Positions 1 to 57,967 of a stretch of DNA of 57,967 nucleotides are shown in pieces. The translations under genes and the position numbers were made by a program. Within the stretch, counting starts at the first letter, position 1. Every line of letters starts with the position of its first letter. The stretch is from Sulfurimonas sp. (lineage in GTDB: Bacteria; Campylobacterota; Campylobacteria; Campylobacterales; Sulfurimonadaceae), in contig JALUWT010000070.1 in assembly GCA_027019325.1 (NCBI GenBank), positions 1-57,967 on the forward strand. The letters are read 5' to 3'. The notes beneath the pieces are model-generated. The model searched no databases and was not told the origin of the DNA. It saw only the letters and a program-made list of their open reading frames with translations.

Positions 1-26
1 AGTCAGTCCAAATCGAAGGGGAAAAA

Positions 27-833
27 ATGACAAAAAAACTACTAATTAGCGCTGTTACAGCTCTCGCACTTTCTACAAGTTTATCAGCTGATTTCAGCTT
101 TGGTGATATGTTCAAGGACATGAAAGACGGTGTGACTTCTATGAGTCACGATGCAAAAGACTCATTCAAGTCTGGTGTAGATGGGGGAGTAGAAGTTTCC
201 AAAAGTGGTGAGCGTACTGTTACAAGCGTAAGCCATGATGCAAAAGATACAGCAACAAAAGCGAGTGATGACTTAAAAACAAGTGAAGTGGCTACCGTTA
301 AAAGTGGTTCAGACACTACGTCAAACATTTCAAGAGATGTAAGAGACTCAACTGTAGAAATAGCAGAAGACACAAAAGATACAGCTTCAAACACTACAAG
401 AGACTTTAAAGACAGTTCCACAATGGCAACAAAAGATTTTAAAGATTCAGCAGTTGCGGTTTCACATGATGTTAATGATGCGACTAAAACAACATCAAAT
501 AATCTCAACGATTCAACAAAAACCGTCTCGAATGATCTAAGAGACTCGTCAAATACCGTTTCTAACAATGTAAATGACTCTACGAAAACTGTATCAAACG
601 ATTTAAGAGATTCATCGAACACTGCAACAAACAATGCAAATGATTCTACAAAACATATCTCGAATGATTTAAAAGACTCATCAAATACAGCGACGACAAA
701 TGCTAGTGATTCTACGAAAACAATCTCGAACAATGTAAATGACTCTACTAAATCTGTAGCAAATAACATCAACGATGATGATTATAAAGAGTACTTAAAA
801 CTCAAAGCAAAATACGAAAAGAACAAACTTTAG
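27..833 (+). CDS. Exported LEA-like 11-residue repeat protein
   Basis: The 268-residue product has a signal peptide (residues 1-21, likely cut after LSA) and then almost only 11-residue repeats of the type DSTKTVSNDLR or DSSNTVSNNVN. Roughly 16-18 units run to about residue 250, followed by a charged tail (DDDYKEYLKLKAKYEKNKL). An 11-residue period with alternating D/K/N and small residues is typical of group 3 LEA proteins and amphipathic helices that protect membranes or proteins during desiccation, freezing or osmotic stress; that role is inferred. No enzyme motif is visible. The start ATG follows a GGGGA ribosome site. The repeats also keep the opposite strand open (146-772), which is an artefact. 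Repeat number may vary between strains. Confidence 0.75.
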   Translation: MTKKLLISAVTALALSTSLSADFSFGDMFKDMKDGVTSMSHDAKDSFKSGVDGGVEVSKSGERTVTSVSHDAKDTATKASDDLKTSEVATVKSGSDTTSNISRDVRDSTVEIAEDTKDTASNTTRDFKDSSTMATKDFKDSAVAVSHDVNDATKTTSNNLNDSTKTVSNDLRDSSNTVSNNVNDSTKTVSNDLRDSSNTATNNANDSTKHISNDLKDSSNTATTNASDSTKTISNNVNDSTKSVANNINDDDYKEYLKLKAKYEKNKL

Positions 834-847
834 TATCTGCTTCTCTT

Positions 848-902
848 CTCTCTAAAAACTTGTAAGTAAAACTTGTTTTTTGAGAGGCATCCTCCTTTTT
901 TT
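848..902 (+). terminator. Terminator-like hairpin after the LEA-like gene
   Basis: CTCTCTAAAAAC (848-859) pairs with GTTTTTTGAGAG (875-886) with one mismatch. A C/T-rich stretch ending in seven T follows. It lies 15 nt after the stop at 833 and probably ends that transcript. Confidence 0.5.
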
Positions 903-965
903 AATGCTGATTGAAAATAGAAAAAACTTCATCAACACTATCCAAGAATTATTTTTAAAATGCTA

Positions 966-1040
966 TCATATTCTGTATTCATCCTCATGAATCTCCGGTG
1001 GAATCTCGTCTAAGTCAAGATCTTCCCCTTTTACCATCAT
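966..1040 (-). other. Possible out-of-frame C-terminal tail of the split RND permease
   Basis: One frame away from the RND stop, an acidic reading frame beginning MMVKGEDLDLDEIPPEI runs to a stop at 966-968. It overlaps the last codons of the permease at a G4/A4 run (C4T4 at 1025-1032 on the plus strand). Removing one base in that run would extend the permease by about 20 acidic residues. It could be a frameshift, a sequencing error, or a 24-residue small ORF. Confidence 0.3.
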
Positions 1041-2739
1041 CACAATTCTGCTCTTTATCTGTAGGACAGATAGCTTTTGTTTTTGCCATCAAAACAGGAA
1101 TATAAAAGATAGAGACAAGCGTTGAAGCTATACTTCCAAAAATGAGTGCTATTCCAAGACCGCCAAAGATAGGGTCAGTTGCTAAAAGTAAAGAGCCCAA
1201 AATGATTGCTACTGCCGTAAGCATAATCGGCTTGGCACGTGTTGCCGTAGAGATTGCAATTGCACGATTCTTTTCTATACCATTCTCGATGAGTGATTTT
1301 GTAAAGTCTATAAGTAAGAGCGAACTTCTTGCACTAATTCCCATTAAAGAGATAAAACCAATCAAAGAAGTAGCTGTCAAATAGAAATGAATATCTGTCA
1401 AAAAAAGTGCTATCTTATCGGTAAAGAAATGCCCAATAATCACGCCAATAATGGATAAAAAGCTTCCAATAAGTACAATACCACTGAGTGCAAAAGATTT
1501 ATAATAGACAACCATTAGTAAAAACATCAGCACTAATGCAGCGATGAAAGCGCCACCTAAGTCTCTAAAGGTATCAAGCGAGACTTTCATCTCCCCATCC
1601 CAACGAACAAGCACTTTTTCTCCTGTTTTTTTATCTGTAAGCTGCAGATCAAACATATAAGTATTCATCCCCGTCAAACGCTTAATATCGAACTTTTTAG
1701 AGAGTTCTTTTATCATTATCTCACGTGCATCCATCAGAGGATAGACCTGCGAAACTAAATCACACTCTGCTGTCACTGAAACCATATATTTCATATTTTT
1801 TTTATAAATTGTAGGATTGGAAACTGTTGGAACGATTGTTACAACCTCTTTGACTGGTACCATGATTCCTTGACGATTCATAAGCTTCAGACGAGAGAGT
1901 TTTAGCTCTAGATCTTCTCTGCTTGCATGTGCTAAAAGTTTTGTTTTTTTATTAAGTGATACAAAGATTGGAATCTGATCTTGATGCAGTGTTGAGTCTT
2001 TCGTTGCAACAACACTTCCCTGGAATGCCATATATAAAACTTTACTCACCTGCTCTACAGAGAGATTGGAATTAATTATTTTTTCGACGTTAGGATAGAT
2101 ATCGTACTTAGTAAATATATTGTCTTGCAAAATATCTACATCTACTAAACCTTTTGTCTCTTTAAGAGATTGCTGTACAATTTTAGATGTCTCACGAAGC
2201 AGCAGTGTGTCTTTACCCAAAAGATTGGCAACGATGGTCGCATACGTAGGCGGTCCTGAAGGCATCTCTATAAATTTGATATGCGTATGTTTATAAATAT
2301 TTTCGCACTTATTCTCAATTATAGGGCGCAAACGGTGTACCATCATATACGAAGATTCGTCTCGTTCATACTTGTCTGTCAGATTAACAACTATTTCAGC
2401 TTGATTCTTGAGACTTTTAAAAGCACTCCCTTTAACAAGACCGGCATAATCAAGCGGTGCCCCCTGCCCAATGAACATCTCCATATTTTTCACATTTTCT
2501 TCATGCTTCATCTCGCTAACAACACACTCCACGACCTCTTTAGTCTGATTGACGGTGGAGTTTGTTGCTGTATCGACATAGATACTAAAAGTATTGGCAC
2601 TTTTGCCCGGCAGCATTTTTGCAAGGACAATTTTTGTAGGTATCATTGCTATGGCAAATATTAAGAAAAAAAGGACAATCAAACCAACTTTGCGATGATT
2701 TTTTTTCGAGCTGACTATCCTATATACCAACTCTTCCAT
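1015..2739 (-). CDS. RND efflux permease, C-terminal half (split gene)
   Basis: This 574-residue protein matches the second half of an AcrB-type RND permease: a first TM helix (about 18-38), a long periplasmic porter region, then a TM bundle (about 385-560). With the 530-residue upstream gene it makes about 1100 residues, slightly longer than one RND permease. The upstream stop and this ATG are separated by two bases (TAAGAATG) and lie in different frames. An AGGAGG site sits in the upstream gene 9 nt before this ATG, so this is a translationally coupled second gene, not a simple nonsense mutation. The TM10 proton-relay Lys of AcrB (GLSAK) is Arg here (GISAR). The last residues may be frameshifted (see 966-1040). 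No adaptor or TolC gene is adjacent. Confidence 0.85.
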   Translation of the reverse strand: MEELVYRIVSSKKNHRKVGLIVLFFLIFAIAMIPTKIVLAKMLPGKSANTFSIYVDTATNSTVNQTKEVVECVVSEMKHEENVKNMEMFIGQGAPLDYAGLVKGSAFKSLKNQAEIVVNLTDKYERDESSYMMVHRLRPIIENKCENIYKHTHIKFIEMPSGPPTYATIVANLLGKDTLLLRETSKIVQQSLKETKGLVDVDILQDNIFTKYDIYPNVEKIINSNLSVEQVSKVLYMAFQGSVVATKDSTLHQDQIPIFVSLNKKTKLLAHASREDLELKLSRLKLMNRQGIMVPVKEVVTIVPTVSNPTIYKKNMKYMVSVTAECDLVSQVYPLMDAREIMIKELSKKFDIKRLTGMNTYMFDLQLTDKKTGEKVLVRWDGEMKVSLDTFRDLGGAFIAALVLMFLLMVVYYKSFALSGIVLIGSFLSIIGVIIGHFFTDKIALFLTDIHFYLTATSLIGFISLMGISARSSLLLIDFTKSLIENGIEKNRAIAISTATRAKPIMLTAVAIILGSLLLATDPIFGGLGIALIFGSIASTLVSIFYIPVLMAKTKAICPTDKEQNCDDGKRGRS

Positions 2740-2741
2740 TC

Positions 2742-4334
2742 TTAATGCCCTCCTTTTGCACGTTTAATAAACTTCTTAGCAAGATAAGGCGCAAACACAT
2801 AGGCGACAAAGAGCGAAACCGCCAAGGCAACAGGAACATTAAGCGGAATCGGCAGCATAAACTGTCCCATCATTCCTCCGACAAAGGCCATTGGAATCAT
2901 CGTTAGCATAATGGCAATCGTTGCAATATTTGTCGATGGCCCTATCTCATCAGTTGCTTCTATAATGATTTGATCAAAACTTTGATCCTGCGTCTCTTTT
3001 AGGTGCATCCTTCTGTGAATATTTTCAATGACAATAATTGCATCATCAACAATAAGCCCGAGTGAAAGTAAAAAAGCAAACAGAGTAATACGATTGATGG
3101 TCTGGTCTGTCATATAGGCAATGAAAAGCGTCGCCGCCAAAATCATCGGTACAGCAATTGTTACCACTAGGGACTCACGCCAACCTAAAAAGGGAATAAG
3201 AATCAAAGAGATAATTGCGATGGTTAAAACAAGATGATGTACCAGTTCATTTACCGCTTCATTAGCCCGTTCTCCATAGTTACGCGTGATGATATAGCCA
3301 AGTCCATTTTTTTGCAACTCTGGCTCATACTCTTTAAGCATATCAAGCACTTTTTCAGCCAAATGTACAGCATTTGCTCCCTTGAGCTTAGAAACTGTCA
3401 TGGTTACCTGATCTTCAGGATTACTCAGAGGTGAGCCATCTACTTTGTAAGAGATAAGTGCATCTTTATAATTCTGAATATCATAATAATACTCCACCTT
3501 CGCAACATCTTTCAAATAAATTAACGAGCCCATATACTTGGCAATGATGAGATTTTGAAGGTCTTCAACGGAATTGATAGCATTTTTTACCCCAAATACA
3601 ACTAATCTGTTGTCTTTACTCGGTATATCAATCTCAGAAGAATTTTTTGCAATCGCCTGAATCGACTTAGCAATCTGAATTACAGATATATGGTAAGCTG
3701 AGAGTTTATCTAAATCCATCAAAACATTAAACTGCGGCCGTTTTGCCCCTTTAAGGGTCGTTTTTGCTATATCTTGAATGGCATTTATATCTTGCTGGAT
3801 ATCTTTTATCTGTTTATAAAGTTTTATATGATCAATTCCTAAATCTTTTTTTTTGTAAAAAGCAACCGTTACAATGGGTACATCAATGTCAATATCAAAA
3901 GGTTTTACAATCGGATTCATTGCGCCACCTGGCAAAGAGTCCATATTTTGCATAACTTTGTCATAAAGTTTAAGGTTTGAGTTCTCTCTGTCTTCGCCAA
4001 TCTTGTACTGGACGTTAAGTATACCTACATTATTCATAGCTGTCGAATAGACATCTTTGACACCTTTTATCTCACTAATTTTTCGTTCAAAAGGTTTGAG
4101 TATGGCATTATCAATCTCAACAGGGGAGGCCCCCGGCATTGAAATAATGATAGAACCACCACTCACGGCAATCTGTGGATCTTCTTCACGCGGCATAATC
4201 TCTAAGGAGATATAACCTAAAGATAAAATAGCAATGGCTAAAATAGGGGTGAGCGGATTTTTTAAAAAAGCACGTGCCAAATAGCCTGCTATGTTTTTTA
4301 TTTTACTATGTTTCACCGACATCCCTTTTTTCAT
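2742..4334 (-). CDS. RND efflux permease, N-terminal half (split gene)
   Basis: This 530-residue protein is the first half of an AcrB-like inner-membrane proton/drug antiporter. TM1 is at about 28-48 and the periplasmic porter domain begins with MPREEDPQI. TM helices follow from about 368, including the TM4 proton-relay motif LIVDDAIIVIEN with both Asp residues. It ends after TM6, exactly where the AcrB halves join. The start ATG at 4334 has no clear Shine-Dalgarno; a second ATG (4322) has AAAAAAGGG too close to be useful. The gene diverges from the MORN gene across an AT-rich 193 bp gap. Substrate class (drug or metal) cannot be read from the sequence. Confidence 0.87.
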   Translation of the reverse strand: MKKGMSVKHSKIKNIAGYLARAFLKNPLTPILAIAILSLGYISLEIMPREEDPQIAVSGGSIIISMPGASPVEIDNAILKPFERKISEIKGVKDVYSTAMNNVGILNVQYKIGEDRENSNLKLYDKVMQNMDSLPGGAMNPIVKPFDIDIDVPIVTVAFYKKKDLGIDHIKLYKQIKDIQQDINAIQDIAKTTLKGAKRPQFNVLMDLDKLSAYHISVIQIAKSIQAIAKNSSEIDIPSKDNRLVVFGVKNAINSVEDLQNLIIAKYMGSLIYLKDVAKVEYYYDIQNYKDALISYKVDGSPLSNPEDQVTMTVSKLKGANAVHLAEKVLDMLKEYEPELQKNGLGYIITRNYGERANEAVNELVHHLVLTIAIISLILIPFLGWRESLVVTIAVPMILAATLFIAYMTDQTINRITLFAFLLSLGLIVDDAIIVIENIHRRMHLKETQDQSFDQIIIEATDEIGPSTNIATIAIMLTMIPMAFVGGMMGQFMLPIPLNVPVALAVSLFVAYVFAPYLAKKFIKRAKGGH

Positions 4335-4527
4335 ATATAAACTTATTTTATATTATAAACTCTAAAATACAAGATTATTTTATTTGTTATACAAATATTA
4401 CTCCATATCTTTACCATATTACCCAAATGTGAGATAAATAATAAAAAATAATACAATTATTACCCCTTTATACCAAATAAATTGTTATGCTTACAGTATA
4501 TAAGACTTCGTGTCAAAAGGGAAATAG

Positions 4528-5145
4528 ATGAAAAATGTGATAATTCTTGCAATACTAACGGCCTTTTTTAGCCTTACACTCAGTGCAAAAAATGTAGATG
4601 CAGCGCTTCTTGTCAAAAAAGAGGGCATAACATATGAGAAATCAAGTTCTGAACCTTTTACGGGAAAAGCCTACTTCTTTTTTAAAAATGGAAAAATAAA
4701 GAAGATAGTACCTTACTACCAAGGCGAATTAGATGGCCGACTCACAGAGTGGAGAACTGACAAAAGCATCAAAACAGTTGCGTACTTTAGAAAAGGCAAA
4801 CAAGATGGTGAGTATATTGCCAAATATTCCAATGGGAAAAAATCAGTTGTCGCCTATTTTAGAAATGGAAAACAAGATGGCGAGGTAAGAACCTGGTACA
4901 CTAACGGCCGAAAAAAATCCGATGCTTACTATAAAAATGACATCCAAGATGGAGAAGCAAAAACCTGGTACGAAAATGGTAAAAACAAAACAGTAGGATA
5001 CTACAAAAACGGGCATAAGAATGGTGAATTTAAAATGTGGCATCAAAACGGAAAGCTTGCATTTAAAGGGCTCTATACAAGCGGCCAACTTATCGGTGTC
5101 CCACAACGGTGGAAGGAGGATGGTACTGAAATTGCTAGTAAATAG
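4528..5145 (+). CDS. Exported MORN-type (YwqK-like) repeat protein
   Basis: The 205-residue protein has a signal peptide (about 1-19, cut near LSA). It then carries six or so tandem units of about 22 residues of the form YFxNGKxxGExxxWYxNGKK, the MORN_2 variant found in YwqK-family proteins. Such repeats form flat beta-hairpin ladders that bind lipid, protein or peptidoglycan-associated partners; no catalytic residues are visible. A good AAGGGA site precedes the ATG. The gene stands 35 bp before the MotA-like channel and on the same strand, so it is probably the first gene of a four-gene operon and a possible periplasmic partner of the motor proteins. YwqK homologues are sometimes labelled antitoxins, but nothing here supports that. 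Confidence 0.75.
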   Translation: MKNVIILAILTAFFSLTLSAKNVDAALLVKKEGITYEKSSSEPFTGKAYFFFKNGKIKKIVPYYQGELDGRLTEWRTDKSIKTVAYFRKGKQDGEYIAKYSNGKKSVVAYFRNGKQDGEVRTWYTNGRKKSDAYYKNDIQDGEAKTWYENGKNKTVGYYKNGHKNGEFKMWHQNGKLAFKGLYTSGQLIGVPQRWKEDGTEIASK

Positions 5146-5180
5146 CAACATCAGTATGCTCAATACTTATTAGGACTTCT

Positions 5181-6311
5181 ATGCAATCAAAATACACCGG
5201 CTCATTGTGTCTTGCAAACTACATTGTCATCGCTTTGATTCCCATACTCTTTTTTCTTGTTATGCTCGCAGGATATCTGCATACCATTCCGTTGAACATT
5301 CCTATATATGGACTTGGGATTATTGCCTTTATCCTCTTTGTCTTTTTACTTTTTATCAAACACAATGCAAATTACTCCATTTGTAAAATCCGTGCATCAC
5401 ATCTAAAAATGGAACATCTGTTAGGAAAAAAGCTTGACGAGAGTGCTCTGACCATTGAAGAGAATACAAAGTCAATCTTAGACCTTGAAGGCTTTTTAAA
5501 CAGCTACTATGATGACGTCAGAAACAACAACTTTGCGGCAGTGGCATCTTCCATCTTTCCAATGCTTGGAATTTTAGGTACTTTTATCGCCATTGCACTC
5601 TCTATGCCGAATTTTTCTGTAGAAGACACGCAGGCACTTGACCATGAGATTTCTATGCTTTTAAATGGTGTCGGCTCTGCATTTTTTGCATCTATCTACG
5701 GAATTTTACTCTCACTCATCTGGACCTATTTTGAAAAAAGAGGGCTCTCTAAAGTAGAATATTATTTTCAGGATGTACAGAAGCGCTATAAAAAATATCT
5801 TTACTCAAAAGAGGAGCTGCTTATCTATAAATATACGCAGTATGACATTAAAGAGAATAGATTTATAGCAGCGCTGCAAGAGACCTTTGACCTTGATTTT
5901 GTCAGACAGATGAATGAGCATAATCTTGCTTCCTTTGAGAAAGTAACGGCGCAGACAACACACAACTTTCATGAACTTAGTAACAAACTTAAAGATGTCT
6001 CCCACGAGCTCACGCAGACACTCCAAGAGATGGACAGAGGCGAAAAAGCACTGCAAGCACAAAATCATATAGATAAAGCACTTGTTGATTTTACCGTTGC
6101 CACACGCAGTTTTGAGAAGACTACAAAACTCTTTTCGGCTCAGCTTGAAAATTCACTCAACAGAACCTTTAGCAAAATCGACAGTGAGATAGGAGAAATT
6201 GTCATCAAGCTCGCTGATTTTGCTACACATGTCAGTTTAGAGAGTAGTGAGGTTCAAAACTCCATTGCAAGGTATCACAAGATGGTAGCAGACCAACTCA
6301 AAGAGAAATAA
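5181..6311 (+). CDS. MotA/TolQ/ExbB-type proton-channel subunit (ZorA-like)
   Basis: The 376-residue protein has TM helices at about 10-31, 41-60, 122-142 and 163-185. The third contains PMLGILGTFIAIAL and the fourth NGVGSAFFASIYGILLSL, the paired helices of the MotA/TolQ/ExbB family that form the ring of an ion-driven motor. A long helical, coiled-coil-prone cytoplasmic tail follows (about 190-376). Length and tail differ from flagellar MotA and from ExbB/TolQ and are closer in design to ZorA of the Zorya defence system. It is followed after 6 bp by a MotB/OmpA-type partner, so the pair should make a 5:2-type stator complex in the inner membrane. Function (motility, envelope work or defence) is unknown. 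ZorC, ZorD and ZorE are absent nearby. Confidence 0.8.
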   Translation: MQSKYTGSLCLANYIVIALIPILFFLVMLAGYLHTIPLNIPIYGLGIIAFILFVFLLFIKHNANYSICKIRASHLKMEHLLGKKLDESALTIEENTKSILDLEGFLNSYYDDVRNNNFAAVASSIFPMLGILGTFIAIALSMPNFSVEDTQALDHEISMLLNGVGSAFFASIYGILLSLIWTYFEKRGLSKVEYYFQDVQKRYKKYLYSKEELLIYKYTQYDIKENRFIAALQETFDLDFVRQMNEHNLASFEKVTAQTTHNFHELSNKLKDVSHELTQTLQEMDRGEKALQAQNHIDKALVDFTVATRSFEKTTKLFSAQLENSLNRTFSKIDSEIGEIVIKLADFATHVSLESSEVQNSIARYHKMVADQLKEK

Positions 6312-6317
6312 ACTCCT

Positions 6318-7433
6318 ATGCTATTCAAAAATGACAAGAACAGTGAAACAAACTTTTGGCTCTCCTACGCCGACCTTATGGCAGGACTTCTTTTTGTTTT
6401 CATCCTACTTATTGGTGCAATTGTAGTCAAGTCCATCGTTTTAAAATCAAATCTTGCATCCAAAGAGAACTCTTTGGAGAGCTCTCTGCAAAGTCTATTG
6501 CTACGAGACAAAGAGGTGCAAAAGCTCAAGAAACTTCTGGCTGCTCGCTCTGCAGAGCTCAATACTACACTTGATGAACTTCACATTAACAAAGATGCCC
6601 TGAAACTTAAAACGCAGGAGATAATTAATCTTAACAATATTCTGCTTTCAAAAAATATGAAAATAGATGACTTTAACGATAAAATTATTATTATGCAAAA
6701 TCTTCTTGATGAATCTAATACAACAATTTCGGAGCAAAACAGAAAACTTCAAGATTATGATAACAAGGTTCTTATTCTCTCAAACCAACTAACAAACAAA
6801 GAACAAACACTTAAGCTCAAAGATGAAAAACTTCTCAAACTTTTACAGGCTATAGAAGATAAAGAAACACAGTATGATGCACTTGTTGCGAAACTTCAAG
6901 CACAAAAAGCAAAGATTAAAAGCCTCACAGGTATTAAAATAAAAGTCATAGCAGAGCTCAAACGTAGTCTCAAAGGCAAAGTGACAATTGACCCTAACAG
7001 CGGCTCACTCCGTCTTTCATCCAATATCCTTTTTGATAAAGGAAGTGCCAAACTCAAAAACTCGGCAAAAAAAGAGCTGAAATATGTGTTTATCAACTAT
7101 GTAGGTGCATTGACGGCAAACAAAAATATAAAAAGTCAGATAGATAGAATCATCATTGAAGGCCACACGGACAGTGACGGCTCTTACCTCTACAATCTTA
7201 ACCTCTCTCAAAAAAGAGCGTATGCAGTGATGAATTATCTTTTAACGCTTAAATTTACAAAAAAGAATCATCTCAAACCGCTCTTGGTTGCCAGCGGCCG
7301 CTCTTATCTTGATTCTATTAGAAATAAACACGGTAGAGAGATCAAAAGTGCCTCACGCAGAATAGAGATAAAATTTAGACTCAAAAATGATGATGCAATG
7401 CAAGAGATAGATAAGATACTTGATAATGAATAA
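6318..7433 (+). CDS. MotB/OmpA-type stator subunit with long coiled coil (ZorB-like)
   Basis: The 371-residue protein starts with a short cytoplasmic tail and one TM helix bearing SYADLMAGLLFVF, where Asp19 matches the proton-carrying Asp of MotB/ZorB. A heptad-rich coiled coil of about 170 residues (roughly 40-215) follows, then an OmpA/Pal peptidoglycan-binding domain (about 225-360) with IIEGHTDSDGS and NLSQKRA motifs. The coiled coil between TM and OmpA domain is far longer than the linker in MotB or ZorB and could hold the ring far from the cell wall or act as a sensor arm. It forms an obvious pair with the preceding MotA-like gene. Its last codons overlap a 51-codon ORF. Confidence 0.82.
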   Translation: MLFKNDKNSETNFWLSYADLMAGLLFVFILLIGAIVVKSIVLKSNLASKENSLESSLQSLLLRDKEVQKLKKLLAARSAELNTTLDELHINKDALKLKTQEIINLNNILLSKNMKIDDFNDKIIIMQNLLDESNTTISEQNRKLQDYDNKVLILSNQLTNKEQTLKLKDEKLLKLLQAIEDKETQYDALVAKLQAQKAKIKSLTGIKIKVIAELKRSLKGKVTIDPNSGSLRLSSNILFDKGSAKLKNSAKKELKYVFINYVGALTANKNIKSQIDRIIIEGHTDSDGSYLYNLNLSQKRAYAVMNYLLTLKFTKKNHLKPLLVASGRSYLDSIRNKHGREIKSASRRIEIKFRLKNDDAMQEIDKILDNE

Positions 7434-7581
7434 TTTTAATGCCAAATTTCTAAAACTCTCATTAGAGTATCTTGAAGAGAAGATTCAACTTGTAAAAACG
7501 CAAAAAGAGTTTCAAAAACAACAGCTATCTCTCAAAAAGAGTTCTAAAATTTCTTCACTCTTTTCAAAATTTTTTAAATAA
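7426..7581 (+). CDS. Small 51-residue basic helical protein, end of motor operon
   Basis: This ORF overlaps the MotB-like stop codon by 8 nt. It encodes MNNFNAKFLKLSLEYLEEKI, then an amphipathic Lys/Gln-rich helix and a KSSKISSLFSKFFK tail. No signal peptide or TM segment is seen; the C-terminus could lie on a membrane. The overlap suggests translational coupling. The stop lies 2 bp from the stop of the convergent AMIN gene, leaving no room for a terminator. I do not recognise a family. Confidence 0.5.
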   Translation: MNNFNAKFLKLSLEYLEEKIQLVKTQKEFQKQQLSLKKSSKISSLFSKFFK

Positions 7582-7583
7582 CT

Positions 7584-8210
7584 TTACAGAAGCGTAAAAA
7601 GATACCCCTCTTTTACTTTTTTGACTTTATACTGGTAATAACCGTCTAAATCAATAACAACACGGTAGTAACCTTTGTGTGTCCCCACGCGTATCTTTTT
7701 AAAGAGTGAAGGCTTTTTAAACTTTTTAACATAGCTTCGTATGTCAGTCTCGCGTCTAAAATCACATACAATTCTATGCGGCTTGACAAGTAAAAAATCT
7801 CTTATCATTTTATCTTTTGTCACAACTTTTAGTTTTTCACCCGAAGCATAAAATGCTATAAATGCTAAAGAAGCAATTTTCTTGTAGATTGTTCTGTTGC
7901 GGAGTGGTTTTTCCGGCGATGCACCATAATTTTGAGAGATAAAAAGAGGCAGATGCCAGTCAACAGCGTTGTGCAGCTCTATCTTCTTCGTTGCAATGGA
8001 GCCGTCGAGGTTTTTATACTCCACGGTCACACGTTCTATTGTTCTTGCAGTTGAAGGAAGTGTCATGCTTGCACGTTTAAGCGGTGGTGCTTTTTGGATT
8101 TGGTTGGATGTAAGAGGAATCTCTTGTGCTGAATCAACGGGGAAAAAAGGATTTTCACGACTCAAGAGCGTTAATGGAATAAAAAGCAGAAGAAGAAAAA
8201 GTTTCATCAT
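7584..8210 (-). CDS. AMIN-domain periplasmic protein
   Basis: The 208-residue protein has a signal peptide (about 1-18), a Pro-rich linker and a C-terminal AMIN-like domain (about 125-208) with the pattern IVCDFRRE ... FKKIRVGTHKGYYRVVIDLDG. AMIN domains target proteins to peptidoglycan or division/secretion sites. It is the last gene of recA-eno-FtsB-like-AMIN, an order I recall from C. jejuni (Cj1673c-Cj1670c). I place the start at the ATG at 8210, five bases after AGGTGA; an in-frame GTG at 8219 is less likely. An extended TGCTATAAT -10 lies just upstream, so it may also have its own promoter. Confidence 0.75.
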   Translation of the reverse strand: MMKLFLLLLFIPLTLLSRENPFFPVDSAQEIPLTSNQIQKAPPLKRASMTLPSTARTIERVTVEYKNLDGSIATKKIELHNAVDWHLPLFISQNYGASPEKPLRNRTIYKKIASLAFIAFYASGEKLKVVTKDKMIRDFLLVKPHRIVCDFRRETDIRSYVKKFKKPSLFKKIRVGTHKGYYRVVIDLDGYYQYKVKKVKEGYLFTLL

Positions 8211-8235
8211 ACAAATCACCTAATTTTTTGTAAAC

Positions 8236-8241
8236 ATTATA
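8236..8241 (-). promoter_or_regulatory. -10 box (TGCTATAAT) for the AMIN gene
   Basis: An extended -10 (TGnTATAAT) on the minus strand lies about 25 bp before the chosen start, with a Shine-Dalgarno between them. Campylobacterota promoters usually lack a -35 box, so the -10 is the main cue. Confidence 0.45.
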
Positions 8242-8255
8242 GCAAATATATTGGA

Positions 8256-8534
8256 TTATTGTGCAGAAATCTCTTTGAGTTCAAAATACTCACGCTGCAA
8301 CTCGGCATTGTCAGTTTTAAGCCTGGCAACTTCATCTTGTAGATAATTTTCATAATCTTGAAGCCCAAAGAGCACTTCAAGAGAGTTTGTTCCATAAAGC
8401 AAGATACCCAAATAGATACCAAGCGCAATGATAAGCGAGACAAGAAGAAAAAACTTTCCCAAAGATAGCCCCAAATACTTTTGAGTTATGCTCTCCTGGG
8501 TATCAATCTCTTCATAAAGTTCTTCTCTTTGCAT
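8256..8534 (-). CDS. FtsB/DivIC-type septum formation protein
   Basis: The 92-residue protein has a cytoplasmic tail, one TM helix (about 29-47, FFLLVSLIIALGIYLGILLYG) and a periplasmic coiled coil (about 55-90). That architecture is typical of FtsB/DivIC, which joins FtsQ and FtsL in the divisome. Size and placement directly after eno (9 bp) match the Campylobacter gene downstream of eno. Sequence similarity in this family is weak, so the call rests on architecture and neighbourhood. Confidence 0.65.
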   Translation of the reverse strand: MQREELYEEIDTQESITQKYLGLSLGKFFLLVSLIIALGIYLGILLYGTNSLEVLFGLQDYENYLQDEVARLKTDNAELQREYFELKEISAQ

Positions 8535-8543
8535 CTCTATCTC

Positions 8544-9812
8544 TTAGTTAAAAAGAGCCGATCCTAAATACTCACCGTACACTACTTCATTTTCTATCTC
8601 TAAAAGGCGGTTGTATTTTGCGATTCTTTCACTACGTGCTGTAGAACCTGTTTTAATCTCACCACAGTTCAGTGCCACTGCAAAATCTGCGATGAAAGCA
8701 TCTTCACTCTCACCTGAACGGTGACTCATAACACATTTGTAACCATTTCTCTGTGCTAAACGAACAGTAAGCATCGTCTCAGAAAGAGAGCCAATTTGGT
8801 TTGGTTTGATCAAAATTGCATTTGCAATGCCTTTTTGAATTCCTTCATTAAGGATATTTGCATTGGTAACAAAAAGGTCATCACCAACAATTTGAATTTG
8901 ATCAGCAAGCTTTTCAGTCATCAGTTTAAAGCCATCCCAGTCATCTTCACCTAAACCATCTTCGATAGATACAATAGGATACTTCGCACATAAATCTTCA
9001 TAATAAGCGACAAGCTCAGCGCTTGTAACTGTACGGTTTTCACTATCTAGTCTGTATTTTCCATCTTCAGTAACGAGTTCAGAAGCTGCAACATCAAGAG
9101 CGATTGCGACATCTTCGCCTGCTTTGTATCCGGCTTTTTCTATCGCTTCTATAATCACCTGAATAGGCTCTTCATTTGAAGACAAGTTTGGTGCAAAACC
9201 ACCTTCATCCCCTAAAGATATTGAGTGCCCTTTTTGAGACAATATAGCTTTGAGGTTGTGATACACTTCAGAACTTGCACGAAGTCCTTCTGCAAAATCC
9301 TCAAAACCCAAAGGCATAATCATATACTCTTGGAAATCGACCGAGTTATCAGCATGGCTTCCACCATTGATGATGTTAAGCATCGGTGTCGGCATAACCA
9401 TTGCATTTGCTCCGCCTAGGTAACGATAAAGTGGTATGTCAAGACTCTGTGCTGCAGCGCGTGCAACGGCCATAGAAACACCAAGAACTGCATTCGCTCC
9501 AAGGTTTCCATAATTTTCAGTGCCATCTATCTCTTTCATAACAGCATCAACAACAGCCTGATTAAAAGGACTCATACCAATTAATGCATCAGAGATAGTA
9601 CCATTAATGTTTTCAACAGCTTGCAAAACACCTTTACCCATGTAACGCGTACCGCCGTCACGGAGTTCTAAGGCCTCACGTTTACCTGTACTTGCACCAG
9701 AAGGAACAATAGCACTTGCATTTGTTCCGTCACTTAAAGTCACTGTAGCTTTTACCGTTGGATTTCCACGAGAATCCATTACTTCTATCGCACTTACGTT
9801 ATCTATAAACAT
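8544..9812 (-). CDS. eno: Enolase
   Basis: The 422-residue protein is full-length enolase, converting 2-phosphoglycerate to phosphoenolpyruvate in the cytoplasm. Family landmarks are present: SRGNPTVK near the N-terminus, the [13 protein letters not shown] loop, [11 protein letters not shown], the catalytic-Lys segment LIKPNQIGS and the [10 protein letters not shown] signature. An AAGGCGG site precedes the ATG. It lies 59 bp after recA and is followed closely by the FtsB-like gene, so these may be cotranscribed. Confidence 0.98.
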
Positions 9813-9871
9813 ATATCCGCCTTATTTAAAATAAATTGTGATATTTTAGCGAAATTTGATTAAAACTTTGT

Positions 9872-10909
9872 TTAGACGTCTGCCTCGTTAATATCAGATA
9901 TCTCCATCGTCATTAAAGAGCTCATTCCCATTGCCTCTCTTACTTTTGCCTCTATCTCATTTGCTAACTCCGGCTCCTCTTTAAACTTCGCTTTGACATT
10001 TTCACGACCTTGTCCGAGTTTTGTCTCACCATAGCTAAACCATGCACCACTTTTATCAATAATATCAAGCTTCACGCCGTAATCTACTAACTCACCCTCT
10101 TTAGAGATTCCCTCACCAAACATTATGTCAAACTCAGCCTGACGGAATGGCGGTGCCACTTTATTTTTAATGACTTTCGCTTTAACACGATTACCAATTT
10201 GAGCTTCTCCCTGCTTCAATGATGCAATACGACGCACATCAATACGCACAGAAGCGTAAAATTTCAAGGCATTTCCACCTGTTGTTGTCTCAGGAGAGCC
10301 ATAACCCATCATACCGATTTTCATACGAAGCTGATTGATAAAAATTACCGTACAGTTCATTTTGCTAAGAACACCTGTCAGTTTACGCAGTGCTTTTGAC
10401 ATCAAACGTGCCTGCACACCAACCTGCTGATCATTCATCTCACCCTCAAGCTCCACTTTTGGTGTTAACGCCGCAACCGAGTCGATGACAATAAGATCAA
10501 CCGCACCACTTCTAGCTATTGTCTCAACGATGTCAAGAGCCTGCTCACCATAATCAGGCTGTGATACTAACAAATTGTCAATGTCTACGCCTAGATTTTT
10601 CGCATAAATGACATCAAGAGCATGTTCCGCATCTATAAAAGCACATACACCACCGTTCTTTTGTGACTCTGCTGTTATCTGTAGTGCCAGCGTTGTTTTA
10701 CCAGAACTTTCCGGTCCGTAGATTTCAACAACACGCCCCTGCGGTACACCATTGATGCCAAGTGCCAAATCCAGTCCCAAAGAGCCTGTTGATATTGATT
10801 GAAGAGGTTCAATGTCCTTATCACCAAGACGCATCAGAGCACCTTTTCCAAAAGCTTTATCAATTTGCTTGATAGCTAAGTCTAATGATTTTTGTTTATT
10901 TGCATCCAT
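9872..10909 (-). CDS. recA: Recombinase RecA
   Basis: The 345-residue protein is a complete RecA, the ATP-dependent strand-exchange protein of homologous recombination and SOS induction. Walker A is GPESSGKT (65-72), Walker B is in [10 protein letters not shown], and the L2/monomer region contains [14 protein letters not shown]. The C-terminus is rich in acidic residues as usual. An AT-rich 137 bp gap upstream, with TACAAT-like hexamers, probably holds its promoter; I did not find a convincing LexA-type operator. Confidence 0.98.
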
Positions 10910-11046
10910 TGTGGACTCACTTATTATGAAATTTTGTAGTATTGTAGATGAATTTTTTTACTCTTTCTGAAATTATGTCATTTTGTCATAATTCTGAAAA
11001 AAACTCTCTGCATAAATATGCGCAATTCTAACGAAATAAAGTAAAA

Positions 11047-14000
11047 CTACATCGCTTTCTCAAGCTTTTCATATATTTGCAACAGATTTTGTATCTCTGC
11101 AATATCAAAAGCATCAATGGCCTCTTGAAACCTTTGAAGATAGAGATGTAAATCTTTATCATTGTAGTCATCTGCCAGCAAATTGAGTGCTTTGTAGAAG
11201 TTCTTAATATCCTGCATATTATGACTTTTTTGTGCTTTTTCTAGTAGAGGCGAAATATCTTTCAGCAGATCTTTACACAGAGGCTCTCTCTCCAACACAG
11301 CAGAGATATTTATCTTTTGCGCTTCTTCTTTTTCTACTGTTTTATAAGGTAAAAATTTCTTCATAGCCGCAAAAAGTTCTTTTTTAAGTACCGGTTTTCT
11401 AAGGTATGCATCAAAAATCTCTATCTCTGATGCTTTTATTTGTCCTTTTATTACAGAAGCAGTGAGTGCGATAACAGGTATATCCATCTTCTCTTTTATC
11501 TGTTTTGTAGCTTCATACCCATCCATCACAGGCATTCTCACATCCATAATTATCAAATCATATCTGTTTGTCTCTGCGAGTTGCAGTGCTTCGAGACCAT
11601 TCCTTGCGCTATCAATATCTATCTTTGTATCTTGAAAAATTTTCACAAGCAGCTCTCTGTTGTCATCCACATCATCCACAACAAGAATCTTCGCTTTTTC
11701 AAACACAATGAGCTCTTCTTTCTCTTCTTTCTCTTTTTTTGCCAAAAGTTGAGATGAAGCATTTTGTAAAGAGGCAATATCAATCCCCTGCAATACAACA
11801 ATAAACTCTGACCCCTCACCCTCTTGGCTCTCTACTGTAATCGACCCACCCATCATCTCTGTCAATCGCTTAGAGATTGCAAGTCCAAGCCCTGTTCCTC
11901 CATACTCTCGATTATCTTGTCCATCCTTTTGCTCAAATGCCTGAAAAATCTTCTCTAACTGGTTTTGAGGAATTCCTACACCCGTATCTTTTACAGAAAT
12001 ACGCATATCTACCTTAGAGTTATGTTCATAAATCGCAATAGTCTGCAGCCCTAGTGTGATACTCCCTCTTGAAGTGAACTTTACTGCATTTCCAATAAGA
12101 TTAAAAATGATTTGACGCAGTCTCGCAGCATCTAAAAATATACTTTGGGGTACACTGGGGTCTATGTCTATATATAACTTCAGACCTTTATTTTGAATCG
12201 TCGGTGTAAAGATAGCCCCTATCTCATCACAAAGTTCATAAACATTTGTAACTACTTTTTGCAGCTGCATCTTGCCTGCTTCAATTTTTGAGAGATCTAA
12301 GATATCATTTATAAGCATCAAAAGTGTATTACCCGCTGAGCGAATCGTCTTTACATAGGATTTCAATCGTGGCTCTTGAATCTGTTCACTCAGCAGTTCG
12401 GTAAAACCGATAATAGCATTCATTGGTGTGCGAATTTCATGCGACATATTTGCCAAAAACTCTGACTTGGAACGGTTCGCACTCTCTGCCTCTTCTTTGG
12501 CTTTATGGAGTTGTGCCTCTACCTTCTTACGCTCTTTTATCTCTTGGGAAAGTTTGGTATTCCAGTAGAGTGAAGCGATAATGAGCAAAAATAGCACAAT
12601 GGCTATCTGAAAAAAAAGTGTATAGTCTTTAGCCTCATGTACAGTAACCGCCAGCCATCTTTTTGTAATCTCCTGACGCTCCTGATCTGTAATGCTGTCA
12701 ATAAACTTGTTGATGATGCTTAGAAGAATCGGATTATCTTTATGCACTAAAAATTTATGATTAAATCGAAAATCAATTTTACCTGCAATATGCAGCTCAT
12801 TAGGATAGTATCTTCCGACATAATACATAGCAACGGCCATATGTCCTAAAAAAGCATAGGCTTTGCCCTCTTTAACAAGCTCCAAAGATTCCAAAATAGA
12901 GTCCGTCGGGATAATCTTGATATCTTTTTTATACGTTTTAAGATAGTTATAACTCGTAAAATACTTTGGCACCGTGATAATTTTCTCTTTGATATCGTCA
13001 ATGTTATTGATAAAAGATTTTTCATTTTTTGTCACTAAAACAAAAGGAAAAGAGGCAAAAGTTTTTGAAGTAATCCCTAGAGAGTCCTCATAGGGATTTT
13101 CTCCAATACCAGGGACCATATCTATCTTATTTTGCTGAAAACTTTTTAAAACACCCGGCCATGATCTGGAAGGTTTATACTCAAAATGCAGCCCTGTTCT
13201 TTTTGCGAGCAGCTGCAGATAATCACCAAGCATACCACCCATATGCCCATTTTCAATAATCGAGAGAGGTTTCCAATTCACTTCACTATAGGTAATTGTC
13301 TTATGCTCTTGTATCCAATTGCGTTCTTTTTGCGTGAGCGTTGCAAGCTTTGAATTAATTTTATCAAGCAGTGTTGCATCAAACCATTTGTTGATGATGG
13401 CACGTCTTTGACTCTCGCTAATAGCATCAAGTGATTTTTGTATGATGGAAAAAAGTAGGGGTTTGTTTTTATCAATGGCTACAGAAACTTCTGTTTGTAG
13501 TTTTGGTAATTTATTTACTATCTTCAAATTTGCCAAAAAATTATGCTTCATGATGTAAGTTGCAACGGCAATATTTCCGATGTAAGCATTTGCATTACCA
13601 ACCGAGACCTCTTCGAGTGCATCATCATTGGACGAGGTTAAAAGCAGTTTTATCTCAGGGTGATGTTTATTCAGCCACTCGTGCAGATAAGAGCCCTCAT
13701 TTACCGCGACAATTTTATCACTCAAATCATCTAAGCTTTTAATCTCACTGTTTTGTGTTAATGTTATGATAACAAGAGGCATGCTCACGTAAGGCTTGCT
13801 AAAAAGTAAAAACTTTTCTCTCTCTGGGGTTTTCATAGCACAGGTCAAACCATCCAGTTTTTTTTCCCGCATCCTCTGCATCGTTTTGTACCATTTGTCT
13901 GCTACTACTTTTATCTTCAAACCACTTTTTTGTGCGACAAGCTTTAAAAAATCTGCAGATATACCGACATGCTTTTTAGATGAATCTACAAAATCATAAG

Positions 14001-14133
14001 GCGCCCAACTGTAATCAGCACCAAGGGTAATCGTTGGATGCTTTTGAATATAAGCTTGTTCTTCTGTCGTGAGGTGTAATTCGCTTGCAAAAAGAGAGAA
14101 AGTAAGAAGCAGTAGCAGAAGAGAAAACTTCAT
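11047..14133 (-). CDS. BvgS-like hybrid histidine kinase with two periplasmic SBP_bac_3 domains
   Basis: Starting at the ATG at 14133 the protein has 1028 residues. It has a signal peptide, two tandem family-3 solute-binding domains (about 20-260 and 270-500), one TM helix (about 505-525) and a short linker. HisKA follows (His in NMSHEIRTPMN, about 565), then HATPase (DTGVGIP, GGTGLGLAIS) and a receiver domain (VVDDVDDNRE, Asp in IIMDVRMP). The 85-residue C-terminal helical region lacks the HxLKGxS of a phosphotransfer domain. Two Venus-flytrap domains directly before a kinase is the VFT architecture of BvgS, which senses small metabolites. The start 13 codons upstream would overlap the HD-GYP gene; the chosen one follows its stop by one base. 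The ligand is unknown. Confidence 0.88.
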   Translation of the reverse strand: MKFSLLLLLLTFSLFASELHLTTEEQAYIQKHPTITLGADYSWAPYDFVDSSKKHVGISADFLKLVAQKSGLKIKVVADKWYKTMQRMREKKLDGLTCAMKTPEREKFLLFSKPYVSMPLVIITLTQNSEIKSLDDLSDKIVAVNEGSYLHEWLNKHHPEIKLLLTSSNDDALEEVSVGNANAYIGNIAVATYIMKHNFLANLKIVNKLPKLQTEVSVAIDKNKPLLFSIIQKSLDAISESQRRAIINKWFDATLLDKINSKLATLTQKERNWIQEHKTITYSEVNWKPLSIIENGHMGGMLGDYLQLLAKRTGLHFEYKPSRSWPGVLKSFQQNKIDMVPGIGENPYEDSLGITSKTFASFPFVLVTKNEKSFINNIDDIKEKIITVPKYFTSYNYLKTYKKDIKIIPTDSILESLELVKEGKAYAFLGHMAVAMYYVGRYYPNELHIAGKIDFRFNHKFLVHKDNPILLSIINKFIDSITDQERQEITKRWLAVTVHEAKDYTLFFQIAIVLFLLIIASLYWNTKLSQEIKERKKVEAQLHKAKEEAESANRSKSEFLANMSHEIRTPMNAIIGFTELLSEQIQEPRLKSYVKTIRSAGNTLLMLINDILDLSKIEAGKMQLQKVVTNVYELCDEIGAIFTPTIQNKGLKLYIDIDPSVPQSIFLDAARLRQIIFNLIGNAVKFTSRGSITLGLQTIAIYEHNSKVDMRISVKDTGVGIPQNQLEKIFQAFEQKDGQDNREYGGTGLGLAISKRLTEMMGGSITVESQEGEGSEFIVVLQGIDIASLQNASSQLLAKKEKEEKEELIVFEKAKILVVDDVDDNRELLVKIFQDTKIDIDSARNGLEALQLAETNRYDLIIMDVRMPVMDGYEATKQIKEKMDIPVIALTASVIKGQIKASEIEIFDAYLRKPVLKKELFAAMKKFLPYKTVEKEEAQKINISAVLEREPLCKDLLKDISPLLEKAQKSHNMQDIKNFYKALNLLADDYNDKDLHLYLQRFQEAIDAFDIAEIQNLLQIYEKLEKAM

Positions 14134-14134
14134 C

Positions 14135-15175
14135 TTAAACGATAGCCAAGAACTCATCGAGATGCTCTTCAAAAATCTTCACTAATGCCGGGTCAAACTG
14201 TTTTGCACCATTTTGTAAAATATACTCAGCGGCTTCTTTTTGAGGGAGTGCTTTTTTGTAAGCTCGGTCATGAGAAATTGTGTCAAAAACATCTGCCACA
14301 GCAACGATACGCCCTAGTATATTAATATCTTCACCCTGTAGTCCTTGTGGATATCCCGAGCCATCCCAGCGTTCATGATGCTCGTGAGCGATGATATCGG
14401 CAGCTTTCATGATTTTTCTTGATGAGTGCCGTAAAAACTCATGTGCTTTTGTCGTGTGCTGTTTGACAAGGGTGAACTCCTCTTGCGTGAGCGGCCCTTC
14501 TTTTTGCAGTATTGATTGAGGAATGGTAATTTTACCGACATCATGCATAGGCGCTGCATGATAAATGATATTTTCATCATCTTCACTCAAACTTCTATGA
14601 TAATGTGCTAAAAGTTTGGAGATTTCTGCTACGCGGCGCACATGGGAAGCACTCTCATCCGAAGCAGACTCCATAAGTCCTGAGAGGACAAAAATCATCT
14701 CAATCTGTGTCTTTTCTAGCTCCGTAAGCAGACGTTCTTCACCAAGTTTAATCTTAGTCTCTAAAGAGATATTTTGATGTTTTAAAATCTCTTTGGCAGT
14801 GTAGAGCTCTAACTGATTTTTTACACGTGCTATAAGCTCTTCGGCTTGAAAGGGTTTTGTAATGTAGTCAACACCACCCACTCTGAAGCCGCGTGAAATA
14901 GAGTCAATATCTACTTTCGCCGTTAAAAAAACGACAGGAATATCTTTGAGCTTTTCATTGTGTTTTATCATCTCACACAGTTCAAAACCATCAATTCCCG
15001 GCATCATAACATCAAGCAGAACCAAATCAAACTCATTGTTAAGAAGCAGTTCATACGCAGCTTCTCCTGAAATAGCAAAAGAGAAGTCATAGTTATCTTC
15101 TTGCAAAATATTCATCGCTACTTGAATATTATCTGCAACATCATCAACAATTAAAATCTGATATTTCAAATCCAT
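14135..15175 (-). CDS. Response regulator with HD-GYP c-di-GMP phosphodiesterase domain
   Basis: The 346-residue protein has a receiver domain (1-120, phosphoacceptor Asp55, LLDVMMP) and a helical linker. An HD-GYP domain (about 155-340) follows, with His-Asp at 211-212 (MHDVGK), HEHHERWDGSGYPQGL and a complete GYP (274-276). Metal ligands are intact, so it should hydrolyse c-di-GMP. It is translated just before the hybrid kinase, with one base between the genes, so the kinase is the likely phosphodonor. Together they would link a periplasmic ligand to c-di-GMP turnover. Confidence 0.9.
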   Translation of the reverse strand: MDLKYQILIVDDVADNIQVAMNILQEDNYDFSFAISGEAAYELLLNNEFDLVLLDVMMPGIDGFELCEMIKHNEKLKDIPVVFLTAKVDIDSISRGFRVGGVDYITKPFQAEELIARVKNQLELYTAKEILKHQNISLETKIKLGEERLLTELEKTQIEMIFVLSGLMESASDESASHVRRVAEISKLLAHYHRSLSEDDENIIYHAAPMHDVGKITIPQSILQKEGPLTQEEFTLVKQHTTKAHEFLRHSSRKIMKAADIIAHEHHERWDGSGYPQGLQGEDINILGRIVAVADVFDTISHDRAYKKALPQKEAAEYILQNGAKQFDPALVKIFEEHLDEFLAIV

Positions 15176-15255
15176 AATAAAATGCCTTCATTAGACCTCT
15201 TTGAAGAAGTCCATTACTAAAACTTATTGTTTTAGTATATCATAAATTGTTTGTA

Positions 15256-15744
15256 TTATTTCTCTGCTTCTGCAAAAATATCTTCAGCCATCTCAACGGC
15301 AGCATCTTCTCCATGAACAATGAGAAGAATTTTATTCTCTTTTAACATCTCTGCATATTTATGTGCCAAAGATTTTTCAATTCCGACATCAACAAACCAG
15401 GAAGTCATAGCCCCGCCTGCACCTAAGATTGCTGCACCACCTACCATACCGGCAATTGCGGCTAAGATACGACCGGTTGCTACTAAAGGACCAAAACCTG
15501 GAACCCAAAAGAGAATTCCTCCAGACAAAAGCCCCCAGAGTGAGCCCCAAAATGCGCCCTGCTCACCCCAAAAGATCATATTGTTATTCTCCTTATTAAA
15601 CTCAAATTCATTTTTCTCTTCCTGCTCTCCTTTGCCAATCACTGAGATGTATTTTTTCAATACACCCCTTTCAAGAAGAAGGTTTACTGCTTTTGCTGCT
15701 TCATCATAATTCTCATAAACTTTTACTAATGCTTTTTTGCTCAT
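15256..15744 (-). CDS. Glycine-rich membrane protein, general-stress (DUF1269/YflT-like) type
   Basis: The 162-residue protein begins with a small alpha/beta region (ALVKVYENYDEAAKAVNLLL) like the YflT/GspM fold. A central Gly/Ala-rich hydrophobic segment (about 62-115) could form one or two TM hairpins, and a helical C-terminus ends in VEMAEDIFAEAEK. This layout fits the DUF1269 or general stress protein 17M group. It has an AGGAGC site and stands alone, divergent from mqnD. No enzymatic residues are evident. Confidence 0.55.
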   Translation of the reverse strand: MSKKALVKVYENYDEAAKAVNLLLERGVLKKYISVIGKGEQEEKNEFEFNKENNNMIFWGEQGAFWGSLWGLLSGGILFWVPGFGPLVATGRILAAIAGMVGGAAILGAGGAMTSWFVDVGIEKSLAHKYAEMLKENKILLIVHGEDAAVEMAEDIFAEAEK

Positions 15745-15834
15745 AACAAGCTCCTTATAATTAACATTTTCTTGACTTATTATACTCCTATATTGATTAA
15801 TTTCATATATGCCTTACTTTTAGTTATTTTTTGA

Positions 15835-15840
15835 TAAAAT
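15835..15840 (+). promoter_or_regulatory. -10 box (TAAAAT) 7 nt before mqnD ATG
   Basis: TTGATAAAATAATCTCCATG places a -10-like TAAAAT only 7 nt before the mqnD ATG and no Shine-Dalgarno is visible, so the mRNA may be leaderless or nearly so. Confidence 0.4.
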
Positions 15841-15847
15841 AATCTCC

Positions 15848-16711
15848 ATGAAAAAAACTTTAATTGCTCACTCCCCGGACGCTGACGATATCTTTATGTA
15901 CTACGCCATTAAATTTGGCTGGGTAAGTATGAAAGATGTCAAATTTGACAACATCGCTAAAGACATTCAAACACTCAATGAAGATGCACTAAAGGGTGTT
16001 TATGACATTGTAGCTATCTCCTTTGCACTCTATCCTCACATCAAAGAGGAGTATGCTCCGCTTCGAACTGCTGTAAGTTTCGGTGAAGGTTACGGACCAA
16101 AGGTCATCAAGAAAAAAGGTGCAAAACTCAAACGTAACTTCAAAGTTGCTCTCAGCGGAGAGCACACTACCAATGCCATGCTTTTTCGCATCGCCTACCC
16201 TGATGCACGTGTAACTTACTTGAACTTTCTAGAGATAGAGCAAGCTGTACTTGATGGTGTAGTTGACGCAGGTGTTCTCATTCATGAATCCATATTGACT
16301 TATAACGATGCCCTTGAAGTTGAACGTGAGCTATGGGATATTTGGCAGGAGTTAGCCGGTGAAGAGCTCCCTCTGCCTCTTGGCGGCATGGCCATTCGCC
16401 GTTCACTGCCACTCAATCGCGCCATTGAATATGAAGCGACACTAACAAAAGCGGTACAAGTCGCGCGTGATCATAAAGAACGTCTCTCAAAAATGTTAAT
16501 CGAACGTAATTTAGTCCGCATCGATGCGCCGACACTAGACAAATATCTTGAACTTTATGCCAATGATGACTCCATCGCACTCAGTGAAATCCAGTACAAA
16601 GCAATTAATAAACTCTTTGAAATTGGCTATAAACACGGTTTTTATGATACACTTGTAAAAATAGAAGAGTATTTAATTCCAACAGAGTACAAAGAGTTAA
16701 GGAATTCATAA
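15848..16711 (+). CDS. mqnD: 1,4-dihydroxy-6-naphthoate synthase (MqnD)
   Basis: The 287-residue protein belongs to the MqnD family of the futalosine menaquinone pathway, which converts cyclic dehypoxanthinyl futalosine to 1,4-dihydroxy-6-naphthoate. The N-terminal HSPDADDIFMYYAI, the ALYPHI segment and the LPLPLGGMAIRR motif are family hallmarks; the fold is that of a periplasmic-binding-like enzyme but there is no signal peptide. Use of this pathway rather than MenA-F is characteristic of Campylobacterota. It is followed directly by fliQ with no spacer. Confidence 0.92.
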   Translation: MKKTLIAHSPDADDIFMYYAIKFGWVSMKDVKFDNIAKDIQTLNEDALKGVYDIVAISFALYPHIKEEYAPLRTAVSFGEGYGPKVIKKKGAKLKRNFKVALSGEHTTNAMLFRIAYPDARVTYLNFLEIEQAVLDGVVDAGVLIHESILTYNDALEVERELWDIWQELAGEELPLPLGGMAIRRSLPLNRAIEYEATLTKAVQVARDHKERLSKMLIERNLVRIDAPTLDKYLELYANDDSIALSEIQYKAINKLFEIGYKHGFYDTLVKIEEYLIPTEYKELRNS

Positions 16712-16978
16712 ATGGAAGCAAAACTAATAGGGTTAGGTGTTGAAACTTTTAAGATCGCTCTGTATTTGGCACTACCTGCTCTGCTTGTAGGTATGGTTAT
16801 GGGACTTGTCATCTCAATATTTCAAGCAACAACACAGATAAATGAAATGACACTCTCATTCATTCCTAAAATCATCGGTGTCGTCATTGTCATCGTTTTA
16901 ACGATGCCATGGATGTTGAATGAAATGACAGATTTCTCTACCCATGTCTTTGCTTTAATTCCTACATTTGTTGAATAA
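16712..16978 (+). CDS. fliQ: Flagellar export gate protein FliQ
   Basis: The 88-residue protein has two TM helices (about 14-36 and 50-74) and the conserved pattern LVGMVMGLVISIFQATTQINEMTLSFIPKI of FliQ, part of the type III flagellar export gate with FliP and FliR. Placing it next to murB matches C. jejuni. Its stop codon overlaps the first bases of repeat element A, so the element begins exactly at the gene end. Confidence 0.95.
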   Translation: MEAKLIGLGVETFKIALYLALPALLVGMVMGLVISIFQATTQINEMTLSFIPKIIGVVIVIVLTMPWMLNEMTDFSTHVFALIPTFVE

Positions 16979-17243
16979 GTGCCTCTCCATAGCTAACCCC
17001 AACTTCAGAAGCTTAAAAAGAGGGCTAATGTAAGGCAAAAGGTTGCAGGAGCTACTAGTAGCTTCAATGCCTTTTAACGAAGCAGTAGCCCTCTTTTTAA
17101 ACTTCCCTTCGGGCAATAAGTAAATAGCCCTATTGCGTCGTTAGATTTTATTGAATTAGCTACGGCTAGTCCTGCAAAAATCTGTCTAGCACTAGAACTA
17201 TTTACTTATTGCTGAATTTGGGGTTAGCTATGGAGAGTTACTT
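16977..17243 (+). repeat. Cruciform element A (267 bp, terminal inverted arms plus two hairpins)
   Basis: The outer arms are 16977-17008 and 17212-17243, complementary at 29 of 32 positions (core CTCCATAGCTAACCCCAA). Between them are two long hairpins. The first has stem AAAAAGAGGGCTA with TAGCCCTCTTTTT and an apex GGAGCTACTAGTAGCTTC. The second has stem AATAAGTAAATAG with CTATTTACTTATT and an apex near TTAGCTACGGCTAG. The left end overlaps the fliQ stop. The right end lies 3 bp before the murB ATG and its GGAGAG is the only ribosome-site candidate for murB. Related to elements B, C and D by sequence in the apices and by shape. Confidence 0.9.
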
Positions 17244-17246
17244 ATA

Positions 17247-18059
17247 ATGCAGACAAAACCGATTAACTTCTCCAAATACTCCTCTTTTAAAATTGGCGGC
17301 ACATTCGATGTGGCACTTTTAGATGCTCACGCAACTAGCGAAGAGCTTAATAACCATACGCTTATCGGTTCTTGTAACAATATTCTCATAGGCAACAATC
17401 CTCCACCTCTCATGATGCTCACCAAAACATACGATTACATCACAATTGAAAATAATATACTCAAAATTGGTGCAGCAACACCCTCAGGAAAGATCGCCTC
17501 CTTTTGTAAAAAGCACAACATTACCAACTTTGAGTTTCTCTCCCATCTGCCCGGAAAACTCGGTGGACTTGTTTATATGAATGCAGGTCTCAAAGAGTAT
17601 GAGATTTTTAATCATCTTATCGCCATTGAAACACTCTCAGGCACAAAGACAAAAGAGAAGCTGGAGTACGGCTACCGTTACACAAACATCACTGAACCGA
17701 TACTTGAAGCAACTTTTGAACTTCACGATGGATACAGCAACGAAAAAGCAGAAATATTTAAACAGATGCGTGCCAACCAGCCCTCTACTCCAAGTGCCGG
17801 TAGCTGTTTTAAAAACCCTAAGGGAGATTATGCCGGCAGACTCATTGAAGCCGTCGGCTTAAAAGGAAAAATGCAAGGAGCTATGTGTTTTAGCGAACAG
17901 CATGCAAACTTTTTAGTCAACACCGGCGGGGGAAAATATGAAAATGCAATTTTTTTAATACACGAAGCACAAAAAAGAGTTTATGAAGCATTTGGCATTT
18001 TACTTGAGTTGGAGATTGTTGTTTTAGATAGGGATTTTATACCATTTCAACCAGAGTAA
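17247..18059 (+). CDS. murB: UDP-N-acetylenolpyruvoylglucosamine reductase (MurB)
   Basis: The 270-residue protein is the FAD-dependent MurB that reduces UDP-GlcNAc-enolpyruvate to UDP-MurNAc in peptidoglycan synthesis. Landmarks are the N-terminal SSFKIGG, LSHLPGKLGGLVYMNAG (the usual IPG replaced by LPG), the GYRYT segment and the catalytic serine motif PSAGSCFKNP, with HANFLVN near the end. It is short, as type II MurB proteins are. Translation depends on a site inside the right arm of element A. Confidence 0.93.
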   Translation: MQTKPINFSKYSSFKIGGTFDVALLDAHATSEELNNHTLIGSCNNILIGNNPPPLMMLTKTYDYITIENNILKIGAATPSGKIASFCKKHNITNFEFLSHLPGKLGGLVYMNAGLKEYEIFNHLIAIETLSGTKTKEKLEYGYRYTNITEPILEATFELHDGYSNEKAEIFKQMRANQPSTPSAGSCFKNPKGDYAGRLIEAVGLKGKMQGAMCFSEQHANFLVNTGGGKYENAIFLIHEAQKRVYEAFGILLELEIVVLDRDFIPFQPE

Positions 18060-18067
18060 AACTCTGG
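18051..18067 (+). terminator. Small hairpin between convergent murB and OMP gene
   Basis: CCAGAGT AAA ACTCTGG overlaps the murB stop. It has a perfect 7 bp stem but no T-run, so it is a weak, possibly bidirectional terminator. Confidence 0.3.
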
Positions 18068-18075
18068 AGAAACTT

Positions 18076-18831
18076 TTAGAAACGCAGCATCAGACCGGCA
18101 TAAACACCTTTAAAATCTACATTGCTTTTCACTTCAACACTACTGTCATTAATATTGATTTTGTGTACACGATATCCAATTTCGAGCGCAGGCTGTACAA
18201 CAGGAATAAAATCAAAAGTATAATCTACTTTTGCACGCACATCATAGACTGTAGAACCATTGTATGTGATGTACTTCCCATCAGATTCAAGAGCTAATCC
18301 TGTTGCAGGGATCTCAACTCTAGCACGCAAATACGCCATAGGAATTGCTATTGTTTTTTTATTTTCATATCCGGTAAATCCTGTAACTGGTGATACTTTA
18401 TAATCAGCATCTATCACTTTTACATCAATACCCAAATCAATTGTCGTCCACATTGTATTATCAAGCAGATTATAATAAGGAATGATGTCATACTCTTTGA
18501 GATCTAAAGTACTTTCTGTATCTACCGGTGCCGTAATTCCACCCCACTCTCCAGTAGCCTTACCCGGCGCATGAATAGAGACATACTCCAATCTTATGTT
18601 TGGTAAAATTGGAATTGGATGTTTTATCAACATCCACACATAAGGTGATGTATCTTGCTTCTCATTAAACTTATTTGTTCCTCCAACACCTGCACCTGCA
18701 TTATAAGTAGCAGTTCCAGAAGGTGTTTGTCCCCATGCACCTGCACCTATTTCAAATCGTGCAATATCAGCATTTGCAGCTGAAACAATTAATGAGCCCA
18801 AAAGAGCTGTTTTTAAAAGTCTGTTTTTCAT
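18076..18831 (-). CDS. TIGR04219-type outer-membrane beta-barrel protein
   Basis: The 251-residue protein has a signal peptide (about 1-21, cut after ANA), then alternating hydrophobic strands with a terminal Phe (VYAGLMLRF), the usual outer-membrane insertion signal. FEIGAGAWGQTPSG and HPIPILPNIRLEYVSI are typical of the TIGR04219 family common in Campylobacterota. Function is unknown. An AGGGG site precedes the ATG. Confidence 0.8.
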   Translation of the reverse strand: MKNRLLKTALLGSLIVSAANADIARFEIGAGAWGQTPSGTATYNAGAGVGGTNKFNEKQDTSPYVWMLIKHPIPILPNIRLEYVSIHAPGKATGEWGGITAPVDTESTLDLKEYDIIPYYNLLDNTMWTTIDLGIDVKVIDADYKVSPVTGFTGYENKKTIAIPMAYLRARVEIPATGLALESDGKYITYNGSTVYDVRAKVDYTFDFIPVVQPALEIGYRVHKININDSSVEVKSNVDFKGVYAGLMLRF

Positions 18832-18912
18832 ATTTACCCCTATTAAAGTTATAAAAATATTATATCAAAGCAATATATGGACTTTCTTAAAAATGAATAT
18901 TAAATGGTGATT

Positions 18913-18948
18913 GGATAAAAAGAGGGTATTTAGCAAAGCTAAACACCC
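18913..18948 (-). terminator. Rho-independent terminator, probably for tpx
   Basis: On the minus strand GGGTGTTTAGC TTT GCTAAATACCC forms an 11 bp stem with one mismatch and is followed by TCTTTTTATCC. It lies about 130 nt past the tpx stop and before the OMP gene, so it fits tpx transcript termination. Confidence 0.65.
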
Positions 18949-19081
18949 AAAGAAGGAGAAATAAAATGAGATAAAACTCATCTTACTTTTTTGCCACCAA
19001 TGGCGGCAAGGAGTGAATTAATCACTTTAAATTAAGTTGGACACCTTAATTTTTAAAAATTGTGTAATTTGAAGAATTAAA

Positions 19082-19588
19082 TTACTTATTTGCAGCTTCT
19101 ATAGCAGCGTCATATTGTGGCTCTTCAGTGATCTCTGGAACGATCTCTTTGTAAGTTACAATACCGTTTGCATCAACTACAAAGATTGCTCTACAAGTAA
19201 CACCGGCAAGAACAGATCCACCTAAAAGTACACCGTAAGCATTAGCAAAATCTTTGTTTCTAAAATCTGAAGCAACAGTTAATTTGTCGATTCCTTCAGC
19301 TGAACAAAAACGTCCTGCAGCAAATGGAAGGTCCATTGAAACAACAGTAGTCTTAACACCTTCTAACTCAGAAGCTTTTGCATTGAAGTTACGAGTTTCA
19401 GTTGCACATACACCTGTATCTAGTGAAGGAACAACAATGATAAGTTGTTTTTCGCCTTGAGCACCACCAACTGTTACATCGCCTAAACCATCTGAGTTTA
19501 CAACTGTTACCTCTGGAGCTTTGTCTCCAACATTTACTTCATTTCCTAATAACTCTACGTCTGTACCTTTGAATTTAGTTGTTGCCAT
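19082..19588 (-). CDS. tpx: Thiol peroxidase (Tpx)
   Basis: The 168-residue protein is an atypical 2-Cys peroxiredoxin that reduces peroxides using thioredoxin. PSLDTGVCATETRNFN holds the peroxidatic Cys, SMDLPFAAGRFCSAEG holds the resolving Cys, and ASDFRNKDFANAYGVLL is the conserved Tpx segment. The start is the ATG at 19588 behind AAAGGA; a TTG two codons upstream is less likely. The 300 nt leader between tsaD and tpx carries two tandem hairpins that may affect translation or mRNA stability. Confidence 0.96.
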   Translation of the reverse strand: MATTKFKGTDVELLGNEVNVGDKAPEVTVVNSDGLGDVTVGGAQGEKQLIIVVPSLDTGVCATETRNFNAKASELEGVKTTVVSMDLPFAAGRFCSAEGIDKLTVASDFRNKDFANAYGVLLGGSVLAGVTCRAIFVVDANGIVTYKEIVPEITEEPQYDAAIEAANK

Positions 19589-19622
19589 ATTCAATTTCCT
19601 TTAATTTTTTTAAAAAATTTAA

Positions 19623-19670
19623 GGGAACCTTTTTTGTTCCCCTTTTACGCAAGAGGAAATAATTCCTCTT
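19623..19670 (-). promoter_or_regulatory. Tandem-hairpin leader of tpx
   Basis: Reading the minus strand toward tpx, AAGAGGAA TTAT TTCCTCTT (19651-19670) is followed by GGGAAC AAAAAAG GTTCCC (19623-19641), then about 34 nt to the start. A closely similar pair precedes the gene at 23764-24087, with compensating changes in the first stem. Role unknown; the remaining leader up to 19887 is AT-rich and shows no ORF. Confidence 0.45.
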
Positions 19671-19887
19671 ACTACGTTAACACTAGGTTTTTCTCGGCGA
19701 AAAGCCCAAAATGCATTTGCATTTTTAAAACACCAGTGCAATCTCTTGCGTTATAAAAAACCCAAAATACCTATTCGGTACTTTCTGAATAAAGAGCTTT
19801 TTATCTTTGATGGCAGAAGTATATTTTAAATCGGATAATATTTGTCTTATTTAACGAAGCAATTGTTTTGGTTAAGTTTTGTTTCAG

Positions 19888-20871
19888 CTAAAGTCTACTT
19901 TTTGGAGCAATATCTAACTCTTCTAATGAGCTGAACATTCCCTCTTTGTACATCTCTACTGCAACGCGTCCTATCATGGCTGCATTGTCTGAACAGTATT
20001 GCAATTCACTCAGTATAAGTTTTGCACCATAGGGTTGCAATAGTTTTTCTATCTGCTCACGCAGGTATAGATTCGCACTCGCTCCGCCTACAATGGCAAA
20101 AGTTTTTGGCGAATGTGATTTAAAATACTTTTTGAGCTTCATTGTCAGGTGTTTCGTGGCAATATGCTCGAATGAAGCGGCGATATCTTTATATTTCTCT
20201 TTATCATCTCCTGCTGCTTCGACTGCCAGACGTACTGCATTTTTAAGTCCAGAGTATGAAAAAGCTATGAGTGGAGATTGATGCAAAGGTACCGTAAAGT
20301 TATAAGCAAGCCTATCACCCTCTTTTGCAAGCTCTTGAATAAGCGGTCCACCCGGGTAGCCAAGCCCCATCATTTTCGCCACTTTATCAAAGCTCTCGCC
20401 AAAACTGTCATCCATGGACTTCGCTATCGTATCTATCTCACGCAGGTTTTTTACTTCCATTACTTGTGTATGCCCCCCTGAAACCAAAAGTACAGTAAGC
20501 GGAAAAGTCGCCTCTTTTTCTATAAAGAGCGAATAGATATGCCCAATAAGATGATTGACACCGATGATGGGAATATCAAGGGCAACCGAAACTGCCTTTG
20601 CCATCGTTACCCCTTCAACAAGTGTAACAGCTAAACCAGGTGTAGAGGTAACTGCTACAGCTTTAAGATCTTGAAAATATGACTCACACTGCTGCAGTAT
20701 CTTTGGCAGCGCCTCTGCATGAAGACGTGCTGCGAGTTCCGGCACAACGCCTCCATATATAGAGTGTTCTATCTCCTGAGATATCTTTTTATGAAAAAGC
20801 AGCTTATTTGTCGCTATTTCTGTAACAGCAACAGCACTGTCATCGCAAGAACTTTCAATGCTAAGTATCAT
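19888..20871 (-). CDS. tsaD: tRNA threonylcarbamoyladenosine transferase subunit TsaD
   Basis: The 327-residue protein is TsaD (Gcp/YgjD), which attaches the threonylcarbamoyl group to A37 of ANN-decoding tRNAs. It shows [13 protein letters not shown] at the N-terminus, the metal-binding [15 protein letters not shown] and [10 protein letters not shown]. Its start overlaps the end of the histidine kinase gene by 11 nt, with GAGGAAGAG as ribosome site. It is the last gene of the cdsA-dxr-kinase-tsaD run. Confidence 0.96.
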
Positions 20872-21892
20872 AATTCTCTTCCTCTAAAATACAATTTTGT
20901 GAATATGGCAAAGCAATGTAAAAACAGGTTTTTTCTCTATTGTCATATGGGTGCAAAGTATTACGTTGCTCTTTTCTTGCACTTATATCTATATTTCCGT
21001 TAAAAACTTTATGTACAATTTCTTTAGACATATAGAGTCCGATCCCTGTTCCCTGCGTTTTAGCTTTCGTTGTAAAATAGGGTTCAAAGATCTTCTCTTT
21101 TATCTTTTCATCTAAGCCAGTTCCGGTGTCACAACATTCAATCTCTAAACCATAACTATTTGTCAAAAAATACACATATATACTTTTCTCTTCTGCCACT
21201 TCAAGAGCATCTTTGGCATTATTTATGAGATTGAGCACTACCTGTGTAATGGAAGAAGCGATTTTCACTCTGCCATAGCTCTCATCTGCAATAATTTCAA
21301 GCCCTATATTTTTATTTTCTATATGTGCATCTATAACACTGTGAATCTCTCTTATAATCTCTTGCAATGGTTTTATTTCACTATGTTTTCGTTTATCGAA
21401 AAAGGACATAAAATCATCGATTGTAGAGGCAAGATAATTCACATTTTGTTCTATAATTGTAAAATTTTTATCTGTATTATCAAGATGCTTCTGCTCTAGC
21501 TTCATGTTTAAGAGGGCAAGATTTATCGTATTGAGCGGTTGCTTCCATTGATGAAAAATATTTGCCAGCATCTCTCCCATCAGAACAAAGCGAGCCTGCT
21601 CAAACATAACAAGATCTTTTCTCCTGTTTTGCTCTATCTCCTTCTGTAGCTTCTCTTGCACAAATGCCAAATTTTCTGCTAAGCGAATGAGAAGTTTAGT
21701 CACTATAGGTGTTAAAATAAGCGGCAGAATGACTGAAATTGTAAAGAAAAACTTTGTATATTCTACACCACCGATTAGAGAAGCAAAATAGACAAGCGGT
21801 ATTGAACCAATAAGTACCAAGAGTGTAGTATATATAATAAGCTTTATAGGTGTTGCTTTTGTAAGGAGTTCAACTATTTTATCTAGCAACAA
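20861..21892 (-). CDS. Membrane sensor histidine kinase
   Basis: The protein has two TM helices near the N-terminus with a very short periplasmic loop, a helical linker, a dimerisation domain with the phospho-acceptor in [18 protein letters not shown], and an HATPase domain ([35 protein letters not shown]). The FHQWKQPLN type H-box is common in Campylobacterota orphan kinases. ATGs as far as 21961 lie inside dxr and lack ribosome sites; I prefer a TTG at 21892, 9 nt after GAGG (343 residues), but this is uncertain. No response regulator is adjacent. Confidence 0.8.
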
Positions 21893-22976
21893 AAGACCGC
21901 ACCTCTTTATCTGCAGCAAAAACATCATCAATACTTTTTGGCGCATCTCTAAACTTTTCATATGCTTTTATAATCTTATGACTAATGTCCATAAATCCTA
22001 TCTCTTTAGCAATGAATTTTTCGATTGCTGCTTCATTGGCAGCATTAACTACAACACCAAGATATGGGTTTTTAAGTAAATCTTCTTTGATTTCCCATAT
22101 GGGATAACGTTCTTTCTCTATCTTTCTGAATTCTAGAGAACCGACCTTCATTAAATCGACATGTGCTAATATATTTTCATCCATTTGTTTATCTAAGGCA
22201 TAGGCAATAGGCAGCTGCATGCTCGCATTTGCAAAATGTGCTGTTGTTGAACCATCTTTAAAATCAATGAGTGCATGAATAAGTGACTTGGTCTCAATAA
22301 TAGCATCAAACTTATTTACGCCATTTTTGCCTTCACCAAAAAGCCAGCGTGCTTCTAAAAGCTCAAACATTTTGTTGACCATTGTGGCTGAATCGATGGT
22401 TATCTTTTGTCCCATCGACCAGTTTGGATGTTTTTGAGTATCTGCCAGTGTTGCGTGAGCAAGTTTTTCCAGTGGCCAGTCACGAAATGCCCCACCGCTC
22501 GCAGTGATAATCATCTTCGAGACAGGACGTTCCTGCAAAAGATACCAAAGCCCGAAATGTTCCGAGTCTATCGGTTGGATTTTGGAAGTATCTATGAATG
22601 CACCGCTGGCAACGAGGGACTCTTTGTTGGCAAGCGCTATGCGTTTGCCACAGGCAATGGCAGTTAGTGTCGGACGAAGCCCTAAAAACCCTACAAGTGC
22701 ATTGACAACAAGCATACTCTCTGCCTCTTCTATGGCCTCTAAAATAGCCTCTTGTCCATATCTCACGCAAGGGTGATTGACTTTAGAGACATCTACTTTC
22801 TCAGCAATAACAACTACTTTTGGATGATGCTCTTTTATCTGCTCATTGAGCAATTCTATGTTTTTTCCACATACAAGGACCTCAACACCAATGCCAAAGC
22901 GTTTGGCGACAAGAAGGGTATTGACTCCGATAGAGCCGGTTGAACCAAGAAGAACTATGGAGGACAACTTATACAA
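21879..22976 (-). CDS. dxr: 1-deoxy-D-xylulose 5-phosphate reductoisomerase
   Basis: The 365-residue protein is Dxr (IspC), the NADPH-dependent first committed enzyme of the MEP isoprenoid pathway. VLLGSTGSIGVNTL is the Rossmann NADPH loop; ALANKESLVASG, IDSEHFGLW and ITASGGAFRDW form the substrate and metal site. It starts with a non-ATG codon (TTG at 22976, or a second TTG three codons in) overlapping the cdsA end, so translation is probably coupled. Confidence 0.95.
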   Translation of the reverse strand: MYKLSSIVLLGSTGSIGVNTLLVAKRFGIGVEVLVCGKNIELLNEQIKEHHPKVVVIAEKVDVSKVNHPCVRYGQEAILEAIEEAESMLVVNALVGFLGLRPTLTAIACGKRIALANKESLVASGAFIDTSKIQPIDSEHFGLWYLLQERPVSKMIITASGGAFRDWPLEKLAHATLADTQKHPNWSMGQKITIDSATMVNKMFELLEARWLFGEGKNGVNKFDAIIETKSLIHALIDFKDGSTTAHFANASMQLPIAYALDKQMDENILAHVDLMKVGSLEFRKIEKERYPIWEIKEDLLKNPYLGVVVNAANEAAIEKFIAKEIGFMDISHKIIKAYEKFRDAPKSIDDVFAADKEVRSFVAR

Positions 22977-23724
22977 GTCCTCGAAGCAGAACGAGCATCA
23001 CAATTCCGCCAAAGAGATAGCCGTCTATTCTGTCAAGCACACCACCGTGACCTGGGAGCAGATTTCCGCTATCTTTTACACCCGCTTTACGCTTCAGTGA
23101 AGACTCAAAAAGATCACCAAATATTGAGCTTACTGCAACAAAAAATGAGATAAGAAAAGATATTCCTAAATCTACAATAGGCAGACCAAAGAACATTCCA
23201 CCTACAGTTGCGACAACTACGCCGCCAACTACGCCTTCCATTGTCTTATTTGGAGACGTTTCACAAAAAGGCGTCTTTCCTATGCTCTTACCAACTGCAT
23301 ACGCTCCGATATCTGTAAGTGCTACAACTGCAACGAGCCAGAGCAACGCCATCACACCATACTCTTCATACATCGTAAACATAAACAAAATTCCGGCAGT
23401 TGGGTAGACAAACGGAAAAAAGTCTACCCATTTCACTTCTTTGTTAAAGGCAACTGCACCGGCATAAGCAACACCGGCAAGGACAAAAAGGTCATCTCCA
23501 TATGGGTAAATTCCTGCAACAAGCCAGAGCCCAACTGCGAATGGAAGTAATCCATCTTTTTCAACACCAAAAAGTAAAATTGCCTCTTTAAAAGCAAGAA
23601 TATATATAGCCCCGAAAACAAGCCACATAAGAAAAAAGTTATCTATAAAACCAACGATTAAAACGCCTGCCAAAAGTGCAAGACCTGTTACAATTCTCTC
23701 TTTGTGTTCACCAAACATACTCAT
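22969..23724 (-). CDS. cdsA: Phosphatidate cytidylyltransferase
   Basis: The 251-residue polytopic membrane protein makes CDP-diacylglycerol for phospholipid synthesis. It has about seven hydrophobic segments and the C-terminal CdsA signature SSLKRKAGVKDSGNLLPGHGG followed by LDRIDG. An AGGAA site precedes the ATG. It overlaps dxr by 8 nt. Confidence 0.94.
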   Translation of the reverse strand: MSMFGEHKERIVTGLALLAGVLIVGFIDNFFLMWLVFGAIYILAFKEAILLFGVEKDGLLPFAVGLWLVAGIYPYGDDLFVLAGVAYAGAVAFNKEVKWVDFFPFVYPTAGILFMFTMYEEYGVMALLWLVAVVALTDIGAYAVGKSIGKTPFCETSPNKTMEGVVGGVVVATVGGMFFGLPIVDLGISFLISFFVAVSSIFGDLFESSLKRKAGVKDSGNLLPGHGGVLDRIDGYLFGGIVMLVLLRGLV

Positions 23725-23763
23725 AAAAATTCCTGTTTATCTTGAATGCAAGATTATATCTAA

Positions 23764-24087
23764 TCAGACTTTAATATCTAATAGATGTATGCCTTCTTCT
23801 TTTTCTATCTCTTTTGCCTCTTCTTGTGAAGCTGTCTTTCTTGGTGTTTTTGCCTCATCGCTCATCTCTTCATCTGCTTCTTGTCGATTATGCTCCCGAT
23901 CAGGATCCACAGCATGATTTTCTTCGGTAGGACGTACCTCTTCGACCTCTTTTTGTTTCTCTTGAACAGCTGCCTGTGCGGCAACATTTTGCAGTTCAAA
24001 ACGGGTATATTGTCCCCCTTGCAAAGGAGTAACTGCAGGAGTCATCTGATTTACTAAAATCGCGCCGCCAATTGGTCCTATAGCCAT
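23764..24087 (-). CDS. Conserved hypothetical acidic protein between cdsA and rqcH
   Basis: The 107-residue protein starts at ATG 24087 behind AAGGAGC; the frame stays open upstream but that part is leader. It begins with a short hydrophobic GPIGGAILVNQMTPAV, then becomes strongly charged and probably disordered or coiled (many E/K/Q/D). A small coiled-coil gene lies at the same position in C. jejuni (between cdsA and the NFACT gene), so it may be a real conserved member of this block. Function unknown. Confidence 0.6.
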   Translation of the reverse strand: MAIGPIGGAILVNQMTPAVTPLQGGQYTRFELQNVAAQAAVQEKQKEVEEVRPTEENHAVDPDREHNRQEADEEMSDEAKTPRKTASQEEAKEIEKEEGIHLLDIKV

Positions 24088-24105
24088 TTTATGCTCCTTA
24101 TTTTT

Positions 24106-24167
24106 GGTTTCCAAAAACAAGGAAACCTATACTATTTTGTCCGTAAAAGGAATGTAATCCCTTTTAC
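24106..24167 (-). promoter_or_regulatory. Tandem-hairpin leader of the 107-residue gene
   Basis: On the minus strand GTAAAAGG ... CCTTTTAC (24143-24167) precedes GGTTTCC ... GGAAACC (24106-24112 with 24121-24127), which ends about 18 nt before the ATG and just before the ribosome site. Arrangement and sequence resemble the tpx leader, including a shared upstream TAGTG and GTAARAGG.ATTA pattern. Confidence 0.45.
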
Positions 24168-24194
24168 TCTGCTAGCCACTAAGGCACTGAAGCT

Positions 24195-24213
24195 ACAAAA
24201 AACTCTGTTTTTT
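24195..24213 (-). terminator. Hairpin after rqcH
   Basis: CAAAAAAC AGA GTTTTTTG on the minus strand forms a perfect 8 bp stem whose 3' arm is itself a T-run, 16 nt past the rqcH stop. It is a plausible weak terminator or attenuator before the next leader. Confidence 0.4.
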
Positions 24214-24228
24214 GAGAGAAAATGGTAG

Positions 24229-25557
24229 TTACTCTCTCGTATCTACCTCTATTGTCTTGTATTTATTATACAACACATTCGCCCCATTTTGTATGGTGAC
24301 TTCACGTCTTGGAGTATAATCGACCAAATAACGGTCTTTTGAAGTGGTGGTAAAATCTACACAGAGCCGTGCCGCAGCCTGAATGATATTTTGTGGAAGC
24401 TGCTGCTTGTCTGTATGAATGATGACATGGCAAGAGGGCATATCTCGCATATGCAGCCAGATGTCTCGAGCTTTGGCATTTTTAAGCACTACAATATTGC
24501 CTTTTTCATTTTTGCCAAGCTCTACTTTATACCCCTCTATCCAAAAGGTCTCGATGGAATCATTCGTTTTAACTTTTTTGTTTTGTATTTTCTTTGGAAA
24601 GAGCAGCTCTATTTTTGCAATGTCTTTTGCCTCGGCAACGGTGTTCATAAAAAGTTTAATGTGTTCTATCTTTGAACGCAGTGACTCCTCTTCGATGTGC
24701 AGATGTTTCGCTCGCTGTTTTGCCTTCTTACTTTTCGTAAAAAACATTTCGCTGATGCTAAAAGGCGTTGCGTGAGGCTTATCAAGCTCTATCTCCACTT
24801 TTGAGCCCTCATAATCATCTAAATATATTCGCTTCTCATAAGGTTTAATATTTTGCACATTTGAGAGCACCAAATTCCCATAATGCTCATATTTCTGTGC
24901 CTCTATTTGTAACTCCTCTTGAGAGTCCAGTTTATCATACAGTTTTTGTAGCTTTTTGAGCTTTTTATTCAGAAATGCAATTTTTTGCTTTTTTAAGCTC
25001 TCAAGCTTTGCATTTTGCTCTTTTGCATAAACTTCATACAAAAACTGCTCCACATCTTCAAGCGGGTACTCTTTTGCCACAAAAGGCGCAGGCGGTACGT
25101 CAAGGAGTTTCTGCCCGACACGCACTTCACGAAATGAGGCAAAAAGATCAACATGACGTAAAGCTTCCAAGACAAGATTTTCTTCATCAAGAATAATAAC
25201 ATTAGTATATTTTCCAGTAAATTCAAACTGCAGATACGTGATTTCTTCTTTGTATGCTGAAGCGATTGAAGTTTTAAAGCGGATAATTTTATCGCCGTTG
25301 AGCAGTGTAACGTTCAAAATATTTGAACGGTTAAAACGCTTGGCCAAAATAACATCAAAAGGAGCATTGTAAACTTTTGAACGAGGATATTCCTCGCATT
25401 TAAATATAGAGGAGTTAGAGCGCTGCATGTTAAAGTAGAGGGCATCATCTCTGTCAAACACCACGCGGATAATGGTATCGCTCACGCGATGGATGGCGGT
25501 TATTTTTTCATATTTTTGTAAATACTCTGTAATTTGTTTTAAGTGAGATAGTTTCAT
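24229..25557 (-). CDS. rqcH: NFACT family protein RqcH-like (ribosome quality control)
   Basis: The 442-residue protein has the NFACT-N domain (about 1-150), helix-hairpin-helix and coiled-coil middle (about 170-320) and a C-terminal NFACT-R domain with DIWLHMRDMPSCHVII. Bacterial RqcH binds stalled 50S subunits and adds C-terminal alanine tails to nascent chains. It was formerly called fibronectin-binding protein. The family is usually about 560 residues in Firmicutes, so this is a compact version. No Shine-Dalgarno is present; a TAAAAT -10 ends 6 nt before the ATG. Confidence 0.88.
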   Translation of the reverse strand: MKLSHLKQITEYLQKYEKITAIHRVSDTIIRVVFDRDDALYFNMQRSNSSIFKCEEYPRSKVYNAPFDVILAKRFNRSNILNVTLLNGDKIIRFKTSIASAYKEEITYLQFEFTGKYTNVIILDEENLVLEALRHVDLFASFREVRVGQKLLDVPPAPFVAKEYPLEDVEQFLYEVYAKEQNAKLESLKKQKIAFLNKKLKKLQKLYDKLDSQEELQIEAQKYEHYGNLVLSNVQNIKPYEKRIYLDDYEGSKVEIELDKPHATPFSISEMFFTKSKKAKQRAKHLHIEEESLRSKIEHIKLFMNTVAEAKDIAKIELLFPKKIQNKKVKTNDSIETFWIEGYKVELGKNEKGNIVVLKNAKARDIWLHMRDMPSCHVIIHTDKQQLPQNIIQAAARLCVDFTTTSKDRYLVDYTPRREVTIQNGANVLYNKYKTIEVDTRE

Positions 25558-25563
25558 AAATAT

Positions 25564-25569
25564 ATTTTA
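25564..25569 (-). promoter_or_regulatory. -10 box (TAAAAT) 6 nt before rqcH ATG
   Basis: GCTAAAATATATTTATG on the minus strand leaves 6 nt between the hexamer and the start codon, and no ribosome site, suggesting a leaderless transcript. Confidence 0.45.
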
Positions 25570-25687
25570 GCTAAAAAAGAGCTCTATAACATTTAAAAAC
25601 TTTAGAGTAAAGTAGCAGACAACTCACCTATATAATACCCTTGTGCATACACTTATACCCATTTTTTTCACATAATCCTAAATTTTA

Positions 25688-25867
25688 ATGAAATCTATCG
25701 GACACAAAGCCATTTCTCTCATTGTCAATAATAACAAAATATGGAACTTTACAGCCAAAGAAAAGACACTTAATGCCATCTATGAGAAGTTTAAAAAACT
25801 CAAAACTGAGAAAAAAGTAAAGAACCCTGTGTATATCCTAACCCTAATGTCCTATCTAAAAAATTAG
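25688..25867 (+). CDS. Small 59-residue ORF, unknown
   Basis: In the 360 bp gap between rqcH and the COG4705-like gene, an ORF encodes MKSIGHKAISLIVNNNKIWN and a Lys-rich helical remainder ending in VYILTLMSYLKN. Amino-acid use is protein-like and basic, but there is no clear ribosome site and no family that I recognise. It could be a small basic protein or a gene remnant. The rest of the gap is AT-rich with no other signal seen. Confidence 0.35.
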   Translation: MKSIGHKAISLIVNNNKIWNFTAKEKTLNAIYEKFKKLKTEKKVKNPVYILTLMSYLKN

Positions 25868-25918
25868 ATATAAAAAAATTATATGGGGTACTCTATTTAT
25901 TAATATTTTACCCATTAC

Positions 25919-26680
25919 TTAAATTTCCTTCACTTCAATAACATCTGTTTTACTAATTGTTAAATAACTAACTATTGCTATAATTACAACAAAAAAAGTA
26001 ATATTAATAGTTCCTGCACCAATGCCCATGCCTCCATCTTGAGGTGATTGTATAAATAAATCTCCTAATGATGCTCCAATAGGACGAGTAACAATAAATG
26101 CAATCCAAAACGCAGTTACACCATCTAATATTTTCGTATAAAACAATCCTCCAGCAACTACAAATATACTACAAAAGAGCATTAACGAATTCAAATAACC
26201 AAATTTTAAGAATTCTGATACTGTATCTCCAACACCAGTTCCTAGTGCAAATGTGATAAGAACAATAAGCCAATAAAACGCTTCTCTTCTATTGTTTGTT
26301 ATTTTATGGATAGATAAAGTACCTTCTTCTTTATACCATAAGTAAAAAGCTGTAATCATCATAATTGTAAATATAACATCAAGAGTAATCAAGCTAATCT
26401 CAAAATTATCCACTAAAATATCAGTTATTAAAGTACCTTCGATACTCATCATAACTATCAAAAACCAATATGCTGGTGCAAAATATTTTTTCATTTTAAA
26501 ATTCCAAAATACCACACCAATTGTAACTGCACCCATTAATAATGTGGTTCCCATAAGGCCTACATTCATATCAACTGCTATAAAATCAGCAGCCGTTTCT
26601 CCAACTGTTGTAGATAGTATTTTAACTATCCAAAAAAATAAAGTTAGCCCAGCAACTCTATTTATTAATGTTTTATCCAT
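25919..26680 (-). CDS. COG4705-type polytopic membrane protein
   Basis: The 253-residue protein has seven or eight TM helices and repeated motifs: ILSTTVGETAADF, ALGTGVGDTVSEF and RPIGASLGDLF. These GxGD/GE patterns at the ends of helices typify the uncharacterised COG4705 membrane family. It overlaps the preceding periplasmic protein gene by one base (TAATG), so the two are coupled. No function is established; related genes often accompany two-component or metal-stress loci, which is only a loose hint. Confidence 0.65.
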   Translation of the reverse strand: MDKTLINRVAGLTLFFWIVKILSTTVGETAADFIAVDMNVGLMGTTLLMGAVTIGVVFWNFKMKKYFAPAYWFLIVMMSIEGTLITDILVDNFEISLITLDVIFTIMMITAFYLWYKEEGTLSIHKITNNRREAFYWLIVLITFALGTGVGDTVSEFLKFGYLNSLMLFCSIFVVAGGLFYTKILDGVTAFWIAFIVTRPIGASLGDLFIQSPQDGGMGIGAGTINITFFVVIIAIVSYLTISKTDVIEVKEI

Positions 26681-27396
26681 TATTCAAATATGACTTCGAC
26701 AACATCAACTAAGGCTAAATCCATTTGAGCCAAAATTTTGAGCATTTTTGTGTCTTTGATTTGTAAACTATGGTCTAATCCTTGAAATAGCAGATCAAAT
26801 GCTTCCACTTTGTTTTCATCTTTGATTTTCCCCTTTATAGCATTCCAATTATTTTTTGCATTAGATATTGCATGGGAAATTTGAGCAAAATTTAGATTTT
26901 CAGTGCTAAGCAGTGCTAAAATTCTAAAGCCCATATAGTCTAAATGTTCTATATGTAATTGCTCTTTTATTTTTGAACTATATTTAAAGTTTGTTGTAGA
27001 ATCATTAAACATTTTTGAAGATAAAAGTGCTACTTTTGAATATTGTGCATTGTCTATCAGTGTTTCTAATGTTTCTATATTTTCTGAGAGTTGTTTGAGT
27101 TTGCCTGCAGGTATAGTCTGTTTTAAAAGAGAGTTGTCTTCAATATTTTCTATATTTTTATAGCCTTTTTTCATACCATCTAAGTCTTTATCAAGAGCAT
27201 ACTCTGTCATATCTTCAAAAGGCGATAAAACTTTATCAAGCACTGCTAAAGTCTCTTTTTTATTCATACTTTGGGCAATTGTTATTTTTGCGACATAAGC
27301 TTCATCTGCACCATCATTCTCTTCACTTGCTAACATTGATGTAGCTGCCAAACTTAAAACCAATAAACCCTTTAAAATTAAACTGTTATGTTTCAT
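26680..27396 (-). CDS. Exported helical protein, unknown
   Basis: Starting at ATG 27396, 6 nt after GGAG, the 238-residue protein has a signal peptide (about 1-22, cut after MLA) and then an almost entirely helical mature part with no Cys and no catalytic motif. It is coupled to the downstream COG4705-like membrane protein and may be its periplasmic partner. I do not recognise the family. Confidence 0.6.
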   Translation of the reverse strand: MKHNSLILKGLLVLSLAATSMLASEENDGADEAYVAKITIAQSMNKKETLAVLDKVLSPFEDMTEYALDKDLDGMKKGYKNIENIEDNSLLKQTIPAGKLKQLSENIETLETLIDNAQYSKVALLSSKMFNDSTTNFKYSSKIKEQLHIEHLDYMGFRILALLSTENLNFAQISHAISNAKNNWNAIKGKIKDENKVEAFDLLFQGLDHSLQIKDTKMLKILAQMDLALVDVVEVIFE

Positions 27397-27535
27397 AACT
27401 TTCTCCATTTTGTTTTGATGGAGAAATTATAATTTATTAATATGAAATGAAAATGATTTAACCACTAGCATGTTCTATTATTCCAAGAGTTTAAAACTAT
27501 AGGGTATTTTTTTTATTTCTCATTAAGCTGATATT

Positions 27536-27700
27536 GGAAAAGTTGTCTACACCACCAATATCATAGAATCAGTGCATCGTCAGTTCTGAACATTCACAAA
27601 GACAAAAGGTGCTTTCCATAATGACAACAACTTACTTAAACTACTTGCGATTCATTTCGAGAGGCGCTTGAATAAAGCTCTCAATTTATGCTACAATTTT
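27536..27700 (+). pseudogene. IS256-family transposase C-terminal fragment
   Basis: In the frame from 27536 the translation reads VVYTTNIIESVHRQF, a stop (TGA at 27587-27589), then TFTKTKGAFHNDNNLLKLLA. This matches the conserved C-terminal block of IS256/mutator transposases (YTTNxIESxNRQxRxxTKTKGxFPNDxxLLKLL). The stop replaces the usual Arg codon (CGA to TGA). No N-terminal catalytic part and no clear terminal inverted repeats remain, so this is an old remnant. It fills most of the 350 bp gap 27409-27758; the rest is AT-rich without further signal. Confidence 0.8.
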
Positions 27701-27758
27701 AGGAATTATCTGATAAAGTGCGATAAACCATATTATTTCATACAAGGAAAAGGAAATT

Positions 27759-28229
27759 ATGTTTGAAGGAATATTGTTGCTAGTACATCCTGCAATAGCC
27801 GTAATTACAATGGGGCTTATCGTTTGGCTTATCGTGTCGGTAAAATGTCAAAATATAAATGAGCAAAGGGTGAAAAAATTATCTCTTGCTATAGCACTTT
27901 TAATGATTACAATTTGGATAGTTGCAGGATATTGGTATGTTGTTTTTTATTCTGCAGACAAAGCTGTGATTGTTAAAAGTAGTTGGAGTTTTGCACATAA
28001 ATTTTTTATGGAAACCAAAGAACATATCTTTTTTGTGGTGTTGATTTTATCACTTTATCTTCCTATTATTAGCTTTAGAAACAGTGTTGCAAAAAATAAA
28101 ACCGCTCAAAAGCTCATTTTTAATATCGGTATACTTCTGTTGTCTCTTATGCTTTATATGGATGGTTCTGGTGCAATTATATCGCACGGAGCGGAAATAG
28201 CTTATATGCATAAGGATGGTTTACTATGA
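27759..28229 (+). CDS. Four-helix membrane protein, unknown
   Basis: The 156-residue protein has four predicted TM helices (about 5-27, 42-65, 88-108, 120-140) and a conserved-looking C-terminal MDGSGAIISHGAEIAYM. His residues near helices (HPA, SHGAE, AHKF) could bind heme or metal, but that is speculation. A GGAAA site precedes the ATG. It overlaps the next gene by 4 nt (ATGA), so the two small membrane proteins are probably one unit. Confidence 0.6.
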   Translation: MFEGILLLVHPAIAVITMGLIVWLIVSVKCQNINEQRVKKLSLAIALLMITIWIVAGYWYVVFYSADKAVIVKSSWSFAHKFFMETKEHIFFVVLILSLYLPIISFRNSVAKNKTAQKLIFNIGILLLSLMLYMDGSGAIISHGAEIAYMHKDGLL

Positions 28230-28519
28230 ATACTACATTAGATAAATTTACAGTTGGATTTGGCATTTCAGCAGCAATAACAATCTTTTTTAATACTCTT
28301 TTGATGATTACAAAAGAAAAAATACTATCAGTTCATAATTTTATGGTGACTCTAAGTGGGCACCATTGGACAAGCCATGGACTTATTGATGTTATGGTAT
28401 TTATACTCCTTGGTTTGTTTTTTTCAAAAAAAGAGCTACATCTAAACATATCTAGCTTGCTTATAATTTCGGTAATTATAAGTGTATCGGGTATTATACT
28501 TTTTGTTGCACTAGATTAA
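28226..28519 (+). CDS. Three-helix membrane protein, unknown
   Basis: The 97-residue protein has three TM segments and a central SGHHWTSHGLIDVMVF. Translationally coupled to the preceding membrane protein by an ATGA overlap. The His cluster between helices 1 and 2 could be a ligand site. No family recognised. Confidence 0.55.
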   Translation: MNTTLDKFTVGFGISAAITIFFNTLLMITKEKILSVHNFMVTLSGHHWTSHGLIDVMVFILLGLFFSKKELHLNISSLLIISVIISVSGIILFVALD

Positions 28520-28688
28520 AAATAAAGAATATTCAGAGGATTTTGCCGGATAAAGAAACATTACGAAAAGTCACCTTGAGCGGCGAGGATTATTTTACTC
28601 CTTTACCTGATTTGTTAGTCTTAAACTTATATAAGTCTGAATCTACAAGACCTTCTTCTTTCTTTTAAAATATGTTACTATTGCATTT

Positions 28689-28847
28689 ATGAAGCATACA
28701 CCTAAAGGTTTTGGAAAAAACTACTTTACACTCGCAGCCATACAAGCATATATATCTATGCAAAAAATTGTAGCACTCGGCAGCTCTGTATGCACCCTTG
28801 ACGGTAAACCCCTTCGACTCAAGATTAACTCTCCACCTGCAGCATAA
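28689..28847 (+). CDS. Small 52-residue ORF before the TonB receptor
   Basis: An ORF encodes MKHTPKGFGKNYFTLAAIQA and continues to KPLRLKINSPPAA. It occupies part of the 378 bp gap between 28519 and 28898. Composition is protein-like, but no ribosome site is obvious. A further stop-free stretch (28520-28666) follows the previous stop in the same frame and may be degraded coding DNA. I see no cobalamin riboswitch in this gap. Confidence 0.3.
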   Translation: MKHTPKGFGKNYFTLAAIQAYISMQKIVALGSSVCTLDGKPLRLKINSPPAA

Positions 28848-28897
28848 TCCAATACATAACAATTTAAAAACCAAAAATGCAAAACAAGAGGATTATA

Positions 28898-30835
28898 ATG
28901 CAAAAAACAATACAACTATCACTTCTATCTGTTGCTCTACTGAGCCAACTGAGCGCCAAAGACATTACACTTGCTCCGCTAGAAGTTACATCAACGGCTA
29001 TTAAAACTGATGAGCTCAGATCTACTGATGCAGTAGAAATCTATACTGCAAAAGATATAGAAAAAGCACATGTACAAAATATTTATGAGTTTTTAAATCA
29101 GCAGACTTCTGTCACAACTATGCCTTCTTATGGAAATCCGTTTGTACAACTCATAGATATGCACGGATATGGGGCAAGTAATGGTTTTTTAAATGTTGTC
29201 ATAACGGTAGATGGTAGAAAACTCAACAATATTGACAACGTACCTCAACTCTTAAGTTCTATTTCTCCTGCTTCTATATCCAAAATAGAAATCATAAAAT
29301 CTTCTGGTATTGTAACAGCTGGCGATGGTGCAAATGCGGGTGTTATCAATATCACAACGAAAAAGAGTAATGAAAAAAGTGTCTCTTTTTATATGGGTAC
29401 TTATGGTTTGGCAGATGGCTCATTTTACATTGGGCATAAAGATAAAAAACTCGCTCTCTCTGCAAGTGGTGAAGCACAAAAGAATGGTGGTATCCGCTAT
29501 ATTGACAATAAAGGGAACAAAGATTCAAATAAATTTTCAACAGGGACATTTAATTTATCATATGCACCCATTAAAGACTTAGAGCTTCGTCTTGGCGCAA
29601 ATTTTAGCAATATTGATGTTAATTATCCAGGCTATTTAACAAAGCAGCAGTATGACACCGATGTTTTCCAAAAAGGGGCTTTTTCAGTACATCAAAAATA
29701 TACAACTTCCTCCATAAGTGCTGGAGCTACATATGATATAAATGATGCTCTTTCTTTCAATATTGATGCAAATCATGAATACAAAACTTCTGACTATATT
29801 CCGTCTTATGGCATCAATACTTATATTTACAATTCTATAAAAACAAGTATTGACTATGCAACGGATACATATGCCTTAAGCATAGGTTATAATGGCTTTT
29901 TTGGACAAAGAACACAAAGCAAAGATAAAACGCAAAAAAATAATAATGCTTTATATCTTATGAGTGAATTTTATCTTGGAAAAAACACTTTTAAGGCAGG
30001 TTACAGATATGAAAAGGTCTCCTATAAATACAGCGAAGCCTCAAGAATATTAGAACAAAATAATTATCTTAATGGTATTGAGTTAGGATATAGCTACATG
30101 CTAAACAGACAAAGTTCTCTTTTCGCCAATTATTCTCATAGTTATCAAGCACCTGTTATTGACATGTTTTTTGCAACAACATATCCTCCACCTACATATG
30201 CTCCAGTTACCGATTTTAACAGATTTATCCAACCAATGAAAACAGACAATTATACAGTTGGCTATAACGCTATAATTCCTGCAAATAAATTTAAAATTTC
30301 TTTTTATTATATTCATTTAAAAGATGAAATTTATTTAGATAAAACAGTCAACACCTATGGAAACAATAGAAATCTAGACAAATCTCATAAATATGGTCTT
30401 GATTTATACGATAAATATCTTATCAATAAAGAATTTAATGTAGCCCTCAATTATAACTATGTTCAAGCTATAATTGATGAAGAAAAAGCTGCTGATGGAA
30501 CAATTTACCATAACACGAAACTACCGGGTGTCAGTAATCACAGTGTAAAAGCAACACTAAATTATTTGCCAAACAAATATGCAACACTTGCCCTAACAGA
30601 AGTATATCGTTCTGAGGCTTATGCAGCAGATGATTTTGCAAATAGTTTTTCTCAAAAACAAGATGCTTATACTTCAACAGATATATCAGCAACTTATGCA
30701 AAAGACAATTGGGAAGTTTTCGCTAAAATAAACAACTTATTTAACCAATCAAATGGTTTATGGATTAAAGACAATGCTATTTATCCTGTAAATTTCACGA
30801 CAACTGCACTTGCAGGATTAAAACTTAAATTTTAA
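28898..30835 (+). CDS. TonB-dependent outer-membrane receptor (BtuB-like)
   Basis: Starting at ATG 28898, 6 nt after GAGG, the 645-residue protein has a signal peptide (cut after LSA), a TonB-box-like stretch near DITLAPLEV, an N-terminal plug domain (about 35-155) and a 22-strand barrel ending in ALAGLKLKF with the terminal Phe. It is followed after 12 bp by a BtuF-like binding protein, an ATPase and a FecCD permease, so it is the outer-membrane part of one importer. The substrate is probably a corrinoid given the corrinoid genes 3-10 kb downstream, but an iron chelate remains possible. Confidence 0.87.
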   Translation: MQKTIQLSLLSVALLSQLSAKDITLAPLEVTSTAIKTDELRSTDAVEIYTAKDIEKAHVQNIYEFLNQQTSVTTMPSYGNPFVQLIDMHGYGASNGFLNVVITVDGRKLNNIDNVPQLLSSISPASISKIEIIKSSGIVTAGDGANAGVINITTKKSNEKSVSFYMGTYGLADGSFYIGHKDKKLALSASGEAQKNGGIRYIDNKGNKDSNKFSTGTFNLSYAPIKDLELRLGANFSNIDVNYPGYLTKQQYDTDVFQKGAFSVHQKYTTSSISAGATYDINDALSFNIDANHEYKTSDYIPSYGINTYIYNSIKTSIDYATDTYALSIGYNGFFGQRTQSKDKTQKNNNALYLMSEFYLGKNTFKAGYRYEKVSYKYSEASRILEQNNYLNGIELGYSYMLNRQSSLFANYSHSYQAPVIDMFFATTYPPPTYAPVTDFNRFIQPMKTDNYTVGYNAIIPANKFKISFYYIHLKDEIYLDKTVNTYGNNRNLDKSHKYGLDLYDKYLINKEFNVALNYNYVQAIIDEEKAADGTIYHNTKLPGVSNHSVKATLNYLPNKYATLALTEVYRSEAYAADDFANSFSQKQDAYTSTDISATYAKDNWEVFAKINNLFNQSNGLWIKDNAIYPVNFTTTALAGLKLKF

Positions 30836-30847
30836 AAGGAAAACCCA

Positions 30848-31669
30848 GTGAATACAAAAACCATTCTTCTTCTCCTTATCTTTGTATTCACGGCTTTCGC
30901 CTCAGAGAGAATTATCTCTCTGAGTCCTTCCATCACTGAAATCATCTACGGTCTTGGCGCGGGTGATGAACTTGTGGCGACCTCATCTTATTCTCTTTAT
31001 CCAAAAGCGGCACAGAAACTGCCGATTATCGGTGGCTACACCAACCCAAACATCGAAAAGATTATTGCGCATCGCCCTACACTTGTTGTGGGGCAGACTT
31101 TTAATATACAAACTTTAGAAAAACTCAAATATTTTCACATCAAAACAGTGATGCTCAAACTCAAAACCATTCAAGACATTCAAGATTCCATCGCCCTTTT
31201 AGGTAAAACAATTGCTAAAACGAAAGAGGCTAACAAACTCATAACAGATATAACAAGTGCTATAAACAACATTAAAAAAACAAAAAAGCCCCACTCCGTT
31301 CTCATCGTTTACGGACTCAAAGAGGATCTTCGCAGCGGTATCTATGTCGCAGGCAGCGACATCTTCTTTAATGACATCATAAAACTCAGCGGCAATACCA
31401 ATGCCTACAAAGACGATGCCATCTCCCAACCGGTATTAAATTATGAAAATATCATTGCACTCAATCCCGAGCAGATCATCATTCTGCACTCTCACGCAAC
31501 CGAACCCAATGTAGATGTCAAAAGAGCCTTACAAAACTGGTATGCACTACCGACACGTGCAGCGAAAAACAGAAAAATCTCCATTGTCGATGAAGATTAT
31601 CTGCACATTCCATCCCAAAGAGTTGCTCTTACCATCAAACGACTCTCACGCGAGATGCAAGATGATTGA
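30848..31669 (+). CDS. btuF: Periplasmic BtuF-like binding protein
   Basis: The 273-residue protein starts with GTG, 9 nt after AAAGGA. It has a signal peptide (about 1-17) followed by RIISLSPSITEIIYGLGAGDELV and LPIIGGYTNPNIEKIIAHRP, the opening of the TroA-like helical-backbone binding proteins of the BtuF/FepB group. It should deliver corrinoid (or siderophore) to the FecCD permease. It overlaps the ATPase gene by 8 nt. Confidence 0.85.
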   Translation: MNTKTILLLLIFVFTAFASERIISLSPSITEIIYGLGAGDELVATSSYSLYPKAAQKLPIIGGYTNPNIEKIIAHRPTLVVGQTFNIQTLEKLKYFHIKTVMLKLKTIQDIQDSIALLGKTIAKTKEANKLITDITSAINNIKKTKKPHSVLIVYGLKEDLRSGIYVAGSDIFFNDIIKLSGNTNAYKDDAISQPVLNYENIIALNPEQIIILHSHATEPNVDVKRALQNWYALPTRAAKNRKISIVDEDYLHIPSQRVALTIKRLSREMQDD

Positions 31670-32387
31670 ACTTCAAAATTTAAGCTGCAGCTACGATGCA
31701 AAGACGGTTCTCAAAAATATTTCACTTAAAATTGCTACGCACCTTACAGTGCTCGGTCCAAACGGTGCAGGGAAAAGCACTCTGGCAAAAGCCCTCTGTA
31801 ATCTTATTAATTATAATGGAACTATTCTTATAGATAATAAGAATCTGCAGGTATATGCAGCCAAAGAGCTGGCAAAAAAGATAGCCTACATTCCTACAAA
31901 GTTAGAATTCTATGATGAATTTCTCACGCTTGAAGAGTTTGTCTTATTGGGACGCTTTGCACACAAAGAGAGTTTTTTAGACTACAGTAATGCAGACAAA
32001 AGCATCGCTGCAGCGAATATCTCTCTTTTAGGGCTCAAAGCACTCTCTTCACATTTACTCAGTGAGCTTAGTTCCGGTGAAACGGCACTCGCACTCATAG
32101 CTCAGGCCCTCACGCAAGAGAGTGAAATTATCATCTTTGATGAACCCACGGCAAACCTTGATCCTAAAAACTCAAAAATCATTGCCAGACATATCAAAAA
32201 CTTAAAACAAACACACCAAACAGTTTTAATAACACACAACCTGCATCTGGCAAACTTCATAGCCTCTCCTGTTCTTTTTTTAAAAGAGCAGCAGGCACAT
32301 TACTTTGAAGATGATTTTTTCAATGATGCTAATCTCAGCAAACTTTATGATGTAAAGATTCAATCTTTGGCGGTGCAGTATGCGTAG
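31662..32387 (+). CDS. btuD: ABC transporter ATPase (BtuD-like)
   Basis: Starting at ATG 31662, the 241-residue protein has Walker A GPNGAGKST, signature LSSGE, Walker B IIIFDEP and the switch His in LITHNL. It is the ATPase of the BtuCDF-type importer. A longer open frame reaches back into btuF, but that part is only the shadow of the upstream gene. It overlaps the permease gene by 8 nt. Confidence 0.9.
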   Translation: MIELQNLSCSYDAKTVLKNISLKIATHLTVLGPNGAGKSTLAKALCNLINYNGTILIDNKNLQVYAAKELAKKIAYIPTKLEFYDEFLTLEEFVLLGRFAHKESFLDYSNADKSIAAANISLLGLKALSSHLLSELSSGETALALIAQALTQESEIIIFDEPTANLDPKNSKIIARHIKNLKQTHQTVLITHNLHLANFIASPVLFLKEQQAHYFEDDFFNDANLSKLYDVKIQSLAVQYA

Positions 32388-33342
32388 CGTCATCATCTGG
32401 ACTCTTCTTATCGCTGTTTTACTTGTCTCGCCTTTCATGGGAGCCGTTGATCTCAACATCAGCAATATTTTGCATACAAATTCTCTCTCTGCACAGATAT
32501 TTTACGACATCCGTCTGCCTCGTGTCATTTTCACTTTTTTTGCAGGGCTGATTCTCGCACTCAGCGGACTTCTCTTTCAAACGCTCTTTCGCAATCCTCT
32601 GATGACACCGTATACTTTAGGCATCTCAAGCGGTGCGACACTCGGAGCGGGTATAGCCATTAAACTCGGCCTCTCATCTCTACTCTTTGGTCTTGCAGCA
32701 GTAAGTCTCTTTGGATTTTTAGGGGCAATGCTTACCATCTTTTTACTGCTCTATCTCGCACAGTTTTTAAAAGGCTCACAACAAACTGCTCTGCTTCTTT
32801 TAGGAATTGCGCTTTCCCTTTTTTACACCTCCGCTTTGATGCTCGTTTTTTATCTCGGAAACACCATTCAAAACGATATGCTCATTCGTTTTACCATGGG
32901 TTCACTCTCCATCATTGGTTGGAGCTCTCCACTCGTCATAAGCATCGTAGCGTTACTCCTGCTCTTTGCCGTGTATGCGTACAGATTTGAGTTGCAACTT
33001 CTGGGAGTCTCACAGGAGAGTGCAAAGCTCAAAGGAGTTGAGAGTAAAAAGGTCACGCTCACTCTTTTGCTCATCGCCTCTTTTGCCATCGGGCTGCTTG
33101 TAAGCATCTCTGGTCCTATTGGCTTTGTAGGACTTGTCGTACCGCACATCGTAGCAAAACTCTACCCGCAGACTGTACAAAAACGCATCATCAAAACAGC
33201 ACTTTTTGGGGGATTTTTTCTTGTTCTTTGTGACACGCTCTCACGTGCCTTACCAACGCAAAGTGAGCTGCCTATTGGCATTGTTACAGCCCTTATTGGC
33301 GGGCCGTTCTTTATCTATCTCATCATCTCACGTATCAAGTAA
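32380..33342 (+). CDS. btuC: FecCD-family permease (BtuC-like)
   Basis: The 320-residue inner-membrane permease has about ten TM helices and the family motifs RLPRVIFTFFAG, FRNPLMTPYTLGISSGA and GPIGFVGLVVPHI. It forms the channel of the importer encoded upstream. Its end overlaps the convergent GGDEF-EAL gene by 15 nt. Confidence 0.92.
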   Translation: MRSVIIWTLLIAVLLVSPFMGAVDLNISNILHTNSLSAQIFYDIRLPRVIFTFFAGLILALSGLLFQTLFRNPLMTPYTLGISSGATLGAGIAIKLGLSSLLFGLAAVSLFGFLGAMLTIFLLLYLAQFLKGSQQTALLLLGIALSLFYTSALMLVFYLGNTIQNDMLIRFTMGSLSIIGWSSPLVISIVALLLLFAVYAYRFELQLLGVSQESAKLKGVESKKVTLTLLLIASFAIGLLVSISGPIGFVGLVVPHIVAKLYPQTVQKRIIKTALFGGFFLVLCDTLSRALPTQSELPIGIVTALIGGPFFIYLIISRIK

Positions 33343-35040
33343 ATAGGGCTTAGGCTTCCCTACATAGTAGCCTTGAGCGTAGTCAATACCACACTCCTGT
33401 ATCATCGTGTAGATCTCTTCATCTTCAACATACTCCGCCACAGTTTTAATACCGAGTGTTTTTGCAAGGTTAACAATGGCTCGTGTAATCATTCTATTCT
33501 TTTCATTTTCTTTAAGGTCACGAATAAAGATACCGTCTATTTTGATAAAATCAATATTGATCTCCAAAAGACGGGAAAAGTTTGAGTTTTCTATGCCAAA
33601 ATCATCTACAGCAACCTGAAATCCTATCTCACGCAGACGGTTGAGTTTTTGAGTGATTCTTTTTGAGTTTTTTGTTACCGTAATATTTTCAAGTATTTCA
33701 AAAGTGATACGTTCAGGCGCGATATTATACTGTTTCATCTTCACTGTCAAAAATCGAATCAAATAGCCCTCAAGCAAATCTCTCTCTGTCAGGTTGATGG
33801 AGAACTCTTCTGTTTTGTCTTGAAAAAAAGCAAAACTTTTGTTAATCATCAAACGCGTCAATGCTGTTGAGAGTCCTAACTTTTCAGCCTGCTGCACAAA
33901 CAAGTACGGTGCTATAACCTCGCCATTATGCAGACCTCTTGCAAGGACTTCATACTTCACAACTTTGCCACTTTTGAGATCTTTGATAGGCTGAAAATAG
34001 GGTTCAATTCGCTCTTCCATAATCAACTCACGCGTAAGACGCAGCCACTTGACAGCTTCTTTCTCATCTTTAAAAGCTGTCGTTCTTTCACTAAAGACTT
34101 CATAGTGCCTACTTCCAAGCTCTTTAGATTTATCGAGAGCATATTCACAGTTTATCAAGGTATCAGAAACTTCTGCGCGAATTTTATCGACACCGATATT
34201 AAAAGTTATATGCAGTTCTGTCTCATCAATGCCAATGTTGTGATTGTCAAAAAATGAAACTATCTGATCACAGTAAAGGTAAACCTCTTTTAAAGAGCTC
34301 TCTTTGAGTAAAATGGCAAAACGGTCTGATTCTGTCTTATAAAGTTTAGCATTTCTATGGATGTGTTTTTCTAAAACTCGTGCCGTTCTAATGATGACAT
34401 GATTGGCAAACTCTTTTCCATACTCTTTGTTAATGACAGAAAAATGCGACATATCCAGAAGAAGTATATAACCGCATTTCCACTTCAGTAAATCTTCATG
34501 CAGAGAAATGGCATTTGGAAGGTCGGTATAGTACTCGTGCAGGCATCGGTACTCCAGCTCTTTTGTCTTTTGAGCAACCATCGCTTCAAGATCTTTTTGA
34601 TACTGTAAAAGTTCCTGTTTCTCTTCAAGGCGCTTGACAATTTTCAATAAAAGAAGGAAAAACTGCTCCACATCAAAAGGTTTAAGCAGATAGCCATCGA
34701 CACTCTGCTTAATACTCTCCAAAAAGTAACTTGATTCTGTATGTGCAGAGAGTATTATAATAGGCAGATCGCAGTTAATCTCACGCAGTTTAGCTATAAA
34801 TTCCAAACCATTCATATTTGGCATGTTGATGTCGGTGAGAATGAGGTCTATCGGCTCTTCACCAAGTAGTTCCAAAGCTTCCAGACCATCATTTGCACAG
34901 TAAATATTTTCAAAAAAAGTATTTAAAAAAGTAACCGTAGCCTTGCGCATCTCTACATCATCTTCAACTACTAAAAGCTGCAGTGGTTTTGTACGCGTAA
35001 TCAAGGCATGTAAATCTGTTTTATTCAAAAAAATGTCCAT
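33328..35040 (-). CDS. Receiver-GGDEF-EAL response regulator
   Basis: The protein has a receiver domain (LLVVEDD, Asp in LILTDINMP), a coiled linker, a degenerate GGDEF domain (the GGDEF loop reads KTESDRF) and an EAL domain. EAL residues appear intact: EVLARG for EAL, INLTERD, FEILEN, VDDFGIE, FIKIDG, AEYVE and AQGYYVGKP. It is thus most likely a c-di-GMP phosphodiesterase with an inactive, possibly GTP- or product-sensing, GGDEF domain. I use ATG 35040 (570 residues); an in-frame GTG at 35070 would add 10 residues and neither has a clear ribosome site. Confidence 0.85.
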   Translation of the reverse strand: MDIFLNKTDLHALITRTKPLQLLVVEDDVEMRKATVTFLNTFFENIYCANDGLEALELLGEEPIDLILTDINMPNMNGLEFIAKLREINCDLPIIILSAHTESSYFLESIKQSVDGYLLKPFDVEQFFLLLLKIVKRLEEKQELLQYQKDLEAMVAQKTKELEYRCLHEYYTDLPNAISLHEDLLKWKCGYILLLDMSHFSVINKEYGKEFANHVIIRTARVLEKHIHRNAKLYKTESDRFAILLKESSLKEVYLYCDQIVSFFDNHNIGIDETELHITFNIGVDKIRAEVSDTLINCEYALDKSKELGSRHYEVFSERTTAFKDEKEAVKWLRLTRELIMEERIEPYFQPIKDLKSGKVVKYEVLARGLHNGEVIAPYLFVQQAEKLGLSTALTRLMINKSFAFFQDKTEEFSINLTERDLLEGYLIRFLTVKMKQYNIAPERITFEILENITVTKNSKRITQKLNRLREIGFQVAVDDFGIENSNFSRLLEINIDFIKIDGIFIRDLKENEKNRMITRAIVNLAKTLGIKTVAEYVEDEEIYTMIQECGIDYAQGYYVGKPKPYLLDT

Positions 35041-35122
35041 TAAATTATAAAATTTTGCGTAGTCTAACACAACTCTGTTAAAATAGTGTGAAATCAGGTA
35101 GCAAGCGATTACAAACTTTTGC

Positions 35123-35128
35123 TATAAT
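35123..35128 (+). promoter_or_regulatory. -10 box (TGCTATAAT) for the Tat phosphoesterase gene
   Basis: Extended -10 TGCTATAAT lies 23 bp before the ATG at 35152, with AAGGAT as ribosome site between them; it predicts a leader of about 17 nt. Confidence 0.5.
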
Positions 35129-35151
35129 CAAAAAAACTCAAGGATAGCACA

Positions 35152-36006
35152 ATGCCAAAAATATCAAGACGCGGATTTTTAAAAGGTGCAGTAGCTGTCG
35201 GTGCAATGCCTCTTCTTGCAGCAGCAGATGAAAAGAGCGCTAAAACAGATGCAAAGAGTCTCAAATTTATGCACATTACAGATTCCCATATGGATTTAAG
35301 TGACAGTGACTCTGTAGAGGCAATGAAGCTTGCAGTAGAGTTTATTAACGCCAACTACCCTGATTTGGACTTCGTTCTTTTTGGAGGAGACAACTTCAAC
35401 AACAATGTAGCTGGAGACAAAGATGCTGTAGCCTTTAAAAATATTGCACAAAAACTTACAATGCCCTACTACTCTGTTCGCGGCAACAAAGAGTCCTCAC
35501 CAAAAGGTGATGATGAGATAAATCTTGCAGAGTTCCAAAAGATGTTCGTAAATGGTCGTGGATTAAAAATTTCGGGCAAAGACTGGCTGTTAGAGGCAAA
35601 AGGGTATAACATTTTAGGTCTTGACAGCTGTATAGAGCATCAAAATAACGGTCGCTATACAGAGGAGACACTTGCGTTTGCAGAAAAAACACTCAAAAAC
35701 TCCAAGCTGACAGTAATTCTCAACCACCATCCTTACACAAACTACTGGGGTGGTACAGAAGAAAAAGACCTGCATAAGTATGTACTCAACAACACCGATG
35801 AAGCACAAAAAAGACTCTTTGGCTATAAAAATCTTCTTTTGACACTCTCCGGTCATAAGCACATTGACTCACACTCAAAGATCAATAATGTAGACGTTAT
35901 TGTCACACGCGGTTTCATCCGTCCAAAAGATCTCGATATGTACCCAATGCGCTATGTCGAGCTCTCAGGCGATGCTATCAATGAAAAACTCATCTACACA
36001 GCCTAA
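35152..36006 (+). CDS. Tat-exported metallophosphoesterase
   Basis: The 284-residue protein has a twin-arginine signal (SRRGFLKGAVAVGAMPLL) and a calcineurin-like phosphoesterase domain. Metal-site motifs are ITDSHMD, FGGDNFNN, RGNKES, LNHHPY and LSGHKHIDSH. The usual GNHD/E motif is GNKE, so the catalytic His is Lys here. It may be a phosphodiesterase with altered activity. Twin-arginine export means it folds in the cytoplasm, perhaps with metal. It precedes the cysteine-rich gene by 3 bp and lies between corrinoid uptake and assembly genes, which may be coincidence. Confidence 0.85.
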   Translation: MPKISRRGFLKGAVAVGAMPLLAAADEKSAKTDAKSLKFMHITDSHMDLSDSDSVEAMKLAVEFINANYPDLDFVLFGGDNFNNNVAGDKDAVAFKNIAQKLTMPYYSVRGNKESSPKGDDEINLAEFQKMFVNGRGLKISGKDWLLEAKGYNILGLDSCIEHQNNGRYTEETLAFAEKTLKNSKLTVILNHHPYTNYWGGTEEKDLHKYVLNNTDEAQKRLFGYKNLLLTLSGHKHIDSHSKINNVDVIVTRGFIRPKDLDMYPMRYVELSGDAINEKLIYTA

Positions 36007-36009
36007 CAC

Positions 36010-36441
36010 GTGAGTTATAACAACTGGCTGCGTGAGCATGGCAAAAAACACAAAAAGATTGTAGAAAAACTGCTTCAAGATGCTCTCACGCAAGAGGCCA
36101 TCATCGAATACTTTGATTTTGACAATATGAAAACACAAGAGCCGGATTTCTGTCCGCTCTATGGCGAAGACAAAAAGTGTCACGACATGGAATCCCTCAA
36201 CTGCTATCTCTGTTCTTGCCCAAACTTTCGCTTTAGCGATGATGGTATAAAGTCAGTAGAGCAAAAAACGCAATACAGCTACTGCAATATCGACTCAAAA
36301 GATGGCAGGCAAGGCGTTTATGGCGACAAGATTCATCAAGACTGCTCACGCTGTCAGGTTCCCCACACAAAAGAGTATGTAAAAAAACATTTTGATCTCG
36401 ACTGGTCAAAGATAATGTCACCTTGTGAAATTATTCGCTAA
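36010..36441 (+). CDS. Cysteine-rich small-domain (PF04071-like) protein
   Basis: The 143-residue protein starts with GTG, 3 bp after the phosphoesterase stop. Its core has CPLYGEDKKCHD, LNCYLCSCPNF, YCNID and CSRCQVPHTKEYV, the spacing of the cysteine-rich small domain (zf-like, PF04071) often found beside cobalamin genes in other prokaryotes. The Cys set could bind Zn or an Fe-S cluster. Element B follows 6 bp after the stop, separating it from the cobalamin operon. Confidence 0.7.
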   Translation: MSYNNWLREHGKKHKKIVEKLLQDALTQEAIIEYFDFDNMKTQEPDFCPLYGEDKKCHDMESLNCYLCSCPNFRFSDDGIKSVEQKTQYSYCNIDSKDGRQGVYGDKIHQDCSRCQVPHTKEYVKKHFDLDWSKIMSPCEIIR

Positions 36442-36447
36442 AATTAT

Positions 36448-36714
36448 AAGTACCTATTCATAGATAAAACCAATTAACAGAGGCTTAAAATAATAGCTAG
36501 TACAAGGCAAAAACAAGCAGGAGCTATATAGCTTCAAGTGTTTTTAACGCAGTAATAGCTATTATTTTAAACCTCCCTACGGGCGATAAGCAAAGAGTAT
36601 ATCTGCTTCGTTAGATTTTCTTGAATTAGCTATGGCTAGTTCTGCAAAAATCTGCCTTACACCTATACCCTTTGCTTATCGCTGTTAGTTGGTTTTATCT
36701 ATGAATAGGTACTT
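36448..36714 (+). repeat. Cruciform element B (267 bp)
   Basis: The outer arms are 36448-36480 and 36682-36714, complementary at 32 of 33 positions, the exception being a T-G wobble. The first inner hairpin has stem TTAAAATAATAGCTA (36485-36499) with its exact complement at 36556-36570, a nested AAAAACA/TGTTTTT stem and the apex AGCTATATAGCT. The second has GCGATAAGCAAAG (36583-36595) with its exact complement (36670-36682), a nested TTAGATTTT/AAAAATCTG stem and apex TTAGCTATGGCTAG. Right end lies 2 bp before the ATG of the RHH gene; its AGG in ATAGGTACTT is the only ribosome-site candidate and is paired in the outer stem. Confidence 0.93.
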
Positions 36715-36716
36715 TT

Positions 36717-36929
36717 ATGCAAATAACAATAAACGAATACAATATGCAAAACCTTGAGGCTTTCAGCGAGCTGAAGAAAAAAGATATGAGCACACTCATT
36801 AACGAAGCGCTTGAAGCTTACTTTGTCAATGAAGAGAAGAAGCTGCTTGAGAAAAATCTTGCAGATGAGAATGCAATGACGAACCTTGATTTCAATGAGT
36901 TCTGGGATGATGTGGAGATAGACGAATGA
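36717..36929 (+). CDS. Ribbon-helix-helix-like small protein heading the cobalamin operon
   Basis: The 70-residue protein starts MQITINEYNMQNLEAFSELK and continues KKDMSTLINEALEAYF, a plausible beta-strand plus two helices of the ribbon-helix-helix type, then an acidic tail ending in FWDDVEIDE. Such proteins are antitoxins or repressors. No toxin gene is adjacent: the next gene is cobD, whose ATG overlaps this stop (ATGA). It may be an orphan antitoxin or a regulator of the operon. Confidence 0.55.
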   Translation: MQITINEYNMQNLEAFSELKKKDMSTLINEALEAYFVNEEKKLLEKNLADENAMTNLDFNEFWDDVEIDE

Positions 36930-37927
36930 TGCAACACGGCGGCAATATTTACAAATATGCAAAAGAGTTAGACTGTGAGAGCGCAGAGATAATCGACTTC
37001 TCTTCAAACATCAACTGCTACCAACCCCAAAGCACACTCTCCTGTGAGAGTAGCCTTGTGTCAAAATATGCCAACAGCGACTACCCTGAACTCAAATCGC
37101 TCATTGCCAAGAACTACAAATGTGAAAGCCAAAACATCGCCCTCTATAATGGCGCGACGGCTGCCATCTATGCACTGCTGGCTTCACTCAAAGGTAAAGA
37201 GGTCTTTTTGTATGCGCCTCTCTATGGTGAGTATGAAAAAGCGGTGCTTGCAGCAAAAAAAGATATCTATAAAATCAATCGCATTGAAGATATCGACGCT
37301 GAGATAGAGAAAAAATCCATCGTTATCTTTGTAAACCCTTCAACACCGGAGGGGAGTTATTATGAGCTAGAAGAGCTCTTTTTACGCTGGAAGAAGAAAA
37401 AATGCACGATTATCCTCGATGAGAGCTTCTTAGAATTTAAAAAGCATAAATCTTTGAAAAAACAAATAGATGATTACAAAAAACTCTATATTATACAATC
37501 TTTTACAAAGTTTTATGCATGCCCAGGAGTGCGAATCGGTGCAGTTTTCTCTCATAAAAAGAACATTCGTTCACTTGGTATGCCTCTGTGGAATATCTCT
37601 TCACTCGATGTGAAATTTTTAGAGGAGCGTCTCAGTGATACACACTTTCAAGAGGAGGCTCACAAAGTCCATGCGATACAAAAAGAGGAGTTGCAAAGCA
37701 TCTTAAAAAATTCAGGACTCTTTGATGTCATTGTCGAGAGTGATGCCAACTACATCCTCACGCAGTCCTCTCACGCAAGTGAAATCTTTGAGCACCTTTT
37801 AGCACACAAGATTTTAGTGCGTTCCTGTGAAAGCTTTGATTTTCTTGACAGCTCTTGGCTGCGTTTTGCAGTCAAAGATACAGATGCGCAGGCAAAACTC
37901 AAAGAGGCTTTAGGTGCATTCGCTTAG
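36926..37927 (+). CDS. cobD: Threonine-phosphate decarboxylase-like PLP enzyme
   Basis: The 333-residue protein is a class I/II aminotransferase-fold enzyme resembling CobD, which makes the (R)-1-aminopropan-2-yl phosphate linker of cobalamin. HGGNIYKYAKEL at the N-terminus is typical; the PLP-binding Lys is in SFTKFYACPGVRIG. Campylobacterota relatives can instead use serine phosphate to give norcobamides; the sequence alone does not decide. Overlaps cobQ by 14 nt. Confidence 0.85.
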   Translation: MMQHGGNIYKYAKELDCESAEIIDFSSNINCYQPQSTLSCESSLVSKYANSDYPELKSLIAKNYKCESQNIALYNGATAAIYALLASLKGKEVFLYAPLYGEYEKAVLAAKKDIYKINRIEDIDAEIEKKSIVIFVNPSTPEGSYYELEELFLRWKKKKCTIILDESFLEFKKHKSLKKQIDDYKKLYIIQSFTKFYACPGVRIGAVFSHKKNIRSLGMPLWNISSLDVKFLEERLSDTHFQEEAHKVHAIQKEELQSILKNSGLFDVIVESDANYILTQSSHASEIFEHLLAHKILVRSCESFDFLDSSWLRFAVKDTDAQAKLKEALGAFA

Positions 37928-39311
37928 TATCTTTGGCACAAGCAGTGATGCAGGTAAATCAACACTGAGCTTTGCCATTACCTATCTACTACATAAAAAA
38001 GGCATACAAGTAGCCCCCTTTAAAGCCCAAAATGTCTCGAACAACTCCGTTGTCGCAGACATCGATACAGGCGAAATTGCCATTCCTCAAGCATTTGCTG
38101 CGGAGGCAATAGGGCTAAAAACCACACCCCTTTTTAATCCCATTCTCCTCAAATCCGGTGCAAAGAACAGCGCGCATCTTATCATCAACGGTAAAAGCCT
38201 CAAAGATACCGATGTGCGTGAGTATTATAAAAACATAGACAAACTCAAACCCATCGTCAAAAAAGCGTTTAAAACGCTTCAAAAAGAGTATGCGTGCATC
38301 GTTGCCGAGGGGGCTGGCAGTCCGGTTGAGCTTAACCTCATGGACAAAGACCTCTCCAATATCTATGTCGCCAAGCAGTTCAATACAAAGATCATCTTAG
38401 TCGCCGACATCGAGCGAGGCGGTGTCTTTGCTTCCATCTATGGAGTACATAAGCTTCTGCCGAAAAAGCTGCGTAAAAACATCATCGGTGTCGTTGTCAA
38501 TAAATTCCGTGGAGACAGAAGTCTCTTTGATGCAGGCATAAAAATCATCGAGCGTGATTTTGGCCTGAAAGTTTTGGGTGTTGTGCCCTATCTGCCTTTT
38601 AATCTCGGTTTTGAAGACAACGCATCGCTGATGAACTACAGACAAGAGACACAAGATGCCATCATCAAGGTCGCTGTGATTCAACTCCCGCATATCTCTA
38701 ACTTTACAGACTTTGAGCCGCTTGTAGCAGACAAAGAGATAGAGCTGGATTTTATCAGCAGAGCCAGTGAAGCCAAAAACTACGACCTGCTCATTCTACC
38801 CGGTTCAAAACGTGTTTTTGATGACCTAAAATGGCTGCGTGAGCAAGGCTTTGAACAAATTTTACAGGATAGCGAACGCAAAATAGTCGCTATCTGCGGC
38901 GGTTATGAGATGCTCTTTGAGCGCTTAATCGATAAAGAATGTATAGAGTCTGACATACAAGAAATGCCAGGACTTGCCCGACTAAAAGGCGAAGTAACAT
39001 TTCACGCTAACAAAGTGCTAACAAAAGGGTGTTATAATCTTTTTGGAACTATGTGTGAGGGGTATGAGATTCACAACGGTGTCACGAAAAAAAGAGCCAA
39101 AAAAGCCAAAAATCTCTACGGCACTTTTGTACACGGCCTTTTTGACAACGATGCACTGCGTAAAAAGATCTTTCGTGAGATAAATCCTGCCTACAGAGGC
39201 TACGATTTTAACGCCTACAAAGCGGCATCCATCAAAAACTTTGCAGAGCATATTCACAAGCACATAGATTTAGATTATATTATGGAAAGATTGAAAGATG
39301 ATACTCACTAA
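37914..39311 (+). CDS. cobQ: Cobyric acid synthase
   Basis: The 465-residue protein is CobQ/CbiP, which amidates four side chains of adenosylcobyrinic acid a,c-diamide. The N-terminal dethiobiotin-synthetase-like domain has FGTSSDAGKST and APFKAQNVSNNS, and the C-terminal glutamine amidotransferase domain has AICGGYEML with the nucleophilic Cys and a final HGLFDN. Overlaps its neighbours on both sides by 14 nt. Confidence 0.93.
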   Translation: MHSLSIFGTSSDAGKSTLSFAITYLLHKKGIQVAPFKAQNVSNNSVVADIDTGEIAIPQAFAAEAIGLKTTPLFNPILLKSGAKNSAHLIINGKSLKDTDVREYYKNIDKLKPIVKKAFKTLQKEYACIVAEGAGSPVELNLMDKDLSNIYVAKQFNTKIILVADIERGGVFASIYGVHKLLPKKLRKNIIGVVVNKFRGDRSLFDAGIKIIERDFGLKVLGVVPYLPFNLGFEDNASLMNYRQETQDAIIKVAVIQLPHISNFTDFEPLVADKEIELDFISRASEAKNYDLLILPGSKRVFDDLKWLREQGFEQILQDSERKIVAICGGYEMLFERLIDKECIESDIQEMPGLARLKGEVTFHANKVLTKGCYNLFGTMCEGYEIHNGVTKKRAKKAKNLYGTFVHGLFDNDALRKKIFREINPAYRGYDFNAYKAASIKNFAEHIHKHIDLDYIMERLKDDTH

Positions 39312-40212
39312 CATTTATATTACACTCTTAGCATACCTCATAGACAAAATTTTCGGCGAATTTGCTTTTTTAAAGCATCCCATTATTTACATAGGAGATA
39401 TCATCTCCTTTTTTGAAGAGAAGTTTTACAAAGACTCAAAACGAAGAGGTATTTTTTTAGTTGGGTTCGTTTTAGCTGTTGTAAGCTTTTTTGCTTTTGC
39501 TATCTATTTTTACCTACAGCTTTTAGCACCTGCAATCACCATCATTATCAGTGCCTTGCTTGCTTCCATGTTCCTCGCACACAGAATGCTCTATGACTCT
39601 GTCGCAGAAATACTCTATGCAGAAAATAAAAAAGCATTGCTCTCACAACTCGTCTCACGCGACACAGAGAATCTCAGCGAGAGCGATATTTATAAGGCTG
39701 CCATTGAGACCTATGCTGAGAACCTGAATGACGGCGTTATCGCACCGCTCTTTTATCTGCTGCTCTTTGGGTTACCCGGCATCATCCTTTATAAAACCAT
39801 TAATACAATGGACTCGATGGTCGGTTATAGAAATGAACGGTATGAGAATTTTGGCAAGTTTGCAGCACGCCTTGATGACTTTGTCAACTTCATTCCTGCG
39901 CGCATTACAGCTCTACTCATTATGGCTGTGGGCAAACAAAGAAAACTCTTCTCTTTTTACAAGAATGGCGCAAAACATGAAAGCCCAAATGCAGGACATC
40001 CCATCACTGCAATGGCACTTGTTCTTGGCATCAAACTCGGTGGCGACACCTCTTACTTTGGTGTTGTCAAAGAAAAAGCTTTCTTTGGGCAAGGGCGAGA
40101 AAATATTGAGGCAAAAGATCTGCAAAATATGCTGCGTTTTGCCAAAAGAATTGATAGAATCATCATGGTAATTTTAATCATTTTGGCTATCATTACACTA
40201 CTATTTAGCTAA
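39298..40212 (+). CDS. cbiB: Adenosylcobinamide-phosphate synthase (CbiB/CobD)
   Basis: The 304-residue polytopic inner-membrane protein joins the aminopropanol phosphate linker to cobyric acid. Family signs are AYLIDKIFGEF and HPIIYIGDIISFFE near the N-terminus, ETYAENLNDGVIAPLFY, TINTMDSMVGYRNERYENFG and ESPNAGHPITAMAL. Confidence 0.93.
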   Translation: MILTNIYITLLAYLIDKIFGEFAFLKHPIIYIGDIISFFEEKFYKDSKRRGIFLVGFVLAVVSFFAFAIYFYLQLLAPAITIIISALLASMFLAHRMLYDSVAEILYAENKKALLSQLVSRDTENLSESDIYKAAIETYAENLNDGVIAPLFYLLLFGLPGIILYKTINTMDSMVGYRNERYENFGKFAARLDDFVNFIPARITALLIMAVGKQRKLFSFYKNGAKHESPNAGHPITAMALVLGIKLGGDTSYFGVVKEKAFFGQGRENIEAKDLQNMLRFAKRIDRIIMVILIILAIITLLFS

Positions 40213-40224
40213 GGTTATTTTATT

Positions 40225-41280
40225 ATGAAAACATACAATATTTTTACAGACAAAGAAGAGAGTTTACCCCAAGGAAAAGCTGACTTTGTTTTAGCTGCAA
40301 GTGTTACAAAAACTTGTGAAATAGAGGGCATCACACAAGCCGGCATTTCGGGTATGATTCCTCTCACGCCAACCCTCGATGCGGAATTCATCTCTACTGA
40401 GAAGGTCTTTTCACTTGGTGAGCTGGCTGAGACACCAACAGGCGTGCCGACCCCTGCGCTCATCACCCGTGCAAGCCACAATCTTTCTCCTTTTGCGAGC
40501 ATAGAGATATTTGACCTCGGACTTGTCACGCAACCGCAAAACTGCCTTGTGCACTCTTTTGGCATTGAGCCCTCTGGGCGCATTGATAAAGGCGCAAACA
40601 TAGATGCTGCAGAAGTTTTTGAAAAGGGACGCAAAGCCGGCCGTGAATATGAGCTCAAAGGCAACTATCTCATTTTAGGTGAAAGCACGCCTGCAGGAAC
40701 GACAACGGCAGCAGCTTCTGCACTTGCACTCGGTTTTGATATAGCCGATGACTTTTCATCAAGTTTTTTGCATGTTCCAAACGACATTAAAAAACAAACC
40801 ATAGACAAAGCCCTCTCGCTTGTGAACGACACTATGAGCAACTTTGAAAAGCTCGGCATTGTCAGTGACAATATGCTCATTTTCTCTGCAGGTTTTTTAC
40901 TAGAGGCTAGCCGACGTTTTCACATTGTCTTAGCCGGCGGAACACAGATGGCAGCCTGCCTGCTCATCGCAGACAATCTGCGTGAGGATGTTTTGATGCG
41001 CATCAATCACAGTAATATCACGCTTGCTACAACGCAGTGGGTAGCCAAAGATAAAAATGCCAATATTGTCCATATTTTAGAAAACCTCAGTTACAGACCG
41101 CATGCAATTTACACAACTTTCAGTTTTACAGAAACAGAAATTCCCATCCTGCATAAATATGATGAGGGAGAGGCTAAAGAGGGTGTCGGTGCCGGTGCTG
41201 CGTTTGCCTATTCTGCGAGTCGAGAAAACACAAATAAGGAACTTTTAAAACAGATTGAGCTGCTTATCTATTCGATGTGA
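40225..41280 (+). CDS. cobT: TIGR00303-type nicotinate-nucleotide phosphoribosyltransferase (CobT-like)
   Basis: The 351-residue protein resembles the archaeal/cyanobacterial branch of CobT (TIGR00303), which activates the lower-ligand base as its alpha-ribotide. GESTPAGTTTAAASALALG corresponds to the glycine-rich nucleotide loop, and ILAGGTQMAACLLIA is written here as VLAGGTQMAA. An AAGG site precedes the ATG, 12 bp after cbiB. It completes a late-step operon; corrin-ring genes are not in the window. Confidence 0.85.
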   Translation: MKTYNIFTDKEESLPQGKADFVLAASVTKTCEIEGITQAGISGMIPLTPTLDAEFISTEKVFSLGELAETPTGVPTPALITRASHNLSPFASIEIFDLGLVTQPQNCLVHSFGIEPSGRIDKGANIDAAEVFEKGRKAGREYELKGNYLILGESTPAGTTTAAASALALGFDIADDFSSSFLHVPNDIKKQTIDKALSLVNDTMSNFEKLGIVSDNMLIFSAGFLLEASRRFHIVLAGGTQMAACLLIADNLREDVLMRINHSNITLATTQWVAKDKNANIVHILENLSYRPHAIYTTFSFTETEIPILHKYDEGEAKEGVGAGAAFAYSASRENTNKELLKQIELLIYSM

Positions 41281-41361
41281 TTGCATTGAGACATTCACAG
41301 GACAATATCCTGCTACAATTATAGATACAAAATTTATTATTAAAGCGTCATAGGATTTGTC

Positions 41362-42951
41362 ATGTTTGCATCAGTAAAATCAAAAGTTATAGTTTCGATT
41401 CTCACCCTTAGTATTATTGGTCTGTTTTCCATCACCTACTACCTCTCTGCAACACTGCACAATCTCTCCAACTCTACAGCAAAAAAATCACTTAAAATGT
41501 TGAGTGAATCCATCTTTCAAACAATGACAACAAGTATGATGATGGGAGATCCTGCAGTTGTGCAGAGTGCCTTTGAACATGCAAGAAAGATTGATGGTAT
41601 AAAGCATCTTGATATCATAAAATCAAAAGCTGTTCTTGAAGTCTATGCGCCCAATGAAAAGTTCACTGAAGATGCCCTCATTCGAACGGCTCTCAATAAT
41701 AAAACTACGAAAATTTTAGAAAAAGATATGCAAGGCCGCCACACCATCCGCATGATAAAACCAATGATTGCAGAAAAAAGATGTCTGCAGTGTCACTATA
41801 ATGCAAAAGTTGGTTATGTACTAGGCGCTATGGATCTGGTTATCTCTTTAGATAAAAATGATGCTGAGATTAACAGCACAAACATGACATTAGTGATTGC
41901 ACTCATTATTGCAGGCATACTTTTTACTATTATAGCCACTATCTTTTTTGTTCGTGAGATTTTCACACCGCTTAATACCTTACGAGATAAGATTGCTGAT
42001 TTGGTCAGCGGCGACAAAGACCTCACAAAGAGACTTGCTCACAAAAAAGGAAATGAGTTTGGAGAGACTGCCAATGAAGTCAACAAATTCATTGCGATGA
42101 TTCAAAGCACCATCACTGACATAAAACATCTCGGACATCAAAACAAAGAGATAGTTAATGAGATAGAGGCTGCTTCGCATGTAATCCGAAAAGGAACGCA
42201 GCAAGAGCAGGCATTGGTGGAAAAAACCGCTCAAAAAAGTGAAAGTATTCAAAATATTCTTGATGAGACCATAGAGACGGCGACACAAACACAAGAGAAA
42301 ATCCAGGCATCAGAAGAGGAGTTACTCTCTGCAAAAGATTCTCTCAATACTTTAAGTCAGGAAGTTATCAATTTTGTCGATACAGAATCCCAGCTTCTTG
42401 AAGAGCTCTCCTCTTTAAAAACAGATGCCGATCAGGTAAAAGATGTACTTAACATCATTCGAGACATTGCAGAGCAGACAAATCTGTTAGCACTTAATGC
42501 TGCCATAGAAGCGGCACGCGCAGGCGAACACGGACGTGGTTTTGCCGTCGTTGCCGATGAAGTGAGAAAACTGGCAGAACGTACACAAAAAGGACTTGCG
42601 GAGATAGATATCACAGTCAGTACCATTGTACAATCCATCAATGATGTCAGCGATAAAATGGCTGACAATACAAAAAATATAGAAGCACTTTCAGATGTTT
42701 CACACGATGTTGAAGAAAAAATCAACATCACAACAGAAGCGATGGAGAGCTCAATAGAAGCGGCAAATAAATCAAAAGATGACAGTCTCAATATGAGTGC
42801 GAGTCTTCACGAAATCATCAAATATATCTCCGATATCGAAGTTCTCTCAACTGCGAACAGAACAAGCGTAACAAGCATCGAAAGTGATGTTGCACGGCTT
42901 GTAGAAGTTGCTGCATCCCTCAAGGCGACCATAGATGAGTTTAAGAGTTAA
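41362..42951 (+). CDS. Chemoreceptor with periplasmic c-type heme motif
   Basis: The 529-residue methyl-accepting protein has TM1 (about 8-30), a periplasmic sensor, TM2 (about 174-196), HAMP and a cytoplasmic signalling domain with [20 protein letters not shown]. The sensor contains CLQCH (141-145) in [18 protein letters not shown], a covalent heme c site placed shortly before TM2. Heme c chemoreceptors such as DcrA of Desulfovibrio sense oxygen or redox potential, so the role is probably redox or aerotaxis. AGGA ribosome site; single gene. Confidence 0.92.
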
Positions 42952-42957
42952 AAAAGA

Positions 42958-45753
42958 CTAGTGAGGAGAGCGTCTCGGTCCTCGTTTATGAGTATAGTGC
43001 TTTTTAAAACAGGACTGGCATATCGCATATTTTGAATTATGCGGCAGTGGAGAGGAACAAAGTTTACAAACCTGTGCAAGCTGTGCCTGCTGCAGCGTAT
43101 TTTCTATATATTTGTTAATTACACCACGGTATTGTCGTGCTTTTTGCTCATCTACAAAATAATCCTCAAACCGATATGAAAGCCAAAGATAGAGTGATAT
43201 CTCTTTGACCATATCTTCCGCACGTAGCAGCTCATCGGAAGTCTGTGCATAACTTCCCTGCAGTCTCGGAAGATGGTAGGAAATAGGCTCTTTTTTCTCC
43301 AGAGAGTGAATGTAACTTTCATACGCTTCAATGATGTAAGAAGACTTCAAAGTCAGCGGTGCACAGGCAAGGCTATACTTTGTCGCAATGTCTAAATCAT
43401 ACGAATCCACGATGCGTGAAGCTTCAAGCATATCATCGAGACTTGCCGCATAAAAAGGTCCGTTAAACTCCATATTTTTAATAAAAAAACGTAAAATCTC
43501 TTCAAGTGAGTTCTCCTCCAAAATGGAGCTGACAAGTTTGATGTGATCGAGTGACGCCATTACTTTAAAAGGTGTTCCTATCTTTTTAGGATCTTTTGTA
43601 AAATTTTTCTTCACAACGCAGAGAGCTTCTTTACTGAGTGCTCCCACATAACCATTTTCATGCAATCCATAACGCCCTGCCCGACCTGCAATTTGCAGAA
43701 CTTCTGAAGGAAAAAGATTACGCTGTGCAATGCCGTCAAACTTCTCTGCTTTTGAAAAAAGAATGGTTTTAATGGGCAGATTCATCCCCATGGCAATGGC
43801 ATCAGTTGCAACCAATATCTCTGTTTCACCCTCACGAAAACGACGTGCCTCTTCTCGTCTGACTTCCGGAGAGAGGTTCCCATAGACAACACTCACATCA
43901 AAGTTTGCAGAGAGGCGCTGTTTGAGTTTGAGCACATCTTTTCTGCTAAATGCCACCACTGCTGTGCCGGCTTCAATATCTTTGAAATCTGTCGGATGCT
44001 CTAAAAGTTCAAGTGGATTTTTTCGCTCGAACTCTATAATTTCAAGCTCTTCTCCAAGATAATCCGCAAGCGCGATAATGGCATCTTTGACATTGGGCGA
44101 GCCCGTCATAATGACCTCTTGTGCGGGGGCTCCAATGATGGCATTTGCCCATGCCCAACCACGGTCACGGTCATCTATCATCTGCACCTCATCAATGACA
44201 CAGACATCGACATCGACATCATAGTTCATCATCTCTATGGTCGAGCTGATATGGGTCGCCTCCTCATCAAGTATCTGCTCCTCCCCGGTAATGAGCGAAG
44301 CATCAATACCTTCTGATTTAAGCGTCTCATAACCCTCTAGCGCCAACAGACGCAGCGGTGCCAGATAATAGCCGGTATCTGCCTCTTTGAGATGTTGCAT
44401 AGCTGTATATGTTTTACCACTGTTCGTCGGTCCAATGTGCAGTGTGAGTTTTCTCTGCATACCCCGCGCAATAGGAAAAAGGTTTTTAAAATCCCGAATT
44501 GTCCGTGCCAAAAGCTCTTGGCGTTGTTTTTTAATCAACTCACCTTGAATGGAGTGCAGAAAACGACGTGTCACTTTTCTCTGAATCTTGGGCGTGAGAT
44601 GCAGTGAGCGCGGCATAAAGTCGAGTAAAAATTCATACACCCGTCCATGCAGCTCCTCTTCACTAAAATGCAGCAGCTCAGAATACTCTCTACACTCATC
44701 GACCAAAGCTTTTAAATCTGTCAGGAACTCCTCTTCGTACTCCTTTTTTACCTCAGAATGGACCCCATCAAAATTAAAACGTTTTGACTCCCAAATCTCT
44801 TCAAGCAGTCCGTCAAGTTCAATGTGCAGCTCCAGATTATATGAAAGCTGCTGCTGTGAAAGCGGCAGTGTAAGCTGTTCATCCACTACGATTAGAAGCT
44901 CTTCAGCATGGAGCTCTATCTCTTTAGCTTCAATCTTTTCACTAACAATGCGTTTTAAAACTTTTGCGCTAACAAGCGGATGTGTTAGTTTTGTTTTTGG
45001 CGGTGATGCACGCAGAGAATCAAGTATCTCTTTTGTTGTGAGGTAGGCATGCGGGTACTTGAGTGCAGCCAAAAAAGCATCAATGCTTTTTTGTTTGGCA
45101 GCTACCGTTTCAAGTTTATCTCTGCCGATTTTTTCCACTAACTCTTCAAGAGGACTCTCTTCTATAAGCTCATAAGAGTAGGGTTTCGTATGGAGTGTGA
45201 GTATTTTATGAAAGCTCTGGTCATAGAGTTCGTACTTCAGCGAAGCATTAAACTCAAAACTGTCATCAAGGTCAAAAAAGCCTTCAAGCTCACGTTCCAG
45301 TTTCTCTTTTTTGAGCTCAAAACGAATGTGACGCAGCTTGGACTCCATCTTCTCTATTGTTATCTTCTTTGCACGCACTGTCGCAAAAGCATCGTGCAGC
45401 CGCAGCGCCTCTTCATCACTTACATCGAGTTCTACCAGAATGGAGTCTATCTTCTCTTCTCTGTTAAAGTGCGGCTCATCTTTTGGTTTGTCTGACTTGT
45501 AGACTCTGCCGTCAGCTTCAAAAAAGTGCAAAATGTCTTGACGCATAGCGCTCTCTGCTTCGCTCCAAATCATCCGCAGTGTCTTTATCATCAGTTTTTT
45601 ATTGTGCTCTATGTCATAGATGCCGAGTGCTGCAAAGAGTTCAGAGAGTGTCTTACTCTCAACACGTTCTATGCCGACATCAAAAGGGTCATCATCAAAA
45701 TACTTTCGTATTCTTTGGTTTATTTTGCTATTTTTTCTGTTTTTCTTTGCCAT
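42958..45753 (-). CDS. SUV3-like RNA/DNA helicase with long N-terminal extension
   Basis: The 931-residue protein has a roughly 430-residue charged helical N-terminal region, then a helicase core. Walker A is GPTNSGKTY (441-449), Walker B DEVQMIDDRDRGWAW (from 521), motif V VATDAIAMGMNL and motif VI QIAGRAGRYG. These segments match SUV3, the mitochondrial degradosome helicase, more closely than RecQ or DEAD-box families. A SUV3-type C-terminal region follows, and the end has a four-Cys zinc ribbon (CKLC ... CQSC) and a basic tail. The natural partner would be an exoribonuclease. TACAAT lies 6 nt before the ATG and no ribosome site is seen. Confidence 0.85.
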   Translation of the reverse strand: MAKKNRKNSKINQRIRKYFDDDPFDVGIERVESKTLSELFAALGIYDIEHNKKLMIKTLRMIWSEAESAMRQDILHFFEADGRVYKSDKPKDEPHFNREEKIDSILVELDVSDEEALRLHDAFATVRAKKITIEKMESKLRHIRFELKKEKLERELEGFFDLDDSFEFNASLKYELYDQSFHKILTLHTKPYSYELIEESPLEELVEKIGRDKLETVAAKQKSIDAFLAALKYPHAYLTTKEILDSLRASPPKTKLTHPLVSAKVLKRIVSEKIEAKEIELHAEELLIVVDEQLTLPLSQQQLSYNLELHIELDGLLEEIWESKRFNFDGVHSEVKKEYEEEFLTDLKALVDECREYSELLHFSEEELHGRVYEFLLDFMPRSLHLTPKIQRKVTRRFLHSIQGELIKKQRQELLARTIRDFKNLFPIARGMQRKLTLHIGPTNSGKTYTAMQHLKEADTGYYLAPLRLLALEGYETLKSEGIDASLITGEEQILDEEATHISSTIEMMNYDVDVDVCVIDEVQMIDDRDRGWAWANAIIGAPAQEVIMTGSPNVKDAIIALADYLGEELEIIEFERKNPLELLEHPTDFKDIEAGTAVVAFSRKDVLKLKQRLSANFDVSVVYGNLSPEVRREEARRFREGETEILVATDAIAMGMNLPIKTILFSKAEKFDGIAQRNLFPSEVLQIAGRAGRYGLHENGYVGALSKEALCVVKKNFTKDPKKIGTPFKVMASLDHIKLVSSILEENSLEEILRFFIKNMEFNGPFYAASLDDMLEASRIVDSYDLDIATKYSLACAPLTLKSSYIIEAYESYIHSLEKKEPISYHLPRLQGSYAQTSDELLRAEDMVKEISLYLWLSYRFEDYFVDEQKARQYRGVINKYIENTLQQAQLAQVCKLCSSPLPHNSKYAICQSCFKKHYTHKRGPRRSPH

Positions 45754-45759
45754 TATGTA

Positions 45760-45765
45760 ATTGTA
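45760..45765 (-). promoter_or_regulatory. -10 box (TACAAT) 6 nt before the helicase ATG
   Basis: TTACAATTACATAATG on the minus strand; the hexamer-to-ATG spacing is 6 nt with no ribosome site, so the transcript may be leaderless. Confidence 0.45.
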
Positions 45766-45767
45766 AC

Positions 45768-46409
45768 CTATCTAATCAATAAAAAAACACAAAAGTAATG
45801 AAAGATACTCCCACCAAGTACAAAAACATGCCAAATAGCATGATTGAGCCGAATACTCTCTTTTGCATAAAAGAAAATTCCCAGCGTATAGGTAATGCCT
45901 CCTGCAAGCAAAAGTGAAAAAGCCAGCCAGCCGGCATGCTCTATGAGTGGCGCATACGCGACAATAATCATCCAGCCCAAAAGTGCATACAAAATCAAAG
46001 AAAAAACTTCAAAACGGTTAGGAAAAGCGAACTTTAAAAAGATGCCAAGAAACGCAAAGAACCAGGCGATTCCAAAAAGTATCCAGCCAAAAACGCCTTG
46101 AACACCCAAAATAGTAACAGGCGTGTATGTAGCTGCAATCAAAATATAGATGGAAGCATGATCCATAATCTGCAGACGCGCTTTTGCTTTGTATTCGGGA
46201 ATTGCATGGTAGAGTGTAGATGCCCCGTACATGATAATCAAACCGACTCCAAAAACAATGCTCGTCCATATCTTTGCCCCATCCCCATTTTCAATAGAGA
46301 TACCAAAGAGGATTCCAAAACCAAAGGTACTTAAAAAAAGCCCAAAACCATGTGATATTGCATGCCAAATCTCTTCAAAAATCGAAAAATCATTTATTTG
46401 TTTTTGCAC
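45768..46409 (-). CDS. Hemolysin III / PAQR family membrane protein
   Basis: The 213-residue protein has seven TM helices and the family motifs EEIWHAISHGFG, YGASTLYHAIP, MDHASIYILIAATYTP and a final HAIWHVFVLGGSIFHYF, whose His and Asp/Ser residues bind zinc. Members are annotated hemolysin III, YqfA/TrhA, involved in membrane-lipid or energy homeostasis. It starts with GTG after AAGGA. Its leader contains element C in the opposite orientation to the downstream gene. Confidence 0.9.
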   Translation of the reverse strand: MQKQINDFSIFEEIWHAISHGFGLFLSTFGFGILFGISIENGDGAKIWTSIVFGVGLIIMYGASTLYHAIPEYKAKARLQIMDHASIYILIAATYTPVTILGVQGVFGWILFGIAWFFAFLGIFLKFAFPNRFEVFSLILYALLGWMIIVAYAPLIEHAGWLAFSLLLAGGITYTLGIFFYAKESIRLNHAIWHVFVLGGSIFHYFCVFLLIR

Positions 46410-46468
46410 AGCATTTCCTTCTTCTTTTTTCTTTTCAATTACTTCTAATATATCCTCTGTATAATTGT

Positions 46469-46737
46469 AAGTACCTATCCAGAAATAAAACCAATTAACA
46501 GCGATAAGAAAAAGGCACAGATGTGAGGCAGATTTTTGAAATCCTAGCCATAGCTAAGATGAGAAAATCTAACAAAGCAGATGTGCCTTTTTCTTATCGC
46601 CCACAGGGAGCTTTAAAATGATACCTATTACCGCGTTAAAAACACTTGAAGCTACTAGTAGCTCCTGCGAATTTTTGCCTTCTACTAGGCATCATTTTAA
46701 AACTCTGTTATTTGGTTTTATTTTTGGATAGGTACTT
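46469..46737 (-). repeat. Cruciform element C (269 bp, interior inverted)
   Basis: The outer arms are 46469-46501 and 46705-46737, matching at 31-32 of 33 positions with one mismatch and one wobble; they resemble those of element B (AAGTACCTAT ends). The two inner hairpins are in the reverse order and strand compared with A and B: the GATAAGAAAAAGGCACA stem comes first, the AAAATGATGCCTA stem second with the apex GAGCTACTAGTAGCTTC. The right end lies 3 bp before the ATG at 46741 and supplies AGG as the only ribosome-site candidate. The 331 bp gap 46410-46740 otherwise holds only the hemolysin leader. Confidence 0.92.
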
Positions 46738-46740
46738 AGT

Positions 46741-47064
46741 ATGAATTACCCTAATGAATGGACTCAAAAAGAATTTTTAGAAAACAGAGCGAAATTATCC
46801 AAAAAAAATGTTGCCGTTGTTCTTGTAGATACTATTCTCGCACCGATTGAAAAAGCGGATAGTGTGACATACAACCCCTATGAGCTCAAAAACTACCCAG
46901 AGGGGAGTCTCTTTGTGTTTTACTGCGATACCGGTAAAGCCACACTCGAGCGGCTCAAAGAGTACAAAAAAAGGTTTCCAAACTACCACTGTATATCGCT
47001 TAAAGGCGGCAGAGGATACTGGCGAAAGAATATGCAGCTATTGGAGCATAATGACACAGATTAA
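46741..47064 (+). CDS. Rhodanese-like small protein
   Basis: The 107-residue protein has the rhodanese outline: VVLVDTILAPIE, a segment with Tyr/Pro, then LFVFYCDTGKAT with a candidate active-site Cys (about 74) and YHCISLKGGRGYW at the end, as in single-domain sulfurtransferases. The active loop is shorter than usual. It overlaps the DUF309 gene by 14 nt. Start depends on the right arm of element C. Confidence 0.65.
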   Translation: MNYPNEWTQKEFLENRAKLSKKNVAVVLVDTILAPIEKADSVTYNPYELKNYPEGSLFVFYCDTGKATLERLKEYKKRFPNYHCISLKGGRGYWRKNMQLLEHNDTD

Positions 47065-47368
47065 AATTGATGCCTTTAAAAAATGCCTGCGTGAGGAACG
47101 ATTTTACGATGCACACGAAGTTCTTGAAGAGCTCTGGTTTCCCCGCCGCTTTGAAGCAACTCCTGAAGTAAAACTGCTCAAAGGCTTCATCAATGCAGCG
47201 GTAAGTTTTGAGCTGAGTAAAAAAGGTAAAATTCCTCAAAGTAAAAAAGTGTGGCAAACTTATCTTAAGTATCGTCAATTCCTATTTAAAGTAGATTCTC
47301 CCTATCTCAATGACTACTACAAACTCTCACGCAAAGTGGAATATATACGTTATAATTTCACCCTATAA
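47051..47368 (+). CDS. DUF309 family protein
   Basis: The 105-residue all-helical protein shows FYDAHEVLEELWFPR and KLLKGFINAAVSFEL, the DUF309 signature, whose His/Glu cluster suggests a metal or ligand site. An open frame extends upstream to 46880, but that part is out of phase with the rhodanese gene and not used. Coupled to the rhodanese-like gene by overlap. Function unknown. Confidence 0.75.
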   Translation: MTQIKIDAFKKCLREERFYDAHEVLEELWFPRRFEATPEVKLLKGFINAAVSFELSKKGKIPQSKKVWQTYLKYRQFLFKVDSPYLNDYYKLSRKVEYIRYNFTL

Positions 47369-47383
47369 TCAAAAGGACACTTC

Positions 47384-47521
47384 ATGGACATTGATCTCAT
47401 TAAGTCTCATTTTAAGATGTTTTAAAATGTAAAACTGACATTTGATGCAAGAGGCATTTCCATTCCATATCCGCAAATGAATGTGCATGCCAACAATGAG
47501 GCAAGCATAAAGGCAAAATAA
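47384..47521 (+). pseudogene. mscS-type channel remnant with large internal deletion
   Basis: AGGACACTTCATGG gives a good ribosome site and start, encoding MDIDLIKSHFKMF then a TAA (47423-47425). The same frame continues directly as VKLTFDARGISIPYPQMNVH, which is the conserved C-terminus of small-conductance mechanosensitive channels, to a natural stop at 47521. The first 13 residues also fit an MscS N-terminus. About 220 central codons are missing, so this looks like a simple internal deletion that left both ends. Confidence 0.75.
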
Positions 47522-47528
47522 ACTTTAG

Positions 47529-48650
47529 CTATTTTAACAGACAAGCATGGTTATTAGAACTTTTTTTATAGAGCGTTATCATCAGCAATGCCATCAGTGC
47601 GATTACTGAAGAGCTTAAAAAAAGATAATTTGGATAGTGCTCATAGACAAATCCTGCTATGAGTGCTCCACTTAATCCACCCAAACCGTAACTAATCCCT
47701 GAGAAAAACTGCTGTGCAAGACTTTTGTGCTTATAGTGCAAGAAAAGGTAGCTAATGGCGGCGGAGTGAAAAAGGGCAAAAGAGAGAGCATGCAGGGACT
47801 GTGCAAAAAAGAGCACGCCTAGATCTACAGGGTAGAGAAAAACCAGGAACCATCGAATCACTGTCGCAAAAACAGTCACCTGCAGCACTGTTAAAAGATT
47901 GCCACGTAAAAATCTTCCTTGAAAAAAGAGCATCGCCACCTCAACGATGACACCAAAACTCCAGAGATAAATGGTCATATTCATAGAGATGCCTCTGTCT
48001 GTCTCATAAATGGTAAAAAAGTTGTAAAACGAGCCAAAACTTGTCTGCATTAACAAAAGAGCAAGCCAAAGTTTCCAATCTTTTAAAAGGCTGATGTCAT
48101 TATGATAAACCTCCGGCTCTTTGCACTCCTTTTTTGTACTCTCTTTTTGCACAAAGTAAGCGACAGCACTCATCAAGAGTGTTACTACAAGTAAAAAATC
48201 AAAAGCAACATATGCAGAGGACAAAAACTTCACAAGAACAAGCGCAACGATGATAAAACCAAGCGAGCCAAAGAGTCTCACTTTGCCGTAACGCTCTTTG
48301 CCAAGAGAATCAAGTGAGATGAGTTCTACATACGGCAAAACCAGCGCAAGTCCAATTCCAAGTGCAATATTACAAAGCAGAAGAAAATAAAAGTGTTCCA
48401 GAGAAAGGTAAAAAGAGAGTGCACTGAGAATTACAAGCACTAAAGAAGCATTAAAGACCTTTGTATTTAACTGCAAGCCTTTAATGAACAAAAAGGGTAA
48501 AATAAAACGGATCAAAGGCGCTGCCGCAAAAATAATCCCGATTTCACCTGCGGAGTATCCCACGTCGTTTAAAACTTTTGGCAAAAAGATAATATATATA
48601 CCTATGATAGAAAAATAGAAATAGTAAAAGAGTGAAAGTAATAAAAACAT
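47529..48650 (-). CDS. MFS transporter, MFS_1-like / HcaT type
   Basis: The 373-residue protein has about 12 TM helices and the 3-phenylpropionate/nucleoside-symporter-like MFS features (FSIIGIYIIFLPKVLNDVGYSAGEIGIIFAAAPLIRFILPF near the start, with GKVRLFGSLGFI later). The substrate is unknown. ATG 48650 is chosen because a TATAAT ends 6 nt before it; an open frame reaches back to 48677 but without a promoter or ribosome site. It follows the mscS remnant convergently with 7 bp between the stops. Confidence 0.82.
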   Translation of the reverse strand: MFLLLSLFYYFYFSIIGIYIIFLPKVLNDVGYSAGEIGIIFAAAPLIRFILPFLFIKGLQLNTKVFNASLVLVILSALSFYLSLEHFYFLLLCNIALGIGLALVLPYVELISLDSLGKERYGKVRLFGSLGFIIVALVLVKFLSSAYVAFDFLLVVTLLMSAVAYFVQKESTKKECKEPEVYHNDISLLKDWKLWLALLLMQTSFGSFYNFFTIYETDRGISMNMTIYLWSFGVIVEVAMLFFQGRFLRGNLLTVLQVTVFATVIRWFLVFLYPVDLGVLFFAQSLHALSFALFHSAAISYLFLHYKHKSLAQQFFSGISYGLGGLSGALIAGFVYEHYPNYLFLSSSVIALMALLMITLYKKSSNNHACLLK

Positions 48651-48656
48651 ACTGCA

Positions 48657-48662
48657 ATTATA
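48657..48662 (-). promoter_or_regulatory. -10 box (TATAAT) 6 nt before MFS gene ATG
   Basis: GTTATAATTGCAGTATG on the minus strand gives a consensus hexamer and 6 nt spacing, without a ribosome site, so a leaderless mRNA is likely. Confidence 0.55.
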
Positions 48663-48724
48663 ACTATATTCTAACAATAATATGATAGAATACTCTCTAT
48701 TAGAAAAAAATATAAGGTGGAACC

Positions 48725-49210
48725 ATGACTAGAGAGTTAGATGAAAATGACTTCATTATATCTAAAACCGACACCAAAGGTCGTCTCACATATGTAAATA
48801 AAATTTTTATGGACCTCGCAGAGTACACTGAAGAGGAGCTTTTAGGAAAACCTCATAATGTCGTGCGCCATCCTGATATGCCAAAGACAATCTTTAAGCT
48901 TTTATGGGAGCGAATCCAAAACAAGCAAGAAATTTTTGCCTATGTTGTAAACAAAACAAAAAATGGAAATGATTACTGGGTTTATGCCGATGTTACCCCG
49001 TCACTCGATGAGAGAGGCAACATAGTAGGTTACTATTCTGTTAGAAGAAAACCAAATGCCCAAGCGCTCGAAACCATCAAATCACTCTATGCAAAAATGC
49101 TTGCAGCTGAAAAGAGTGGTGGTATCGCAGCGGGAGAAAAAATTCTCAACGATTTTACACAGCAAGAAGGAGTAAGTTACGATGAACTTATCATCTCTAT
49201 TCAAAAATAA
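48725..49210 (+). CDS. PAS-domain energy-taxis protein (Aer/CetB-like)
   Basis: The 161-residue soluble protein is a single PAS domain (about 8-125) with the Aer-like pattern [32 protein letters not shown] and [15 protein letters not shown], likely FAD-binding, plus a C-terminal helix. It has no TM or signalling domain. The next gene is a chemoreceptor lacking a periplasmic sensor and overlaps it by 29 nt. Together they resemble the bipartite CetB/CetA energy-taxis pair of Campylobacter. AAGGTGG ribosome site. Confidence 0.85.
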
Positions 49211-50621
49211 CAAAACAGTTGTTTTACTACTAACACTACTTGGTGTTATCATATACAGTTTGATTGTTTCAAACTTTATTTTAAGTGGCATACTGCTAGC
49301 AATGATACTTGTGGCGATCTTCATACCTAACGCATGTGGACAACGTAAAAGTGATCCGCTCATCACGCAGATGCAACAGGTACTTTTTGATGCTTCAAAA
49401 GGAAGGCTTGAGGGCCGTGTTACACACATTCCAAATGACGACTCCAAAGAAGCGGCTTTTGCATGGACAGTTAATGATATGCTTGATCAGCTCGAAGCTT
49501 TTATGCGCGATGTCGCGGCAACAATTGAAGCTGCTGCTCAGGGAAAAACATACCGACATACTTATCCACAAGGTCTACAAGGGCTCTTTCATGCAACAGC
49601 CAAAACGGTTAATGGTGCTATTGCTTCCATTGCCAGCGGTTATGAAACGAAGATTAAAGGGGAGATGTCTGCTGACTTTACACGTCTTGGGGGTGGCGTT
49701 GCTGAAGGTCTTGGTATTATTCAAGGCGATTTAAATACCGCTTCAACAAATGCAAGTGAGATTGTCGAGGTATCAGACCAGACAGCTAAAGAGTCTGCAG
49801 AGTCACTCAGCAATGTTCTTGATATTGGAGAACGATTGAGTTCTCTTGTTGAACTTATTGCTTCATCACATGAGGGCATCATCTCTCTTGAGAGCAGAAG
49901 CAGTGAGATTTCTGAAGTCATCGGGCTCATTAAGGACATCGCTGACCAAACAAACCTTCTTGCACTCAACGCTGCCATCGAAGCAGCACGTGCCGGTGAG
50001 CATGGGCGTGGTTTTGCTGTCGTTGCCGATGAGGTACGAAAACTGGCAGAACGCACACAAAAAGCGACAAATGAGATAGAGATCACCATCTCAACCCTCC
50101 AACAGGAGGCAAATGATATGCGAGGCAATTCAGATGAAATTACGAACATTGCTCAGAAGTCAAATTCAGTTATCAATGAGTTTGAAATCACTTTTAAAGA
50201 CCTGAATCATCTTGCCCAAAGAGCTTCTGCTACAGCAGTTGACGTTCAAAACCGTCTCTTTACAACACTTGTCAAAGTTGACCACATTCTCTTTAAGTCC
50301 AATGCCTACTCGGCAATACTCAATGAAGATACAAACAAATCTTTTCCTGACCATCAACACTGCCGTATGGGTCAATGGTATGCTAATCTTGGAAAAGAAC
50401 GTTTTGGCAATACAAAAGCATTTAGAGCTATGGATGTGCCGCATGCAACAGTGCACAATATGGTCTTTAAAAATCTTGAATTTATTAAAAATCACTCTGT
50501 CATTAAATATGACCACCCTAAAATCATTACAGAGAATTTTGTGGAGATGGAAAATGCATCGAAAACGCTTTTTACTGATCTTGATAACATGCTTGAAGAG
50601 TATAAAGCAATTAAATCTTAG
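49182..50621 (+). CDS. Membrane chemoreceptor with CZB zinc-binding domain (CetA-like)
   Basis: The 479-residue receptor has two closely spaced TM helices (about 12-48), a HAMP-like region, a helical segment, the signalling core [20 protein letters not shown] and a C-terminal CZB domain (about 360-475). The domain has [19 protein letters not shown] and PHATVH, the His/Cys/His/His zinc set. With almost no periplasmic part it should take its signal from the PAS protein encoded just before. CZB domains bind zinc and can sense oxidants such as hypochlorous acid, so the pair may integrate redox and metal signals. Confidence 0.9.
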
Positions 50622-50717
50622 GTATTTACCTACTATTTACTTATAATTATTATAATTTTACATCTCAATTATGTTTTCCCCCTTTCATAAGCGAGAGAGA
50701 TACTCCTATAAATTTTT

Positions 50718-50760
50718 AAAACAGCTAAGTTTTCCCCTTTTATTTCTCTTAGCTGTTTTT
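50718..50760 (+). terminator. Rho-independent terminator after the CZB receptor
   Basis: AAAACAGCTAAG pairs perfectly with CTTAGCTGTTTT (12 bp) around an 18 nt loop and ends in a T-run, about 100 nt after the receptor stop and just before the radical-SAM gene. Confidence 0.8.
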
Positions 50761-50790
50761 CCTCCAACTTTTTTATGATAAACTGTCTTT

Positions 50791-52287
50791 ATGAAAATCA
50801 TCCTAAGCACCCTTAATTCACGCTATACACACTCTGCCATCGGTCTACGTTATCTCTATGCAAATATGCAGGAGTTGCAAGAGAATACAGAAATACTGGA
50901 ATTTAGCATCAATGATGCGCTCCAAAGCGTCGCAGAAAAGCTGCTTGAGACAAATCCTAACATTATAGGTCTGGGTGTTTACATCTGGAATGCCGCACAG
51001 ATTCATGAACTCATTCACATCTTAAAAAAAGTCTCTCCCCGTACTATCATCATCTTAGGCGGTCCGGAAGTCACTTATGAGCCTTTTCGGGTAAACTATG
51101 ACCTTGCAGATTACATCATACAGGGCGAAGGAGATTTAGCTTTTTACAACCTCTGTAAAGATATTTTACATAGCAGAGAGAGTGAGCGCATTATCCGTAT
51201 GAGCATACCGGACTTACAAGCCATTGCACTGCCCTACCGCTACTACAGCGACCACGATATTGCAAATCGCTATATCTATGTAGAGATCTCACGCGGATGC
51301 CCCTTTGCCTGCGAATTTTGTCTATCCTCTATGGATGAGAAGGTGCGTGCATTTGATTTGGACGAGGTGCTGCGTGAGTTTGAAACTCTTTGGGAACGGG
51401 GCGCGCGAAACTTTAAATTTGTCGACAGAACCTTTAACCTCAATATGAAAGCCGCCAACAGAATCTTAGACTTCTTTTTGGAAAAAGAGCCGCCTTACTT
51501 TGCCCATTTTGAAGTTATTCCCGACCATTTCCCTGCATCGCTGCGTGAGAAGATTAGACGCTTCCCAGAGGGAGCACTACAACTTGAGATTGGTATACAG
51601 ACGCTCAACCTTGAAATCGCCAACAACATCTCACGCCAGCTCAAACTTGACAAAATCAAAGAAAATATCACTTTTTTAGAAAATGAGACAACAGCGCATA
51701 TTCACCTTGACCTCATCGTTGGACTGCCGGGAGAGAGTCTGGAGAGTTTTGGGGCTAATCTTGATGAGCTCATACGCCTAAGCAGCTGTGAAATACAAAT
51801 AGGCATACTCAAAAAGCTCTCAGGCACGCACATCAACCGCCATGACATTGAGCACGGCATGGTCTACAGCGACATTCCACCCTATGACATCTTAAAGAAC
51901 AAACAACTCTCTTTTAAAGATATTCAAATTATGAAACGTTTTGCCCGTTTTTGGGACTTGACCTACAACAGTGGCAACTTCAAAAAATCACTGCCACTGC
52001 TCTGGAAAGGTGAAAGCGTTTTTGAAAACTTTTATGCCTTTTCACTTTGGATTTATGCCCGTACTGACTCCACATACAAAATCTCACTGCCGCGTTTAGG
52101 CGAGCTGATATTTACCTACCTCACGCAGGTAAAAAATATCGCGGAGCAAGAGACAGCAAGGCTTATGCTCGACGATATGCTCAAACTCAAAGGACGCGCC
52201 ATCCCACCTTACTTGAAACCTTATGCAAAAGATTTTAAAACAAAAGCAAAACTTGGAACTTCCGGCTTTAATAAAAGACAGCTTTAG
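50791..52287 (+). CDS. B12-binding radical SAM protein (DUF4080-type)
   Basis: The 498-residue protein has an N-terminal cobalamin-binding Rossmann domain (about 1-130, VGLGVYIWNAAQ and ILGGPEVTYEP regions; the His of DxHxxG is not evident), then the radical SAM cluster CPFACEFC and core (about 165-370), and a C-terminal DUF4080-like region. The reaction is unknown; methyl or rearrangement chemistry is typical. Such enzymes would use the corrinoid made or imported here. There is no ribosome site; TATGAT lies 11 nt before the ATG. Element D begins in its stop codon. Confidence 0.88.
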   Translation: MKIILSTLNSRYTHSAIGLRYLYANMQELQENTEILEFSINDALQSVAEKLLETNPNIIGLGVYIWNAAQIHELIHILKKVSPRTIIILGGPEVTYEPFRVNYDLADYIIQGEGDLAFYNLCKDILHSRESERIIRMSIPDLQAIALPYRYYSDHDIANRYIYVEISRGCPFACEFCLSSMDEKVRAFDLDEVLREFETLWERGARNFKFVDRTFNLNMKAANRILDFFLEKEPPYFAHFEVIPDHFPASLREKIRRFPEGALQLEIGIQTLNLEIANNISRQLKLDKIKENITFLENETTAHIHLDLIVGLPGESLESFGANLDELIRLSSCEIQIGILKKLSGTHINRHDIEHGMVYSDIPPYDILKNKQLSFKDIQIMKRFARFWDLTYNSGNFKKSLPLLWKGESVFENFYAFSLWIYARTDSTYKISLPRLGELIFTYLTQVKNIAEQETARLMLDDMLKLKGRAIPPYLKPYAKDFKTKAKLGTSGFNKRQL

Positions 52288-52579
52288 ACTCCTTGCATAA
52301 CCTAGATGAATCTCAGAGGGAAGAAAAAAAGATGAAATTGTGCAAAATCTTTTTTGTACTCCAAGGGCATTTCCTGCGGGCAAGTGTAGCCGTAGCTACG
52401 GTGAGAAAAAGTTTTGTGCAAGTTCGCTTTTTTTATCCCTCCCTTTGGGCAATTTATAGAGAGCTTTACTCTGCGTTAGATAACCTTCATCATAGCTACG
52501 GCTATGCTGAAGAACATCTGCCTTGATTAAAACTCTCTATAAAATGCTGAAATTCATCTAGGTTATACAAGAAGTCTAA
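52284..52579 (+). repeat. Cruciform element D (296 bp)
   Basis: The outer arms 52284-52316 and 52547-52579 match at 30 of 33 positions, all exceptions being wobble-compatible; the shared core is ATAACCTAGATGAAT. Inner hairpins contain GGGAAGAAAAAAAG opposite CTTTTTTTATCCC with nested GCAAAATCTTTTT/AAAAAGTTTTGTGC, and ATTTATAGAGAG opposite CTCTCTATAAAAT with apex ATAGCTACGGCTATG. D is more diverged and longer than A-C, but keeps the layout and the TAGCTACGGCTA apex. It fills nearly all of the 313 bp gap between the radical-SAM gene and lapG. Confidence 0.85.
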
Positions 52580-52588
52580 GAATTTCTG

Positions 52589-52594
52589 TATAAT
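52589..52594 (+). promoter_or_regulatory. -10 box (TATAAT) 6 nt before lapG ATG
   Basis: TGTATAATTAAAAAATG: the consensus hexamer lies 6 nt before the lapG start and there is no ribosome site, predicting a leaderless mRNA beginning just after element D. Confidence 0.55.
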
Positions 52595-52600
52595 TAAAAA

Positions 52601-53224
52601 ATGAATATGCTCCGCGGACTCTTTTTCTTGGCACTTCTTTTTCTACCTCTGTTGCATGCAGAGCAGCTCATCACAAAAAAGCTTGAAGAGCGTGCACTTG
52701 AAAAATATGGTGCTTTTGCAAAAAACAGGTTTGTTGCCATTGACAAAGACCTGCTACACAAACTCAAATCTGCCTCAACTATAAAAAAACTCAACACCGT
52801 CAACACCTGGATAAACTTCATTCACTACAAAAGCGATATGAAGACTTATGGCGTGAGTGATTACTGGGCAACCCTCTATGAGTTTGTTGGGAAAAATGCA
52901 GGAGATTGTGAAGACTACACCATTGCAAAATATTACATTTTAAAAGCGCTAGGCATCGACCCACATAGAATGAAATTTGCTTATGTTATATACCAAGACA
53001 GGCAAGGCAGACAAATTTCGCACATGGTTCTTGCCTATTTCAAAGTGCCCAAGCCAAAAAACAAAGATGAAATTCTCATTCTTGGGAATAACAACAGATT
53101 TGTGCTGCCGGCATCTAAACGACCTGACTTAATCAAAGTGATAAAGATGATTAATGGTGATACCGGTCCAAAATCAAAAAAATGGAAAAGATTGGAAGCC
53201 AACATGAAAAGGAAAAAATTATGA
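52601..53224 (+). CDS. lapG: LapG-type periplasmic cysteine protease
   Basis: The 207-residue protein has a signal peptide (1-20, cut after LHA) and the transglutaminase-like (BTLCP, PF06035) fold of LapG, which cuts large adhesins from the cell surface. Cys103 is in NAGDCEDYT and His141 in SHMVLAYF, 38 residues apart as in Pseudomonas LapG. The third catalytic Asp normally in LDN is Gly here (LGNNN, about 162), so activity is uncertain. It overlaps the LapD-like gene by 4 nt (ATGA). No giant adhesin or type I exporter is in the window. Confidence 0.85.
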   Translation: MNMLRGLFFLALLFLPLLHAEQLITKKLEERALEKYGAFAKNRFVAIDKDLLHKLKSASTIKKLNTVNTWINFIHYKSDMKTYGVSDYWATLYEFVGKNAGDCEDYTIAKYYILKALGIDPHRMKFAYVIYQDRQGRQISHMVLAYFKVPKPKNKDEILILGNNNRFVLPASKRPDLIKVIKMINGDTGPKSKKWKRLEANMKRKKL

Positions 53225-55146
53225 CACTATTTAAACAGATGGCCTTGGCACTCTCACTCATGATAATAACGATTTTAGGTTCTGTTATGGCCATAAACTA
53301 TGAAACAGCCAAAAAAGATATGTTGGAAAGTCTCTACCAGACAACTGTCAATAATATCTCTGCACTCACAAATAAAATCGCCCAAACAGGCGGTGAGCCT
53401 GCAGTCATTACCAGCATTATAGACTCAGAATTTGACAGTGGTTACTACAAACGCATCAAGTTTGTCTCTAACGATGCGAGCTTCACATATACACAAGAGG
53501 ACAATGAGCCCGTAGCAGATGTACCGGCATGGTTTGTAAACTTTGCAGACATTCGCCTCAAAGCCGTGAGTGCTGATGTTACTTCAGGCTGGAATATCAT
53601 CGGAAAGCTCACAGTAGAAGCAGATACAGATATAGTCTATGAGACTCTCTACCAAACATTTAGCAAACTGCTCTATCTGTTTGTTATTTTTGTAGCTATC
53701 TCTCTGTTTGTTTTAAGCGTTATGCTTCACTTCATCCTCAAACCTCTGCAGCGCATACAGCATCAGGCAGAAGCCATTCTCAAAAATGAGTTTCTTATTG
53801 AAACGAAAGAGCCTTATACAACAGAGTTTCAAGAGGTCTCCCGTGCGATGAATACAATGGTGAAAAAAGTTGAGGAGATATTTAACAAAGCAAATATTGC
53901 CGCACAGCGAAACAAAGAGCTTCTTTATAATGACCCTGTAACAAAACTCTTTAATCGTCGTTACCTTATGCTTAAACTTCCTGAACTGATTCAGCTTGAA
54001 ACAAAGAATGAGGGTGGCAGCATTATGCTCATAGCCCTCAGCAGTGCAGAGCTTTTAAACAAGCAGCTTGGACACAAAGAGGCCGATGAATTTTTCTCTT
54101 CTTTGGCAAAGATCTTTGAAAAGGAGTGTGAAGATATCGAAGAGAAAATCATTTCCCGTGTCAATGGAACAGAGTTTACACTGATGCTACCTGATTGTGA
54201 GTCCTACCTATCTGAATCTATCTCACGCAACATCTTTGAAGCTTTTCTCGATTTGGCCCAAGAGAATGGTGTAGATACAGAAGAAATTTACATAAACATC
54301 GGTATCTACAGATACAGACCGGATGTCACGCTCAGTGAACTCTTAACCCGTGCGGATGATGCACTCACAAAAGCCAAAGCCGATGAGCGCCAAAACATCT
54401 ATGTCTATGAAGAGAAAAATGCTAAAAAGGCACTCCCTAAAGAGGAGTGGAGAGCTATACTTGAGGAGTCCATCGAGAAAAACTACTTCAGTCTGAAATT
54501 TTGGCCGACGCTTGACAGCAAAACAAAAGAGATTAACCATAAAGTCATGACCTTCACGATAGATGGCGGAGAGAACAAACGCTTCTACTATGGAGATTTC
54601 ATCGCACCGGCAATCAACCTTGGCCTTGTAGGAAAAATGTATCTTGTAGCCCTTAAAGAACTCCTTACTATGCAGCACCCGCAACTGAGTGGAGGAACAT
54701 GTTCCATCCGCCTCTCCAATGAGTTTTTAAAAGACTCTAAGGCCTTTGATGAGCTCTCCACCCTCTTTTATCTTTATGCCAAAAAACTCAACTTCAAACT
54801 CTTTTTTGAAGTCTCTGACACATTTGCAACACACAATACTGCTACAGTTAAGGGATTTGTAGATCTTTTTAAACAGTATAATTATGGTTTTGGCATAAAT
54901 GCTTTTACGGGAGAATCTAGTGACTTTCATTACTTAAAAGAGCTTAACCCTGCATTTATCAAAGCGGATGTCTCTTTCTTGCTTGATCAGACCGAGGAGT
55001 CTATGAACTCTCTTGAGGTCATTACAAAATCACTCGGCATAGAGATCATTGCCAGTTTTGTAAAAGATGAGCAAGAACTTGCAGCCCTGCAGGCTTTACA
55101 TATTGATAAAATACAGGGGCCAATAACAGATAATCTTCAGCTATAA
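53221..55146 (+). CDS. lapD: LapD-like c-di-GMP receptor (degenerate GGDEF-EAL)
   Basis: Starting at ATG 53221 behind AAGGAA, the 641-residue protein has TM1 (about 7-26), a periplasmic LapD/MoxY-type domain (about 27-148, including [10 protein letters not shown]), TM2 (about 155-178), HAMP, GGDEF and EAL domains. GGDEF reads VNGTEF and the EAL segment HKVMTF, and other catalytic EAL residues are replaced, so it should bind rather than turn over c-di-GMP. LapD sequesters LapG when c-di-GMP is high, keeping adhesins on the surface. An upstream-extended frame is not used. Confidence 0.9.
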
Positions 55147-55184
55147 AAGACTACAATAATGCAAAGACAAAAAAAGGACAATTG

Positions 55185-56276
55185 ATGTTTGGATGCAGTG
55201 GCAAGATAGAAAAAATAGAGAAGACATATAAAGAGAGGATTCAAGCTTTAGAAGAGGAAAAGCAGAGGTTGCAAAATGAACTCTCTCAGGTTCAAGCACT
55301 CACTGCATCACCCCAAAAAGAGGATGATGAAACAAAAAAGCTCTTAGATATCGTCATTAAAAGTTATAGTGACGGCACACAATTTTTACAGCAGACCATC
55401 GAAGACAATCTTCTGCAACTTGAAGACATCAATGAACTGAACTCCAAGACAAATACCAGAATGGTCAATGTCGAAGCACAAACATCCGAGATTGCCACGA
55501 CGATTGAAAACATTCAAGCACATGCCAATACACTTGGAGATGATTCCAACTCCCTTAATGACAGCGTCATGTCCATCGCAGAGATCATCAATCTCATTAA
55601 AGATATCTCAGACCAGACAAACCTGCTTGCACTCAATGCTGCCATAGAAGCGGCGCGTGCCGGTGAACATGGACGTGGCTTTGCTGTCGTTGCTGATGAA
55701 GTGCGTAAACTTGCAGAACGCACACAAAAAGCGACACAAGAAGTAGAAATAAACATCAACGGCCTCAAACAGAATTCAAACTCCATGATGGAAATTAGTA
55801 ACACCTTCATAGACGAGACAGGTAAAGTGATGGAGATTATTGACATATTCAAAGAAAACATTGCAAAAGTCGTAGAGAACTCTGAAGAGATTAAGAACAA
55901 AACACTCTCACTTACAAATGAGTTTAACGTGAGTAACGGTAAAATCGACCACATTGCACTCAAAATTGTAGGTTATAAAGCTATTATAGCACGAGAAGAG
56001 GTAAGCATAGCAGATGAAAATAGCTGCCGATTTGGAAAATGGTTCACAGAAGTCTCCAACACTCTACTCAAAGGCAGTTCACATATTACGAGCATTTCTA
56101 AACACCATCAGATTGTTCATCAAGGCCTCAGAAAAGCTATGAAAGATGCTAAAGAAGGCAATCTTTCTGCATCACTTGATGAATTACAAAAAGTCGAACA
56201 CTCTAGTGATGCAGGATTTGAAGAGTTGCTCCAAACAGTCAAAGAAGCGACTGCAAAAGCCCATACTAAAGCTTAA
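55185..56276 (+). CDS. Soluble TlpD-like chemoreceptor with CZB domain
   Basis: The 363-residue cytoplasmic receptor has an N-terminal coiled coil, the signalling core [20 protein letters not shown] and a C-terminal CZB domain with [19 protein letters not shown] and HHQIVH, the complete 3His/Cys zinc site. There is no TM helix. This matches TlpD of Helicobacter pylori, which senses oxidants and energy state. ATG 55185 follows AAAGGAC; an adjacent TTG at 55182 is less likely. Confidence 0.9.
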
Positions 56277-56719
56277 AACCCTCTGGAGTTTAAACCTTTT
56301 GTCAGAGAGTCATTGATCTCTCTGACATACTCTGGATTACGTTTTTCCAGTGCTTTATCAAATTTGATAATGATATCTTTATTTGTGTTGGGATGTCGGC
56401 AGATACGCAATAAAATTTCCGAGTAAATGTCAAATTCTGGATGTGTGCGAATACCAAGTTTTGTATGAATGTGTCCATAGTGTGTGATGATTAAATCAAG
56501 CGCTTCAGAGAGTTCTTTTGTCGTAGCATGTTTATCGCGTATGACTTTAAGCAGATTTTGTAACTCATAATTTTGTTTTAGCTTACTTTCTTTAATAAGC
56601 TTCTTTTGTTTTTGCGCTGTTTTTTTCTTTTTTGAGAGCGTATAGAGAAAAAAGAGAATTAAAATCCCTAAAATTATAGCAAGCCCCATAATAGATTTGA
56701 CAAGAAGAACAATATCCAT
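56273..56719 (-). CDS. Single-TM helical protein, unknown
   Basis: Starting at ATG 56719, which overlaps the stop of the upstream gene (TAATG), the 148-residue protein has an N-terminal TM helix (about 7-28), a basic linker ([11 protein letters not shown]) and a cytoplasmic helical domain with [33 protein letters not shown]. No family recognised. Coupling to the cytochrome-like lipoprotein upstream suggests a shared function. Confidence 0.6.
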
Positions 56720-57345
56720 TACTGCTCCTTCTCCCAAGGACTTCGTGCATACCGGTTCAGATCATACAAACCGGAATTCACCGGTTCTGCTGCATCAAAA
56801 TGAGCTTGAAACCAATCATAAACCTTCCAAAAATCTTTGTCAGAACGGGAGATAAAATACTTTTTCATTCTTCGTATATCATTAGCACTATTCTTCGAAT
56901 TTTTCATCAGGTCAATAAAATCAGCAAGATCCTTAAACTTTACAACAACAAACACATTCGGGTACGAGCCGACACTTCTGTCTAGTATATCCATCGTACC
57001 TTTTTTAGGATTCAACCTGCTCTTTTCACCAAAAAGAGCATTTACATTGTCGTGCCAACGGTTAATGACAAGATTTTTCGTTATAAATGTTCCATCAGGC
57101 ATATCAATATATAAAAAGATATTATTTGCGCCTCTGTCTATGCCCTCAAAAGAGTTAAACTTTGCCTGACATGGCAAGCCATAACAGGAGTGACAAACAA
57201 CACAGCGTTTATCTAAAATAGGCTTGACATCTTTCACATAATCTATGGAATTTTTTGTAGGACTAACAGCAACAGGTTTTGGCATCGGTGCGCTACAAGC
57301 TGTAAAAAAAAGAATCAAAGGTATCGTAAGAAGAGAAAAACGCAT
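56719..57345 (-). CDS. Miniature fatty-acid cis/trans isomerase-like heme lipoprotein
   Basis: The 208-residue protein has a lipobox (LFFTAC, Cys17) and then DYVKDVKPILDKRCVVCHSCYGLPCQ, the N-terminal heme c segment of cis/trans isomerases (Cti), with CVVCH at 48-52. After about residue 85 it reads like the C-terminus of Cti: LVINRWHDNVNALFGE, SYPNVFVVVK and SGLYDLNRY. Cti enzymes are about 750-780 residues; the central part of some 500 residues is missing but the frame is open and neatly coupled to the next gene. It could be an internally deleted but still expressed protein. Cti similarity is from memory, not from an alignment. Confidence 0.65.
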   Translation of the reverse strand: MRFSLLTIPLILFFTACSAPMPKPVAVSPTKNSIDYVKDVKPILDKRCVVCHSCYGLPCQAKFNSFEGIDRGANNIFLYIDMPDGTFITKNLVINRWHDNVNALFGEKSRLNPKKGTMDILDRSVGSYPNVFVVVKFKDLADFIDLMKNSKNSANDIRRMKKYFISRSDKDFWKVYDWFQAHFDAAEPVNSGLYDLNRYARSPWEKEQ

Positions 57346-57381
57346 ACACCTGCCTTTTATTTATATTATTATATCAAATCG

Positions 57382-57813
57382 CTAAAAAAGAAAAGGGAGC
57401 AGTCTCCTTGTTCGCTTCGTATATGCTTCATACTCTGGGCTGTGGCACTGCCATAAGCCCTCTTCATAAAAAAGCTTTACTAACAAAATAAGCACTAAAA
57501 AGATATAGAGAGCAAACTCATAGTAGGTAAAATATATAACGCTCACACCAAACATCATCAACAAAACGGAGAGGTACATGGGGTGTCTGACATAGGCATA
57601 AATGCCATCTGTCACAAGTTCACAATTCTCTTTAATGTCAGGACGAATGTTGAAATTTCCCGACTTATGTGCACCAACACCCAAAAGCCCAATAATCCCA
57701 CCGGCTAATAAAATCACACCGCCAAGATAAAGATGAATTGTAGGTGTACCCAAGGGCAAAATCATTAAAAAGATGATAAAAAACTGCAGAAATACTAATA
57801 TTTTACTTTTCAT
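57382..57813 (-). CDS. ICMT/PEMT-type membrane methyltransferase
   Basis: From ATG 57813 the 143-residue protein has three or four TM helices and the isoprenylcysteine carboxyl methyltransferase pattern DGIYAYVRHPMYLSVLLMM, then YEEGLWQCHSPEYEAYTKRTRRLLPFLF. Such proteins use S-adenosylmethionine to methylate lipids or terminal carboxyls; the substrate is unknown. The start is favoured by a TATAAT 6 nt upstream; an ATG at 57876 with GGGGA before it would add a further helix (164 residues) and cannot be excluded. Confidence 0.8.
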   Translation of the reverse strand: MKSKILVFLQFFIIFLMILPLGTPTIHLYLGGVILLAGGIIGLLGVGAHKSGNFNIRPDIKENCELVTDGIYAYVRHPMYLSVLLMMFGVSVIYFTYYEFALYIFLVLILLVKLFYEEGLWQCHSPEYEAYTKRTRRLLPFLF

Positions 57814-57819
57814 GAGGAT

Positions 57820-57825
57820 ATTATA
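57820..57825 (-). promoter_or_regulatory. -10 box (TATAAT) 6 nt before the ICMT-like ATG
   Basis: GCTATAATATCCTCATG on the minus strand; consensus extended -10 with 6 nt spacing to the chosen start, again suggesting a leaderless mRNA. Confidence 0.5.
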
Positions 57826-57967
57826 GCATAAGATTATGGTGGACAGCACCAGTTCTATATACCCAAATAATTCCATAACATTTCCCCTGCCTCTCAATTC
57901 ATAAAAAAACTCATTTTTTTGAATCCAAAAGCACTTAATCAGACCATAAAATCACACTTTACATATT

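Follow-up and report, generated by a model that had tools for sequence, protein, structure and literature searches.

A probable deletion remnant of the isomerase gene cti at a conserved Sulfurimonas locus

A short open frame with the two ends of Cti

We analysed a stretch of 57,967 nt, referred to here as the window, on contig JALUWT010000070.1 of the Sulfurimonas sp. assembly GCA_027019325.1, a genome of 218 contigs with 94% completeness and 7.7% contamination. The genes and features of the locus are as follows.

55185 to 56276, plus strand: chemoreceptor (MCPsignal and CZB domains), a syntenic marker
56273 to 56719, minus strand: small membrane-type partner of 148 aa, overlapping the stop of the next gene (TAATG)
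56719 to 57345, minus strand: probable cti remnant, an open 208-codon lipoprotein frame with an ATG start and a Pfam CTI match
56719 to 57139, minus strand: retained 3' cti segment (approximately sister codons 651 to 789), 95% identical in DNA to the sister gene
57126 to 57138, minus strand: GACAGAGGcGCAA, one fused copy of the imperfect 13-bp direct repeat found in the sister on either side of the 1743 bp missing here
57140 to 57345, minus strand: retained 5' cti segment with start, lipobox and CXXCH haem motif, 91% identical in DNA to the sister gene
57190 to 57204, minus strand: haem-attachment motif CVVCH, followed by SCYGLPCQ, with Asn56 changed to Gly and Ser57 to Leu relative to the sister
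57295 to 57306, minus strand: lipobox FTAC, read by eye
57382 to 57810, minus strand: methyltransferase (PEMT/ICMT type) upstream of the remnant, a syntenic marker

An earlier note on this DNA had described a 208-residue lipoprotein that joins two segments of the Cti family (fatty acid cis/trans isomerase), the N-terminal one with the haem motif and the C-terminal one, and this description is accurate. The open frame is exactly as given, residues 67-200 match positions 558-691 of the 692 in the Pfam CTI profile (PF06934; E = 1.4e-34, 120.2 bits against a cut-off of 25), and the N-terminal residues (about 70), which include RCVVCHSCYGLPCQ, can be aligned with full-length Cti proteins at their haem-bearing N-terminus. 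The covalent haem motif CXXCH is present near the N-terminus as CVVCH (residues 48-52). In a profile search of the window's own genome, this frame was the sole CTI match.

Two other features of the window are recorded here as side observations. At 52601-55146, a LapG-like transglutaminase-type protease (Peptidase_C93) adjoins a LapD-like protein (LapD_MoxY_N, GGDEF and EAL); the two probably form a pair for c-di-GMP control of adhesion. About 5 kb separates two proteins of chemoreceptor type, at 49182-50621 and 55185-56276, each with a zinc-binding CZB domain at its C-terminus.

A full-length cti at the same locus in sister genomes

The nearest relative that we found is the Sulfurimonas MAG G165 (contig C15, JALVXQ010000015.1), which is about 91% identical to the window in DNA here. 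Its locus consists of the methyltransferase, a cti of 789 codons, the partner, the chemoreceptor and the GGDEF-EAL genes; this cti is split over two contigs with exactly 127 bases in common, and when joined gives 789 uninterrupted codons. In G101 the locus lies on a contig of 2.03 Mb, with an intact 789-codon cti and the same flanking genes. The proposed descent of the short gene from a Cti isomerase is upheld by the syntenic full-length homologue in the sister and by the C-terminal part of the short gene, which does align with Cti; a lack of such alignment had been named as a refutation. A full-length homologue at the same locus in sister strains had been named as a sign of recent deletion rather than of a miniature protein, and such a homologue is what G165 carries, as a sister species rather than a strain.

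The window gene equals the sister gene minus exactly 1743 bp (581 codons, in frame), a larger loss than the roughly 500 residues estimated earlier. Alignment with the full-length gene, which had been suggested as a check, placed the best breakpoint after nucleotide 206 of the gene (about position 57140), at the edge of GACAGAGGnGCAA. This repeat is present at both ends of the missing stretch in the sister and once in the window, where 0.01 matches to it would be expected by chance. Deletions between short direct repeats typically leave a join of this kind.

What the deletion took away

We assessed conservation with 52 full-length Ctis from the clade and further relatives, no pair of which is more than 99.5% identical, using columns with enough coverage. 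Invariant in all 52 were 98 columns, 11 of them in the retained N-terminal part, 73 in the deleted part and 14 in the retained C-terminal part; with 73 of the 98 invariant columns gone, the central conserved core of the enzyme is not found in the remnant. The sole invariant methionine, Met170 in sister numbering, falls inside the deleted part. In PMC11727003, Cti of P. aeruginosa is described as a haem-c periplasmic lipid cis-trans isomerase whose single conserved methionine, Met163, is the sixth ligand of the haem iron, and whose trans product falls from 80% in the wild type to 26% in M163A and 1% in M163H. Met170 probably corresponds to Met163, because each is the single conserved Met; this putative sixth haem ligand is thus absent from the remnant.

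The earlier note had also remarked that the usual Asp in CYDAPCQ is here replaced by Gly. The Gly is real; in this clade the usual residue is Asn (Asn56, which adjoins the haem motif), and all 52 full-length Ctis have it there. The Asp form, CHGCYDAPCQ, was seen in a contig-end Cti piece of G181 (L071, 21-524), unlike the Asn form of the genus; this piece perhaps stems from a different lineage or from contamination.

Substitutions in the retained codons

We polarised the changes over the retained 208 codons with G101 as outgroup. The window branch carries 11 replacements to 4 synonymous changes and the sister branch 2 to 7, with three further replacements of unresolved branch; the 15 polarised changes of the window branch are small counts, and synonymous sites are saturated to the outgroup. 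Control genes (the partner, the chemoreceptor and part of the GGDEF-EAL gene), with unresolved changes left out, gave ratios of 18:68 on the window branch and 18:50 on the sister branch, so that their replacements are balanced at 18 on each. By Fisher's test, the window ratio differs from that of the sister (p = 0.033) and from the window-branch controls (p = 1.3e-4), whereas on the sister branch the retained codons do not differ from the controls (p = 1.0). Five of the 11 window replacements, namely Asn56Gly, Ser57Leu, Ser64Asn, Arg79Tyr and Asp116Gly (window numbering), give residues that were seen in none of the 52 full-length relatives. Judged by these ratios (11:4 against 2:7 and 18:68), the retained codons of the window look as if they evolve unconstrained.

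Three observations count against a reading of the gene as decaying: an open frame of 208 codons with neither stop nor frameshift; a dN/dS of 0.17, below 1, when the retained parts are compared with the sister, although this pairwise distance also covers the sister branch and whatever time preceded the deletion; and confident AlphaFold values for the C-terminal segment. When 15 substitutions were simulated neutrally, 60% of runs acquired no stop, and 76% of changes were replacements compared with the 73% (11/15) observed. Since so many neutral runs keep the frame open, the open frame is no evidence for use, and the lack of a stop or frameshift does not exclude decay. In the AlphaFold model, residues 71-190 have mean pLDDT values of 71-96 by blocks of ten, from a 29-row alignment borrowed from full-length relatives; a model built on such an alignment is no demonstration that the remnant itself folds. 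In a model of a full-length relative (L034, 1383-3770; pLDDT 81), the deleted stretch contains the helices that immediately precede the first retained strand.

Losses of cti in other genomes

Searched against 135 genomes of the genus, the short protein found a match in 34, and residues 1-208 occur in one piece only in the window's own genome. The other matches are separate N- and C-terminal pieces of longer frames, single pieces, many of which belong to cut or broken copies, or relicts. PF06934 matches occur in 59 of the 228 family genomes, 58 of them over the cut-off, with several of the short matches sitting at contig ends, and in 38 of the 397 genomes of the phylum, where they fall below full length only in G000, in G093 (frameshifted, two pieces) and in a second copy in G145. 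Mini-versions beside the same partner, which the earlier note had proposed to look for, did not turn up: no other such mini appears among the 135 genus or the 397 phylum genomes.

Decayed copies of cti are found instead. In G096 (L084, about 4150-4263) the cti that lies between this methyltransferase and this partner has eroded to about 30 codons of the 3' end; as we read the sequence, the first few cti codons are fused to these, with the start codon changed from ATG to ATA. In G109 (L083, about 4230-4465) the methyltransferase is followed directly by a 39-residue match to cti, and the stretch reads as a cti relict followed by the tail of the partner gene. In another genus of the family, G220 (L076, 3552-4315) carries an independent copy of cti that lacks a large internal stretch and changes frame at the join. 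The cti of G211 is in broken pieces, a frameshift near residue 243 (L077, 5377-5395) divides the gene in G093, a genome of one contig, and the second copy in G145 is N-terminally short. The recurrent event is the loss of cti, at several stages of decay, at one conserved Sulfurimonas locus.

We also considered the partner as a functional pair with a mini-Cti and rejected this. It overlaps the cti stop in the full-length gene of the sister as it does in the window, and it occurs in 115 of the 135 genomes of the genus, with or without cti, whereas cti-like matches of any kind occur in 34. Being far commoner than cti, it is no marker of a mini-Cti system.

A gene in probable decay and the alternatives

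The homology, the shared locus, the breakpoint at a repeat, the loss of most invariant positions and the excess of replacements on the window branch are matters of observation. The explanation that we hold with high confidence is that an in-frame deletion of 1743 bp reduced an ordinary full-length cti to the short gene, which would be a gene in decay and not a new miniature protein. The deletion would have arisen by chance between the 13-bp imperfect direct repeats, in the lineage of this Sulfurimonas, through slippage or short-homology recombination, removing the middle three quarters of the gene. Its product, if made, would be a lipoprotein with an unfinished haem half and a C-terminal domain without its leading helices, predicted to lack isomerase activity and probably without function. 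The frame would still be open through having received too few mutations to close it, and an in-frame deletion upstream of a translationally coupled partner may have been tolerated, possibly helping the frame to survive.

The chief remaining doubt concerns polymorphism in the sampled population: cells with a full-length cti might coexist with those represented by this contig, a situation that would be compatible with decay and that we regard as unlikely. In so fragmented and incomplete an assembly, a middle piece of less than 2 kb could have stayed unbinned. However, the middle part was found nowhere else in the genome, in a search with the sister's middle as query and without a positive control, and the retained codons of this very contig are already relaxed, which suggests that the loss is not of yesterday.

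We consider it very improbable that the short gene is an assembly artefact, in which the two copies of the repeat were merged and the sequence between them was left out. The join does lie exactly on the repeat, but a repeat of 13 bp with a mismatch could not alone cause such a collapse, because usual assembly word lengths exceed 13 bp, and the excess of replacements on the retained codons fits a real and older loss.

The suggestion that the short form works as a one-haem lipoprotein, an electron carrier or sensor trimmed from an isomerase, is very unlikely to be right. The CXXCH motif, lipobox and frame are intact, and the model shows the C-terminal segment folded as a unit. Against this, the family's only invariant Met, taken as the sixth haem ligand, is deleted, the otherwise invariant Asn56 is substituted, the replacements are in excess on the window branch and look unconstrained, the haem segment (residues 47-70) has a pLDDT of about 34 in a model to which AlphaFold adds no haem, and no second genome has the mini. 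The lipobox, ribosome context and coupled neighbour cited in favour of the short form are indeed present; as evidence for its function they do not serve, all three being inherited from the full-length gene. A dead gene can inherit all of these together with an open frame, which we offer as a warning.

It is very unlikely that the remnant has been kept, with adaptive replacements, in a new role as a haem-independent, membrane-anchored Cti C-terminal domain, weakly SCP2-like and possibly lipid-binding.

A fold search of the mini model against the PDB gave no match at E <= 0.001, the best (0.027) being a sterol carrier protein. The best VIA-align Z was 3.3 for the mini and 4.6 for the C-terminal part of the full-length relative (residues about 630-793), and SCP2-type folds recur among the matches. 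We considered an SCP2-type fold for the C-terminal part and, with a best Z of 4.6, found it too weak to claim; the weak likeness to SCP2-type lipid carriers may offer a clue to the way in which Cti handles lipid. A PDB sequence search with full-length Cti gave one match, to hydrazine synthase (E = 0.0095), in the region of the haem motif.

Comparison with known systems

Among the papers searched, none came up for cti together with pseudogenes. Repeated loss of cti at one locus makes a small resource on when a membrane-stress enzyme becomes dispensable.

The remnant shares with P. aeruginosa Cti (PMC11727003) the CXXCH haem motif and the C-terminal family segment; unlike it, the remnant is without the central region and without the conserved haem-binding methionine. 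Compared with the 789-aa Cti of G165, the window copy has the same neighbours and two retained segments that are 91-95% identical in DNA, but it lacks 581 codons (about 70-650) and carries 11 replacements on its own branch. The relicts of G096 and G109 resemble it as eroded cti genes between the same flanking genes, and are much more reduced. The marks of a pseudogene or deletion remnant, an intact syntenic homologue in close relatives (G165 and G101) and relaxed constraint, are both found here. This looks like ordinary gene decay in a lineage that has lost the enzyme, caught while the frame is open.
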